From contig JAQGDQ010000206.1 of assembly GCA_030141605.1 (NCBI GenBank), positions 145,001-209,000 on the forward strand: a DNA stretch of 64,000 nt. Reading direction: 5' to 3'. Position numbers and translations under genes: made by a program. Positions 1 to 64,000 of the stretch are shown piece after piece (position 1 is the first letter of the stretch; each line of letters opens with the position of its first letter). This DNA is from Tubiluchus corallicola. Its lineage: Eukaryota; Priapulida; Priapulimorpha; Priapulimorphida; Tubiluchidae. The notes beneath the pieces were generated by a model. That model was not told the DNA's origin. It made no database searches and was given only the letters and a program-made list of their open reading frames with translations.

Positions 1-114
1 TATTATTATTATTATTTATTTTTAAAAACTATGTGCTGAATACATTCCCTCTATTTGTAGGAATATGTTTAAAATTTCTAAAAGCATTTACAACGTATTA
101 AACCTATTCACACA

Positions 115-118
115 CACA

Positions 119-149
<31 letters not shown>

Positions 150-185
150 ATATATGTATATGTATATATATATGTGTATATATAA
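115..185. repeat. TA/TATG microsatellite
   Basis: A run of alternating ta and tatg units follows a short cacaca tract. It is a simple low-complexity repeat with no coding content. Confidence 0.9.
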
Positions 186-1443
186 TTTAGAATCCAACGC
201 ATGAGACACATTGAACGACAACGATCATATACAATAGACATAGTTACAAATTATAATCCAACACTACATACATACATAATAAACGATAACGAACATATTT
301 TAATACTTAATAACAAAAATTTACGCACATTATACACAATGAAAAACAGCGAGTACGATTATAATAAACATAATTACCAATTCTAATGTAAATTCACATA
401 ATCATAAATAAAAACAAAACAGCATATAAACATACATATATGTATGTCCAGACTCACGGTATTTAACTACTACAGGACCGTAAGCGTTTTTTGCATTTTG
501 CATAGGTTCATGAAAAACTGCTTCAACTAAAGAGCGATTACTTTATAATTTTTGTACGTTTCTGCTTGTACATGCATAATTTGTACATGCAAAATTATGA
601 TTTTCAAGCAAAATCATGTATTGCAAAAACAAATGCATTTGCTTGCTTTAATTTAAACATGTTAAAAATCGATTTTTGACGAAAAAATTGAAAAAGCTTT
701 CAGTTACTACAATATTTGCACTGTAACAAAGTACAGTATCACTTGTGTGAAATTGGCTAATGCAGAAAATTTCAACTATCCAGACACAACACTCCAATAC
801 AGTTTGGCCTCAAGTCTACTCTATTATTAAGGAGAAATTCCTGTTAAACGACGAAAGGACCTTGTCATTGGCTAATCGGTTGTTTTTTCCTGGAACTCTG
901 CACAGCAGACAGTTCTCTTAGGTTGTAGCAAACAGGCGATTAGTAAAATAGTTTGTACGATCACGCAAGTGTACACCAGATTAAGCCACTCGATAGGCTA
1001 AGTTCCTGGAATACAACTGACACTTCTCTTGGGCAGTAGCATGCAACAAAATAGTGTACGATCACGCAAGTGTACACCAGACTAAGTTACTCGATAGGCC
1101 AAGTTGGAGTGCCTGAAAAAGGCGTGTTTTTCTTAATTTTATCCAATTAACTCACTGATAAGTGCTCTGACAAATAACTTGGTTGGATAGCCGAGATTCT
1201 CCTGAATAGAACAGTACCTATTTTGTAATCAAAATAGTTATGTCTGCGCTCATACAGCTGCAGAAAAGTCATTTGACTCGTGCGGTCCTGAATGAGTCCT
1301 AAACTACAGTCGAGTTGTCTATGGTCTAGGTATATGGTGACAGTCTTTCACAGACAATCACGCTTTCAGTTTCTATCCTGTTTGTCACGTATACCAACCA
1401 GACTAAGAATATCGGGCCACAACACACAGTCAAACAGTCAGTA

Positions 1444-1924
1444 CAGTCAACCTCCGGGTATAAGGTACTCGCTTATAAGGTACGCTCGCTTATAGGGGAC
1501 CACCAACACCGGTCCCGATTTCTCATATCTTCGTATACAAGGTACTCGGATACAAGGGACTTTCGGTTATAAGGGACGATATCTTCAAGTCCCGCATAAT
1601 AGAAACTCAGGTAAATTACCTCACATATAAGGGACCCTATGATCAAAGCGAAATTGCTCGATTTTTAACTTCAATTTTTCGCAAACTCGGCCTTCGAACA
1701 GCTCGGTTTCCGCGGTTACATACATCTTGCATCACTGAAGGAGCTTCCTACATACCGTTTGCACTGAATGTGTAGCAATTATCCATAAAAATATGCGTAA
1801 AAGTACAGAAAAGTGCAGGTCTAGATACACCCTCGGTCTGACTCAACTTCGGCTATAAGAGACATCGGATATAAGGGACGATTTTTTCCGGTCCGAAGGT
1901 GTCCCTTATATCCGAGGTTGACTG
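1444..1924. mobile_element. Pogo/Tigger-like non-autonomous DNA transposon (MITE)
   Basis: The left end reads cagtcaacctccgggtataa and the right end is the inverted equivalent, ending gaggttgactg. Both ends abut TA (1442-1443 and 1925-1926), the target duplication of the Tc1/mariner/pogo group. The inner flanks carry extra copies of the motif tataagggac near both ends. No transposase frame is visible in 481 bp, so it is a deletion derivative. Superfamily assignment rests on the TA target and the CAGT start. Confidence 0.8.
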
Positions 1925-2242
1925 TACTGTACTGTATCTAGACTGTCAGCATTTAACCTGAATTCACTCTATCAGTATTACATGTGAATTACTTGACAAA
2001 AATTACAATTCTTCCAGTCTTGCAAAAAATACGCTATAGGATTATTAGTGGACCTTGTATTGTTGTAAAAGCACACAGGCTTCTATTGGCACAGTAATAA
2101 TTTTAGTAGGTGGTGACACAGTGTAAACATTGGTACTAGCAGCATGTTATTCATAACCTGGCGGCATTAATTAATAAGAAAATGGAATCATCAACACGAT
2201 GGTGCCTCCTTAAACTAATTATGTGCGCTCTTTGCTTTTCAG

Positions 2243-2726
2243 ACATTACCTGAAGCTGGTGTTTGTTTGCTGGTTTCTGATGCCTGCATTAGTGCCATTC
2301 TTGTGGAATGAGACATTCTGGCATTCCATGTATGTGTGTGTCTTCCTTCGTTATTGCACGCAACTCCATTCCACTTGGCTAGTCAACAGCGCAGCCCACA
2401 TGTGGGGCAACCAGCCGTATGACCGATTCATCCAACCGGCCGAGAATCTAGGCGTAACGCTCATCGTCGGTGGAGAGGGGTACCATAACTACCACCACAC
2501 GTTCCCCTGGGACTACTCCACCAGCGAACATGGGTGGAAGCTGAACTTTACCACAGGGTTCATTAACTTTTTTGCCTTGTTCGGGCTGGCATACGACATG
2601 AAGAGTGTGTCAAAACAGATGATTGCGGACAGAAAAAGGAGAACTGGAGACGGTACGACGTCATTCAGTCTGGGAACATATCATTCCAGAACGGAACATG
2701 TCAAATCGGACGCCAAAAAACAGTGA
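2243..2726 (+). CDS. Stearoyl-CoA (delta-9) desaturase, C-terminal exon
   Basis: This is the terminal exon of an integral-membrane, ER-resident acyl-CoA desaturase. The family inserts the first cis double bond into palmitoyl- or stearoyl-CoA, using electrons from cytochrome b5. The exon starts after a clear acceptor (tttgcttttcag) and runs to TGA. It encodes the second pair of membrane helices (FVCWFLMPALVPFLW and the stretch before LHSTWLVNSAAH), the conserved NSAAH box, and the third histidine box GGEGYHNYHHTFPWDYSTSE. The VSKQMIADRKRRTGDG tail is also typical of the family. The first two histidine boxes (HXXXXH and HXXHH) must lie in exons off the left edge, so the gene is partial here. 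About 20 residues after the usual RTGDG ending look lineage-specific. A cytochrome b5 gene sits 12 kb downstream; a functional reason for that proximity is speculation. Confidence 0.95.
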
Positions 2727-3005
2727 ACCGAAACATTTGCCAAATATTTGTCGTATTGTTGTAATTCTTAATGTGGAGTATTTGTCCACGTCAGTCATAG
2801 ATTTATCTATGATGTGATGTGAACCATAGCTTTATCTATGGTACGAACAAAGCTGTCATAATATGTTGTGACATGATTATTAATCTTGTATTTAAGTTTA
2901 ATGGTAATATTAAGTTAATGGTATTTAAAAAGTTTTTGCTGTGAAATGTTTTACGTTTGCTTCTGCTTGTTATACGTTGTAATATTGTTACCACGATGGG
3001 CTTTT

Positions 3006-3011
3006 AATAAA
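3006..3011 (+). terminator. Poly(A) signal of the desaturase gene
   Basis: A canonical AATAAA lies 280 nt after the desaturase stop codon and is followed by T-rich and GT-rich sequence. This fits a normal 3' UTR end near 3030. Confidence 0.65.
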
Positions 3012-3133
3012 TTATGTAATTTTAAGTTAGAAAGCTGTGCTGTTTATTATCTTTGTCAACTTGCATAGGAGTACAGTATCCTAAAGTGGAGTACAGTATC
3101 CTAAAGTGGCTTCTTTGGATGGCTAGTAGTTAG

Positions 3134-3554
3134 TAGGGGTGAGCATTCACTACCAGAAAGCGAATTCGAATCGAACCGAATTTGTGACTTTCGAATTCGA
3201 ATCGAACCGAACTTCAGTGTTTCGAATTCGAACCGAATTCGAATTGAGATTGAATGATTTTCGAACAAGTTTTCGAACCACCAGTAAAAATTAGTCGTAC
3301 AAAGATCATGCATATCACTCGATTTTGCTCTGCAATAAAACGACTAGTAATTTGTTTAAAATTGTGCGCAGAAATCACAGCTAAATTATGCTAATTGCAC
3401 GATGTTTCAATCGTTTTAATGAACAGGAACATATGTGATTGAAGTGCTGAATTATTCGAATCTATAGTTTTGGATTCGAATCGAGTTCGAACTAAAAAAA
3501 CTCGTTCGAATTCGATTCGAATGTTCGAACTCGAACGTTCGATGCTCACCCTTA
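3134..3554. mobile_element. hAT-like MITE rich in TTCGAA words
   Basis: The ends read taggggtgagca and tgctcaccctta, inverted copies of each other. They are flanked by an exact 8-bp duplication, gtagttag, at 3126-3133 and 3555-3562. An 8-bp target duplication points to the hAT superfamily. The interior is full of sub-palindromes built from gaattcgaatcgaaccgaa. Degenerate relatives occur at about 12579-12942 and 31990-32262. No transposase is encoded. Confidence 0.85.
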
Positions 3555-3989
3555 GTAGTTAGTGGACGGATGTTATCAGCAATTTTTGCAACTTTGTGAC
3601 TTTTTGAGTTTTTTATAGTCAACTTTAATATGATCCAAGTTTAATCCAAGTTTTAAAATTCTATTGTAAGCATAAAGAACACAGCTTCAACAGCAAATGT
3701 ATATATGATTATCATCTATGTTTGAATAGCCACGATTTCTGCTTGCTGATTGAAGCCACAATCGAAGTTAGTCATTGCTAAATCTGGTGAGAAAATGGAC
3801 GTGTGACGAACTGAAAAGTGTTTCTAGTCAGTAAATTACCCCCCGCCTATTTACTTTATTGAGAAGTGCATGAAAGCGTCTCATAGTTTTGACATCTCAT
3901 TTCCCTGTTCAATTCTCATATTAGGAGGTTATCCTTATAATGTTGTAAGTTCCAAAACTGACATAACCATTTAAATTACGCAGACGTGT

Positions 3990-4316
3990 CATTGTTGTTG
4001 TTGATGTTGTTGCTGTTGTTGTTGTTGTTGTTGTTGTTGTTGCTGCTGCTGCTGTTGTTGTTGTTGTTGTAGTGTTGTTGTTGCTGTTGCTGCTGCTGTT
4101 GTTGTTGTTGTTGTAGCATTGTTATTGTTGCTGTTGCTGCTGTTGTTGTTGTTGTGTTGCTGCTGTTGCTATTGTTGTTGTTATTACTGTTGATGTTGCT
4201 GTTGCTGTTGTTATTGTTGCTGCTGCTGCTGCTGTTGTTATTGTTGTTGTTGCTGCTGTTGCTGTTGCTATTGTTGTTGTTGTTATTACTGTTGATGTTG
4301 TTGTCGTTGTTGTTAT
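3990..4316. repeat. (TTG/CTG)n trinucleotide microsatellite
   Basis: About 325 bp of interrupted ttg, ctg and tta triplets. Reading it as poly-leucine gives a long open frame that is an artefact of the repeat. Confidence 0.95.
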
Positions 4317-4319
4317 ATT

Positions 4320-4895
4320 ACGTTATCTCATCTGTGAAAGTTCTGTAGGTCTACAGTAACAATACGTTAGAGGTTTTAAAAGTCCTAAAAGAATCTTTAG
4401 ATTCTGCATCGCTCTCAACAATTAAGCATGCAGCCGTGAAATAATCTTGCTTATTTCTACAAGATTAAAAGCACTTTTCAGCTACAAAAACTTATAAACC
4501 ATAATGCCACCTGCCGTTGCCAGTAGCAACGAGATGCGGAGGCTGAGAATGTAGTGAATTTGCATTCTGCACATTGAAATCTTAGAAAATTACAGCCATA
4601 TAAACTTACATTACAGAATACGGTTAGCTAAAAGAGCTAAAAGACATTTCACGGGCAAAATGGTGGATTTGTAACCTCTATTTGCACTTTATAAACACAT
4701 TAGTACACTGATCATGTTACTGGGCAGAATTAAGGAGGAAGAAATTTAAATAATGTAGCTCACACATCAACTTTTTAGATGGATCACGTCATATGTGGTT
4801 CACACGTGTTCACAAGTAAGCACATGGCACTACGCTTCTTGCACAGTTCCACGTCGTAATACAAGCCTGCACACGCATTCGTACGGCTACACACG
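4320..4895. repeat. Interspersed repeat, copy A (pair of 13105-13775)
   Basis: This block is closely similar to the one at about 13105-13775. Both start with ttatctcatctgtga straight after a trinucleotide microsatellite. Both contain agcaacgagatgcggaggct and tttgcattctgcacattgaa, and both end near gttcacaagta and ttgcacagtt. It does not encode anything recognisable. Confidence 0.75.
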
Positions 4896-5183
4896 CCTTC
4901 GCACGGCTGCACACGCCTCGAAGAAGGTGTAGTGTAGAAAAGAATAATGAAAAGCCTAAAGTTGAGATTGTTTGAAAAAATGTTATACTCGTGGGTCTTT
5001 TACACATTGTTGCTGCCATGTATTTAGAATCAAATCGTATAATACAGTATATAATACTTCAGATCACGTTTCAAATACTTCTTGCTCTTTGCAATATGCA
5101 ATATTCTTGGTTGATTAGAATGTCATGTCACCATAATACTATAATCAATACTGTAAATAACTGTGAAAAAACAAATAAAAATA

Positions 5184-5661
5184 CAGTGGCCGCCGCTTAT
5201 TGCGGACACGTCGGGCCAGCAGTGTATGTCCATATTAAGCGGCTGTCCATATTAAGCGAAGTGACCCATGAAGACCCTTCCCCTTCATTAAAAAAGGCAA
5301 AAAACTGTCTGTATCAACTCGTCTCCTGTTTTATTGAAAAAAAGAAGTCAGACGAGTTTGTTTGGCAGGAAACTTTTCTCTCAACCTTGAACGGAAGGAA
5401 GTTATCACAGTTTCGAAGCTCTCAAGGCCACGGCAAACGGCGAACTGACTGATGCAATGACTCACACAGGCAGCAGAGCGGGAAGCTCTTTTCAATCACG
5501 CACGGCTGGTTCACGTGCCAAGAATGTTCGCTGTCCATATTAAGCGGCGGTTGTCCATATTAACCGGCGGATTTTATTAGGGGAAAATTCCGTCCCTCGC
5601 GAGTTGTCCACAATAACCGGCTGTCCACAATAACCGTGTCCATAATAAGCGGCGGCCACTG
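5184..5661. mobile_element. Pogo/Tigger-like MITE (cagtggccgccgctta ends)
   Basis: The left end reads cagtggccgccgcttattgc and the right end is its inverted equivalent, ending aagcggcggccactg. TA flanks both ends (5182-5183 and 5662-5663). Short words of the type tgtccatattaagcgg recur several times near each end. The 478-bp element carries no transposase frame. Confidence 0.85.
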
Positions 5662-5663
5662 TA

Positions 5664-7738
5664 TTTGAAACTGCCAGGCGTAAATCCATACATTGTTTGC
5701 AACAGATGTAACAAAATAGAATGAGTGGGAAGAGCCAAACTACCAGCGGAGGTCAACCTCACGATGGCCTCTAGCTGCCTACCTATTCCACTATATAAAA
5801 TTATATATAAAGTTGATAGGTAGTAAGCCCTCTGTTTTTTGTTCACAAAGCCTAATAAGGGCAATTTAGACTGCTTAAATACCATTGCACATTAGTGATT
5901 TATGTAAACCTTTTATATGTAAACAATATCAAAATTCATGCACTTTTGTACCTCTAAATATATGTAACTGAAATTATGCTTTTCATTGCTAAGATTTTTG
6001 TTTTACTACTGTGCCAGATTTTCGTTGAAGGATTCAGGTTGCATAAAAAATTGGTTATTTTCGCGCTTAACTTTAGTCCCATGAAACTGGATAGTAATTT
6101 CATTGCAATATGAGCGAAAGGACCTAGAATTTTACCTTTACAGGTTTGTGCAGCATTGGAATTTTTTTCGTCACAAAAAACTTTCACTCACGAAGTTTTT
6201 TATTTTAGGAATGAAATCTTGAGCATACACTAAACTGATAAAACAATTTTATTAATTCACCTCTACAGGTTTTTTAATTTGATTGATTTATCGTTCATTC
6301 CAAACTTAAAGTTCACATTCAAAATACAGTTACAACAATAAATAACCGTTCAAGAACACACAGAAACTCATATAAAACATTTGTAATGACAAATTAATGT
6401 TCTAGCAGCCAAAGTTACTTAATTGAGTAGCTTTATGAGGGCAGGTATGACAAATTAATATTCTAAATGCTAAAATTGTTAACTGAGTACTGCTATGAGA
6501 GCAAGTATTGTATTGGTGCTGAATTAACTTGAAAAAGAACAACGTAATAATTGAAAAAATAAATTCAATTCTCGCACAGCCTGTCCACATACACAGTGAG
6601 TTGGTCGAAGGTGGTGTACTGTCCTTTATTCTGTCTGTGTTGCATCTCTTTATTTCTCAGCAACTATGCCACGTCATATAGGATCTTCATTATTTTTTTC
6701 ATTTTATTTTTTACAACTTTATTCTTTCTTCTTTTTTTAATCTCCAGAAATGAAAAAATGTTCAAATAATTGTTCAACGATGTTTCAAATGATTATAATA
6801 TTAATAAAGCCAATATGACTGTGAGCTATAGCGATGTTACAATGTAAGACATGTAATAATCGTTACGGCTTGCTAAATTTTGTCCAACAACTTTAAAAAT
6901 TTGATTCTTCTAATTTTTTTAAATCCATAGGTCATTTTCGAACATCGCGTATTCAATTATTTGACTAAATAATGGAAACGTATAATTCCATAATTCATTT
7001 CTATTTGTCGAGAAGTTTCTGAAACTTAACGAAATTTTTTGAATACAATAACTTCTCATTCAACTTAATGTTAACCTTGCTATTGGTTTTACTGCTTCAT
7101 ATTAGCCTGTATTATTCTGGTTTTGCACAGCTGTTAAGTACTATACTATAAAATAATATTCTGACCTTGTACTTGGTCATTTCCTTGCTATCAGTGCTCT
7201 TAACCACCTGTCTATTAATATCTTGTAAATTGCTAAAATCTCGTGGAAATCATGATTTTTTTCTCTTATTGTGTTTGTATTAAACTTAATAGTTTTGGTT
7301 GTGCAGTAGAAGTGAATGAATTTGTCGTTATTATTGTGGTGGCCACATTTTACATGATTTTTGAGTTGTTTGGTAATGAATATTTTTTATGTTCATGATT
7401 AAGTACTGCAGAACAGAAGGACAGACAAATGCAATTATAATCAAAACACTAAAATGTAAGAGTTATACATATTTTACAAACAGAGTACAAAGCTCTTTTA
7501 ATTACAGCAGTTGTTACTAAATAATGTAATGTGGTCAAATTAACATTCATTTTTTGTCTAGGCGTTAAAATTAAAACGAAATTGAAGTTTTCGATACCAT
7601 CCATCGTATGAAAAGTGCAATATCTGGACAAAATACTTGACTTCATTAACAACTGGTGATAAGGTCATCGTTATTTGAATAAATATATACATTAAATAAT
7701 TATATACAGTTAACAAAGGCAAAAAATGACAAAAAATA
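5664..7738. other. Intergenic stretch without recognised gene
   Basis: AT-rich sequence between the MITE and the end of the next gene. The only structure seen is a degenerate direct duplication of about 62 bp at 6383-6508, sharing tgacaaattaat and ctatgag-like words. The 3' UTR of the minus-strand membrane-protein gene must occupy its right part; I could not place the cleavage site. Confidence 0.5.
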
Positions 7739-10700
7739 TCAAATTCCATTCACTTCGTTTTCGAAGAACAGGTGTGCGTTCGGGTTGTACATTGCCCTCC
7801 ACTTTGCCAGTCTGTAACACAATTTGAAACACAACATTGATGGTGTTGTACATATTAATGCATATGTTGTTAATATTATGCATTGTAACAAATTATTATG
7901 ATAAAAATTTTAAATGAAACATACATATACTTTTCATCCTTCAGATCTTGGAACACGTACTTGTATATTGCTCGATCGTCAAGCCAAAAGTTTTGCTTCT
8001 TTGGCCGTCCATGTACAGCAGGTAGCGTCTCAATAGCTTCGTCTGAAATGAAAAGAAAAAAAAACTATTCACGAAGATGTGTATGAACGTATCTTAACAC
8101 AATAATTTATTTAATTACTCATTCGTTTATTCACTGCCACACACATCAAACACAAACGCAAAAAAGAGGTTGCAATTATACAAGAACATCATAAAACCAT
8201 ACAAGACAGTATTTTTGACGGACATGTATAAAATGTTTAGATTATAGAGTATATATAATAAATTATCTAGCTGCTTGAATAAACCTACTAGATATCAATG
8301 TATCAGCAAACCAATAAACGTAGCATCACATTATAGGGTTTACAAATCCGGTGAGTTCCAAAGCCTAATAATATGGATCGTATAACGAATTAATGTTCAT
8401 AGTCAGTGATCTTTGGACCTATTTGACAAATGGATGGGCGACAGTCAGAAAATTGTTGTTCTAAGCAGTCTTAAGATCAAGTAAGAAGTTTAAATAGCAA
8501 ACATGATATATGCAAAAACAAAAACAAGATACCAGTGTGGGATCCTCCATCGCAGCAGCCTTCAAGGTCAGGATCCCACAATGACTTTCTTTTCCATCTT
8601 CCACCACACCTAAATTAATGAGTGCATAATTACACATTAATTGCTGTTAGAAACTGAAATATAAATTCCTATTCTAATCTAACGACATTCATAATATAAC
8701 GACAAACACAGACTAATATGTATGGGCATAACTACATATTACCAGGGACCCTTATTTCATAATGGCTTACACACACAAGTACTAGCTTGCCTTTTGTTCA
8801 TTCCCGTAATCATTAGCGCTGATGTAATCCATTTCTCTGATGTATAAAACTTTCTACAGGGTGACATATGTGACATATGTGGCTCCATGTAATGAACGTA
8901 AGAAAACAGATTAAGAGTCTGTAACTTCATCTAAAACCTACCACTGGCCACAGTTGAAAACTTTAAAAATAAAGCAGGAAAGGGAAGGATGAAAAGGGGA
9001 AATCTACCAGACTAATAAGGTGTGTGCAACACATCAAACTCAGCCCAATTTTACTCCTACAGGATTAGAACTAAATGATAAAGTTCAAACAAGAGCTGTA
9101 ACGTCATGTCAAAATCTGAATTATAACTCTCATTGGTTGATAATTACCTAACGAAACTATTCTACATGGTGTTATAACACCTCTCAGGATGGGCTGCACA
9201 TCCACATTATTCCATCACTTCGATTTTTAAAACAGAATTCGACTATAGGAGCATTTATCCTATTTATCCTAAAGATACCACCAGTTGGTCAATGGCTGCT
9301 TATAATTATAATAGTTGCTTATTAGTTCAAAACATACGCGGTTTCTTTACCCAACAGCCCGACTGGTGTCTGATTCCACCCTCCTAGTCACAGGTTCACG
9401 TTAAACATATAGGTCTTTGGAACGGACAAACATCGGACAAGAATCTTTTTTCATATAATAGCAGTATTTAAATATTAAAACAAATCGTGCTTCTTTTAGT
9501 TGTCGATACCTACCATAAATAAATCAGTATCGCTGTTATAACGACTATGGCTATTCCCATAGCAGCAATGCCCAGCTTGTAGGCTGAAAAAGTAAATAAT
9601 TTAGCTCTTATTATAAAATTGAAATATTATATTTTTACCGATAGGACAGTCGGTAATGTACATTCAAAGTCCGCAAAACAAAGAATGAGTCCATTATAAT
9701 TTACATCGCAAAAGCGCATCAGCTGTAGCAAGACTATAAGCATTAAAATTAAAAGAATCAAACTTGGATTATGAGTAATTAATAATTTTTAATTAATCAT
9801 GAATTATCTAAATCTCCTGCTTGCCTACCTTCCTACCTACTTATCTATGTGCCTACCCATATACCTACCTATTTATCTACCTACGTACGTACGTATCTAC
9901 CTACCTGCCTGCCTACACCCTTGACAATCCACTTGCCTAAAACTGTTTAGATATATTCATACAAGGCAAGCAGGTATGAAAACATTATTCTGTTAACTTC
10001 GTTTCTACTTCGTCACTTCAAGCTATTCTATACTATACTACTCACTACTATTGTGATCTATTTTTGCCATTGCGTTTATTCTACAGTATTTTGATTTGTT
10101 CTTTAGTAAGTCAGTCAACCAGCCAGCCAGTCAATAAGCAAGTGCGTGCGTGCGTGAGTGAGTGAGTGAGTGAATGAGTAGGTAAGTAAGTAAGTAAGTA
10201 AGGAAGTAAGTAAGCAAGCAAGCAAGCAAGCAAGTAAGTAAGTAAGTAAGTAAGTAAGCAAGCAAGTAAGTAAGTAAGTAAGTAAATAGATGATTAGTAT
10301 ACGACTATTAATTTTCACAATTATACAATAATTATATAATTAACTACGGTAGTGGATTACGTACTTAGTTTATTAGTTAGTTTTTGGTTAGTCAGTCAGT
10401 CAGCTAAGAAGGAAGGTAGGTCGGTAAGTAGGTAGGTAGGTAGGTAGGTAGGTAGGTAGGTAGGTAGGTAGGTAGGCAGGCAGGCAGGTAGGTGGCTGGG
10501 TGGGTAGGTTTTTAGGTAGGTAGGCAGGCAGGTAGGTAGGTACGTGGGTAGGTAAATAGGGAGGTAAGTAAGTAGGTAAGCAGGTCGGTAGGTAGGTAGG
10601 TGAGGTGGATCATTTGGTATATAATAAATAGTAGGTAGCCTAATGTTAAGTAGGTAGGTAGGTATATAGATAGGTAGGTAGGTAGATAGGCAGGAAAGAA

Positions 10701-11439
10701 AGTATGTAATCAGGTAGGTAGGCAGGTAGGTGGCTAGTGCTCCTCTGAAAATTTTCTGCACCACTTGTACTTCTTAACGTTTTCACTGCCCAAGTGTCAC
10801 TGCTCAAGTGTACAGCCCGTTGCCCAAATGTCAACTGCCAAGTGTACAGCCCAAGTGTTCACCCCCTGACTGCCTGCTGCCCAAATTTCCACTCCCCGAG
10901 TGTTCACTGCCCAAATGTCATTCAGCCCATATGTTTGGCTACCACTGGACTGTCACTCACTTCCCAAGTGCCAACTGCCCAAGTGACCATTGCCTAAATG
11001 TCCAATGCGCAGGTGGACTTATAACCTGACAGATCAGTAACTGATTCGCAAGTCAATAACTGTTTCGTGCATGTAGTATTCAGGTCACAAAGTTCTCTGC
11101 AAGAACAACGTTAGCTTACACGCAGGTCGGTCAGTATCCCCACTTCCCCCCTCCCCCTTGAAATAGGCCCTGGTTATGAGGTCAAGCCAATTTTTAGAAG
11201 TGACATTTTCTGTTGATCAGCCAAACACGTGGATTTGTCAGAGCGGAAGTAGGAAGTGAGGGACAAAAACATAATAATTAGCCACTAAGACAGTTGCCGA
11301 ACTTGTTCGCGCGTGTTGGAAAAACGGTGAACGATTGATATATGCTTACAGAGTATAAAACTGTAGGTTCAGGCACTCTTTCAGGGTTATTATTGGAATG
11401 AAAAAACGTACCTAATATAATCTCCATTGTAATCTTCAT
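7739..11439 (-). CDS. Single-pass membrane protein of 119 residues, function unknown
   Basis: Five exons join in phase: 11439-11412, 9583-9514, 8609-8533, 8042-7931 and 7811-7739, stop included. Each junction has GT and AG. The product starts [12 protein letters not shown] and has one hydrophobic helix, [20 protein letters not shown] (about residues 14-33). A cysteine and a basic cluster (CGGRWKRKS) follow at once, which predicts N-outside, C-inside topology and possible palmitoylation. The acidic/aromatic cytoplasmic tail includes [31 protein letters not shown] and [17 protein letters not shown] do not recognise the family and see no catalytic motif. The phase-perfect joining of five small exons with ordinary codon use makes a real gene likely. 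The first intron holds the four-base microsatellites. Exon 3 contains an 11-bp inverted repeat next to its donor. Confidence 0.75.
8536..8580 (-). other. Inverted repeat (11-bp arms) inside exon 3, beside the 5' splice site
   Basis: The arms tgtgggatcct (8536-8546) and aggatcccaca (8570-8580) are perfect inverted copies separated by 23 bp. In the transcript they can form a hairpin ending three bases before the end of exon 3 (8533). Confidence 0.7.
9822..9916. repeat. (CTAC)n-type tetranucleotide microsatellite
   Basis: Repeated cctacctac units with interruptions. It lies in the first intron of the 119-residue membrane protein gene and is roughly the inverse complement of the GTAG array at 10395-10735. 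Confidence 0.85.
10108..10285. repeat. (AAGT/AAGC)n tetranucleotide microsatellite
   Basis: Runs of gagt, aagt and aagc units in a period of four. The translated frame ([10 protein letters not shown]) is an artefact. Confidence 0.9.
10395..10735. repeat. (GTAG)n tetranucleotide microsatellite
   Basis: About 340 bp of interrupted gtag units. The minus-strand YLPTYLPT frame is an artefact of the repeat. Confidence 0.92.
10788..11022. repeat. Degenerate short-period minisatellite (actgcccaagtgt)
   Basis: The words tgcccaa and aagtgt recur every 10 to 14 bp, in forms such as ctgcccaaatgtca and cagcccaagtgttc. Two overlapping open frames here come from the repeat. Confidence 0.75.
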
Positions 11440-11600
11440 TGTAACCACCTAAAATAACTTTAAATAAGGCGCGAAAGAAATGCGTCTTGTCTCTTCCTTT
11501 CGCAGTTTAAAACTCGCAGTTGTTTTGTTGCTATGAAACCTCTCCGGGTTTACAATTATGACGCGAGACCCTAGCGCGTCTCCTGTTTAGGTACCTATAG
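11440..11600 (-). promoter_or_regulatory. Putative promoter of the 119-residue membrane protein gene
   Basis: Just upstream of the start codon, the minus strand carries TTTCGCGC, an E2F-like word, next to an AT-rich box (TTATTTAAA). CpG-containing sequence follows to about 11590 in otherwise AT-rich surroundings. The call is positional. Confidence 0.35.
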
Positions 11601-12578
11601 CAGCAAAACACGGTGACTGGCGTAGCCATCAGCTTTTATCCAAGCCCAAAGTAACACAGCATTCTGTAGAAGTTATTCCCCGCACGCCCCATGATAAGAT
11701 TCGTACTTTCTCATTTACGATTTTTAATGCAAATTAAACAGCATTGACTTTACCTTAACGTATATATATATTGATCGCACATATATTATTTAATTCTTAT
11801 TTTATGAGAAAGCCCAATCCGAGCAAAATGTCAGTTTTCTTTTATTTTTATTTTTGCTAACAACAGGAAATGTAAGACTGTCACGTGTATGTGTTTAACT
11901 ATATGATGATTGTAATGCTTGTGTCCATCTGCCTAATGCAACCAAATGAAGAAATTACAATTAAATATTAAGTGCACAACATAATTAACGTAACCATCCG
12001 ACATATTTAAAGAGGAACGCAAACTAACTGAAGATCAAATTTCTAATCTCCGGCCGTGGATATTTTAAATACAATAAAAGCAAGATATTTCTCTTTTTGT
12101 ACCTTGACTGAATTAAATGAAATTTCAACGTTCATGATGCAGGATTAATTATATACAAATAATTGTTTGGCACTTTCAAGTATAATTATTTAAGTTAATA
12201 ATTGTCATTTCTGTCTGTTTATTGTTTTGTTTTCCGTATTCATGTATGTATTGTAAATATGTAACTAATTATATTTGTAAATATTACTAATGTACTGTGT
12301 AACTGCGTCGTAGTCATGTTCCTTTATGTACGAATAAATTAATAATAATAATAATAATAATAATAATCTTTATTTTAAAGTCGGCATTAAGATTAATAAC
12401 TGACGTGAGATCAAAGATGTAAGATCAATTATAAAAGTGCATAACGAAAATTATGGTACCCCACTTTTACCACGCGCCATACAGAGCAAAATCAAGCATC
12501 CTTAGTATAACCTGCCCGTGTGCTCCCAGATGGAAAGCAGATACGTTGTCATTAATTTATGCCGTTACTATTACGTGT
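11601..12578. other. Intergenic stretch; retroposon-like (AAT)n tail near 12345
   Basis: No gene is seen. At 12338-12368 a run of aataat units follows aataaatt and is followed by tctttatttt, which looks like the (AAT)n tail of a retroposed sequence. The region otherwise shows AT-rich unique sequence. Confidence 0.4.
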
Positions 12579-12942
12579 GAGCATTACCTACCACTTTACC
12601 AGAAAACAAATTCAACTCGAATCGAATTTGTGACTTTTCGAACTCAAATCAACCCGAACTTCAAGATATCGCGAATCCCAGTTCAGTCTTAAAGATTTTC
12701 GAACGAATTTTCCTATCATAGTCAAAGATCACGCATATTAGCTGAGTTTATTCTGTAATGTACACGCTAGTAATTTGTTTAACTGAAATTGTTTACAGTT
12801 AGAATTGAAGTTTAAATTCTTCAATTACATGAAGAATACATGTAATTGAATTGCTGAATTATTCCAATACACAATTTTAACTAAAAAATTCCAGCTAAAA
12901 AACTCGTTTGAATCGAATTCGAACATTCGATACTCAACCCTA
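12579..12942. mobile_element. Degenerate relative of the 3134-3554 hAT-like MITE
   Basis: It starts gtgagcattacctaccac, contains aactcgaatcgaatttgtga and gaatcgaattcgaac, and ends cattcgatactcaaccct. These match the corresponding parts of the intact copy in order. No target duplication is legible. Confidence 0.6.
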
Positions 12943-12943
12943 A

Positions 12944-13104
12944 TGGTTATTGTTATTATTTGTGATTATTATATTATTGTTGTTGTTGTTATTATCGTTA
13001 TTATTATTATTATTACTCTTACTATTATCATCATCATCATCATCATCATCTTCATCTTCATCATCATCATCATCATTCTCATCCTCATTATTATTTTACA
13101 TATA
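12944..13104. repeat. (TTA/TCA)n trinucleotide microsatellite
   Basis: Runs of ttg, tta, then tca and ttc triplets, giving isoleucine-rich artefact frames. It occupies the same position relative to the following repeat as the 3990-4316 microsatellite does to copy A. Confidence 0.9.
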
Positions 13105-13775
13105 TTATGTTATCTCATCTGTGATGTAAGTCTACTATGTGTCAAGTTATGAAAACAAGAAAAACGAAAAATAATACAAAATCTTAGCACATGTATTTTT
13201 AATACCAAATTTTTCTTTCACAAAAGAACCATTGCAACAATAGCTGAATGTCTCGCATTGCCATGATGCAATGCGATCTCTGCGTCGATAATAATAACAA
13301 AAACCTTGAAAAGATCTCTAGATTTTCCAGAACTCTCAACAATTAAGCGTAATATTTAGCCTATTTCTACAAACACATTTCAGCTGTACTTATAAAAACT
13401 TACAAACCATAATGTCACCTCGCTGTTGCCAATAGCAACGAGATGCGGAGGCTGAGAATGTAGCGAATTTGCATTCTGCACATTGAAATCTTAGAAAATT
13501 ACAGCCATATAAATTTACATCACAGAACAGAGTTAGCTAAAAGACATTTCAGTGGCAAAATGGTGGATTTGTAGCTTCAATTTGCACATTATAAACACAT
13601 TAATACATTGGCCAGGTAACTGTCAGAAATAGGTAGGAAGAAATTTTAATAAATAAATTTTTAGATGGGTTCACGTCATATGTGGTTCGTGCACGTTCAC
13701 AAGTATGCACGTGGTACTAAACTTTTTGCACAGTTAAACGTATTAATAACATACACTTTCATCATATGACACCAC
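13105..13775. repeat. Interspersed repeat, copy B (pair of 4320-4895)
   Basis: It shares long near-identical words with copy A, including agcaacgagatgcggaggct, tttgcattctgcacattgaa and aatggtggatttgta, in the same order and orientation. No coding potential is seen. Confidence 0.75.
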
Positions 13776-13919
13776 ACGTGTCGATACGGCTCCATGCTTA
13801 ACACAGCTCAACACTTCTTTATACATTTTGAAAACAGTTCACCTAGCTCCACTTATTTTTGTCTTCACACGTTTTCGTACGGGTCAACACTTGAGTATTT
13901 AAGGTTTTTTTGCACGGCT

Positions 13920-13956
13920 TGACACACACACGCACACGCACACTCACTCTCTCATG

Positions 13957-14010
<54 letters not shown>
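13920..14010. repeat. (CA)n microsatellite
   Basis: A cacacgcacacgcac lead-in is followed by about 45 bp of pure ca units. Confidence 0.95.
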
Positions 14011-14565
14011 CGTTTTGATACTTCAGCCACTTTCAAGGTAACAAAAAATGTACAAGACGACGGAATCCTTTTTAATTCATGGTTTTCAATAATAACGCTA
14101 TTTAAAACCGAGCAAAACTATGTAGAGGACCAATAAAAAAGCGTGTGAAGCCATTGAAAGCCAAATAAAATGTAAGAAGCCATTTTGCTGAACTAGAAAC
14201 ATGATTTTTTAAAAATATTTTCACATCTGTCTTAGATCTAACCTGCTGTGACGTTTGCTATAAATTACCTCCTAATCCACTAATAAATCAATAATCAATG
14301 TATTATTCAATAACAAAAACTGATTCGCTATCAATTAGGCTGTACGAATTTTACATCATTGCAAGCCTACCACGCATGCGCGTAAATATAATCAAAAACC
14401 AAAAGCAAAATAGACTTAAAAGGTCCTAATAAACAATTCGGACATTCATAGACAGAGCTCAGAATTAGTGAAACCGAGTGATACAATTTCATTAAACATG
14501 TATGCAAAAATAAAGTACTTGTTAACAAATATCTCACAGTAAAAGTTTAGCAATATATTCGTCTA

Positions 14566-17500
14566 TTATGAATTCATATAATAGAATACAGCTCCTATGA
14601 TAATCGCTAGTACAATCATCTGCGTCCAGGGCCTGAAAAATCAATAAAATTTTTGTACAATAAATATTCAATAAGAAGTAATCAATTTTTTCTAGAGTAA
14701 ACGAAATTGTTAATGTTTCCTAACAATGTAATTATTATAATCCAAGAGTAGTATGGCCCTCGTTTTTTTACGTCAAACTGACGAAAGATGGCGCAACAGT
14801 ACAGTAAGAAGCTGAAACGAGAAAGTGGCCTATTCAGGCTTAATTTTTCAGGAAATCTAGCGGCGTCAGCGTTTCTATGTCAACCCAAACTTTAATAAAA
14901 CAGACTAAAATTAATTTATCCACGTTTTAAACAGCGCAAATTCTGCATATTTGTGGGATATATAAACAACCATAAACGTGTTACTTAAGACACTGAATCA
15001 ACGAAGCACAATAAAAACGTTAAAAATGTTAAAAATGTAAAAAAATCTCCTTAAAGTATTTGAGAGATACCCATAATACTAACCATTTGCTAAAAAACAA
15101 ACTTATAAAGAAAACAACAAATTTTGTACACAAAATCGGGCTAGAATCAATCGCAAAGAACCCGAACACTAAGAATTTAAAATCAATAGAACAATAAAAT
15201 CAATATAAATGTTTTTGTGAATACTACTGTACAAGAACAGTGCAACAGTATTAGCTTGACTGAAGAAAACATCTTTTTTCTATATTGCCAAAGCCTATTG
15301 AATTAAAAGCAAAGCAAAGGACGCTTCGGAATTATAAATTTATCAGGCATAAGTTATTATTAATTTGTCTATGCAGAAATACAAACGTCAACAGAAAAAT
15401 TACTTAAGTCCTTCTTAACACACCACAAACAATTTTGCTGCCTACGTTTGTATCCAGCACATTACAAAACTACAGTCTGGAATGCAAAGCACTGGGTTTG
15501 TCGATTACTAGTTTTTTCTGACAAACTGATAAGTGGTTCAAACTGTCATTTACAGTTGCCACAGATCCGTTGTGATAATTCTGAGGGCTATTAGGCTTGC
15601 CATGGAATCCGTTTTTCGTAAAAACTTAGAATACGAAGTTGCTCTATTGTGACGTCACGCAACGTAAAAACTGGCGAAAACTTGTTACATGAACCATGAA
15701 AACAACGAGACCGACCTCCCTATAGGGCTGCATCCCAAAAAGTAAAAATCTAATAAGCTCTATTAATTCCATCATGATCTTGCTTGTGTGACAGACAGTG
15801 AACAGATATTTGCAATAATTGTTAATACCGTTCCAACATAAGTGTAATTAAAGGACAAGAAAATGGCCAACCAAAGCAAGCCTCGGAAAATTCTTAGTAT
15901 AATCTTAAGCGAATGAACTACTCACATTTTCGAATTTACTCCAATTTTTGTAAAATATTTCAACCGCTGCAGTAAACGTTGGCGCAGACATGTTTCATTT
16001 AGTCCGCCAATTGAAAAGCCAGCATGTGACTGATCACGTGGCATGACATCACCCGAACACAGTCGCAGTGAGTTGTGAGCACGTGTACTACCAAGACGTG
16101 TGTTTTGGTTCTGTGATGTCATCTAATATGGCGCCGCCGTGACAGTCTCGCGGGAGTATTTAAAATGAAAACAAACAGGCAATTCTTTTAACGTGAGAAT
16201 GATAAACGCTTAAGATTGCCTCAAACCATTATAATTCTTTAGCGAAAATTTTCTGAGACTTGCTTTAACACTAGGCATTTTCTGTTAAGTAGGTGCAAAC
16301 TAGCATATCACTCCCACTCACGTACAATTGCTAATGATCACAGCAAACCAAACTAATTAGTAGGTAACTAATTTAGAGCAAAGTGCAAAAGTAACAATGT
16401 CAGCCACATAGATCACAATCGCATGCGTGCACGTTAGAACGCATGCGCAGCAGATAGTTAGTTAATCTGTTACGAGTTAGATCAGGATTCATTAATCAAC
16501 AACGTAGGCCTAAGTAATCGATAACTCACCCGCACCGTTATGAGGTATTATTATTATTATATCTGGAAATTAAGTGGAAAAAAATCGATATTAAAGCACA
16601 AGGAAACTCTTTACTTAGATATAAATATAGTTTATAGCTTAGATATAGCTTGAAAAATTAGTCTTGAAATTTTGTATAACTTATATGCTTATTGCGTACA
16701 GAGCTTGCGTTAGCAGTAATGTTGTATAAATCTCTAAAATTTAAATTTTGTGAATAAGCGGAACATTAACTACGAAATTACAAAACACTGTTACATTAAC
16801 TAAAAATAGTCCAGCGCTTTAAAAAATAGTGCCGTCTTCCATAATTGAGTAAACAAATACAAAAATGACTTGTAACAATTTTAATTTACTTCTTGAAGCC
16901 TTTGATCTTTGCGTACCCCAAATATTGTCTCGGAAAAATGGGAGGGAGCAATCATGATCATGCTTTCAAATAGGATAATTCCCGGACTATCATTCCATGA
17001 ATGCATTGACAGCTACGTCGCTACAATTAGCTATTTAGTGGCGAAGACGAATTAACATTATCTAACATGCTAAATTTTTTTTTGAAAATTCACATCAAAA
17101 AACAATTCGCTTTGATACAGGTAAGATGTGTAGCTTAACAAAAGTTACTTACATGCCGGCGTCTTGAGGTGGCATTTCGTCGTACTTCGGTTTTATCTGA
17201 AAAATAGATCCGTATCTATAGCAACCACCGACCAGCAACAAGAGATGTTTTTGGTCGAGGTTCCATGCAAATCGCTACTCATCTGACTGTTGTTGTTATT
17301 GTGGGAGATGACGTTTCGAAAAAAAGCCCAAGGCTTCGTTAGTTCGTAATGGATCGTCATGCAACTTTACACGAATATATTAGAAAGAACTCTACATCGA
17401 CTGACAGAACTCAATTTTCGATCCGCCATTTTGAATTCCAGATGGCGGTAATAATATCATTTCCTAAGGGTCCGCCAATCCACAACGAATCATTAGAAAA

Positions 17501-20500
17501 CTTTATCGGAATGTACTAAAACAGATTAGGATTTTCGCTCAGCTATTTTAAATTCAAGATGGAGGTGATAACATCAGGTCCAAAAAAGCTTAAGACTCCA
17601 TCAACTTTCAGCAAATCGTAATGAAACTTTACGGGGAGTATACTAGAACGAACTCCCTGACAATGCCGATTCTTAATCTGCCATCTTTAATTCAAGAAGG
17701 CGGTGGTAACATCGTTTTGGAAAAAATGAGCAGGGCTCTACCAATTCGCAATGGATCGACATGAAACTTTATAGCACTTCGAACTTTTTTACACTTCGAC
17801 CCAGTTAGTGCCGCCATTTTAATGGTAAATCGTTTGAAAGAAGTTTATATAACAATTGTGCATAATCTAGAAAAATGATATCAGCATTCATAGCATAGAT
17901 TTCGCTAACTATGCAAAAGTTTAAATTATTTTTCCTTTTCAATGAGATCGTCATACGATACGATCAATAATGTGTTTTTTCGTGAATCAGTGGTGCACAC
18001 TGGGATGGTGAAACAGCGACGTTTTACCAGGCGGTGCAAACATTTTAAAATTATTAAAAATTTACTTTTACGGTTACATAAGCCTTTCAAACAGACAAGC
18101 GTAATGCTAAGCAATATATTGAGTTGAACAGGTGAATGTAGATTGTACATTTTTATTCATAGGTACCAGGCCAACCAACCTACAGGTAATGTTATGACTT
18201 CCACTTTAAACTAGGAAGCCCATAACATTACCTGCGATTGGTTGAGCAGTGGTTTCCTGTGGAAAGAACGAACACGTGACATCATAAGTTTTCTTCTGGT
18301 TGTCGTGGAATGCAGTTCTCCTCTCTGCCTGCCGAGTGTCGTGGATTCCGTAAGGTTTGAAGCATTGCATTGTCATCAGGTTTTGTTTTTTTTTCTATTG
18401 TGTTGTTCTTCTCAGCCGTCCCTTTTGAATTCTAAGTTTTGGTTTTGTTGTTTCTTTCTTAAAATTTCTGAGTGTCCGTTATGCAGCGCTTACCCGCATC
18501 GCCGATGGCGGACCGTAAGGCTATCTACCGGGTAGAACCAAGGAACAATATCTTTGTGTGGAAAATTCATGATAATTATACATACTGAATACTTACATAG
18601 ACATCTTTTTCTTTTCTATCTTCCTGAAAGGCAGACAAAAATATATGACTTAAATTCACAAAGTATCCTATCACATTTGCAATTAGTAGCATATTAATTA
18701 CTATTGTTTAGTCTTTGGTTTAAAGTTAGTAGACTAAAAGAAAAGTTGTACATAGCAATTTATTGAAAAATAAAGCTAAATTAGCAGACTTATGTGCTGT
18801 GCTTACAAGTGCTAAATCAGCAGACTTATGTGCTGTACTTACAAGAGCTAAATTAGCAGACTTACGTGTTGTACTTACAAGAACTAAATTAGCAGACTTA
18901 GGTGCTGTACTTACAAGTGCTAAATCAGCAGACTTACGTGTTGTACTTACAAGAGCTGAATTAGTAGAATTTAGCGCTGTACTTACAAAAGCTAAATTAG
19001 CAGATTTATGTGCTGTACTTACAAGTGCTAAATCAGCAGACTTAGGTGCTGTACTTACAAGAGTTAAATTAGCAGACTTATGTGCTGTACTTACAAGAAC
19101 TAAATTAGCAGACTTAGGTGCTGTACTTACAAGAGCTGAATCAGCAGACTTAGGTGCTGTACTTACAAGAACTAAATTAGCAGACTTAGGTGCTGTACTT
19201 ACAAGAGCTGAATCAGCAGACTTAGGTGCTGTACTTACAAGAACTAAATTAGCAGACTTAGGTGCTGTACTTACAATAGCTAAATTAGCAGACTTACGTG
19301 CTGTACTTACAAGAGCTAAATTAGCAGACTTAGGTGCTGTACTTACAATAGCTAAATTAGCAGACTTAGGTGCTGTACTTACAATAGCTAAATTAGCAGA
19401 CTTAGGTGCTGTACTTACAAGTGCTAAATCAGCGCTGTACTTACAAGTGCTAAATCAGCAGACTTAGGTGCTGTACTTACAAGAGCTAAATCAGCGCTGT
19501 ACTTACAAGAGCTAAATTAGCAGACTTAGGTGCTGTACTTACAAGTGCTAAATCAGCGCTGTACTTACAAGTGCTAAATCAGCAGACTTAGGTGCTGTAC
19601 TTACAAGAGCTAAATTAGTAAAATTAAGTGCTGTACTTACGAGTGCTAAATCACCTATATAAAATTGTTCCATCAATTCTACTGCGTCCGTGGAATGGCC
19701 GACTTCATCAAAACGTCTTGACGCATTTTTTCCTAAATTATCACAAAAAAACGTCATGTTTCGACAGCTGATATTATTTTAATGTTACGAAGTACAAAGA
19801 AAAATCTGCAGTTGAAATCGAGTTCACAAGCAAAAAAAACAAAAAACATCACAAAAATTCATTTAGAATAGAGTAGACAGCAAATATTTTTAAATGCCAG
19901 CGTACCTTGTTATAACTTTTCGCATCACAGTTAAATTAAAAGCGGCCTACTGCTTTGCATTGACGAAGTTTTTAGCTTACAGTAGGGGCACCAGAGCATC
20001 AAGAATATGTGACGAAAATCATTTTGAAGTCCTTTTACGCAAAAATACTTTTAACCTTCGTCAGCGAATTTTAAATTTAAATCATACGCAGTTTTGTTCA
20101 TAATATTGATACCATTTTAATTTCGAATACATTTGCCCATTGGGAATATACACTTACTAACCCTATTTACATATTTAGCTTGCTAGTTCTCTGTTCTTTG
20201 TGTAAATATTTATTTTATTGGTCTTGTCGAAATATTTTAAATTGTGATTTTTAACTATGCTTTGTTTATTATTCTATGGTACTTTTTGTGTACTGAAATA
20301 AAGGCAAAATAAATAAATAATAATAATTATTATTATTTTGTTTGTGTCAAGCCTTTAAATTCCAACACACCATAAACACTTTGATCGTATCATACTTTGC
20401 GTCTGCCGCACCACAAGCAGTTATTTTCCTACAATGTATAAGTAGTTGTCGATAAATTTTAGCTAAACAGAAAATTTAATTATGGTGCTCGAAAGCAGTA

Positions 20501-23500
20501 GTTCTTACATGCACTTTCCTAAAAACGCATTACTTTTTAAGTTTAATTGCTTAAAACCGCAAGAGAAAAAACAGCAAAAATTTTTGAATTTGAAAATTAT
20601 CAGTTAGTAGTAGTATAATCTTTATTTTGCCTTTTTAAACACATTGACCCGTCATAAAAAAGACAAACAATCAGTGTTAGTTCACATAAAAACACACTAT
20701 TACGGGCAAATGCATCAGGTGAAAACTAAACTATAAGTGCAAACTAGATATTCAAAAATAAAAGATAAACTACAAACACACAATACACTATGATAAAACT
20801 ACACACATTTCTCTTTTTTATTCCATACACGTTCACGCACCCATCCACCCTCAAACGCACGCACGCAGTAGAATTACCACGAAGTTCTCACTCGTCAGAA
20901 ACATTTGGTCTGCGAGTCATGTGTACAGGTCAACAAAAGTACACATAGTACTCACCAAGGATAAGAGACTAGAGAAGAGGAGAAGAGAAGAAAAAGGAAG
21001 AGACAGAAAGAAAGACAAACGGAAAAAAGAGATGGGTCAACAAAACTAAGCTTACCTCCTTGTTCTTTTAGCACCTCCTCGCCACCAGGGTGCTGAAAAA
21101 AACAAAATGGTCGTTTAAATTCTAGTTGGATATTATTTTTTACTGTTTTTGTATAGCAGTGTTGAATATTGAGGACAAAGCTACTATAACTTAAAAAAAA
21201 AATCACACAGTCTCCTTTCACGCAGCTCATCTTGAAGGATCCAAATTTGTAACACTAGCTAAGCTTAAATTTATTCTAATTTCAATTACTAATTTACTAC
21301 TAATCTTTGTTTACGTGTATACATCACAATGTTTCACGTTTTTTAACAAAAAGGTAGTTACTTTGAGTTTCCAGCAAGTACTATGTTTATTTAACTTTAT
21401 GGAACTTATTTGTGTCAAATAAATAATACATAAATAAATACCCTCATTTCACTATGTGTCATAATTCATATAATATGTTATGTATGTATATAATAATTAT
21501 GTATAATAATTCATGCTAATTTTACAAAACGTGTTTGCCTACGTGTAGGTTGTATTTGCAAATGATAAAAAGTTAATATTTATTTAGTTTTAAAACAAAT
21601 AAAGATTAGCAGTATTTTTAATAAAAGTCAAAATAAGTTTATAATAGGTCTACTAGGCTTATATTAACTAAGATAGTGACTGAAAGAAAAAAAACTAATT
21701 AAATTAATAAATCAGAAAGCAATAAAATCATGTAGAAAAGCAGAAATCAAAGAGAAAAAATATATTTACTAGCATTTGAATAAGTAAGTATTATTATCAT
21801 GCGAGGGTAAAGATTTTTTGTCATAAAATTGTTTAAATTTAGTTAGTAAGACACAATATTATTAAAACAAGGCACAGTTAATTGCATTTTTCCGCAACAG
21901 AGCGCGCCACCTGACAAAGCGTAAAATTTTCTGGAGCAGCAGACTAGAGTTAATGAAAGTTCACGAGCAAGGTTCTTATGACCCAAATTTCGAAGACGTA
22001 AGCAAAACATTTTCAGACAAAACTCCAGACAGCAGTTACGTCTTTAAAACGGCTACAGATTCTTTGCAAACATCTCACGATAGGCAGTGCATATTACGAA
22101 ATACTGGGCTTTTATAGCTGGACTCCTTGCTTTAAGATTTTCATGGGTTTATAGGCTGTTACAGCTATTTTTGTATCAGAACCGATTATAGTCATGTCAT
22201 GTTATTTATTGGTTTATCACAAAAAATCCATTGTTGTGCATGTAAAGTTCATCTAAAGACCAAACGAACGGTCAGATACAATCCGGGAATATCCGCTTGA
22301 AATAGTAGGAAAACCGGGAAAAGTTTACCCGACCCACTAAACTGTTCGGGACGTCTTACATCACTTTCACCTATACGTGACCCACCGTTTAACTTCCGCG
22401 GTGTGCCAGTTGCACCCCGTGTTACGTGTGCACGAAAGTAGCGCGCCCTAGTGACATTTCTGTGAAAACGAAAGTTCAAAAGTTAAATTTATAACCTCAT
22501 TTAAATTCACTAAACTTACAGCGAACACGATGACCGCTCTGACTCTTAGTTTTGTACGTCAGGTTTTTCAAATTTTTCAAATAATGAAACAAATCTGCCC
22601 AAGAACTGGCATAAAGGTAGGCTGCACATGAGAAATTGTAAAGACCAACAAAAAATTGTAAAGAAAGTGTACATAGTCAGTCGAGGACTAAAATGATATA
22701 TTGTTACAAAAAACATGGGTTTCCAACTAGGATTACTTTACACAGAAAAATGGAACCATAGCCTACTGCACACTTCAGTACTTCGGTACCATTTTCAAAG
22801 TTAAAAGCAAAAACACGACTGCTTTTCAAAATAAACCGTTTAGTACTTGTGCAATGGCTCGAGAAACCCTTGAGAGAACAAAAACATTAGTTTTCTTTAA
22901 TGCTAAAATGTCGCTAAAGGCGCGTTCAGACTAGCGAGTTTTCTTGCCAAGTTAACTCGCCCAGTAATTCGCAAGGTTGATCAGACTACACAGCAAAATT
23001 TGCTGAGAGTTACTGTCTGACAGTAAGCGCAAGCTGACTCAATTCTCTACTCACTGCGAGAAATGTCGAGAGTAACTCGCTAGTCTGAACGCGGTGTGAG
23101 AATCATCAGATATTTGTAAAGCAGGTCGTTTGCAACTTGCAAGTTTCATGTCTTCACTTAGACTTATTTCAGTGGCCGTTTTGCTCACGTCTGCTACAGC
23201 AATCGAGGCCTAATTTTTCAACATTAACTGTTTATTATTTGAACAACTAGCACAAAGTCCGCTGTCTTCATGACAGAATGATCACGACTTCAAACTCTGT
23301 GAAGATAGCTATGTTCAAACACATGATATAATACAAACGGCTAACGTATTTGTATTAAAGGAAAACGAGACCAAATCTATAGCTCAAAACAATCTACCAT
23401 ATAAAATATCGCAAGAAACATACTGTAACGGATCCGGGTCCTTTCCATGCGCCGATCCGTCTCAGGATGTATAGAGCGGCATACAAGTTATGAAATACTT

Positions 23501-25912
23501 TACAGCAGACGAGAAAAGTAAAAAGATACGAAATGCGAGTGTAAATTTAACTTTATTGCACAACCGGTAACTCCAAAAGAATGACATGTGAACAGACTTT
23601 GGTATAAAATGAGCAAACCTACAGCATTCACCTTTACAGACAGAAAGGCCAGGTTGGAATCGTCAAATTACGGCATGCATTCTGTTTTATACAGGTACAT
23701 TTGCATTACTGGGCTTCTCGACTATACCCATTACTAACATTAGAGGGTTGGTCAAATCTGCCTTCGTAACAATACTGTTTTTTTCAAGAACTAGTTACGT
23801 AAAAGAATTATTAGGCCTACCACAGGAACGTAATTTTGCGTTCGTGTAACTGGTTTTTTGCTGTTACATGTATGCATTTCACCATGTGCTAGTAACTCTA
23901 TTTCTGAACTTGTCACTGAAAGGCAACAGCAAAAGTCACATTGATTTGCAGTAAATATTCATTGTTGTATTTTTGTTTTTGGGTGACATTCATGTTTTTC
24001 TGGTTTTGTTCTTTGAACGCAGTGATGCATGCTTCATTTTGTGCACTAACAATAATACAAATATGTATTGAATTTGAAAAAACATTTTTTATATTTCCAA
24101 CTACGAAGGGTTCGGTGAATGCACGTACAAAACTTGCTGGACACTAGCGCCTATATCTCAGAAATCCGTTTCACAAAAGCAGGCGGTGTACCTCTCAGTT
24201 CGGAGGTGTTCAGTTATGACGTAATGCACACGTACGAAGCCTCATGCGTAAGCACACTCAGCCAGCGGTAAAGCTCCAATGTGAATTTTAAAGCCGAATT
24301 TTTGTATACCACACAGAATGTTGTACTGTAGCACAGCACTTGAATTTACGCTTTTGCAAACAAATGCAACCTGCTCAGAAAATGTTTGTTGTACTGTAGA
24401 AAATTATGTTCAGTTGTGACGTCATCACTAGCTGAGCTCTCCCGTCGTTAATTAAGCGTTTAATCTATTAATTAATTATCATAATCGTTTAGCATCATTA
24501 TGGGTGTTAAAATGTATGTTTTTACCGTAATTCAAAATGTGGTAGGAAGTAAAAAACTATCCCGTTTGTCTTTAAAAAAATTACGAAACTTGTCAACATT
24601 AAAACATAGTTAAAAGGAAAAAATGTACATAGGACTCAAGCAGGCCTATAGATTATGATTCAGTACAGGCACATCTATATAGCCATTATAAAAAATAAAC
24701 TTCAAAATCTGAAAAAACGTATATAATTTGATTATACACACACATATATATGTACATACAAGTATATCTTTATTGTACAACTAATGAATATAAGTTTAGT
24801 AACTGCAATTAGCCGTACTTGTCTTAACGCAGGAACATTAATATCAATTTACAACGCCAAGAAAATACGAAGCCACATTTGTAAAATAACAGGCTAGAGA
24901 TTTCATACTTGTGCGCTTATGATAAAAACAATGTCTGACAATAACTTGATATGAATCCATTATCGAGGTTAAACTTGCGAACTGCATAACATAATAAAGT
25001 TAGATAAATCACTTATAGTTCTTTAATTCACTTTATACCTTTGATAATTTACCTTTTTTAAATTCTAGTTTCACAAACTCATGATTTTTCGGGGTTTCGC
25101 GTACGTGTCTACAGTATCAACCACATCAACAGATTGGGGCGCATCTGGGAGGGGTTTTTGAGACGAAGCCCAAAACAGAAAACTGTGCGTTTTTATTCTC
25201 TAATTTTGAAGCACGCGAACATATATTATCAATCGTCTATAACTTACTTATACTTATAACAAAGTATAACATTAACATTCTGCATTTGCGTGTTTATAAA
25301 TCCCCTGACATCAGCACCGTTCAATGGCAATGAAGGTGACCCGCGCTAGCTACGTTTTCTTATTGTTTTTGATTCAATAACGACCATTTTAGACTGGGGC
25401 AGACGTGACAAACATAAACCCCCTGTTTGTATGGGGTATACAGTTAAAAATGTCTGAAGATGCAGAAAAATGGCTATTCTTTGCTCCGGGACCTCTTTGT
25501 CCCAAAGGTTATTCTAAGTAATCCGCCACTGGATTGTATCATGAAGCAATAAAAATCATAATTTTAAATGCCTTAATTTGTAAATAACTTAATTTTTCGG
25601 CTTTTGCAAATCAGTAATTTTTTACAACAATAATGCAACTGGAAAATAGTTAAGATCGTTTCGACAAGTAGCAATCTCACGCGTGAGGATAAGTTGAATC
25701 AAAACGAATTCTGCACAAAATTTCGCATAATTTAAAATAGGACTTAAATTTTGTAGGATAATAAAATCAAGTCAGCTTACCGTTAAAATAAATTGCGTCA
25801 CATCGTACACTTTATTATGTATCAGTACCCAGCATCTTGCTTTCGAATGGCTCTTCTCAATTTCGGACATGCGAATGTAATTAATGTCCGTGCCTTTCTT
25901 TTCTTCGGGCAT
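14566..25912 (-). CDS. CYB5: Cytochrome b5, tail-anchored, complete
   Basis: Six exons join in phase: 25912-25781, 21092-21056, 19732-19641, 18623-18597, 17196-17153 and 14632-14566. The product is 132 residues, normal for membrane cytochrome b5. This haem protein passes electrons from cytochrome b5 reductase to desaturases and P450s on the ER. Residues 1-44 (MPEEKKGTDINYIRMSEIEK...) include WVLIHNKVYDVTQF. HPGGEEVLKEQGG follows with axial His45, then FDEVGHSTDA with axial His69; the 24-residue spacing is canonical. FYIGDLALEDRKEK and IKPKYDEMPP form the linker, and WTQMIVLAIIIGAVFYYM is the C-terminal anchor. ATG 25912 is preferred over the in-frame ATG 25870 because it supplies the family's N-terminal strand. 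Using the exon 3 donor at 19641 gives the family-like linker and keeps frame with exon 4. The next intron begins with an array that repeats this donor about 25 times. Confidence 0.93.
17300..17835. repeat. Degenerate tandem repeat of about 120-140 bp with GCCATTTT...ATGGCGG palindrome
   Basis: Three to four diverged units lie in the last cytochrome b5 intron. Recurring landmarks, in order, are aatggatcg, atgaaactttac, agaacgaactc, ccgccattttgaattc, agatggcggt and taacatc. The best palindrome (17423-17448) has arms ccgccat and atggcgg around gaattc. The arms resemble YY1 sites (AAGATGGCGG). Confidence 0.7.
18172..18244. other. Long hairpin (about 30-bp arms, 11-nt loop) in a cytochrome b5 intron
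   Basis: The left arm (18172-18202) starts caaccaacctacaggtaatg. The right arm (18214-18244) is its near-complete inverse, ending cctgcgattggttg. Only a few mismatches interrupt the stem. The size resembles a precursor microRNA. It could equally be the remains of a small palindromic transposon. Confidence 0.6.
18775..19640 (-). repeat. 36-bp minisatellite derived from the cytochrome b5 exon 3 splice junction
   Basis: About 25 tandem units (mostly 36 bp, some 26 bp) start directly at the exon 3 donor and run into intron 3. Read on the minus strand, a typical unit goes gatttagcactt, then gtaagtacagcacctaagtc, then tgct. Exon 3 itself ends gatttagcactc before gtaagtacagcac, so each unit repeats the last 12 exon bases plus the 5' splice site. 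All but one terminal copy (gtaagc) keep GTAAGT. The short units lack ten internal bases. The plus-strand ADLGAVLTR-repeat frame is an artefact. Confidence 0.92.
19733..21055. other. Cytochrome b5 intron 2 with retroposon tails
   Basis: No exon is seen. At 20296-20338 aaataaaggcaaaataaata and aataataataattattatt look like a retroposed 3' tail. At 20610-20640 the inverted form taatctttattttgccttttt appears, as if a second copy sits in the opposite orientation. The right end near 20955-21040 is purine-rich (agaagaggagaag). Confidence 0.45.
21093..25780. other. Cytochrome b5 intron 1 (4.7 kb)
   Basis: It contains the inverted-repeat element at 22930-23093 and otherwise AT-rich sequence. Short open frames at 22249-22479 and 23941-24147 have no recognisable domains or splice context. 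Confidence 0.5.
22930..23093. mobile_element. Small MITE with 19-bp terminal inverted repeats
   Basis: The ends gcgttcagactagcgagtt and aactcgctagtctgaacgc are perfect inverted copies, 164 bp end to end. Related words (gagttactctcgacac, tctagtctgaac) recur in the array at 53500-53850. Confidence 0.75.
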
Positions 25913-26160
25913 TTTGAAAGTTTAAAAATGTACAGCAGGTCGCCTCGTACTATAAAATACAGCAGCTCGATCGCTATCACAGATCAAAATGTACTTTGCC
26001 TCGTGTTGCCAAATTTATTTTAGGACCGATAGTGGCTCCGCCAATCTTACGTAATCGCCTACTAACCTGGTGGCTTATTAAAAAAATCGTTTGTGGAACG
26101 GAAGTAGCGGCGCGCGTGAGGGAAGTGTGAGTGAAAGTAAAGGGTTACCGTGTTATGCGC
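25913..26160 (-). promoter_or_regulatory. Putative cytochrome b5 promoter
   Basis: The sequence upstream of the start codon is locally GC-richer (ggcgcgcgtgaggg on the plus strand) and contains CGGAAGT, an ETS-type word, at about 26099-26105. No TATA box is obvious. The assignment is positional. Confidence 0.4.
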
Positions 26161-26235
26161 AAATTGCGTTCCTAATCACGTAATTTACATTCGACTAAAT
26201 GCCAACTTTCACTTCACTAGTAACGTAGCTTTTTA

Positions 26236-26481
26236 TAGTCTTTCTCTCCCCTCCCTCCTTGCTCTTTTTTCACGCTCCTCCATTTTTCGTCCTCTCTCCT
26301 TTTCTCCTTCCCTTCTCTCTTTTCCTTTCCCTTTCTCCCCTTCTCTTCTCTTCCTTTTCACCCTCTTCCCTTTCTCAACCTGTTTCACTCTCCTCCTACT
26401 TTCTTCCTTTCTTGTCTTTCCCGTTATCATTCCCTTCTCTCTCTCTCTTGCTTTCCCTCTCTCCCTTCGTCTCTCTCTCTC
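26236..26481. repeat. Polypyrimidine-polypurine tract
   Basis: About 245 bp that is almost purely C and T on the plus strand, with ctcc, ttcc and tctctc words. Such tracts can form triplex DNA. All open frames here are composition artefacts. Confidence 0.9.
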
Positions 26482-26809
26482 TGTGGAAGTTGTAATTGTA
26501 CATTTTTAGGTGCTGCCATCTACGAACTAATCCTGTTACTCTACCAGCTACTTACCCCCAGTATAATGCATTCACTGGAACTCTCCCTATTTTAAAGTAA
26601 TGGTTTTTGTGAAGCCTGTCTGCATGAGTCACCTATACCTATATATACTGACTGGTTTTACTTTCTAGTCAGTCTCTAACTCTCAGTGTTCAGTGCAGGA
26701 CACTGTCATTCACAGTGTTCAGTGCAGCAGTCATTCTACTCATGTGTCTGTAGTTAATAAACACTTATCTGTGCAAATATCTATTATAGTTTTTTATTCT
26801 TCTTCTACA
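26482..26809 (+). mobile_element. Probable solo LTR
   Basis: The segment begins tgtggaag and ends cttctaca, short inverted ends of the TG...CA type. In order it carries a TATA-like box (tatatatactgactgg), a possible start region (cagtctctaactctcagtg), a duplicated cagtgttcagtgcag word, and AATAAA near 26756. No clean target duplication is visible and no internal retroelement sequence follows. Confidence 0.45.
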
Positions 26810-27248
26810 AAGTGAGTGATCTACAACTTTAAACATGACTTTCACACACTCTCTCTCTCTTTTTCTCCCTCCCTCCCATGCATGAAACTAAGACAAGGCT
26901 TATCAAGTGCAATAAAGTGTATTTTATTTTATTTTATAATAATAATAATAATAACCAGATTTGCAATTTTTAAACGCACAGCAATACAGTCTTAATAAAC
27001 ATTTATACATTGTAATGCACTGATGCAACAGTGGTAAAAGAAATATGTACTTTGTCTATGGTTCTATTGCAAATGAGTCAAAGCTACTACACTACATATA
27101 TGCACTAATTCTACTTCCAAGCCACTAAAACGAACTATAAGTGTTAAACGCTTAGTACGATCTAAAGTTAACCTATTTAATTAAACGCCTTTTGCAAACG
27201 AATATTCTTAATCAAGAAATGAGGATTATTTTTTAACGCTTGGAACTC

Positions 27249-27285
<37 letters not shown>

Positions 27286-29258
27286 GTGTTTCCATTTCAA
27301 GTGATGCATAAAATCAGCATTCTTTTTTGAACAGTTTACCAATAGATGGTGCCACTTACTGCAGCTGATACCAGTTGATATGCGCAGCTAAGCATGCCAT
27401 GCTGCATCTTATCGCTTGAATGGTAAGAAGTTAAATATGTTTTTTGACTAATTCCAAATTATATAACCGCTTAATTAGCACACAATGCATGTTCCATTAC
27501 ATAAAACTTTGTGTGTTTTCCACGTGCAGTATTAGCTTGTTCATTGCTACAGAACATTGGAAGGCAAGAATTATAGGCATAATAATTAATTAGTTTGTGT
27601 AATTATAATAGTTACTATCAAAGATTCATGAGCTTTAAGAGTTAAACCTGACATTGTTCTCTAGTAAAGTGTGACAGCAAATACAGTACTCATTCCTCGA
27701 TCAGGTTTCGTAGTATAAATCGTTCATCTGTGTGTCAGTTTTCAGTGGGAACTTCTAACAGACAAATTAGACATACCTAAGGGGGAAGAAATGGAAATTT
27801 CAAAGTATGTCCCAAAGAACTTACTATACAAAGATGCATTACTTAGCATTACATTTACCGGTTTGAAAGACTTACGTAACTGGAAAAGAAAATTCTCAGT
27901 AATTTAAATGTTCACACCACCTGGTAAAACTTCACTGCATCGCCATCCCAGTGTGCACCACTGACTCACCAGGAAACACGTTGTTGATCTTGCTGACAGC
28001 ACAAAGTAAATTAAGCCTTTGTTTAGTTAGTGAGAAGTGCGCCACGAATGTTCTGACTATTTTTCAAACTTTACGCAATGCTAACTAAACTTGTTTCAAA
28101 TAACTTGACCATTAAAATGGCTGCACCTAACGGTCGTCGTGAGTTTAAATTTACAAGTTTTATACGGCATTACTGCTAACACAAGCTCTGTATGAAATAA
28201 AACAGCACGTAAATGATACAAAATTTAAAGGCAAGTTATTTTAAGCTTTATTTAATAAAGAGTATTTTCTTGTGTTTTAATAATACAATTTAGATCAAAA
28301 ATTTTCAAACAGTCATCTTAATTTTTAAAATAAAATTGCTTAAGTTACAAAATCATAGTGTTTACACACAGCACTGTTCCTAATGTGAGCATAGTCAGTC
28401 ACAATGAATTAATATAGAACTTATTGCAGCATATATACTTCTTTTTTAATTAATATCAAGTCTAAGAAATATGTACAACACACATGAACCATCCACTGCT
28501 ACTTCTATTGAATATAATAATATGCATAAGCACCCACAATATGAATCAATCCCCATTGAATAAATACAGATTTAGTATACTGAAATTTTACTAGCAAGAA
28601 TTATACAATTAAGCATCATACTTTACAGGTGTTTACAAACTTAACATTTTAAATAAGTTTTAATTTAAGTGAATTTCATAAACAGAAAATTAGGCAGATC
28701 TTGAAGCAAAATTAATACCTTAATGTCATACAAATTTGCAGAATTTTTCATTTTTATCATTAGATGGCTCCACAAGCATACTGCAACGCTGCAGCAAACT
28801 GTTTACACTCTAGTGTTGCCACCTACAAAACTTATCCTTTAACAAATAGCAGCTACCTCAACTTTAAATAATTTAATATCCAACAAAATGAGATAAGAAA
28901 ATCCCTGCAAAAATTCATTTTGTCTTTTTTAAATAATACTGAAATTTAAATAACCCTTTAATTAAGTTGGCACCCAGAAAAATACACATTTGTAGACCTT
29001 GCGCAACTGACATTAAACATATTCCTCTGAAACAGTTAATGTAGCAAAGTTGCATGCGCTTCAAAAAATGCAAAAATTGACCTGTGTTTGCTTACAGTCA
29101 TAGTGTTTGCTTACAATCTATAAAATAATTGCTTCAATTCTAAATTGTTTAATTTTCATTCACAATGTAACAGTGTAATGCATTATGCATATCAAATCAG
29201 AAATTCTTTTTGTCAATAGGAACACCACACTCAACTAATCAAACTTATTTGTAATAAA
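26810..29258. other. Intergenic stretch without recognised gene
   Basis: AT-rich sequence. It includes an (AT)n run at about 27248-27285 and an (AAT)n run at about 26935-26953. No exon with homology was found in either strand. Confidence 0.45.
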
Positions 29259-29620
29259 AAGGGCCGGATTATGAGCTTTTTGGGTCACTGTGCTAATGAA
29301 ATTAATGACCCCCCCCCGATATGGAGCCACCCTCAAACTTGCCTGCACCCATCTTGAATATTATTTACTTAAGACATCTTTTAGCGACATTCATTCACAC
29401 AGCTTGAAGTAAACTTATTGCAAATTCTTTAAATAAACTAGGATAGTTATCTTTTGTTTGTCGATAAAAATACTCTTTAAGAAATACCACTGTTTTACTA
29501 TTTAATGAAAACAATTAGCACGTATTTCAACACAGTCGTGGATTTCTTTACCAAATATCACCAAAGTTTGAGAGGCCCTAGTCTGCAGCCTATACTAGCC
29601 TACAGGATAACCCGGCCCTG
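29259..29620. mobile_element. hAT-like MITE, pair of 56155-56514
   Basis: It begins aagggccggattatgagctt and ends with the inverted equivalent, ggataacccggccctg. The interior shares taaacttattgcaaattctt and aagaaataccactgttttac with the second copy. Flanking octamers gtaataaa and gtaacaga agree at six of eight positions, a plausible decayed target duplication. Confidence 0.75.
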
Positions 29621-30534
29621 GTAACAGAATGGTAAATTTGAAACGTTAATAAGTGAGCGGGTGGACACAGGTAAATCACTGTTGCAAGATGCATCTGTCT
29701 CAGTTTTTTTTTAACATTTTGGATTTTCTGTCACTACGAATGAAACAATTCACAAGCTGGCGAGTCGCTAAAATGCAAAAAGTTAACTGTAAATACAGTA
29801 GATTCTGTTCATTAGACTCACGGTAATATAATTGGTCGCCTAATTGTCTCAAAAACGTCTAGTACGGACCGCTCATATTCAAATATATGTAAAAAACTGA
29901 CGGCAATTGACTCCCGCGTTTATGACTGAATATTTTCGCTTCACGTACTTAAAATAAGACATTTATGTGTGACCAGAAAGCTTTTACTAGTTTTATATCA
30001 TCTTAATTAGCATTTGTGCACCATAATATATGTAGAAACAACCATGATCACTACAGCTTAGTAGTAATGCTACACCCGTCGGCTAATAGATTCATTCAGT
30101 TAATTGGATCAAAACACTTTCATACCAAAGTGAGTTTAATAAGCGGAGTAGTGTACATTCCGAAACAAATTCGTTTTGCGGCAAAAACGTATGATTTTTT
30201 TTCCAAAATAAATATATACAAAGAATCATATTTGTTCAGCCTGTTTCCTTTGAATTGCATTGTGTGAAAAAACAAGAATAAGAACCTTGAAATATCATAA
30301 ATATGCTGAATGTTTCCCCTCCACCCTTTTCAATAACAGAATAAGTATTTGTTACTGTAAATGGTAACTAATATCCAGTTCTACTATGCATAGTTACAAA
30401 AAAGCTTTTTCTGTGACATAAAAAGAGTTCGAGTTATTGCATAACACTCCTTTTCTGAAGCAATATCTTGTGTACCACTTGATCAAAGGTCTTGCATATT
30501 GCTTAGCTGAGTAATTTTGTCTAGTTTAAGATGA

Positions 30535-30768
30535 ATTGGGCATATGCATAGACTACCTGATGATATATCAGTGAAGATAGCTTCTCAACAAGCCATAGAA
30601 CCAGCTAAACAACCTACAGGAGGACAAATGTTAACAGACTTAGATTTTGCACAGAAAGATTTAAACACTTCAGCATTGATCCTCAGAAATAAATGCACTT
30701 GGGGCATTGCGGGAAGCAGGGAGTCCTGGCATAAGGAGGTGAGCAGAATCATGTCCCTGGACGTATGA
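30535..30768 (+). pseudogene. LINE reverse-transcriptase C-terminal remnant
   Basis: The open stretch reads IGHMHRLPDDISVKIA, then QQAIEPAKQPTGGQ and WHKEVSRIMS. That matches the C-terminal tail common to many non-LTR retrotransposon polyproteins (GHxxRLPDD, a K/P/G/Q-rich linker, then WxxxV). The upstream frame is closed by TGA at 30532 and the polymerase core is missing, so this is a 5'-truncated fossil. Clade assignment is not possible from this piece. Confidence 0.6.
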
Positions 30769-31125
30769 TTCATTGGATGATAGTACACAAAAAGAAAGTA
30801 TGCATAGGGTGTCAGGAAATGATAGCCCCGCCATACTTAAAAGTGATCGTAGGTAAATATACATGTATTTCTTATTATTTTAATTATTACAATATTAGTT
30901 ACTTAATTCTTTTTTAAATTTTTTCAACTTCATATTGTCAGAAATCAAAAATCCACAAAGTTCTTGAATGAAGTGATGATTACCATTGAGAAACCAACAT
31001 GAACTGTATCCCGCCTGTTTCTCCCTAACTCCGAACTGTGATTAACAGTCATTCTAGATATTAAAACACGTCTTATACTCAAAATGATCTAGGTATTATG
31101 GCAAGTGTCCTTTAATCTAAATCAA

Positions 31126-31413
31126 ATGTTCCTTCTAATGGTTTTGTCGATTTTTATATGTTTTTTGTTTCTTCATTACAGAGGGAGGCAAAAGTTTTCC
31201 GATACCCGAGGAAGGCAGTCATTTCCTAACACTCGAGGGAGGCAATTGTTTCCTCACACCCAAAAGAGGCAAGCATTTCCTGACACCCAAAAGAGGCAAG
31301 CATTTCCTGACACCCGAAAGAGGCAATCATTTCCTGACACCCACGGGAAGCACTCGTTTCATGACACCCCAAAAAAATCTAAGGAAAAAACTCGAATTTG
31401 CCAAGAGATTTGA
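31126..31413 (+). CDS. Small repeat ORF resembling a neuropeptide precursor (tentative)
   Basis: A 95-residue frame starts MFLLMVLSIFICFLFLHYRG, which looks like a signal peptide. Seven nine-residue repeats follow, encoded by 27-bp units at about 31182-31370, in forms such as QAFPDTQKR, QAFPDTRKR and QSFPDTHGK. Middle repeats are separated by KR, and an N-terminal Gln could become pyroglutamate. Repeated short peptides between dibasic sites after a signal peptide are the architecture of neuropeptide precursors. Against this, the early repeats have GR rather than KR, and there is no amidation glycine pattern. The hydrophobic start is T-rich sequence ending in cattacag and could be an intron end. 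A second frame through the same repeats is also open. It may be only a minisatellite. Confidence 0.3.
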   Translation: MFLLMVLSIFICFLFLHYRGRQKFSDTRGRQSFPNTRGRQLFPHTQKRQAFPDTQKRQAFPDTRKRQSFPDTHGKHSFHDTPKKSKEKTRICQEI

Positions 31414-31717
31414 ACATGCAAAAAAAGAAATTGAAATAAACTGCATGCAAACAATATATTATAATCCAATTTTGATTCTACATTTAATTACCCCTTCAAA
31501 AATATAGTACAAAATGAAAGACCACTTCTAAGACAGTTAATGTCAAAACACGATACACGTGTAAAACACAAATTATCTGATGTTCCGATAACAAAATGTT
31601 GATTCCTCGCCAAAAGTAATCCGTACGTCAAGCAATCTGTGTCAAAGAGAGAAACGCCGTTACCGTGAAGAAAAAAGGTTCCCCCCAACTTATTCGCGTC
31701 TTGCGTCTGTTCGGGGT

Positions 31718-34700
31718 TTATGCTGGACCCTCAACATGGCTGATTTTCATAGTAACGTAGTAAATTGCTCGGAAAACGAATAGCAAGCCGATACCGTAGA
31801 GAACTGCAAAATAAAACAGTGATGAATTAATTAACTTGTATGAGGAACTAGCAGGAACAAGTACAAATAGTAAAGCAATAAAAATATTAATTTTCAAAGC
31901 TAAATTTAATTAATTTGGCTAACGGCACACGCACAGTAGCGAGTTATCTCTTGTGAGTTTTGTCTCTGACAGCAAACTCACACGTGTGAAATAAATTCCT
32001 GACTTTAGAAGTCGAATCGATCCGAACATTGCGGATTTAGAATCGGAATCGAATTCAAATTCAGTTTCAAAGATTTTTGAAAAAATTTTTGAATCATTAA
32101 TAAAAATCGATGTTACACTTGATTCTGCAGTAAAAATGCTAATAATTTGTTTAAAAATTGTGCACAGAAATCACAGCTAAATTGTGTTGATTGCTTGATG
32201 TTTCAAAGGTTTTAATGATAAAGAACGATAAATTCGATTCGAACATTCAGTGCTAGCCTCTAACCAACAGGGTTGCAAAAAACACCACCCTCCCCCTACA
32301 AGCATTGCTGTTACTCAAGAAGGATTAATTGTCTAAAACATTTACAAAGCAGACTGCACATCTGCCACAATGACAAGCAAGAAAACTTGTAAGCTGCATA
32401 ACTGCCATGTCAGCAAGCAAGAAAACTGGTAAGTTGCATAACTGCCACGACCACATGTAAGAAAACTGGAAAGCTGCATAATTGTAACGGTCACAAACAG
32501 GAAAACTGGTAAGCTGCATAACTGCCACAACCACATGTAAGAAAACTGGCAAGCTGCATAACTGCCATGACAGCAAGCAAGAAAACTGGTAAGCTACATA
32601 ACTGCCATGACCACAAGCAAGAAAACTGGCAAGCTGCATAACTGCCACTACAGCAAGCAAGAAAACTTGCAAGCTGCATAACTGCCACGACAGCAAGCAC
32701 GAAAACTCGTAAGCTACATAACTGCCAGACAGCAAGCAAGAAAACTGGTAAGCTGCATAACTACCATGACCACAAGCAAGAAAATTGGTAAGCTGCATAA
32801 CTGCCACGACAGCAAGCAAGAAAACTGGTAAGCTGCATAACTGCCACAATCACAAGCAAGAAAACTGGTAAGCTGCATAACTGCCACGAGCACAAGCAAG
32901 AAAACTGGTAAGCTGCATAAGTGCCATGACCACAAACAAGAAAACTGGTAAGCTGTATGACTGCCACGATCACAAATAAGAAAACTGGTAAGCTGCATAA
33001 CTGCCACGATCACAAACAAGAAAACTGGTAAGCTGCATTTATTCAAAAAAGGAATTTTATACAGGAAAAATTTTTAAGTTAAAATAAAACAGCTTGTCTA
33101 CTTGCATTAGCTGCCATACCCACCTGTCATAAGAATGATGATTCCAGTCGACATGTTATTGAGGGTCCCAACCTGCAAGGTACGCAAGTGTTTAATAAAG
33201 TTTATAGACTTTTCATTTTCGCCAGAATCAATAGACTAACACTTTGTACATAAATAAAGGTTAAACAAAGAGCGAAGTCTCTTGTGAAGTTGAGATTATA
33301 TTAATTTATAGAAAAATGTTAGAAAGTTTCAGCAATAAACATGCGATAAGAGCCTCGCGTAATTAGTTTAATCAATTTAAAGTCGTAGTTGTTTCACTCT
33401 TCGGCATTTTGAACGAAAATGATGTCAGCCAATTACAGTGTAATAGGAACTGCCCACTTATCCCACCAGGTGCTTGAGCAAAATTCTTCTGCAGCCACGG
33501 TTACTATTATCAATTACAAACAAACCCAAAACGTTAAATGAGAGACTATCAATACTATTTTTTTGCTCTTTGACGAATCCTGTTGCCTATTATTTAACGA
33601 AAAGCCAATTACTGACGATGATCTAATAACCTACAACACGACTAGTTAACAGAATGTAGCAATAAATGCTCTTACCGTCACGCCAATGCCAGCAGCAAGA
33701 AAAACAATGGCTATAATAAAAAACAATGCGGACTTCCTCCTAGCATACTGCGGTCCAACTGTAGATCTAAAATAAGAAATAATAAAATAGAAAATTAAAA
33801 AAAAATACATGAAGAGAAAAATCAGGAAATAAAGTCGTCTGACTAAATTACCAATCTATACGACTGTTAGTCCAAATTGTCAAGCGTAAAGTAAAAACAT
33901 ATCTCTAAAACTGACATGTGCGATAAAACAAAACAAAAAAAACAATGCAACAAAACAAAAATAACCAGTTGGGAGATCGACAATGACAATAAAAAACATA
34001 TATTCGGTAAAACTAAATCAAACAGTAGACACGATAAAATAACACGTGTCATGTTATAATTCAACATCTTTAGCATTTTTATGAAGAAGTTGCTAAAGGT
34101 AAGTGCTAAGACACTGAAAAATAAAGTAGAATACAGGTGAGTTTCGTTTTATATCTCATAAACTTTATTTTATGAATCAGTAGTGATACCATACATTATT
34201 CTCTCTGTCATAATTACACTAATGTAATTAAAATGTATATAGATATTGTAAAAGAACTAACCCAAAATGATTTTGTCGTAAATTGATTATACAGGCATAC
34301 TGTTTATATACGAATGACATTAATGTAAGATTATTTATGTATGTAGAAGCTATAACATATATTATTTGTACATACAGTAAAACATGTATAAACATTGTAC
34401 GCAAATATTAGATATGTAATTAGAATTAATAAATCGTAATGCAGTTGTGTTAGCTTGTTTAGTAAGAAATTGGTAACTGTGAAGAATTTAATGTAAACAT
34501 TTATTTAACATTTTTGTACTTATGTGCCCTGCAAATAGACGGCTTATTGTATCATTTTCAATAAAGATTTTTAATAATTAATAATAATCTCTCTCTCAAG
34601 TCACATGTTTGCAATGTGATCAGTAAAAACCAACTGCCCAGGTAAAATTTTCCATGAAGTAAAAGGAAGCCAGCAATTCAGTGAAGGTAAATGTTATGCA

Positions 34701-37700
34701 TACTAGTTCAAGGATGAAAGTTTAGACTGTATAGAGAAATAAACTTGTTTTATAGCTGAAATTTCTTGTGTGGAATTTTAATTTAATATTCTAACAAGAG
34801 AATCAGGGATGAGAATGACAAATTGCAAAAAACTCTGAAACAGGCCGGGAGTTTGGGGGCCGTGCAGGCAGCAACAAATTGCAATTTTATGACCATAGAG
34901 AGCCCCTAAGAGGACTTAAAATATCAGTTACCTTGTTTCATGCATAATTTAAAATACTCAACTATCAAGGATAACCGACACCTAATTGTCTCAAAAACGC
35001 CTAAGTACTGGCCGCTCCTATGCAAAAGTATATAAAAACTGTCTGCAATTGATTCAAATAACTCCGCACAATTGATTCTATATTTTTATACATAGAGATA
35101 TACGCGTGGTTACACTGATGTACTTGATGTAAACAAAGTGACGGCCTGCCAACTAGCGGTCAGCTTGTGAAATAATGTACTGGGTCCGTAAAAATTTTCT
35201 CAACGAATTCACGCGATTTACAATAATGGCACTACTGGTCTTCCAAAAACTCGGAATTCCGCGTATCCGCGGAAAATTCTCATCCCTGGAGAATGTAATA
35301 ATATGACTATTGATAATAATTACAAAACTAATAATTAATAAAAATAAAATTAACAAATCGTAAGATTCACGACATTTTTTCACAAAGTTAATATACGTGC
35401 GAAAATGAAAGTAGCTTTTCGATGCTTGATCATGACCTGCTGCAATGCATCATAATGCCAATAATGTGGAAATATACTTAAAAATTTGTTAGAATTCTGC
35501 CAACGATAGTTCGCTAGTCAGAAAACGCCGTATCGAACAACGCAGAATAAAAATTCTCAAACTTTGTGAGAGCAACATTTTCTGCCAAATTCAGGATTTC
35601 TATTCAGTAAACAAATAAATAAATAAAATAAAAAATAAAGTGCTAAAAAATTATAAAGCATGTGAACTTACACTTTGCGACAATGTGGGCACCTTGCCAG
35701 AGCATTGGTCGTTGTCCTAAACTGTAAACAAAAACAAACAAACACTGGTTACATGATATAACCTTACATCAAATTTTTTTGTAAACAAACAATAAAAATC
35801 AAACTTTATTAAACACTTTATTAGTTTTAACATTGCACATATTTGTAATAAATATAATGTTACTGTTGATGACTTTATTAAGAAATACGACGACACTAAT
35901 ACTGTTATTTTAAGCAAGCCAGTGCTAAATGAAAACGATAATCTAATTAAACAATTTATGAGACATTTCCTTTCCACACAATAACGATTCGAATAATATA
36001 CGTAGGCACACAGTTTCGAAACAACTTTTTATTTTATTATTGTATCATAAATATCTGTTATAAATCGTCGATTTATGACTAATTTGTGACTAATACGTAA
36101 TCGTTTATTTAGCTTTTTATCTCTTGATGTACTAATCTCTTTTATGTAGTGATCGCAATGATGTACATATCAGGGGCGGAATTAGGGGGGGGGGGCGCCC
36201 CCTTGTCAAAATTTGCGCCCCCCCCTGCAAAATCGGACAAATAATTTTTTTGCAGTGAAAATTGCAGTTCGCATGTAATCATTTTCAATATGAATTAGAA
36301 TTAGGTAAAAAAAATGTTTGGTAGCTTCAGTGTATTATTTTCTTAAAACTTGTGTGTGATAAATTTCTGTAAATAACAATTTAGTTAGAGGCACATTAAT
36401 AACGTTAGGTTAACTGAGAGTTAATTTTCTCATTATTGCTTTGTCCGCTACGCCGTCCTACACACATGCTAATTATCGGCCTGCATGCAGTATAAAAGGG
36501 GTTAAAATTGGCTTAACCATTATTTAACCACTTCGGATACCTTGCCCCCCCCCCCCAGAAAATTTTTGCGCCCCCCCTGCTTGCCACATCTAGTTCCGGC
36601 ACTGGTACATATCATGTTGATCGAATATGTTTGATAATACAGTTGAATCTGATTATACCACCCACCGTTATAATGCTAACCTCGCCTACCGCCATCCGCC
36701 AGCGTATCTGCTGTGCCAAAAGTCTATTTTACATGATAAATTTACCTCGTATAATGTCATCCAAGATAAATTACGGTGAACTGTTGCTGAAAAACAGCCA
36801 TTGTGTTACAAAAACAATGACCTCTGGACAGAAAAACAATTATGATGTTTAAATTAAGGTTTAGGCCTTTTTACAGTACCGAAAGTGAATGCTGAGGTTT
36901 TGAGCAAGGAACATGCATTTAAAGAGTGCAAGAATTGCATAACTAAGGTTCAGTACCGAACTGATGTGAATTTAACAGCTTTAAAAACTCAAGGTCAAGT
37001 TATATGCTACGGCTATCTATAGTCTTTATTTTATTTTATTTTATTTTATTTTGTCAGATTTCACAGGCGTCGGATCTGTTCACCTGTGTGTTGCCTTTTG
37101 ACTCGAGTCAAACTTGCCAAATTCCAAATTCTTCCGTAAAGATACGGCATCCGTCAATTCCGTGGGAACTGGATTTCTCCAGACCCAACAAAACTCGCCT
37201 TTTCGATACCGTAAAGGTACGGTATCTACCGGCTACTCATAGAGTAGTCGGATTTCCCCTAGGTATAAACCTTTCACACGTTTGGATGTAAGAACTCGAG
37301 TGGTAACATCCTGCGCAGGAGATGACCTAGGTCTCCCTCCTTTGCCTTCCCAGGAACTTTCTAAACACCATACATGAGCCTCTAATCGCCGAGCGGACTA
37401 GTTTGGCTCTGACGTTCAGAAGACCGAGTGTCTTCAGGAGAACGTCGTTCTCTCCTCCTGCCCATTCCCCACGAAAGCCCACACAGATGCCGTGCGACGA
37501 GGCAGTGGCAGAGCCGCACCGCTGTTTGACGGCATCGAGGATCGGTTCGTACTTCAGGGCTTTGTCCCTGCACCTGGCCCTAAGCGAGTAGATGTTTCCT
37601 GCTGCCGAGATGGTCGGATCGATAACGTACGTATGACCACCTTTGATCGCCAGGATGTCGGGGTGGTACCTTGTTCTGTTGATCTCGAACCAAGGTTTCC

Positions 37701-40700
37701 TGACGACCGTAAAGGCCCTCCCCCTTCAAGGCTTCGGCGAGCACCTCGCACAGTGCATTGTGCCGTCGTGATATGGCATTGTTTACTGTTATGCACTGTT
37801 GAAGTACGTGAACCTGACTCTCTGCATGTCTCCCGCACCTGCGACATCTCCTGATTGCATTGGGTTGTCCTCTCGTGGTGTTAACTCTAACTGGTAGAGA
37901 GTTGGTGATCATCTTGAGAACCAAGATATAATCACGCCCGCTCAGGAGTGTGCTGCTACGTAGGTAATGGGTACTCAGTGGGTCAGCAGACACGGCTGCA
38001 AAACCCTTCCCATGCACTTTATCGTTGAATGTCGATAGATGTTTGCGATCGTTATCCCTTTTTGCACGATTTATGTCTTTTGCGTTACTGTAGGCTTCGA
38101 GGCTCGCTACCCTCTTAGCCCACACAAGCTCCCTATTCCACACTGGAGCAGATGCACTCATGTTCACCAGCGGATCTGGTGAGGCCTGCAATCGGCTGAG
38201 CATCTTGACTTTCATCAAAGGAACATCCTTTTCAAGACAAGAAAATCCCAGCCCTCCCTTCTTCATTGGCATGTAGAAGAATGCATTCGGGACATCCGTC
38301 GCCATATGAAGTATACGTTTTAGGCTTGATCTTATAAGCCTGTCTGCTCCCTTGAGGCCATTCATATGAACCTCACATATACGGAAGTGGTATGTCAGAC
38401 GCGGAATCACATATTGTCTGATCATATCCACCTTTTGTTGAGGTTTGAGTGGTGCCCCTTCCACTCTTATAAGCCATGCTTTAAGGGACTTGGTGTCCAT
38501 GGTGGGTCGTCCCTTAGCAGTCATAGGAATTCCTAGGTATTTGTATGCATCACTGACTCCCAGCATTGGAATAGGAGTCTGGCTGATCTCCCATTAATGT
38601 TCAGTAATGTTACATTGGGAGCATTGAGTGGGTGGGTCGCATGGCTACATATTTCTCTTATCAGCAGTAGGCTAATCGCTTATATTAATATTCTTGGTAT
38701 ATTTATATATATATATATAAGATTCGAGGCTACAGCTTTGACGAGGGCACCATTTGCGGCGATCTATATATCAAACGAAAGGTCTTGATCTAGTGTCGTG
38801 CCATTGATGGTTTATTTTTCGAATTGGGCCCACCGCGAGGAAGGGGAGGGGGGCAAAAATTAATCAGTATTTCACAAAATTGATTTTCCAGGTTGTGTTA
38901 AGTAAACGTTTTACAATGTACCACCATAGAACTACACCTGCATTGTTAATACAGCAACAATATACAGTATAAAACACAGGTATTCTTGTAGGCATAATAA
39001 TATTATATTATTTATCACATGTTAAAATTAACTAGGAAACAAAATAGAGGCTACACATCAGAATGGCTTTTTGATAATTAATGAACCTCGTCTTACCGCC
39101 AACCCAGTTCTAGCCGCATACTTAGTAGCGTCCCAGACCTGGTGTGGTAACGAGGTTTGACTGTAATAGGAGCATTAAATTATGAGTTTTTACACATTTT
39201 ATAATTGTAACAATTAAAAAGGCCTAAATCGGAAACACCACAGCACAACGGTTCTACGAATGTGAACAAACCTTTACGTACCAAAAATGTTTGTAAGCAA
39301 TGAGCACAAACAACTCGACACTGACCAGTACTGACCGGACTCGTGACAGGAGTGGGAACTGGCACTGGCCCGAGATTGATGATTCGTTTGCTGTAAAACA
39401 GATGAAAGTCGGTATAATTTTTTTAACATAAGATGTAGGTGCTGCCATCTGTCTGTGTCGATAGAAAAACTAAACATCAGCGAACCTGCGCAAGAGCATT
39501 TCAAAGCTTATTTAGCGCAATGCACCTGACTGAGATGGATGCCACATTTGATGTAAAACAGATAAACTCATCACATAACATATGTCTACAAGTGCTGCAC
39601 TCTATGTTGAAACTTATAATATTTTAATTAATTCAAATTATATTTACAGAAAAACAAGTAACTGCGTTAAAATGAAATCGTTATGTAAATTATAGTGTAA
39701 AATATGTATAAATTTTAAATTTGTTCTTAATACGTGTTGTGAAACTTAAAATTGTGGTTTTGATGTATATATGTAAAAGTTATGTAAAAGTTAGCAAACT
39801 GAAACACTACTAGTAGAGTATGCATGTACAAAATTGGCATTATGTATAATATTGTTATCGTAAATAGCTATATTTTGTAAACGAATCCCTGCAAATAGAG
39901 GGGAAACAATGTATTTATTGTTTAATAAAAAGACTTTATAATAATAATAATAATATGTTAACACCACCACTTGACAAAACTAATGGTAAACAAGCCTTAA
40001 AATAATAATACGAGCAAGGATACTTCAAAGCTTGATTAGCTAGCATCAACAATCTGTAATCATTTACTAATTTAATGAAAATTTATCATTGCCGTATTAA
40101 TAGCATTAATGTACAACAGCACAGTCTCCTTTAAGAAAAATAATTAAATTGTAGTTAATCAAATATTAAATAATAATTAATAATTACGATAACAGTCAAA
40201 AGTAAAAAACGTCAGTAATGAAGATCTCAAAATCAATATGGTGTATGAAACCACCTAGCCAACTATCCATTCACAAACCAGTCTCCCATTGCTTAACTTT
40301 GGTTAATAAGCACACATCATGACTACTGGGCTATTAACTTCTGACGTACATTCGCGCCACACCGACCTTCGCTAGACTCACATTAATGCAAAGGAAAAGT
40401 AATACATTAAGATTCTCAATGACTGAATTTAAAATTCAAATAAATTATAGCAATCAATTTCAAATTTGAAAGAACAGGTTCATACCATGAAGGTCTTGGG
40501 CACGCGATGCGCTGAGATGTAGTCTTGCAGATGAGGAGGCAATTGCAAGGACACCTCACGTACTTCTTCCCCGGGGGAGCATTCCGAATTGGCTAGAAAA
40601 ATGAAAGATAGACAGTTATCCTCTCATCATGAAAATGCCTAAAATGACAATTCAATTTTGCTACTCATTAATCATAGTGACAGAATGAAAACTGAATTTA

Positions 40701-43700
40701 TGTATGCACGCGCGACAATCACCACAGAGTGGGTAGCAAAGCAAAGTAAACGATGAGGACTTTCGGATTTTGATTACTGGTTTCTGACTAACTTTCTAAA
40801 TAGATGCGCAGTCAGGTAAGCAACACAAGAAATGGTCATCTCTCCAGTTACTACCTTAGAATTAAGAAAAACACAAATACATCTAGTTTTAACCCAGAAA
40901 ACTATGTAAAGTGCATAGCAAACTAGTAGTATAAAAGTAGTAGTATAAAAAATATACATACTACTAGTATATATATATATATATATTATATATATACTAC
41001 TAAACTAGTAGTATAAAAGAGTATATACTAGTAGTATAAAAAAGTACAACTAGTACAAACTAGTATAAAAGATTGGATTGTAAAAATTTCCAGTGGAAGA
41101 CAGATTCACCACTTCAAGAACGAAAAAAGTATGATTATTGCAGTAGGTCTGGCACTGTACAAACAGGATAGCATTTAAAGAAGCAGTAAAAAATGGAAAT
41201 GCAGATTTTTGATAAGGAGCAGTAGATATTAAGAAATGACAGACCAGATAAGGTAAAAAGTTTATGTAAGTGTGTGTTTTAATCATTTTAATCTCATTTT
41301 TCTAATGATACAATTTGTTTTTCAAATTCTTATCGCTTTTTTACAAGAAGTGAGTCAAGAAACTCAGTCTCACTGGGATACAATTCCAGTGATTGAACAC
41401 CTTTAATAATGGTGTGTATAAGAGCTGTGAGCAGTGGCAATATGGGATATCTTTATTTAAAATTATATGCTTTTTTATGGTTGTGTCAGATTTGTGACTT
41501 TTGTCTATTCTTTTCAGTTTTTTCCATATAAGGGAGGGGCACTTTTTTCTCGACATCTTATACGCTAAGGTTGTAACGATACACCTAGGTCATGATATGA
41601 TACATATCATGATACAAACCTCACAATACGATGCGTATCACAATACACCTGGGTTAACGTTTGCAGTTTTATGCAAAAAATAAATTACGCAGTTGATAAA
41701 TGCTATTAAGCATATTTTATCAATCAACTGTTTTAGCATGATTGCTGCAAGCTAAAATGACTCGACAACCTATTTGTTTTTTCTCTATTAGTGTTCCCTC
41801 GCTGGTTCGCGGTTCGTTTATCACAGACTCGCTAATTCCGCGGGTTTTCAACAATGTTAAGGCAAAATATTTATCGCAGTATTTTCGCTGTTTTGCGGGT
41901 TTTTGCGGTACTCTGTCTAAAGTATTTTTGCACCTGCGTAGTACGTATTGTACAGTAAATGTGAAGTGAATGAAGACGTGAAAGATCTGCTTGACATAAA
42001 ACATTTAAGTAAAGTTTTTTAAAAGGCACATGTACAGTATGAGAAAAATTATTAAAGGAAGGGGAAAGGGTTATGTATAATTATAAGAGTGTGGGGAGGG
42101 TTTACAAAGACTTAAAATAATGTATAACTACTAAAATAAGTATAGCGTCCCCCTACTTCGCGGAAATTCACTTATCGCGGGTGGGCCTGGAACGGAACAC
42201 CCGCGATAAGTGAGGGAACACTGTACTTCTATAGCCTAGTGTCAAGGCTAGTGTTTGCATTGTAAGCTACCAGAAAAGCAAAACACATCAATATTCCATG
42301 TTTAAAAGTCGCTTGTGCATTTTCTAGTGCACTTTTGCCATTTTATAAATTCTTATGTAAACAATGTAATTATCCTACTACAGAATAAAGATTGTGTAGG
42401 CTATTGTTTGCATTGTAAGTTACCAGAAAAGCAAAACACATCAATATTTTACGTTTAAAAGTTGCTTGTACATTTTCTGGTTCACTTTTTTGCCATTTGA
42501 CAAGTTTATATGTAAACAACGCAGTTATCCTACTACAGATTAAACACCTTGCGATTTCAACTGCTTTGACTGCTAGCAGTACCTGTGTCAAGTCAACAAC
42601 TGCTTACTGCGCAAATTGTTACGTATCTACAGTACACTCTACGGCTGCAGTTTGAATCATTTCATATCGTTTTTATCACCATACTGTCAAGCGCGTGCTA
42701 ATTTGCCAAATGCAATTGACTTAGATTATAACAACATAACATAACATAATCTTTTATTTATCTTGCAATACACAAACAGTTATAATACAAATAATTTGAA
42801 AAAGAATTTGTGTAGAAAGGGCAGCGAAAGACCAGCTGGTCATCTAGTCAGCTGCCCTTTGGTTAGTGAAGAACATTTTTAAAAGCGCTGTGCTACAGTG
42901 TATTAGTGTCAGTACTGCCTGTAGTTAGGATTTTTAAATTCTTACAAATGACATTAAATTGATTTATTTATAACGTGTTAATACAATCCATACGCAGTAA
43001 TAATAAGTGTGTAATAAAAAATCAAACAAAAACTGAAAATAAAAATCTGACAACGGAAATATAAGAAGAATGACAACTGAAATATACTTCATGATACAAG
43101 CATAATTGTTGACAGTCATAAAAATAAATTATCAACACAGGTGCAATTTGGCAATAAAAGACATCACGATGCAATGATATATCAATATATCATTACAAAC
43201 CCACTACACGTTATTATTACAATACTCACAGTCGCTTCATTACAACTCGAACACTTCACCACATGTTGATGAGTCTTTCCGTCTATATCTATGGTCGACC
43301 GACATACTCGGCATATCACTGTGGGCTGGCCATTGCTATCAGGTGACGTGACAGGTGGAACCTCATCAGTGCCTGCAACAAACACAACTGAATAAAATTT
43401 TGGCAAGCAGCATCTGTCAGTGGCGCTACAACAATACAATTATCTAAAATACATAACGATTAAAGCACGAGAAAACCCTCCACTCGCATGAAGCTTAAAA
43501 AATCCGTCTTGAAATTTTATACCACTTACACACTGCCTTTTTGCATATTAGACGTGCGTAGGCAAAATGCGCTGTATAAAATATGTAAATTTAAACTCCC
43601 ATGATGACCATTAGGCACAGCTATTTTAACACTAAATCACCTGAAACAAGTTTAAAGGAAAACCGGATGATTGTGTAAACACAAGTTCAGAATAAAGAAT

Positions 43701-45991
43701 GCTCTAAAATATTGAAAACTACAATAGCTTTTTTTAAATCAAAGCTTAGATTAAATAATAATTACCTCAGACACTCAAATTTCATCGGACTTTTAAAGCT
43801 ACGAGTGGCTCAATGAATCTACTAAGATTGGCAACGGCGCCTTTTTGTCATATTCGCGTGGGCGATAAATAGAAGGCGGTACCGTGATAACCATGATCAT
43901 GAACTGCAGTGTTAGTTTCTGATCTCATATGATGTAAAGCCCATTTCTCGTGACATCATGCATTTAAACAGTACTGTAACACTTATGCAAATGTGCTTGA
44001 TGCACAAAGGAAAATGCCCACCATTGCACAAACTGTGGTTAGTTTCTGACGTAAGCAATAGCTGCTTTCGTTGCCGTTAATTAACTTTCTAAACTAATTA
44101 TTCAAATATAAGGAACAATTGTTAACTTTTATAGGCAAGAAAATGTATATTTTGGACAGTAAATTAAAATGAGATTGAGTCTAAACAATCGTCCGGTCTT
44201 CCTTTAAATAACATTTCCACAGAGTTTGAAACAGTAATAAGCGCATTCGTAGCATACTTCACTCTTTACTAATTAAGCAAACGTATGGATTACTGTATCT
44301 TCTCAATAACACGTCAGTGGTGCACGCTGCGATGCAGTGCTGTTTTACCAGTTTGCACGAACATTTCAAATCAGTAAAAATTTTCTTTTCTAGATGCACG
44401 AGTCCTTGAAAAATGTAAGAGTAATGTTAAGTTTATATAACTTTATGTAGAAAGTTTTTTGGGATATACATTAAAATTGAATTTTCTCCCCTTTAAGGTT
44501 TTTTTAATGTTTAATCAGCTATAGATTATCAATCACCACTGTTAGACATAGAGTTCCTATGTAGCTTGTGGCTCACATCAGCAAACTCCTCAGCTCTCAC
44601 GGTTTTACCACAAGTATCACAATTTTAACTCATTTCTTTCACAGTACACATTTGTTTTCTCAAGGTAAACAAAAAGATCAATAAATTTGGATAATAGTGA
44701 CAAAACTAAAAGAAATAGGAAAATTTTCTTCTGTGAATCAATTTAGAATGCCACCACATCCAAACAGCCTCTTTAATAAGCTTATTTTGCATGGAAAACA
44801 ACCCTGATTAATAACCAAATTTACCAAATGCTTTCAAAGGAGCTTACAGCTCTCCACACAATTTAAATACCCTAACCTATCCCTAACCCTAACCCTAAGC
44901 CAACTCCAAACCCTAACTCTAATCAGCTTCACAAACTAGTTACATATATGTGAGGGATTGTAAACTTTAGCCAATACGTTTACCAAAACTGTTTTACCGT
45001 ATAACTGCACCAGTTTAACTTTTTTCTAGAGAAAGACTTAGTGCCAAACAGTAATCATAATTCATGACTTACTTTTATATTTACGGCATAAAAAATTCTA
45101 GGTTTGGTTCCTCATAGGATTGAGAAGTCTGTGCCAGGTTAAAAAGACGTTGAATATTTGTGGTGCACTGCTACCTGTATTTCTTATCAACTTTGGCTAA
45201 AAACTCTGGCCAATATTGGGCTTACTAATTTACTTTTTTGACATTACTTTTGAGCTATCAGGACAACAATTCACTCGGAAAATAAATTAGTACAGCAAGC
45301 ATTCTTTTTCAGCACGTGTTGTACGTATAGTTTACCCAAAGAGACAATATACCGTAATGCTGAATTTCGTAATGGCGAAAACTGAGACTCCATTTTTTCC
45401 AGAGCAACAACTGTTAGTTTTGTCAAAACTAGTTTTAAAGGTCAATAGCTTGGTACCAATTATGTGAATGAGGAGTGTTTTAAGCTCTCCTACTTCTAGC
45501 TACTTTTTACATGCAAATAAATCAGTGGCAAATATTTGCTAGCTGCAAACACTACATCGTTAATCATGTTAACGCATCGATACAACTAAGTACCATGGAT
45601 TTAATGTTCTATAATTCTGAGAGTCGTAGTAAATTACTATGTTTAATTTACTATTGTTCTAAATCATGACGCACATCGTAAAAACGGTCATTATTGTCAG
45701 ACAATAGGCCTACATTATCCAAATCACTGACTGTTTACTCATACAGACTTTACTAATAAAAAATAAAACAGATTTGCTTATACCTGAAACGGGCAAACTT
45801 TTTTCTCCTGCACTCTCTGTCTGAGATGCATTTTGCAACAAAGGTGCTCTTTCATTCACATTTTCAGCATCTTCTTGTTCTTGCTCCATACTTTTGTCTC
45901 TCGATTTGTGGCTCCCTCTAACAGGCACCGGTGTGATTACTGGTCCTGTCAACTGCTGCACCCTGTTGGTGGCAGCTAAGTCTTCATTCAT
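31718..45991 (-). CDS. PIP4P: TMEM55/PIP4P-type phosphatidylinositol-4,5-bisphosphate 4-phosphatase, complete
   Basis: Eight exons join in phase: 45991-45784, 43372-43230, 40592-40486, 39390-39282, 35721-35672, 33766-33676, 33172-33124 and 31803-31718. The product is 280 residues, close to the vertebrate size. The family is reported to remove the 4-phosphate of PI(4,5)P2 on late endosomes and lysosomes. Visible marks are an N-terminal acidic dileucine ERAPLL (lysosomal sorting), [47 protein letters not shown], and [13 protein letters not shown] and ARCPHC complete the zinc-ribbon-like cysteine pairs. The catalytic CX5R motif is CKTTSQR. Two C-terminal membrane helices follow ([18 protein letters not shown] and the stretch before [10 protein letters not shown]). 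A proline/valine-rich insert ([14 protein letters not shown]) replaces the usual linker before VVCAHC. Introns carry many transposons. Whether it corresponds to vertebrate TMEM55A or B cannot be told. Confidence 0.93.
31990..32262. mobile_element. Degenerate relative of the 3134-3554 hAT-like MITE
   Basis: It contains gaagtcgaatcgatccgaac, tcggaatcgaattcaaattc and ttcgattcgaacattc in the order of the intact element. The family's internal words taataatttgtttaaa and cagaaatcacagctaaatt also occur. It lies in the last TMEM55 intron. Confidence 0.6.
32358..33040. repeat. 40-bp minisatellite in the last TMEM55 intron
   Basis: About 17 units, nearly all exactly 40 bp, with consensus beginning gaaaactggtaagctgcata and continuing actgccacga plus a variable cacaagcaa. 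The unit is not a multiple of three, so any frame passes through all three registers. The long minus-strand frames (QLTSFLAC and similar) are artefacts. Each unit contains ggtaagc on the strand opposite the gene, and ggcag after a T-rich stretch on the gene strand. Confidence 0.95.
33290..33610. repeat. Interspersed repeat, relative of 47690-47955 and 46800-47050
   Basis: Shared words in order are atgttagaaa, caatttaaagtc, cattttgaacgaaaa, actgtacagtgtaa-like, ttactattatcaattacaaa and aacgttaaatgag. The copy lies in TMEM55 intron 6. Confidence 0.7.
34529..34592 (+). mobile_element. Retrotransposon 3' tail (family of 39886-39957)
   Basis: The words ccctgcaaatagacgg, tattgtatca and aataaagatt, ending in taataattaataataat, match the tail at 39886-39957. 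It looks like the 3' end of a 5'-truncated LINE or related retroposon. The 5' limit was not located. Confidence 0.5.
34804..35288. mobile_element. MITE with cagggatgagaat ends
   Basis: The ends cagggatgagaat and attctcatccctg are inverted copies, flanked by the 6-bp repeat gagaat at 34798-34803 and 35289-35294. The interior word cctaattgtctcaaaaacg also occurs near 29840, indicating a related copy there. The 6-bp flank is shorter than the 8 bp usual for hAT, so the superfamily is uncertain. Confidence 0.75.
36171..36604. mobile_element. hAT-like MITE with G/C homopolymer ends
   Basis: The left end reads caggggcggaattag and then a run of ten or more G. The right end has long C runs and finishes ctagttccggcactg, its inverse. 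An exact 8-bp duplication, gtacatat, flanks it at 36163-36170 and 36605-36612. No transposase frame is present. Confidence 0.9.
36640..39163. mobile_element. Possible pogo-like element hosting a retrotransposon insertion
   Basis: The left end reads cagttgaatctgattatacc after TA. The right end inverts to cagtcaaacctcgttaccac, with TA after it at 39164-39165. The inverted repeats are only moderately alike. The 2.5-kb length is largely explained by the R2-like insertion at 37020-38640. Both ends could instead be unrelated elements. Confidence 0.45.
37020..38640 (-). mobile_element. R2-like non-LTR retrotransposon, 5'-truncated and frameshifted
   Basis: The minus strand encodes the end of a reverse transcriptase and the following domains. 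YKYLGIPM at the start of the frame ending 37580 belongs to the RT/thumb region. [18 protein letters not shown] is a CX2CX8HX4C zinc knuckle. [20 protein letters not shown] (about 37610-37665) is the PD-D core of a restriction-like endonuclease, in a different frame that stops at 37327. The two frames meet near a G-rich run around 37725, so a small indel broke the gene. A stop closes the frame upstream near 38597, while similar-looking sequence continues in another frame to about 38640. The 3' end is an (AAAAT)n tail at 37022-37056. R2-type elements usually sit in 28S rDNA; this one does not. Confidence 0.8.
39886..39957 (+). mobile_element. Retrotransposon 3' tail (family of 34529-34592)
   Basis: It reads ccctgcaaatagaggg, then tgtatttattgtttaataaa, and ends in an (AAT)n run. 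It has the same order of words as the tail at 34529-34592. Sequence before it (from about 39640) may belong to the same element. Confidence 0.5.
40925..41075. repeat. AT-rich palindromic repeat cluster (actagtagtataaaa)
   Basis: Copies of actagtagtataaaa and its inverse surround an (AT)n core at about 40968-40998. The region is strongly self-complementary and may form a cruciform or be prone to length change. Confidence 0.75.
41789..42223. mobile_element. Pogo-like MITE with gtgttccctcgct ends
   Basis: The left end reads gtgttccctcgctggttcgc and the right end inverts to cagtgttccctcacttatcg, with TA at 42224-42225. The left terminal bases are mutated. It carries no transposase. Confidence 0.75.
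42253..42547. repeat. Two-copy direct repeat of about 145 bp
   Basis: gtttgcattgtaagctacca and then gaaaagcaaaacacatcaat occur in the first copy and again about 147 bp later. Both copies end in ttatcctactacaga. The copies differ at scattered positions, so the duplication is not recent. Confidence 0.8.
43656..44204. mobile_element. TTAA-flanked MITE (piggyBac-like), copy 1
   Basis: TTAA flanks both ends (43652-43655 and 44205-44208). The termini aggaaaaccggatgattgt and acaatcgtccggtcttcct are inverted copies. It is closely similar to the element at 55260-55797 over its length. TTAA targets point to the piggyBac group. No transposase is encoded. Confidence 0.85.
44873..44932. repeat. Short interstitial telomere-like repeat
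   Basis: Four to five degenerate ccctaa units (for example tccctaaccctaaccctaag) lie in TMEM55 intron 1. This is the animal telomere word, but unique sequence flanks it on both sides. Confidence 0.7.
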
Positions 45992-46134
45992 TCATTTATT
46001 CATTCAGTAAGTTTTTAACTAATTTATTTTACTATCTTACGTTAAGTCGTTTCATAATTTAGATAAATGATAGCTTATTTACAGTTTTCGTCATTTTTGC
46101 AATTTTGAATCAGTATCTTACGTAGTGGGTACTA
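45992..46134. promoter_or_regulatory. Candidate bidirectional promoter between TMEM55 and the coiled-coil gene
   Basis: Only 143 bp separate the two divergent start codons. The interval is AT-rich with no evident TATA box or CpG island. At least the coding starts share one regulatory interval, unless either gene has an upstream non-coding exon. Confidence 0.6.
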
Positions 46135-49100
46135 ATGGAGAGAAAAAGTTCTTCCAGTTCAACTTCAAGTCAACAAGGTTCTGAATCCAGTTTATCTACC
46201 TCACCAAACATGCTTACATTGTTGGGACGTCTCAAGGAACTGTACAGAAAGCAGCTATGCGAAACAGACTTATTAAACGGCACAGACAACGACCATAATG
46301 AGGTATTATAGTCTCGATACTTCGCTAAAATTTTCACTTTTGCTCGATTTCTCAAAATTCTTTCATTATTAAGTCTCGAAATTATCTTTTTTGATACAGA
46401 TTTGCAAACATGGTCTGCATGGCATCTACTGTCTGCCGTTTGAAGGTCATTTCTTGGAAAACGGTATTAAATAATTAAGATTTCAGACCTCTTGTTTACA
46501 ACAAAATTCTTTTTTCTCAGGCAAAGATCCTTCTTCTGGAAGAGTATACATCAAAGCTAGAAGAGCAGAACACCATGCTGATGCAAGCCATGATTGAACT
46601 CGAGACAGAGGCTAGTTACAGAGTGAAGCTTTTGGAGGAGAGACTTCGCGACACGACAAAGTATGTCAAGGTGAGTTGATGGTGAGCCATCTATGAATTA
46701 TTAATGATTTGCTGGTTTATCTTGCTTAATTTTGTTCCTGCTTGGCTTAAAGGAAAGGCCAAGCCTTCTGGGAAAGTAGGGTTATTTCAGTGTTTGCGAC
46801 AAATATTAGAAAGGTTCAGCAGTAAAAGTGTGATAAGTACCTAACGTAATTAGTGAAGTCATTGTGGGAAGATAGAGTTATTTCAGTGTTTGCGAAAAAT
46901 GTTTGAAAGGTTATAAAAGTGTGAAATCATTTTAAAGTCCCGATCATTTCACCCTTTGGTGTTCCCATTTTGAACTCCCATTCCTGAACCAGTGATGTCA
47001 CTCATTGGTTGAAGAAGAGCAGTGCATTGTCAATTTCCGTCAAAAGTATAGTAAGTTTTCACAATTTTCTGACATTTTTGCGTGAACTTTGGGTAGGCTG
47101 CGGAAATGTGAATTAGTTTAAGCAGTGCATGCTTACGAAAAGCCGCGATGTGCTTGCAAAAAGTCATGCCAAATACGTCATAATTTTCAAGTGAATGTCG
47201 GCTACGACTGCCCCGAAAATTTCTATGCAGCGGGTAGTATAAATTAACTTTATGATTTATAGAATTTTTTTTACAGATTTCTTTGTTATGTTTTTTTTTT
47301 AAGTTTAAGTGATAACAGTAGAATAAACCCGAAGTGCCCCCCCTCCAACCTCGCCGAATAACATGTCCTTTCCTTTAAACCAGCTGATAGTGGCTGTGCT
47401 GTTTTTTACGAAATTTTCTATAGAGAAATTTTTTTGGAAGTTGTATAATTTCCTTGTTTTGCTGTCAAAAATTAGTACTAGATGGCAGCATATGTTTGAC
47501 GTTTTGCATAATATAATTAATGACTTTATATTATATTGTTAGGCATTTGTGTCACAAGTTAAAGTAAATGGAGATAAACTGGAATATCAGAAGATGCACA
47601 TTCCAACAAATGACATTCCTATTAAGAAACAGGTAATAACGAAAACTGTCAAATGCCAAGTCTTGCGGGAAGCTGAGCTTATTTTAAATTTCAGAAATAT
47701 GTTAGAAAATTTCTGCAATAAAACCGTGACAAGTGCTTCGAGCAAAATCAATTTAAAGTCATGATCACTTCAAGCTTTAGCCCGCTCATTTTGAACGAAA
47801 AATGACGTCTTCTGGTTACTGTACAGTGTAAACACTTATCCCGCGAGATGAGTAAACTTTTACAGCTGCAGTTACTATTATCAATTACAAACTATCCAAA
47901 ACATTAAATGAGGAATCATTAATACTACTTTTTGCTTTTTAGTGAATCCCATTAAAGGGTAAGTAATGAAAGTAAGGTAGGTAAGTAAGTAAAGTAAGTA
48001 AAAACTGAGTAACGAAAACCAGTTAAGAACGATAATATATAATAATCTCCAACGCAGTTAGTTAAAGCCGACAAAATAACAGAAAAATTATTTTAATTAC
48101 ATGTAGTTAAAAGAGAACTCAGTTATAAGCTAAGTAAACTACCTGGCACCTATTGTGTAGCTTCTCATCCTCACAGAATTCCATGCTTATCTATAATTAT
48201 GTTATGTGTAGTATTTACGCATTTTGAGATGTAAACCTGTAGATTAAAGCCATGTAAGAACTTAAGGTTATTGGCAAATTGATCAAGGAACTAATTTTTA
48301 CATAAACGCAATTAAACTTTAAGATTTAATCAAATTTAATCGGCTAGAATATCAGAATTTCTGAGTGAACTGCAGAAGTTTTATTACGTTTGCCTTTCTA
48401 CTGACCACCATCTTGTCTACTTTATAAGTCATAAGTCATTTATTTCACATTACACATTTGCAATGATTACATATACAATATCTAGTGAAAGGGCCTACAA
48501 TGGATATAATACAAATAAGAAATACTGCACAGAAAAAGCCTCAAACACTGTTCACTTATGCACGAAGATAAATGTGTTGTGGGCAATCAAGAAGCAGGGC
48601 TTGTTAGATTGTCCCACACAGTGATAGAAAAAAAATATGGAGATAATCTGAAAATTTAATGTGAATCGTGATTAAAAAAAACATTAGTGCTTAAAATGGA
48701 ATGACGTAATGAATGAAGCTCATATATGGGATGATATGAAAGATAGAAAGACTATTCGTTTTTAATAGCATGTAAATTTAAAATAACTTTCTTTCAAATA
48801 TGCCCTGGTTCTTTTGGTGGTAGACAAGAATGATATAAATTTCTATTGCAGTTTTAAGTATTTTTATTTGTATGTTAAAATACAACGAATGTTGTTTGAG
48901 GTTGGCTTTTCCTTTAATGTGTTTAACCTGATGACTGTCATATATTATTCTATTTTACGATACTGTATTACGTGATAAGTAATAATGAGAACTTCTTCTA
49001 GAAATAGCACTAAATTATCTCTAAATTATCTCAAACTTCCTCTAAATTATGGGAAGTTGTTTTTAAATACCATTACAGCAGTCGCCGCTTAATAAAACCG

Positions 49101-50533
49101 TGAATAATAAAATCAGTCGCATTTTAGAATCATTCAGGCACCGTTCTGGATCAGTCCGACTTCCTCCCTGGCAATTATTGTTAAGAAATTTGGTTAATAA
49201 AGCAATTGCACTGTTTAATAGCAACTCATTTCTCAGTAACCGTCAACAAAAACAATAGCAAAATGAAAAAAATAAATAAAAAACAATCAACAGGCATGCG
49301 AGTAAGCTGATTGACTCGTGCTTATTTGTCACATAGTATTAATTAGGGTAATTAGTGTATGTACAGTAGTTTGCTTAACAGGTACTTCACTTTGCCAGGT
49401 GCTGGCAACAGACCTGTCGCATATTAATACCATCGTTTATTGACCATATGTCAAATTATAATGTTGTAATTTTGTCGTTAATATTTTGTGAATACGTTTT
49501 GTATAATAATTGTAAAGTGTTTGTAAACGTTAATTGTTAATCCAATTGTTGCGTTTTGTTTCTCTCGGAAGGCTCGTAGAGAAAACCAGAAAACACGCCG
49601 TTAAATGTTATTACTTTATTGAACGAGAATTCTCTAGAACACGAAGATGAAGGAACTTTGAAATGATTACAATAAACGTGAAAATCTGGAAAACGTTCAG
49701 GTAAGTAAATAAATAAGTCCGTGTTCTGCGATGTGCCTTCCCGTGTCGGCAGTCTGCTTCGCCTTATATAGCGCGCTGGAGAAACTTCTCGAACAAATGT
49801 TCGAGAACAATCCAGACGCTAAGACGGTCATCCCGACGGAACATTCTACGATGTTCCATGCAATTCTACTCGACGTCAGCGATCTCCACAACACCAATAA
49901 ATTAAATTAAACTGAATTGTTAGGATCACTTATTGCTGGTCCCGTGGTGGTTTTGTTAAGCAGAGACTAGTACATTATCATCTGCATATTAATATGATAT
50001 CTGTTTTTTTCTGATAGTTATATATGTTTTTACTGCTGTGTTCATTGCATTCTTCTTTCTTTGTTTAGATGGTGACAATAAACACTACCGTGGACCCAAT
50101 TAAATCAATTGATGCAACGCCATTTCTCTCTCCCGCCGCATCTTCAGAACTGCCAACAAGCTTAGCTGAGCATGACCCAATGTCCAACTCCGTATCTTCG
50201 ACTCCGAGTTCGCACAAGTCATGTCTCTGTGACTGCAACAACTCTTGCAAAGTGGACGGGTTAGAGCGACGACTGAAAGCGGCAAACGACGAGATCGGGG
50301 ACTTGTGCCTGGAGTTAAAACAGAAGGACAGAGAAGCGTATGATCTGCAGTTAGCCTTGAATGAACAGAATAAGGAAAACAGGTTGTTGAGTTCTGAACT
50401 CGCCGTGTTGAACTACCGGTTAGGTGAGCTGCGCCACAGCATGAATAATAGCAGCAGACTTGCGAGTGACGTATGCTCATCAGAGCTTAATCTGAACGAA
50501 TCTCTCGAAGATACATTTGACCTTAGCGAGTAG
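46135..50533 (+). CDS. Coiled-coil protein of 290 residues, family not recognised
   Basis: Four exons join in phase 0 throughout: 46135-46302, 46521-46670, 47543-47632 and 50069-50533. Each has a GT donor and AG acceptor. The product starts MERKSSSSSTSSQQGSESSL, a serine-rich tail. A first helical segment follows (LLGRLKELYRKQL, ILLLEEYTSKLEEQN, ASYRVKLLEERLRDTTKYVK). A low-complexity linker and a cysteine cluster (CLCDCNNSC) lead to a second coiled coil (GLERRLKAANDEIGDLCLEL and onward to LNYRLGELRHSM). It ends in an acidic tail, LNESLEDTFDLSE. Heptad-like leucine spacing suggests a dimeric scaffold or cytoskeletal/centrosomal adaptor, which is only inference. It diverges from TMEM55 across 143 bp. 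Introns 2 and 3 hold TTAA-type and other repeats. An AATAAA sits at 50830-50835. Confidence 0.8.
46751..47374. mobile_element. TTAA-flanked element in intron 2 of the coiled-coil gene
   Basis: TTAA occurs at 46747-46750 and 47375-47378. The inner ends aggaaaggcc and tgtcctttcct are short inverted copies. Internally two near-repeats of gttatttcagtgtttgcga occur. Part of it resembles the repeat at 33290-33610. No transposase frame is visible. Confidence 0.55.
47690..47955. repeat. Interspersed repeat, relative of 33290-33610
   Basis: It starts just after exon 3 of the coiled-coil gene and shares the ordered words atgttagaaaatttctgcaa, caatttaaagtcatgatcac, cattttgaacgaaaaatgac and ttactattatcaattacaaa. 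The open frame running out of exon 3 into it is not conserved sequence. Confidence 0.7.
47956..50068. other. Intron 3 of the coiled-coil gene
   Basis: About 2.4 kb of intron in all, from 47633. It includes a short gtaagtaag run near 47975-48000. A retroposon-like stretch (agtcatttatttcacattac) near 48430 resembles one near 42745. No further exon is evident. Confidence 0.5.
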
Positions 50534-51052
50534 GAGCGTACGTGGCTTTGCACCCAGAGAATTCGTCCTTTTGCGGACGTTTGATTCGCACAGGGTTGCC
50601 AGACGTTGTGATAAAATTTTGTACTTTATATGTAAGTTTTTACAAGGAGTTAGGAATTGTGCTAAAAGCTAATGATCTATACCAGGTGACACAAAAAAAT
50701 GCCCCACAGTCTTCATGGTAATGTTATAATGAAGAAATAGCAGAATCGCTTGAAAATTACCACATTAATGTTATAGATACCGTGGATACACATGATGCTC
50801 TTCGCCAATTCAGCGAGCAAACTGACATCAATAAAAAGTGCCAGTTTGCAAGATCAAAAACATGCATTTTGTTCACTCTTTACAGAAATTTCTTGTTTTG
50901 CACCAATCAGCAATTACTATTACTGTTTACTCGTCTTTCATTACACTTTTAGCTACATATCATCTGCAGTGTCATCTGCAAACTTACAGAATGAATATTT
51001 CAAATCTTCTTTATACAAATTTTTAAATTTTTTTAGATCAATCATGTTTAAC

Positions 51053-51962
51053 ATTATGGCAAACAACGGGTGCCAGGATCTAATACAAATTCTATGGTCT
51101 GCTGTATGACGAACAATGGGTGCCAAGTTCTAACACAAATTCTATGGTCTGCTGTATGGCAAACAATGGGTACCAGGTTCTAATACAAATTCTATGGTCT
51201 GCTGTATGGCAAACAATGGGTGCCACGTTCTAATACAAATTCTATGGTCTGCTGTATGGCACACAATAGGCGCCAGGTTCTAATACAAATTCTATGGTCT
51301 GCTGTATGGCAAACAATGAGTGCCATGTTCTAATACAAATTCTATGGTCTGCTGTATGGCAAACAATGAGTGCCATGTTCTAATACAAATTCTATGGTCT
51401 GCTGTATGGCACAAAATGGACACCAGGTTCTAATACAAATTCTATGGTATGTTGTGTGGCAAACAATGGGCGCCAAGTTCTAATACAAATTTTATGGTCT
51501 GCTGTATGGCAAACAATAGACGCCAGGTTCTAATACAAAGTCTATGGTATGTTGTGGCAAGCAATGGGCGCCAGATTCTAATACAAATTCTATGGTCTGC
51601 TGTATGGCAAACAATGGGCGCCATGTTCTATTACAAATTCTATGGTCTGCTGTATGGCAAACAATGGACGCCAGGTTCTAATACAAATTCTATGGTATGT
51701 TGTGTGGCAAACAATGGGTGCCAGGTTCTAATACAAATTGTATGGTCTGCTGTATGGCACACAATGGACACCAGGTTCTAATACAAATTCTATGGTCTGC
51801 TGTATGGCAAACAATGGACGCCAGGTTCTAATACAAATTCTATGGTCTGCTGTATGGCAAACAATGGGCACCACATTCTAATACAAATTCTATATCTGCT
51901 GTATGGCACACAATGGGTGCCAGGTTGTAATACAAATTCTATAGTCTGCTGTAAGGAAAAAC
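51053..51962. repeat. 50-bp minisatellite downstream of the coiled-coil gene
   Basis: About 18 tandem copies of a 50-bp unit that runs tgccaggttctaatacaaat, then tctatggtctgctgtatggc, then aaacaatggg. Copies differ by a few substitutions. Open frames on both strands through the array are artefacts. Confidence 0.95.
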
Positions 51963-52470
51963 AATGGCTGATACACATTTTTGAAGTATTTTTTGATGTG
52001 CTGAGATATGCTAGCTAGCAATCTCTCTGTGCACATTTAAATCTATGGAACAAGTATATTTTTGTGATTTATAATAATATATTTCATCTTTTCTTTTACT
52101 TTTCGTTTATCTCTGTTAGTCAGAGTTAGACATTCAGGAAATTTTTCTCAAGAAAAACTTCTCAAGGAAACCAAAGAATGGTCGTTTTAATATACTGAAT
52201 TTATTTGGAGAAATGTAACTAGTCCAGGATTTTATTGCGCTTTGTTTCTGATTATCATGTTGTAATGATAAAACGTTATTGCCGATTCAAGACTAGTGTT
52301 TATTTTTTTATTATTATTACTATGCTGTTGTTGTGCTTGTGCAAAATACATTAAATTGGTGAGATTATCAGCACGATATTTTTGCCGAGGGTTTATGCAT
52401 CATTAATAAATAAATGACCAAATTTGATTATTGTGATATTTAATTGTTGTTTATACTTAATCGTATAGAA

Positions 52471-52931
52471 CAGGGGTGTGCAAATTGCGGCCCGCGAATA
52501 GATTTGTCAACCTAATGAAAGTGCGGCCCGGGTGATTAATTGAGTGTATCCAGCTGAAGTCCGTGCCACGATCCCAAAGATAGTGCGGGTAGTTTTTTCT
52601 ACTAGATCAGATGCCATTAACCCTTACAAGACGGTTGTAGCTTAATGTCACTGTACTACACAGACTGTGTGATACACATTACTAATATGCATTGTAATAA
52701 AATTACCATTATCTGTCCTGAAAGTAGAAATATATGGTTTGTGATATAAATTTTAATAACTTGTAAAATAGTTTCTTGAGTGTAGTAGTAATGATATACG
52801 CAGGTCGGATGCAAAAAAAATCGTTATTAGGCCTTTCTGTACTTGGCTCCTTGATCAAACTGCCTGTGGCCTGCAGGAATTGTGGGAAAGTTTAATGTGG
52901 CCCGGCTAGTCAGATAATTTGCACACCCCTG
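52471..52931. mobile_element. hAT-like MITE with caggggtgtgcaaatt ends, copy 1
   Basis: Termini caggggtgtgcaaattgcgg and gataatttgcacacccctg are inverted copies. The exact 8-bp duplication gtatagaa flanks it at 52463-52470 and 52932-52939. It is internally rich in gcggcccg and has no transposase. The identical internal stretches at 63801-64000 identify a second copy. Confidence 0.93.
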
Positions 52932-53499
52932 GTATAGAATGGTTTGACTCGTGTATTCAAAGAAGTAGCAAGTTGCAACAGCTGGTGCACACCGGGTACT
53001 GTAATGGTGTAAAATGATCGATCCGATGTTTGACTTAAATAAACAGATTTTGCTTCAATTGTATTTTTGAGAAGAGAATGACGTGTCACTATTGTTAACT
53101 ACTGTGCATAAATGCTTAAAATAGTATTACATTTTCTTTTAGAAAATTTGGGCCAGTGTAAGAATGGAATCCACTATTCCGTAAGGTGGGGTTTAGTCAG
53201 TATTAACGATCCAGACCGGAGCCTAGATCGTTCGTAAGCCATTTATGCAAAGCATTCACATGTAGCCACTCGGTTATTAGCCCATCCCATCTTTGTATTT
53301 TGAAATTCTAAACGAATTCAGAGCGAACACGTTATAGTAGATGCTTAGAGGTAGGCAAATGCAGACATCCAGCAGAGAAAATGATAAAGAAATTGTAGAA
53401 ATAAAATATTTTGTCTGACGTACTGTTTTCTTTTGCAGAGACTGATTTTGATAAACCTGCATTCAGATTAGCATGTTTTGTGTCGCGAGCTTTCTCTTT

Positions 53500-53850
53500 G
53501 ACAGCAAACTTGCAAGTGTGAACCACTTTGCCAGTTACTGCCGGGACGTAATCCGACAATTGCTGCAAGTTGATTTACTACCTAGTGTAAACGCATCAGC
53601 GAGTTACTCTCGACACTTCTCACAGCAAGTAGATAAGTGAGTGTCAGCTCCCGGTTACTGTGAGACAGTAACTTGCAGCAAGTTTTGCTCTCTAGTCTGA
53701 ACAAGCTTGTGAGTTACTGTCTAGTGTAAATGCCTCAGAGAGTTACTCTCGACACAGTAAGTAGATAAGTGAGTGTCAGCTCTCGGTTACTGTGAGAGAG
53801 TAACTTGCAGCAAGTTTTGCTCTCTAGTCAGAACATGCTCGTGAGTTACT
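53500..53850. repeat. Tandem/inverted repeat cluster related to the 22930-23093 MITE
   Basis: The block gagttactctcgacac, agtaagtagataagtgagtg, taacttgcagcaagttttgc and tctctagtct occurs twice in tandem, about 140 bp apart. Its ends resemble those of the small MITE at 22930-23093, suggesting a tandem duplication within that family. Confidence 0.65.
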
Positions 53851-54497
53851 TGGCAAGAAAACACTACTATGAACGTGCCGTTACATTTGCATCTAGAAAA
53901 CACAGACACTTCGCACAGTATCACCTTGAGGGCCATTGCAATCGACCACAATGTCACATACCTTGGCTAACGAATTTCATAACAATTTGCTCGTATGACC
54001 GAAGTAATTTATTACTGATTCTAGACACGCATTACTTTTTTAAACAAACCTTTTATACACTGACATAACTTAAAAGCAAACACAAATAATAATTACAGGT
54101 TTGAAACGACATATCACAAATTTACATAAACAAATCTAGTTATACTACATACATAAGAAAGGTACTAAATACACGCTATCGCTTTTTACAATTTTTATTA
54201 CACCGCTTAATCGCTATCAAACAACTTCCACTTCTATTTAAGAATCAATATAGACTTTAACATAAAAGTAACAAAGTATAATATAGTTAAAATTTTATAA
54301 GTATTTGCATATCCAACTAACCATCTTAAGAGTATTGTTCAAAAACCCGCAATAAGTATGTTTTTTTCGTATCAAAAAGGAGTCCAGAATTTGAAAGCAG
54401 CAAATATAGTGCGGTCGTTTCTAAAGTCCACTGAATTCATTTGATCAATAACAGAGAATTTAAATAGATGAATAAATTATTAGTTTTCTTTCTTATT

Positions 54498-54503
54498 TTT
54501 ATT
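54498..54503 (-). terminator. Candidate poly(A) signal of the GABARAPL2-type gene
   Basis: On the minus strand this is AATAAA, 248 nt beyond the stop codon, within an A-rich stretch. It is one of several AT-rich possibilities. Confidence 0.4.
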
Positions 54504-54750
54504 TTTGCCATTCACAGTAAAATAAAACATCGTTGCTTCTCTACAAAAAATTTATAACAGACTTTAAAAGTAAAGAAAATTTGGTAAAATTTAATTTCAA
54601 TGAAAAATTTCAGATCAGCTGCAGAAAAAGCGACAAATACTTGAAAATAGAATAATATGCAAGCACAGAAATTACGAGTTCATTTTTGACTATTATACAG
54701 AATCTTTTCTCCAGTTATTTTTTTCTTGCAAGAACCCGCTAGGAAGCCAT

Positions 54751-57700
54751 TTACCCGAACGTGCTCTCGCCACGATAAGATATGTAAAGGAAGCCGTCCT
54801 CGTCTTTTTCTTCTTCGTACACGACTGACATAGGAGCACTGCAACGAGAATGTTTTTTTTAACTGCGCCTAGTTGATAACATTTGTGAGCCAGTAAGTTA
54901 ATACGATCAGGGCATTTTACCCTGACAACAATTTAATGAAAAAATACCTACTCAAATAACGTCGAGGTCGTAATTATAAGAAATAAATTGCGTTAAAAAC
55001 ACCACAACTTCGTTAAAACTTTTAATTTACATAGTTAAAAAATCATGTCAAACGTTTCGACAGAGCTACTGCTGTCGTCGTCAGTGGTAAATTTTTACAA
55101 ACATACAATCAGTTTATATAGGCAGAGCCTACAGTATAGAACATTATGCACTAATTATGTATTTAACAGAAGCCAAATAGGAAATGAAAAAGCAGACCAG
55201 TAAAAAATAAATTAATATTGATGCTTTGGGACATTACATTTACCGTTTCTTCAACTTAAAGGAAACCAGACGATTGTGTAAACATTACTTCAGAATAAAG
55301 AATGCTCTAAAATATTGAAAACTACAATAGCTTTTTTTTAAATCAAAGCTTTGATTGAATAATAATTACCCGGGAAACTCAAATTTTGTTAAACTTTCAA
55401 GGCTATGCGCGGCTCAGTGAATCTACTAAGATTGGCAATGGTGCCCTTCTATCACATGCAAATGGCCGACAAATAGCATGATAACCATGATCATGAGATA
55501 CAGTGTTAGTTGTTGACGTCATATGACGTAGAGCCCATTTCCGTGACATCACGCGCTTAAGCAGCACTGTAGCACTTACGCAAACATGCTTGATTCGCAA
55601 GGGAAGATGCCTGTCATTGCACAAACTGTGGTTGGTTTCTAACATAAGCATTAGCTGTGTTCGGTTGCCGTTAATTAACTTTCTAAGCTAATTATTCAAA
55701 TATAAGGAACAACTGCTAACTTTTACAGGCAAGAAAACGTATATTTCGGATAGTAAATTAAAATGAGATTGAGCCTAAACAATTGTCTGATTTTCCTTTA
55801 AGTCAATCGCAAATTTGTAACATCATCCTTTTGAAGAGATTTGAAGAAATTTGTAACATTTGAAGAGAATGCCTATCACTAATAAACAAAATTATAGCAA
55901 CTAACTGATCAAACCTCGACTGTGGGAGAGTCTTTCCAACAAACAGAAAGATGGCCTTGTCAGATGGTATCTGTATCCGCTTACGAATGATCCACTGGAA
56001 CTGGGCGACGGTGATGTCAGACGGCACCAGAAACTTCCGCTTGTCAATATCCGGTATAGAAGAATTCGGATCTTTTTCCACTATCACCTGGGAACAGATA
56101 ATAGACAAGTTAAAATAATTTTGTAAAAAACACAAAAACAACTTTTATCAACATCAGGGTTGGATTATGACTTTTTGGGGCCCCTAAGCCAATGAAATTA
56201 TGGGAGACCCTCAGACGGAGCCACCCTTTAACTCGCCCACACCCGTCTCGAATGTTTTTTAACTCGTGATATATTTAACGACATTTATATATATTCAAAT
56301 AAACTTATTGCAAATTCTTTAAATAAACTAGAATTGTTATCTTTTGTTTATTAGTAAAAATATTGTTTAAGAAATACCACTGTTTTACTATTTATTGCAA
56401 AACAAATTATTTACATATTTCAACACAACCGTAGTGAAAAAAAGAGATGTTTAATCATGTCTTACCAAAGCTTGAAGGGCCCTAGACTGCAGCCTATAGG
56501 ATAATTCAACCCTGACCAACATAAAGTACACTTACAGGAACTCTATCCGGGTATTTCTGTCGAATTCTGACGGCTTCCAACTTCCTCTCATCTGAAAAAC
56601 AGTTATGAAAAACATAGAATAACATGGAAAACACTTAAGCACCTACGGAGCATACACCTACTGAAATTAACCCTGTAACATTGCGTCATGATACCTTTTG
56701 TGAATATATGTGTCGTAATGCATCAGTAATGCGATAATCTAAATCATTGATAATTAGCACGTGTATATTTGACTGTGCGCTGATAAAAACAGTGTGAAAT
56801 AATTCAATTTATAGCTAAAGAAAGTACCGTAGATACGTAACAATTAGTGCAATGAGTGCAGCATTAGCAGACTTGACACAGCGAATCAAAGCAGTTGAAA
56901 ACGTAATGCATTTATAATAATTTGTAGCAGGCTAACTAAGTTTTTGCTTATGCGTTTCTGAAATGGCTTGCAGCAAATGTGGACTAGAAAATGCACCAAC
57001 ATATTTCAAATCAAAAGTATTGAAATGCTTTGCATTTCTGGTGGCTTACAATGCAAACAATGTATGAGTTTGCATACATAGAAATGAAACAGTGCGATGA
57101 ATAGTTTTAGAACTTAGAAATCTTAAAATTGTTTGATAAACCTAATGTATATGTTAAATAAAACCAGCAAACGTTAACTCAATGTATATCATGATATGTA
57201 CCGTAATCGTGACTATGGTGTAACATTACAGGCCTAACTGAAATCAGCTCCCAAGGCTACCTAACATATAAATATTACTCTAATATGGCTCTAATATTGG
57301 CACAAGTTTGCAGGCCAGCACAAACTTTATTTTCAGTGTACGTACTTTCCAGGCACAAATTTGTGAACCTGCCAACTCTCACACATTTTAAGTCTTGCAC
57401 ACACATCTAATTTCACTTCTCACGCATTCTGCAACTTTATACGCAGGTTGCAAAATCACCTGGCTTCCTTTGTCAATAACACCAACCAGAATACGATTAG
57501 TAGTATTACTCTCAATAAAACAGTACTTAGCATATATTACATGTATATTACACTAAAGGGTATTGTAACTATTAAAAATTAAGCACTTTTCGATGCTATC
57601 GAAAAGCGAAAAGTGCCTAATTTTTTTCATGTGCAAGCCTACAAAAGAACATATTTATATATAAAGCATTTTGAACTGCAATAGCAGCATCAGAAAGGTT

Positions 57701-58721
57701 AATTTTGTGACAATCTGATTTTAAAACCCAAAACAGCAAAAAGCGCTGGGGCATAATTTGCCAACTCCCACCACGAACACGAAGCCAGGGTCAAGTAATC
57801 TCTAGGCTTTCTATATTCTACACTGATCAAACAATTTATCAAACCAGTACAAAATTCCCAATAAAGTTGTACCAGTTTTTCTATAAGAAATCTACCACTT
57901 TGACTCAGGCGTTTTCTTTCCTATCAAGTAGCACACCGTGCATAAAAAGTTTTTCTTAAATGCCATGTTGTTGCAAGACAGTTCTTTTTTCCCTGCAGCA
58001 TAGGAAAGTAGCTGTACGCGGTGCACAATCAGTGACAAGGTGAGTCCAACACTGCAGAGACAAAAAACTGTCTTGCAACAATGCGGTAATAAAGAAAACT
58101 GATTACACACCACACACATGCAGCTTTTCAAAGAGCTATAACGAATCTAAATAGATGCAGTGACAATGCAGAACTGTATCAGTATCATGTGGAACAAATT
58201 TGGCCAAGAACGACCAGCGCATCAGACCTCCTCTATGTCAAAGAATGAGAATAACAGGTGTCATAGAGTTCTTGAGAGTACCTCCTTGCGTAACATTAAC
58301 CAGTGAACTAACTGATTATAGTCGACAAAACTGAAGGATTACGCCTACTCACCACCATTAGTCTTTTCCACGCAAATGCGTTATTATTAAACAATGAATT
58401 TCCAAAAATGCGCCATTACACAATTATTACCGTAGATCGTCAGGGCGAAGCCTATGCGTAGGGTTTTTACCCACTCTTCTCTCCTAATAAATTATGCCTC
58501 CGTTTATCGTTTACCCTCGCGTTTTCTTTCATACATTTAAAATTTTGGTTTTCTCTCAAAAAACGAGTTATTAAACAACGAAATCTGAACGCAGGTTCAA
58601 GGCAAAATTAATTGAGCTGAAGTTTATGGATCATAATTATTAAAATATTAGCCTATAACTATAACAAAAAAGTATATTAAAGCTTACCAAAAGCAACTTC
58701 GTCTCTGTATCTAAATTTCAT
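54751..58721 (-). CDS. GABARAPL2: Atg8-family protein of the GABARAPL2/GATE-16 type, complete
   Basis: Four exons join in phase: 58721-58688, 56591-56536, 56087-55915 and 54838-54751. The product has 116 residues against 117 in human GABARAPL2. This ubiquitin-like protein is conjugated to phosphatidylethanolamine and acts in autophagosome growth, cargo binding and Golgi traffic. It starts [11 protein letters not shown]. It then has [31 protein letters not shown] and [20 protein letters not shown], followed by [36 protein letters not shown] and TFG. The words DITVAQF, IIRKRIQ, KAIFLFV and EKDEDGFLY match GABARAPL2 better than GABARAP or LC3. The stop codon directly follows the conjugation glycine (FG then TAA), so the usual C-terminal extension removed by Atg4 is absent. 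A hAT-like MITE lies in intron 2 and a TTAA MITE in intron 3. Confidence 0.95.
55260..55797. mobile_element. TTAA-flanked MITE (piggyBac-like), copy 2
   Basis: TTAA flanks it at 55256-55259 and 55798-55801. Ends aggaaaccagacgattgt and acaattgtctgattttcct are inverted copies. Long identities with copy 1 (43656-44204) include aagaatgctctaaaatattg and aactacaatagctttttt. It lies in GABARAPL2 intron 3, 118 bp from exon 3. Confidence 0.87.
56155..56514. mobile_element. hAT-like MITE, pair of 29259-29620
   Basis: Ends cagggttggattatgac and ggataattcaaccctg are inverted copies. Flanking octamers atcaacat and accaacat differ at one base. It fills most of GABARAPL2 intron 2, whose total length is 448 bp. 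Confidence 0.85.
57574..57622. other. Short hairpin in GABARAPL2 intron 1
   Basis: Arms of about 16 bp, centred on gcacttttcg and cgaaaagtgc and extended by aatta and taatt, enclose a short loop. A second pairing, cttttcgat with atcgaaaag, competes with it. No function can be assigned. Confidence 0.5.
57968..58081. mobile_element. Small palindromic element (about 30-bp inverted ends)
   Basis: The left end ttgttgcaagacagttctttt and onward to ctgcag is mirrored by ctgcagagac and actgtcttgcaacaa at the right. Total length is 114 bp. It resembles a minimal MITE and no target duplication is clear. Confidence 0.65.
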
Positions 58722-59895
58722 TGTGAACAATCACCGTTACAAAAACATAATAAATAGACGAATTCAGTAATTCACAAAAGTTGCGACAACTATGAATCAC
58801 TTATTGAATTGCAAAATTGAAACGCAGTTAAACAGAAAAATGAATTTCAATGTTTTTGTGTTTAGTGTTTTAACTCGAAAGCGCATGCGTATGTTATTGT
58901 TGACATCGTCATGTCACTAATGACGTTCTTGATGATTTCAGTCTGCTCTCACGCCCGATGCCTCAGAATTTTTGATCTCAAAGTGGTTTTGGCCAATGGT
59001 AACACTGCCAAAAATATGAATTGCTATTCAATGGATTGAATGGACTGCACACATCGTACTCTACTCGAAAACGCTGTTAGTTTAGTAGTACATGTATAAC
59101 TAAAGCAAATTAAATTGAAGAAAATTTAATATTATGCCATTTAGTCTTGCTTCATCTCTGCTTTAAAAATAAAAACTGTTTTCTGTCATCAATGTTGCTT
59201 TAATTGTGCACTTTTAAATGTGACTCCTAACCAGCTCTGCCTAATTTTTTATTTGTTTTAGAACCCTGCCTACCCCATGTCTTTCATAAACAGAAATTTA
59301 CGTAATAATAGGCGTAATGATGATGATGTGACTCATAGTTAGATCAAACATATATATCGTAATAATAATCGCACCACCGATATAATTTTACCTGATAATG
59401 CCCGTGCAAGCACTATGAATAATTCTCTAATATGCTTTGCATAAATTTTATATTAGTGGCCTAGTTAGCAATTGTCAGGAACAGCACTCCTGTGACTTAT
59501 GTAATGTTTTTTGTGTACTTTATATGCTGTTTGTATATCTGCTTAACGGAGACCATTATATTTTATTTCTTGTTTTAAATTTTATTTTACTTTTTTTCTC
59601 ACTGGATAGGGTCTATCTGATGGACGAACAGTTCTAAAACAGCACTGCAAATGGGCAGTTTCAAGATGGATAACTCAGTCCTCTACCGAGAATCTGTTTT
59701 CCTGATTTCTTTAATTATTTTATTCTTTTGCAAACACCAACTGTACATTTTAAATGATTTAGCGATTTGCAATAATTTCGTTATCAATTTATAAACTTTT
59801 TCTAAAAGCTGAATAGTGTAATTAATCATTTTGCAGCATTTTATATTTTAATAAATAAGAATAAATAATACTAAATATCACATTAGAATCACAGC
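58722..59895. other. Upstream region of the GABARAPL2-type gene; no other gene seen
   Basis: The promoter must lie just right of 58721. A modestly GC-richer patch (gaaagcgcatgcgtatg) sits near 58876-58892. The stretch 59200-59895 is AT-rich and without a supported exon. Confidence 0.4.
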
Positions 59896-60195
59896 ATTTT
59901 TGTCGCATTCACGTTGCAGTAATGATGACTACCACATGAGAATGGCCACAGTTAAATGAACCATTTTAAATATCTTTTTTGCATTATAACAGTCGCGACT
60001 GTCACGTCCAAACCATGGCATTTGCAGTCACTTATAATGACGGTAAGTACCACATTCAAGGCATGACATTTCAACACGTTCATATTGCAATAACGGTAAC
60101 TGCCGCCTTCCAGCCATAGCTTTCTGTCTCTTTCACACTGCAATAATGGTTACGGTGACTGTCACAATTCGATCATGGCATCTCATCTCATGCGA
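59896..60195. repeat. Degenerate tandem repeat (about 55-80 bp)
   Basis: Diverged copies share the order ttcacgttgcagtaatg, then gatgactaccac or ggtaactgccgcc, then a catggc-like word (gaatggcc, ccatggca). At least four units are visible. It is old and irregular. Confidence 0.5.
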
Positions 60196-61153
60196 AATGA
60201 CTTTGCAAACTTATTTATCTCCGTCTTCAAATCCTAAAGGCGAAAAAACAAAAACGAAAGAAATTGCTTTATCTAACAGTCACTGTGGATAGTAATTATG
60301 ATTAAGAAGCAGTTCCATAAGCTGCAGCAAAAAAGGAAAGTCCTCGCTTAACGACTCCTAGTTTCATTTTAATGACGTGGAACATTTAACCCGTTTTGTT
60401 CACTTAACTGCACATGTTTCACTTTAAAGACGATTTTTTTACTTTGCTCAAGGCAAATTTCTATTTTACCAACATCATTTTACCTAATTTGAAGCACTAA
60501 AACAGCACATATTGCATTATTCTAGAAAATGTACTAATAACGTAAACATGTAATTATTATATACGTTTTTATTCTTCTGACTAACGGTTTATATGAAGTC
60601 GTTTATATGAATGCTAGCGGTTTATATCAAGATATGCGAGCAAACTTTGTGAGTGCAACCTGTTGCTATAGCAACCTGACTAAGTATCTAGATAAGTTTC
60701 CAAGGTCGCCCAGGGATTGGCTTCGACTATTGTTTATTGCAGTGTTTGTTGTTTAACCGCTGCCTAGGCTTAAACACTAACGAAAGAGAATCCGCTATAG
60801 CTGGGTAATGGTACGTGAGATATATAGATGGTTTCAAGTAAGCAGAAAGAAAAGAAATTAATTAGTAGAAATATGAGTAAAACTCATAATATGTTTAGGT
60901 TACAGTATTAATTTTTGCCTATGGTACGTATCTCACTTGAAATTCAACACACATTCACTTTGGTTACTTTAATGAAAGCCATCGTAGCATGCAATTATTG
61001 GTAGGAAAAAAGTTTGTCAAATTTAAAGAAACAATGCAATCATGACGTAGTAGTCAAACAAGGGACGGTCGAACAAGATAACTCAAAATTCAACAGACAC
61101 TCACTTTGGTTACTCTTCTACGAGTTTTGTTGTAAGTTGAAACTCGTTTAATT
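60196..61153. other. Intergenic stretch without recognised gene
   Basis: The words cggtttatatgaa and cgtttatatgaat cluster at about 60585-60635. The start aagtcctcgcttaacgact near 60340 resembles a pogo-type terminus, but no partner end was found. The 3' UTR of the next minus-strand gene must lie in its right part. Confidence 0.4.
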
Positions 61154-63576
61154 TTAATTGCCATCACCACTTGCCTCTATAAGGGAATCTTTATTATATT
61201 CGCTTGTGTGCCTGCACATGCAGTCTTGCAGAATGTGGTATAATCGCAAGAGAGGTTCGACCTCCATCCCACTTGTCAGCTGAACGGTCTTCTTCATGAG
61301 TGTCTAAAAATAAAACAAAGGAAATATAATATAAAATAAAAAATACTAATCATTAGAGATAGGGAAAGAAACCAGTTTGACCCCCCGACAGAAAAATAAA
61401 ATCATTCAGACTTTTGACTAAAAGTAGTTCGCTTAAACATGTTTTTAGAAGTACAGTAAACTCAGTAAGATAACTCAAATCCAACTGGACCGAAACAAGT
61501 TTTAGTTAGGCGATGTTGACCATTGTCCAGCATGAAAACTATAAACCTCTCCTTCAGACAGAAAGCTAAATAGAAGGCGAAAGTCAACCCTTCTAGACAT
61601 AAACGACGAGATTTGATGACAATTACATAAAGAATAACAAATGTAGTGAAACACGATTTTTTTACATTATAAAAGGACACACGTACACAACACTGTTTCC
61701 ATATACTACCCCATTTTCAAATTTGATAAAAAGTATACATTTTAACAATTAATACTGCATTTTTGATAATTAAATTATAGATTAAAAAGTTAAATTAATG
61801 GTGGGCAAGCACAACTATTGATAAGATCACAAAATAACAGAATTTTCAACAGCAAAAATATTCCATGAGCGTGTTGCACATGTATGCGAAAGCAAAAATT
61901 GAAGTACAGTTCTGCTGTAAGATATTCAATGTTTACTATTCATTTCAATTAAAAATTCAAATTTGAAATTTACCGCTGTGCTGTTGACATGTGTAGTTCA
62001 TCACAAACTAACACATCTGAACTGAGAAGTACAGCACCTGTTTTTTTGCAGTGCATTTTCAAAATGCAAGCGCTAGTGCCTGTCTAACTAGCAAATGCCA
62101 AAATGCATGTTGCAACAAAGAACTAGTGGCGCGAATGTGAAATTGCGTTTGTGTAGTAATAATTCTTTCACGTAAGGCATTTTCGAAAAAAATAGTGTGT
62201 TTCCTTTCAATATTTTAAAGAGTAGATTGTTTTGACCAACAGCTTGAGATTGGGTCCGGGTTTTGCTCTAAAAAAAACAAACAGGGACTACACATTACCT
62301 TCAACACTTCTTGCTTACATCTAACCGTCGGTACAGTTTTCTGCTGCATCGCTAGGCAGGCTAAAGTTAACGGATGCGAAGAGAAGCTCTTTCTCATAGA
62401 AAATGTTCTTCTAGCTTCTGTAAAAAAATGACACAGTCAAATACAGCGAAACTAATAACAATGAACAGTAGTAGATAAATTTACAACATAGTACAAAAGA
62501 TCATAATATAAGTGAGCTTGCAGAGCAAAATCGTCTATAAGTCGGCAATTAAGTTTTTCTAGTATTCACATATCTTGAATCTTCATTTTTTGAGCATCAT
62601 TTTGATACCAAGTTCATCACTCTATGTTATTTCTAAGTTGAAATAATCCACGTTGAAGCTGAGTTGCATGCTATGCACTGAAAAACATAACCTTGAGAAA
62701 ATCACTGTTAAAGTTTGCCATTGTTTTTGTGGTGTTTCTACAAAACACTTAGCAACCGTAAAAAAGTGTGGTTGCTACAGGCTTTCCAAGAGCACATAAA
62801 ATCCAGCAAATGGCTCTTACTGACAAAGATCTGGCCGTGGCAAGGAAAAAACCCAAAGCAGAATGACTGCTTCTACGAGCTACTATCGGAGTTTAAAAAT
62901 ACAATTTTTTTTACAATCGCATTATTAGTTTTTATCCAGTGAAGTTGGTACGGGGTCATAAAATTAGATTAGAATAGAATAGAATAGAATAGAATACTAA
63001 AATTAGATTTTAGTATTTTTTGAATATTCTTTGATAATTTGACTCTAGATTACAAAAGTCCAATATATTTAGCGTTTGTTTTTATAAAAACACAAAAAAT
63101 TGACATTGAATCAAATTTTTGATGCATTCTACCTTGAAGAACCCTAGTTTTAAGTATGCCGACTTATGGACAGTTTTGATTTGCAAGCACACATATATAC
63201 CATTTATTTCGTATACATATTTAGTACATTTCATACAATGCAGTACGACAATGACTGAACAGACATACAAAGATACAACCACATTGCAATCCTGTTATAA
63301 GCAATAGGACAACGTGCAGGCCAGCTGATTGTGCCTCGGCAAAAACCTTATTTGTTTCTTCTTCTCAACAAAAGTGCAAATAAACAAACAGATGAATAAA
63401 TAAACAAACAAACAGACAAATAAACAAAAGCGAGCAGTTTGCACTAAAAAACGAGGATTTTTTTACAATTCAAACGTCGAAACTCTCTAATCATAAATGT
63501 AACACACTTTGCATACCTGTACCTGATGCGTCTGCCAGTGTGGCTTGATTTATAACAGGTAAACCACTAGTTCTAC
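61154..63576 (-). CDS. C-terminal exons of an ATAD2-like protein (partial)
   Basis: Three exons join in phase: 63576-63523 (or 63517 with an alternative donor), 62417-62299 and 61303-61154, ending in TAA. Upstream exons lie beyond the right edge. The readable tail includes RTSGLPVINQATLADAS, SMRKSFSSHPLTLACLAMQQ, VRCKQEVLKTLMKKTVQL and EPLLRLYHILQDCMCRH, then SEYNKDSLIE. The pattern of a short helix ending LYxxLxxCxxxHxxxYxKxxLI resembles the extreme C terminus of ATAD2/ATAD2B, AAA-ATPase bromodomain chromatin proteins. This is from memory of the family and no AAA or bromodomain exon is inside the window. The exon structure is well supported; the identity is not. The expected acidic C-terminal extension is shortened here to EASGDGN. 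Confidence 0.55.
62975..63000. repeat. (AGAAT)n microsatellite
   Basis: Four to five tandem agaat units follow a gattagaat word. It lies in the intron between the two right-hand exons of the ATAD2-like gene. Confidence 0.85.
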
Positions 63577-63800
63577 CTGCAAAAATAACAGAAACCAAAT
63601 GTGCATGAAATATGCAGTGCTGGGTAGTAACGCGTTACTGTAATCACATTACTTCTTAACATAACGAGTAATGCAATACCACTACTCATATTAATTAGTC
63701 TTGTAATCAGATTACTCGTTATTGTGCCAGCAATGCTAACTTGCATTGCTTATCTATCCAAGTAGCATTTTAAACTTGTTATGATTGTAACCTTCTAGAT

Positions 63801-64000
63801 CAGGGGTGTGCAAATTGCGGCCCACGGGCCACCTGCAGCCCACCGAGAGAATTTGTGCGGCCCGCGAAGAGATTTGTCAACCTAATGAAAGTGCGGCCCG
63901 GGCGATTAATTGAGTGTATTGAGTGTATCCAGCTGAAGTCCGTGCCACGATCCCAAAGATAGTGCGGGTAGTTTTTTCTACTAGATTGGATGCCATTAAC
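63801..64000. mobile_element. hAT-like MITE, copy 2 (cut by the window edge)
   Basis: It starts caggggtgtgcaaattgcgg and matches copy 1 (52471-52931) almost base for base in agatttgtcaacctaatgaa and tccagctgaagtccgtgcca. It has extra cggcccac sequence near the start and an added gagtgtatt. The left flanking octamer would be ttctagat. The right end is outside the window. Confidence 0.9.

Follow-up and report, generated by a model that had tools for sequence, protein, structure and literature searches.

A ladder of 25 tandem 5' splice sites beginning at an exon end of a cytochrome b5 gene, and similar ladders elsewhere in the genome

The window analysed here, a stretch of 64,000 nucleotides, carries a cytochrome b5 gene on its minus strand, for which the gene model gives six coding exons, running from 25912 down to 14566, and a protein of 132 residues (Table 1). 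The joined protein is matched by the PF00173 cytochrome b5 domain (E 7.2e-22), and so possesses the haem-binding domain, and the best PDB b5 chain aligns with it at 4.6e-26. Reading of the translation shows a hydrophobic tail encoded by exon 6, MIVLAIIIGAVFYYMNS, that we regard as a putative membrane anchor. The product spliced from donor 1, the first GT of intron 3, was compared with the PDB, and both of the b5 alignments shown, among 58 matched sequences, run ungapped across the junction of exons 3 and 4. Using the protein as a query against the whole genome (343.5 Mb), we collected 11 matches, of which three are exons of the gene itself and the other eight are 25-59% identical; none is therefore a close copy, and no retrocopy showing the spliced junction was found among these 11 matches. 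The tandem array that occupies most of intron 3 has a single match in the one assembly searched.

Table 1. Features of the cytochrome b5 gene and its donor ladder (positions in the window), and two ladder loci elsewhere in the genome.
Feature	Position	Strand	Basis or remark
Exon 1, coding part	25781..25912	-	ATG start; ends before GTAAGC; gene model
Exon 2 (HPGGEEVLKEQGG)	21056..21092	-	flanks CAG and GTAAGC; gene model
Exon 3, end GATTTAGCACTC	19641..19732	-	gene model; two PDB alignments ungapped over exon 3/4
Intron 3, 1017 bases	18624-19640	-	tandem array occupies 866/1017 bases
Donor ladder, 25 donors, 36- and 26-bp units	18775..19640	-	tandem-repeat and donor counts; gene model
Donor 1, GTAAGT	19635..19640	-	ancestral, as supported by PDB alignments, gene model and paralogue
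Donor 2	19599..19604	-	predicted use: +12 residues in frame
Donor 3	19563..19568	-	predicted use: +24 residues in frame
First 26-bp unit	19543..19568	-	in-frame TAG ending every predicted product of donors 4-25
Second 26-bp unit	19481..19506	-	unit spacing
Third 26-bp unit	19419..19444	-	unit spacing
Donor 25, GTAAGC, sole mutated donor	18801..18806	-	donor alignment; U1 pairing
Exon 4, 27 bases, EDRKEKDVY	18597..18623	-	phase 0 both sides; 27-base paralogue exon EDRPEKDFP
Exon 5	17153..17196	-	gene model
Exon 6, hydrophobic C-terminal putative anchor and stop	14566..14632	-	gene model; hydrophobic stretch read from translation
Smoothened-like gene, 42-bp donor ladder	G000:C32:103600-104700 (L043)		Fz domain 4e-13; smoothened structures at best 7e-42
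Ladder on contig C5, likely exon ending GATGAACGGGTGTTACACATGTACAG	G000:C5:113400-116400 (L034)	-	46 units of 33 bp and one of 32

A first-pass annotation of this DNA had described about 25 consensus donors in intron 3, in units of 26 or 36 bp, and counting confirms the picture: there are exactly 25 copies, of which 21 are full-length at 36 bp, three measure 26 bp and the last is truncated, and their donors span 19640-18801 on the minus strand. The motif GTAAG is intact in all 25 donors and GTAAGT in 24; likewise, 24 copies start with GTAAGTAC and only copy 25 departs from it, with GTAAGCAC. Numbered from the exon, the 26-bp units are units 3, 5 and 7, all lacking the same 10 bases and recurring within a 62-bp higher-order repeat. 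Three extra GTAAGT, each 13 bases inside a unit (units 11, 21 and 23), bring the array total to 27, which is a third of the 81 found on both strands of the window, where 100 shuffles gave a mean of 43.9 (sd 7.1). The same annotation had spoken of splicing at 19641, which calls for a minor correction: this is the last base of the exon, and the intron begins at 19640.

According to translation of the gene model, use of donor 2 would add VSTALNFTNLAL, 12 residues in frame, and use of donor 3 would add VSTALNFTNLAL followed by VSTAPKSADLAL, 24 residues in frame, while the remaining donors (donors 4-25, 22 of the 25) would all lead into the same TAG within the first 26-bp unit and hence to one 117-residue protein ending in VSTALI and deprived of the anchor. 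Both the in-frame insertions and the common stop had been anticipated at first pass. Predicted pairing with U1 is almost the same along the ladder: donor 1 has -7.1 kcal/mol and 23 further donors have -6.8, the single outlier being donor 25 (-4.3).

A 36-bp unit corresponds approximately to 24 bases of intron start followed by 12 bases of exon end. When the last 14 exon bases are compared with the 24 complete units, 12 of 14 are identical in seven units, 11 in one, 10 in six and 9 in ten, the binomial chance of one match of 12/14 in fixed register being about 8e-6. The earlier description, in which the array repeats the last 12 exon bases together with the donor, thus holds as regards the recurrence of the exon end but not as regards its exactness: the last 12 exon bases reach at best 11/12 in any unit, because the exon ends in CTC and the units in CTT.

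A paralogue on contig C1442 (L013, G000:C1442:580500-590400) gives an indication of what preceded the array. Its exon 3 ends with TATATAGGTGATCTAGCAGAG at the matching place, sharing 19 of the last 24 bases with the array-bearing gene, and is followed by a phase-0 intron at the matching position, of 672 bases and with a single donor, GTCAGT, and then by a 27-base exon 4 (EDRPEKDFP). A tandem-repeat finder run on this locus (9.9 kb) reported no long array and two minor repeats with fewer than three copies each. As the paralogue has the exon 3 end, the intron place and the small exon 4 but no array, exon and junction predate the array and gave rise to it, in agreement with the growth from the exon 3 junction proposed at the outset. 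The paralogue and the two PDB b5 alignments argue that the ancestral junction was at donor 1.

How far conservation of the donor bases exceeds that of the other unit positions depends on how variants are counted. Counted as distinct variants, they show no significant extra conservation: the GTAAGT positions hold 1 of 18 distinct variants where chance would give 3 (binomial P 0.17, permutation P 0.19), and the eight positions of GTAAGTAC also hold 1 of 18 (binomial P 0.067, permutation P 0.075). A tally by cells places 1 of the 49 minority letters within the first 8 positions of the 36; this hints at donor conservation, but the shared ancestry of the units inflates it, and it was given less weight for that reason. 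Selection on the donors was not accepted as evidence of function, the distinct-variant P values being 0.19 and 0.075. A special RNA fold of the array was also considered and rejected (z +1.0; 17 of 20 shuffles equalled or surpassed it). The predicted openness of GTAAGT is highest at donor 1 with the two longer spans and ranks 9th of 25 there with the short span (80/40); structure might help donor 1, weakly.

The window contains other repeats. A 40-bp minisatellite at 32374-33038 (16.6 copies) has GTAAGC on the plus strand in many of its units and appears, by reading, to lie between two exons of a small membrane-protein gene; as this gene is on the minus strand, these GTAAGC would not be sense donors. 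A 50-bp minisatellite is found at 51055-51967 (18.3 copies, 88% matches), and a 27-bp repeat of six copies at 31213-31374, within a possibly coding open frame with repeated QSFPDT/KR-like motifs. On the minus strand, 37580-38593 is an open frame of 337 residues, which we take to resemble the C-terminal part of a non-LTR reverse transcriptase.

Ladders were then sought in the whole genome with two threefold patterns. GTAAGT three times in succession was matched 18304 times and its reverse 17787 times, which amounts to no excess, and 47 of the 100 matches listed are AAGT runs on contigs C2 and C26. By contrast, AGGTAAGT three times gave 1410 overlapping matches against 103 for the reversed motif (13.7 times commoner), 629 of them carrying AGGTAAGTCAA, with which both a dispersed 42-bp family and a ladder on contig C30 begin. 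Overlapping matches are not independent (the ladder on C5 alone accounts for 34 of the AGGTAAGT matches listed), and we therefore limit the claim to consensus-donor ladders being frequent. A genome-wide enrichment of independent ladders is not claimed, in view of these overlaps, of the absence of excess for the GTAAGT pattern and of the count for single AGGTAAGT, which in 264 kb (20 sampled regions and the window) occurs 18 times against 15 for its reverse. The excess of the threefold AGGTAAGT is not obviously predicted by purely random seeding, a point tempered by the 629 matches with AGGTAAGTCAA.

Among the matches listed, the GTAAGT pattern falls in 9 distinct places, 7 of which were inspected: two lie at likely exon ends (L034, L035), and the five others (L036-L040) show no obvious exon end. 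The AGGTAAGT pattern falls in 13 distinct places among the matches listed, including four of the seven just mentioned (C5, two on C17, C24). Six of the 13 belong to the dispersed 42-bp family (two on C17, three on C38, one on C92), one is a microsatellite (C36), and the other six are on C5, C24, C30, C32, C88 and C92. The ladder on C32 is supported as the exon end of a smoothened-like gene by the homologies given in Table 1. Those on C5, C24 and C88 are likely exon ends, judged by open frame and splice signals, and the non-family ladder on C92 is possibly at an exon end; no exon was recognised at the ladder on C30.

In the smoothened-like gene, comparison of the last 42 exon bases with each of the three complete 42-bp units gives 33 (unit 1), 34 and 35 identities. 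Use of donor 2 would insert VSFLNCKNYPWKCE, 14 residues in frame including two cysteines, and donors 3 and 4 reach a stop, donor 4 reading GTAATT. The ladder on C5 has GTAAGT in 42 of 46 units, and its first extra unit, read in the frame of the exon, gives an immediate stop. Its 27-residue exon is, on our assumption, similar to phosducin-like proteins; the identification was not retained, the only match of the phosducin family search being on another contig, whose protein has a similar ELED...YR stretch, and searches of PDB and NCBIfam with the C5 peptide found nothing. The ladder on C24 has six donors at 55 bp spacing after a signal-peptide-like start, and no Pfam family was matched by the C88 peptide. 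The dispersed 42-bp family, a tandem repeat whose unit contains AGGTAAGTCAA, was seen on C17, C38, C92, C96, C112, C130 and C169; no exon was found at the ladder in the four starts or ends inspected (L037, L038, L047, L048), and at L048 a likely exon lies some 200 bases upstream of it. What is new here is that this genome bears ladders of the kind in several places; in two cases, b5 and smoothened-like, homology identifies the gene.

We consider it probable that the b5 array is a minisatellite seeded across the boundary of exon 3 and intron 3, largely ignored by splicing and likely neutral or nearly so. Its seed may have been a pair of short repeats around the original donor, 36 bases apart: the exon end TGATTTAGC and the near-identical TAATTTAGC, 24-32 bases into the intron, which is still found at bases 24-32 of the last unit. 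Slippage or unequal exchange between them could have produced a first 36-bp duplication; each new copy would have brought its donor along and later exchanges would have enlarged the array, while a 10-base deletion in one copy could then have spread as the 62-bp dimer. Tandem arrays that reach 200 bp or more occur often in this genome (six in 200 kb sampled as 20 regions on three other contigs, with a unit of at least 12 bp and at least 4.5 copies), so some will land on junctions. In the RNA, U1 could probably bind many of the copies, and at alternative 5' sites both can hold U1 though one is used (PMC5861446, in the portion consulted). Donor 1 would then be the main donor used, the remaining copies leaving with the intron; donors 2 and 3 would contribute minor noise only, with 12 or 24 more residues, and later donors truncated products. 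As a counterpoint, a neutral array that is not young should have lost some of its donors to decay, and 25 of 25 donors keep GTAAG though 22 of them would truncate the protein.

The first-pass annotation had suggested that the array could act as a U1 sponge, an isoform generator or a length-variable regulator, roles that found no positive support in the tests (donor P 0.19 and 0.075, fold z +1.0, 22 of 25 donors truncating). If competing donors generated isoforms, the products would be a membrane b5 whose linker is 12 or 24 residues longer and, from donors 4-25, a soluble 117-residue b5. The exact frame of donors 2 and 3, the single stop shared ahead of the anchor by the later ones and the nearly equal U1 pairing of donors 1-24 are all consistent with this, as is the smoothened-like gene of the same genome, in which donor 2 is also in frame and the next two lead to a stop; a precedent exists in human IFI6 (also 6-16 or G1P3), in whose minisatellite two downstream repeat units serve as donors and three mRNAs result (PMC4526556, in the text available). 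We nevertheless hold it unlikely: there is no significant sign of donor selection, neither of the two PDB b5 alignments shown has a longer linker at the junction, and the stop of the truncated products precedes further exons, so that by the established rule they are probably decayed. A regulator sensitive to length, in which a run of U1 sites would slow or misdirect splicing and cause skipping of the tiny exon 4, is suggested by ABCA7, where exon 19 skipping increases with the length of the repeat (p 3.24e-13; PMC5954066, part consulted), and as exon 4 has 27 bases and is in phase, its skipping would preserve the frame; the argument is one of analogy, however, and the ABCA7 sizes contrasted reach several kb against 0.87 kb for the b5 array; we hold such a role to be quite improbable. 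That the purpose of the array is to bind U1 snRNP we regard as extremely improbable, despite 24 perfect GTAAGT in register, and 27 in total, inside a transcribed intron, since the number of sites is, as is established, trivial compared with cellular U1 and the donor bases have no significant extra conservation.

RNA structure itself could single out donor 1, if the copies paired with one another through CUUGUAAG, which is self-complementary when G-U pairs are allowed, and donor 1 escaped by virtue of the CTC at the exon end. The folding model leaves GTAAGT unpaired with a probability of 0.062 at donor 1, where the other donors have a median of 0.024 (with a longer span the two values are 0.070 and 0.010), changing the exon-end C to T in silico lowers donor 1 to 0.007-0.008, and the 46 GTAAGT elsewhere in the window have a median of 0.094. 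Set against this are the modest rank of donor 1 at the short span, its position under the window median, the similarly closed donors of exons 4 and 5 (0.040 and 0.060) and the fold of the entire array, which does not surpass that of shuffles; we find such self-masking distinctly unlikely. An assembly error, in the copy number or in the array as a whole, has some plausibility as one amphioxus mirage was seemingly mis-assembled in a genome draft (PMC3087553, in the part consulted), and appears very improbable here, where the units vary in an ordered fashion with a 62-bp higher-order repeat and the flanks make up one intact gene. We are doubtful, finally, of a broader reading in which donor-seeded ladders would form a recurrent, non-random class in this genome, tandem growth preferring 5' splice sites and first extra units being able to keep the frame; they would then be a reservoir of graded isoforms (b5 with 12 or 24 more residues and soluble b5, a smoothened-like extracellular domain with 14 more) and of raw material for new exons or introns.

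Near-identical donors at real junctions offer natural, construct-free experiments on the choice that U1 and the spliceosome make between equivalent sites. The 12-residue insert of b5 and the 14-residue insert of the smoothened-like protein are two protein-level predictions, decidable from existing RNA reads.

The b5 ladder belongs to an already described type of repeat, represented by the mirages of amphioxus and by the donor-spanning repeats of human IFI6 and ABCA7. Mirages were reportedly first described by Canestro and colleagues in 2002, and the multiple-donor minisatellite of IFI6 is said to go back to Turri in 1995. In the text of PMC3087553 that we could consult, mirages are tandem repeats spanning exon-intron boundaries, found in amphioxus Adh3 and later in globins, variable in length, somatically unstable at Adh3 and proposed as a source of new introns, with a unit of 10-72 bp in Adh3; they seemingly leave regular splicing undisturbed (PMC3087553, PMC3902484, portions consulted), and similar repeats are described in PGBD5, with troponin C cited (PMC3902484, same portion). 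Among the papers listed by the literature searches, these two are the ones that use the term mirages, and wider reports may exist in the subscription literature. The cases named in the consulted parts (Adh3, BflGb6, BflGb9, troponin C and PGBD5) have cephalochordate hosts; if the present genome is not that of a lancelet, the phenomenon extends beyond what the cited papers report. A search for the GFP family gave no match in this genome and none in the control genomes either, so that it carries no weight for or against such a host. The b5 array resembles mirages in that its units combine exon end and intron start and in that splice signals are retained in many units (GTAAG in 25 of 25, GTAAGT in 24), and differs from the BflGb6 mirage, which has 6 and 3 units in its two haplotypes (PMC3087553, as above), by its 25 donor copies.

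With the ABCA7 and IFI6 type it shares a beginning at the exon's own donor, which each unit then repeats. As in b5, tandem donors stand at the exon end of IFI6, where their use is reported, whereas the b5 ladder is known from its sequence. In the consulted part of PMC5954066, the ABCA7 intron 18 VNTR has a 25-bp unit starting with the GT of the exon 18 donor and present in 23.7 copies in the reference, and retention of one unit through the second donor concerns 2 +/- 1% of transcripts. A unit retained in ABCA7 causes a frameshift, and alleles of different length are known there, whereas in b5 the first two units measure 36 bp and keep the frame.
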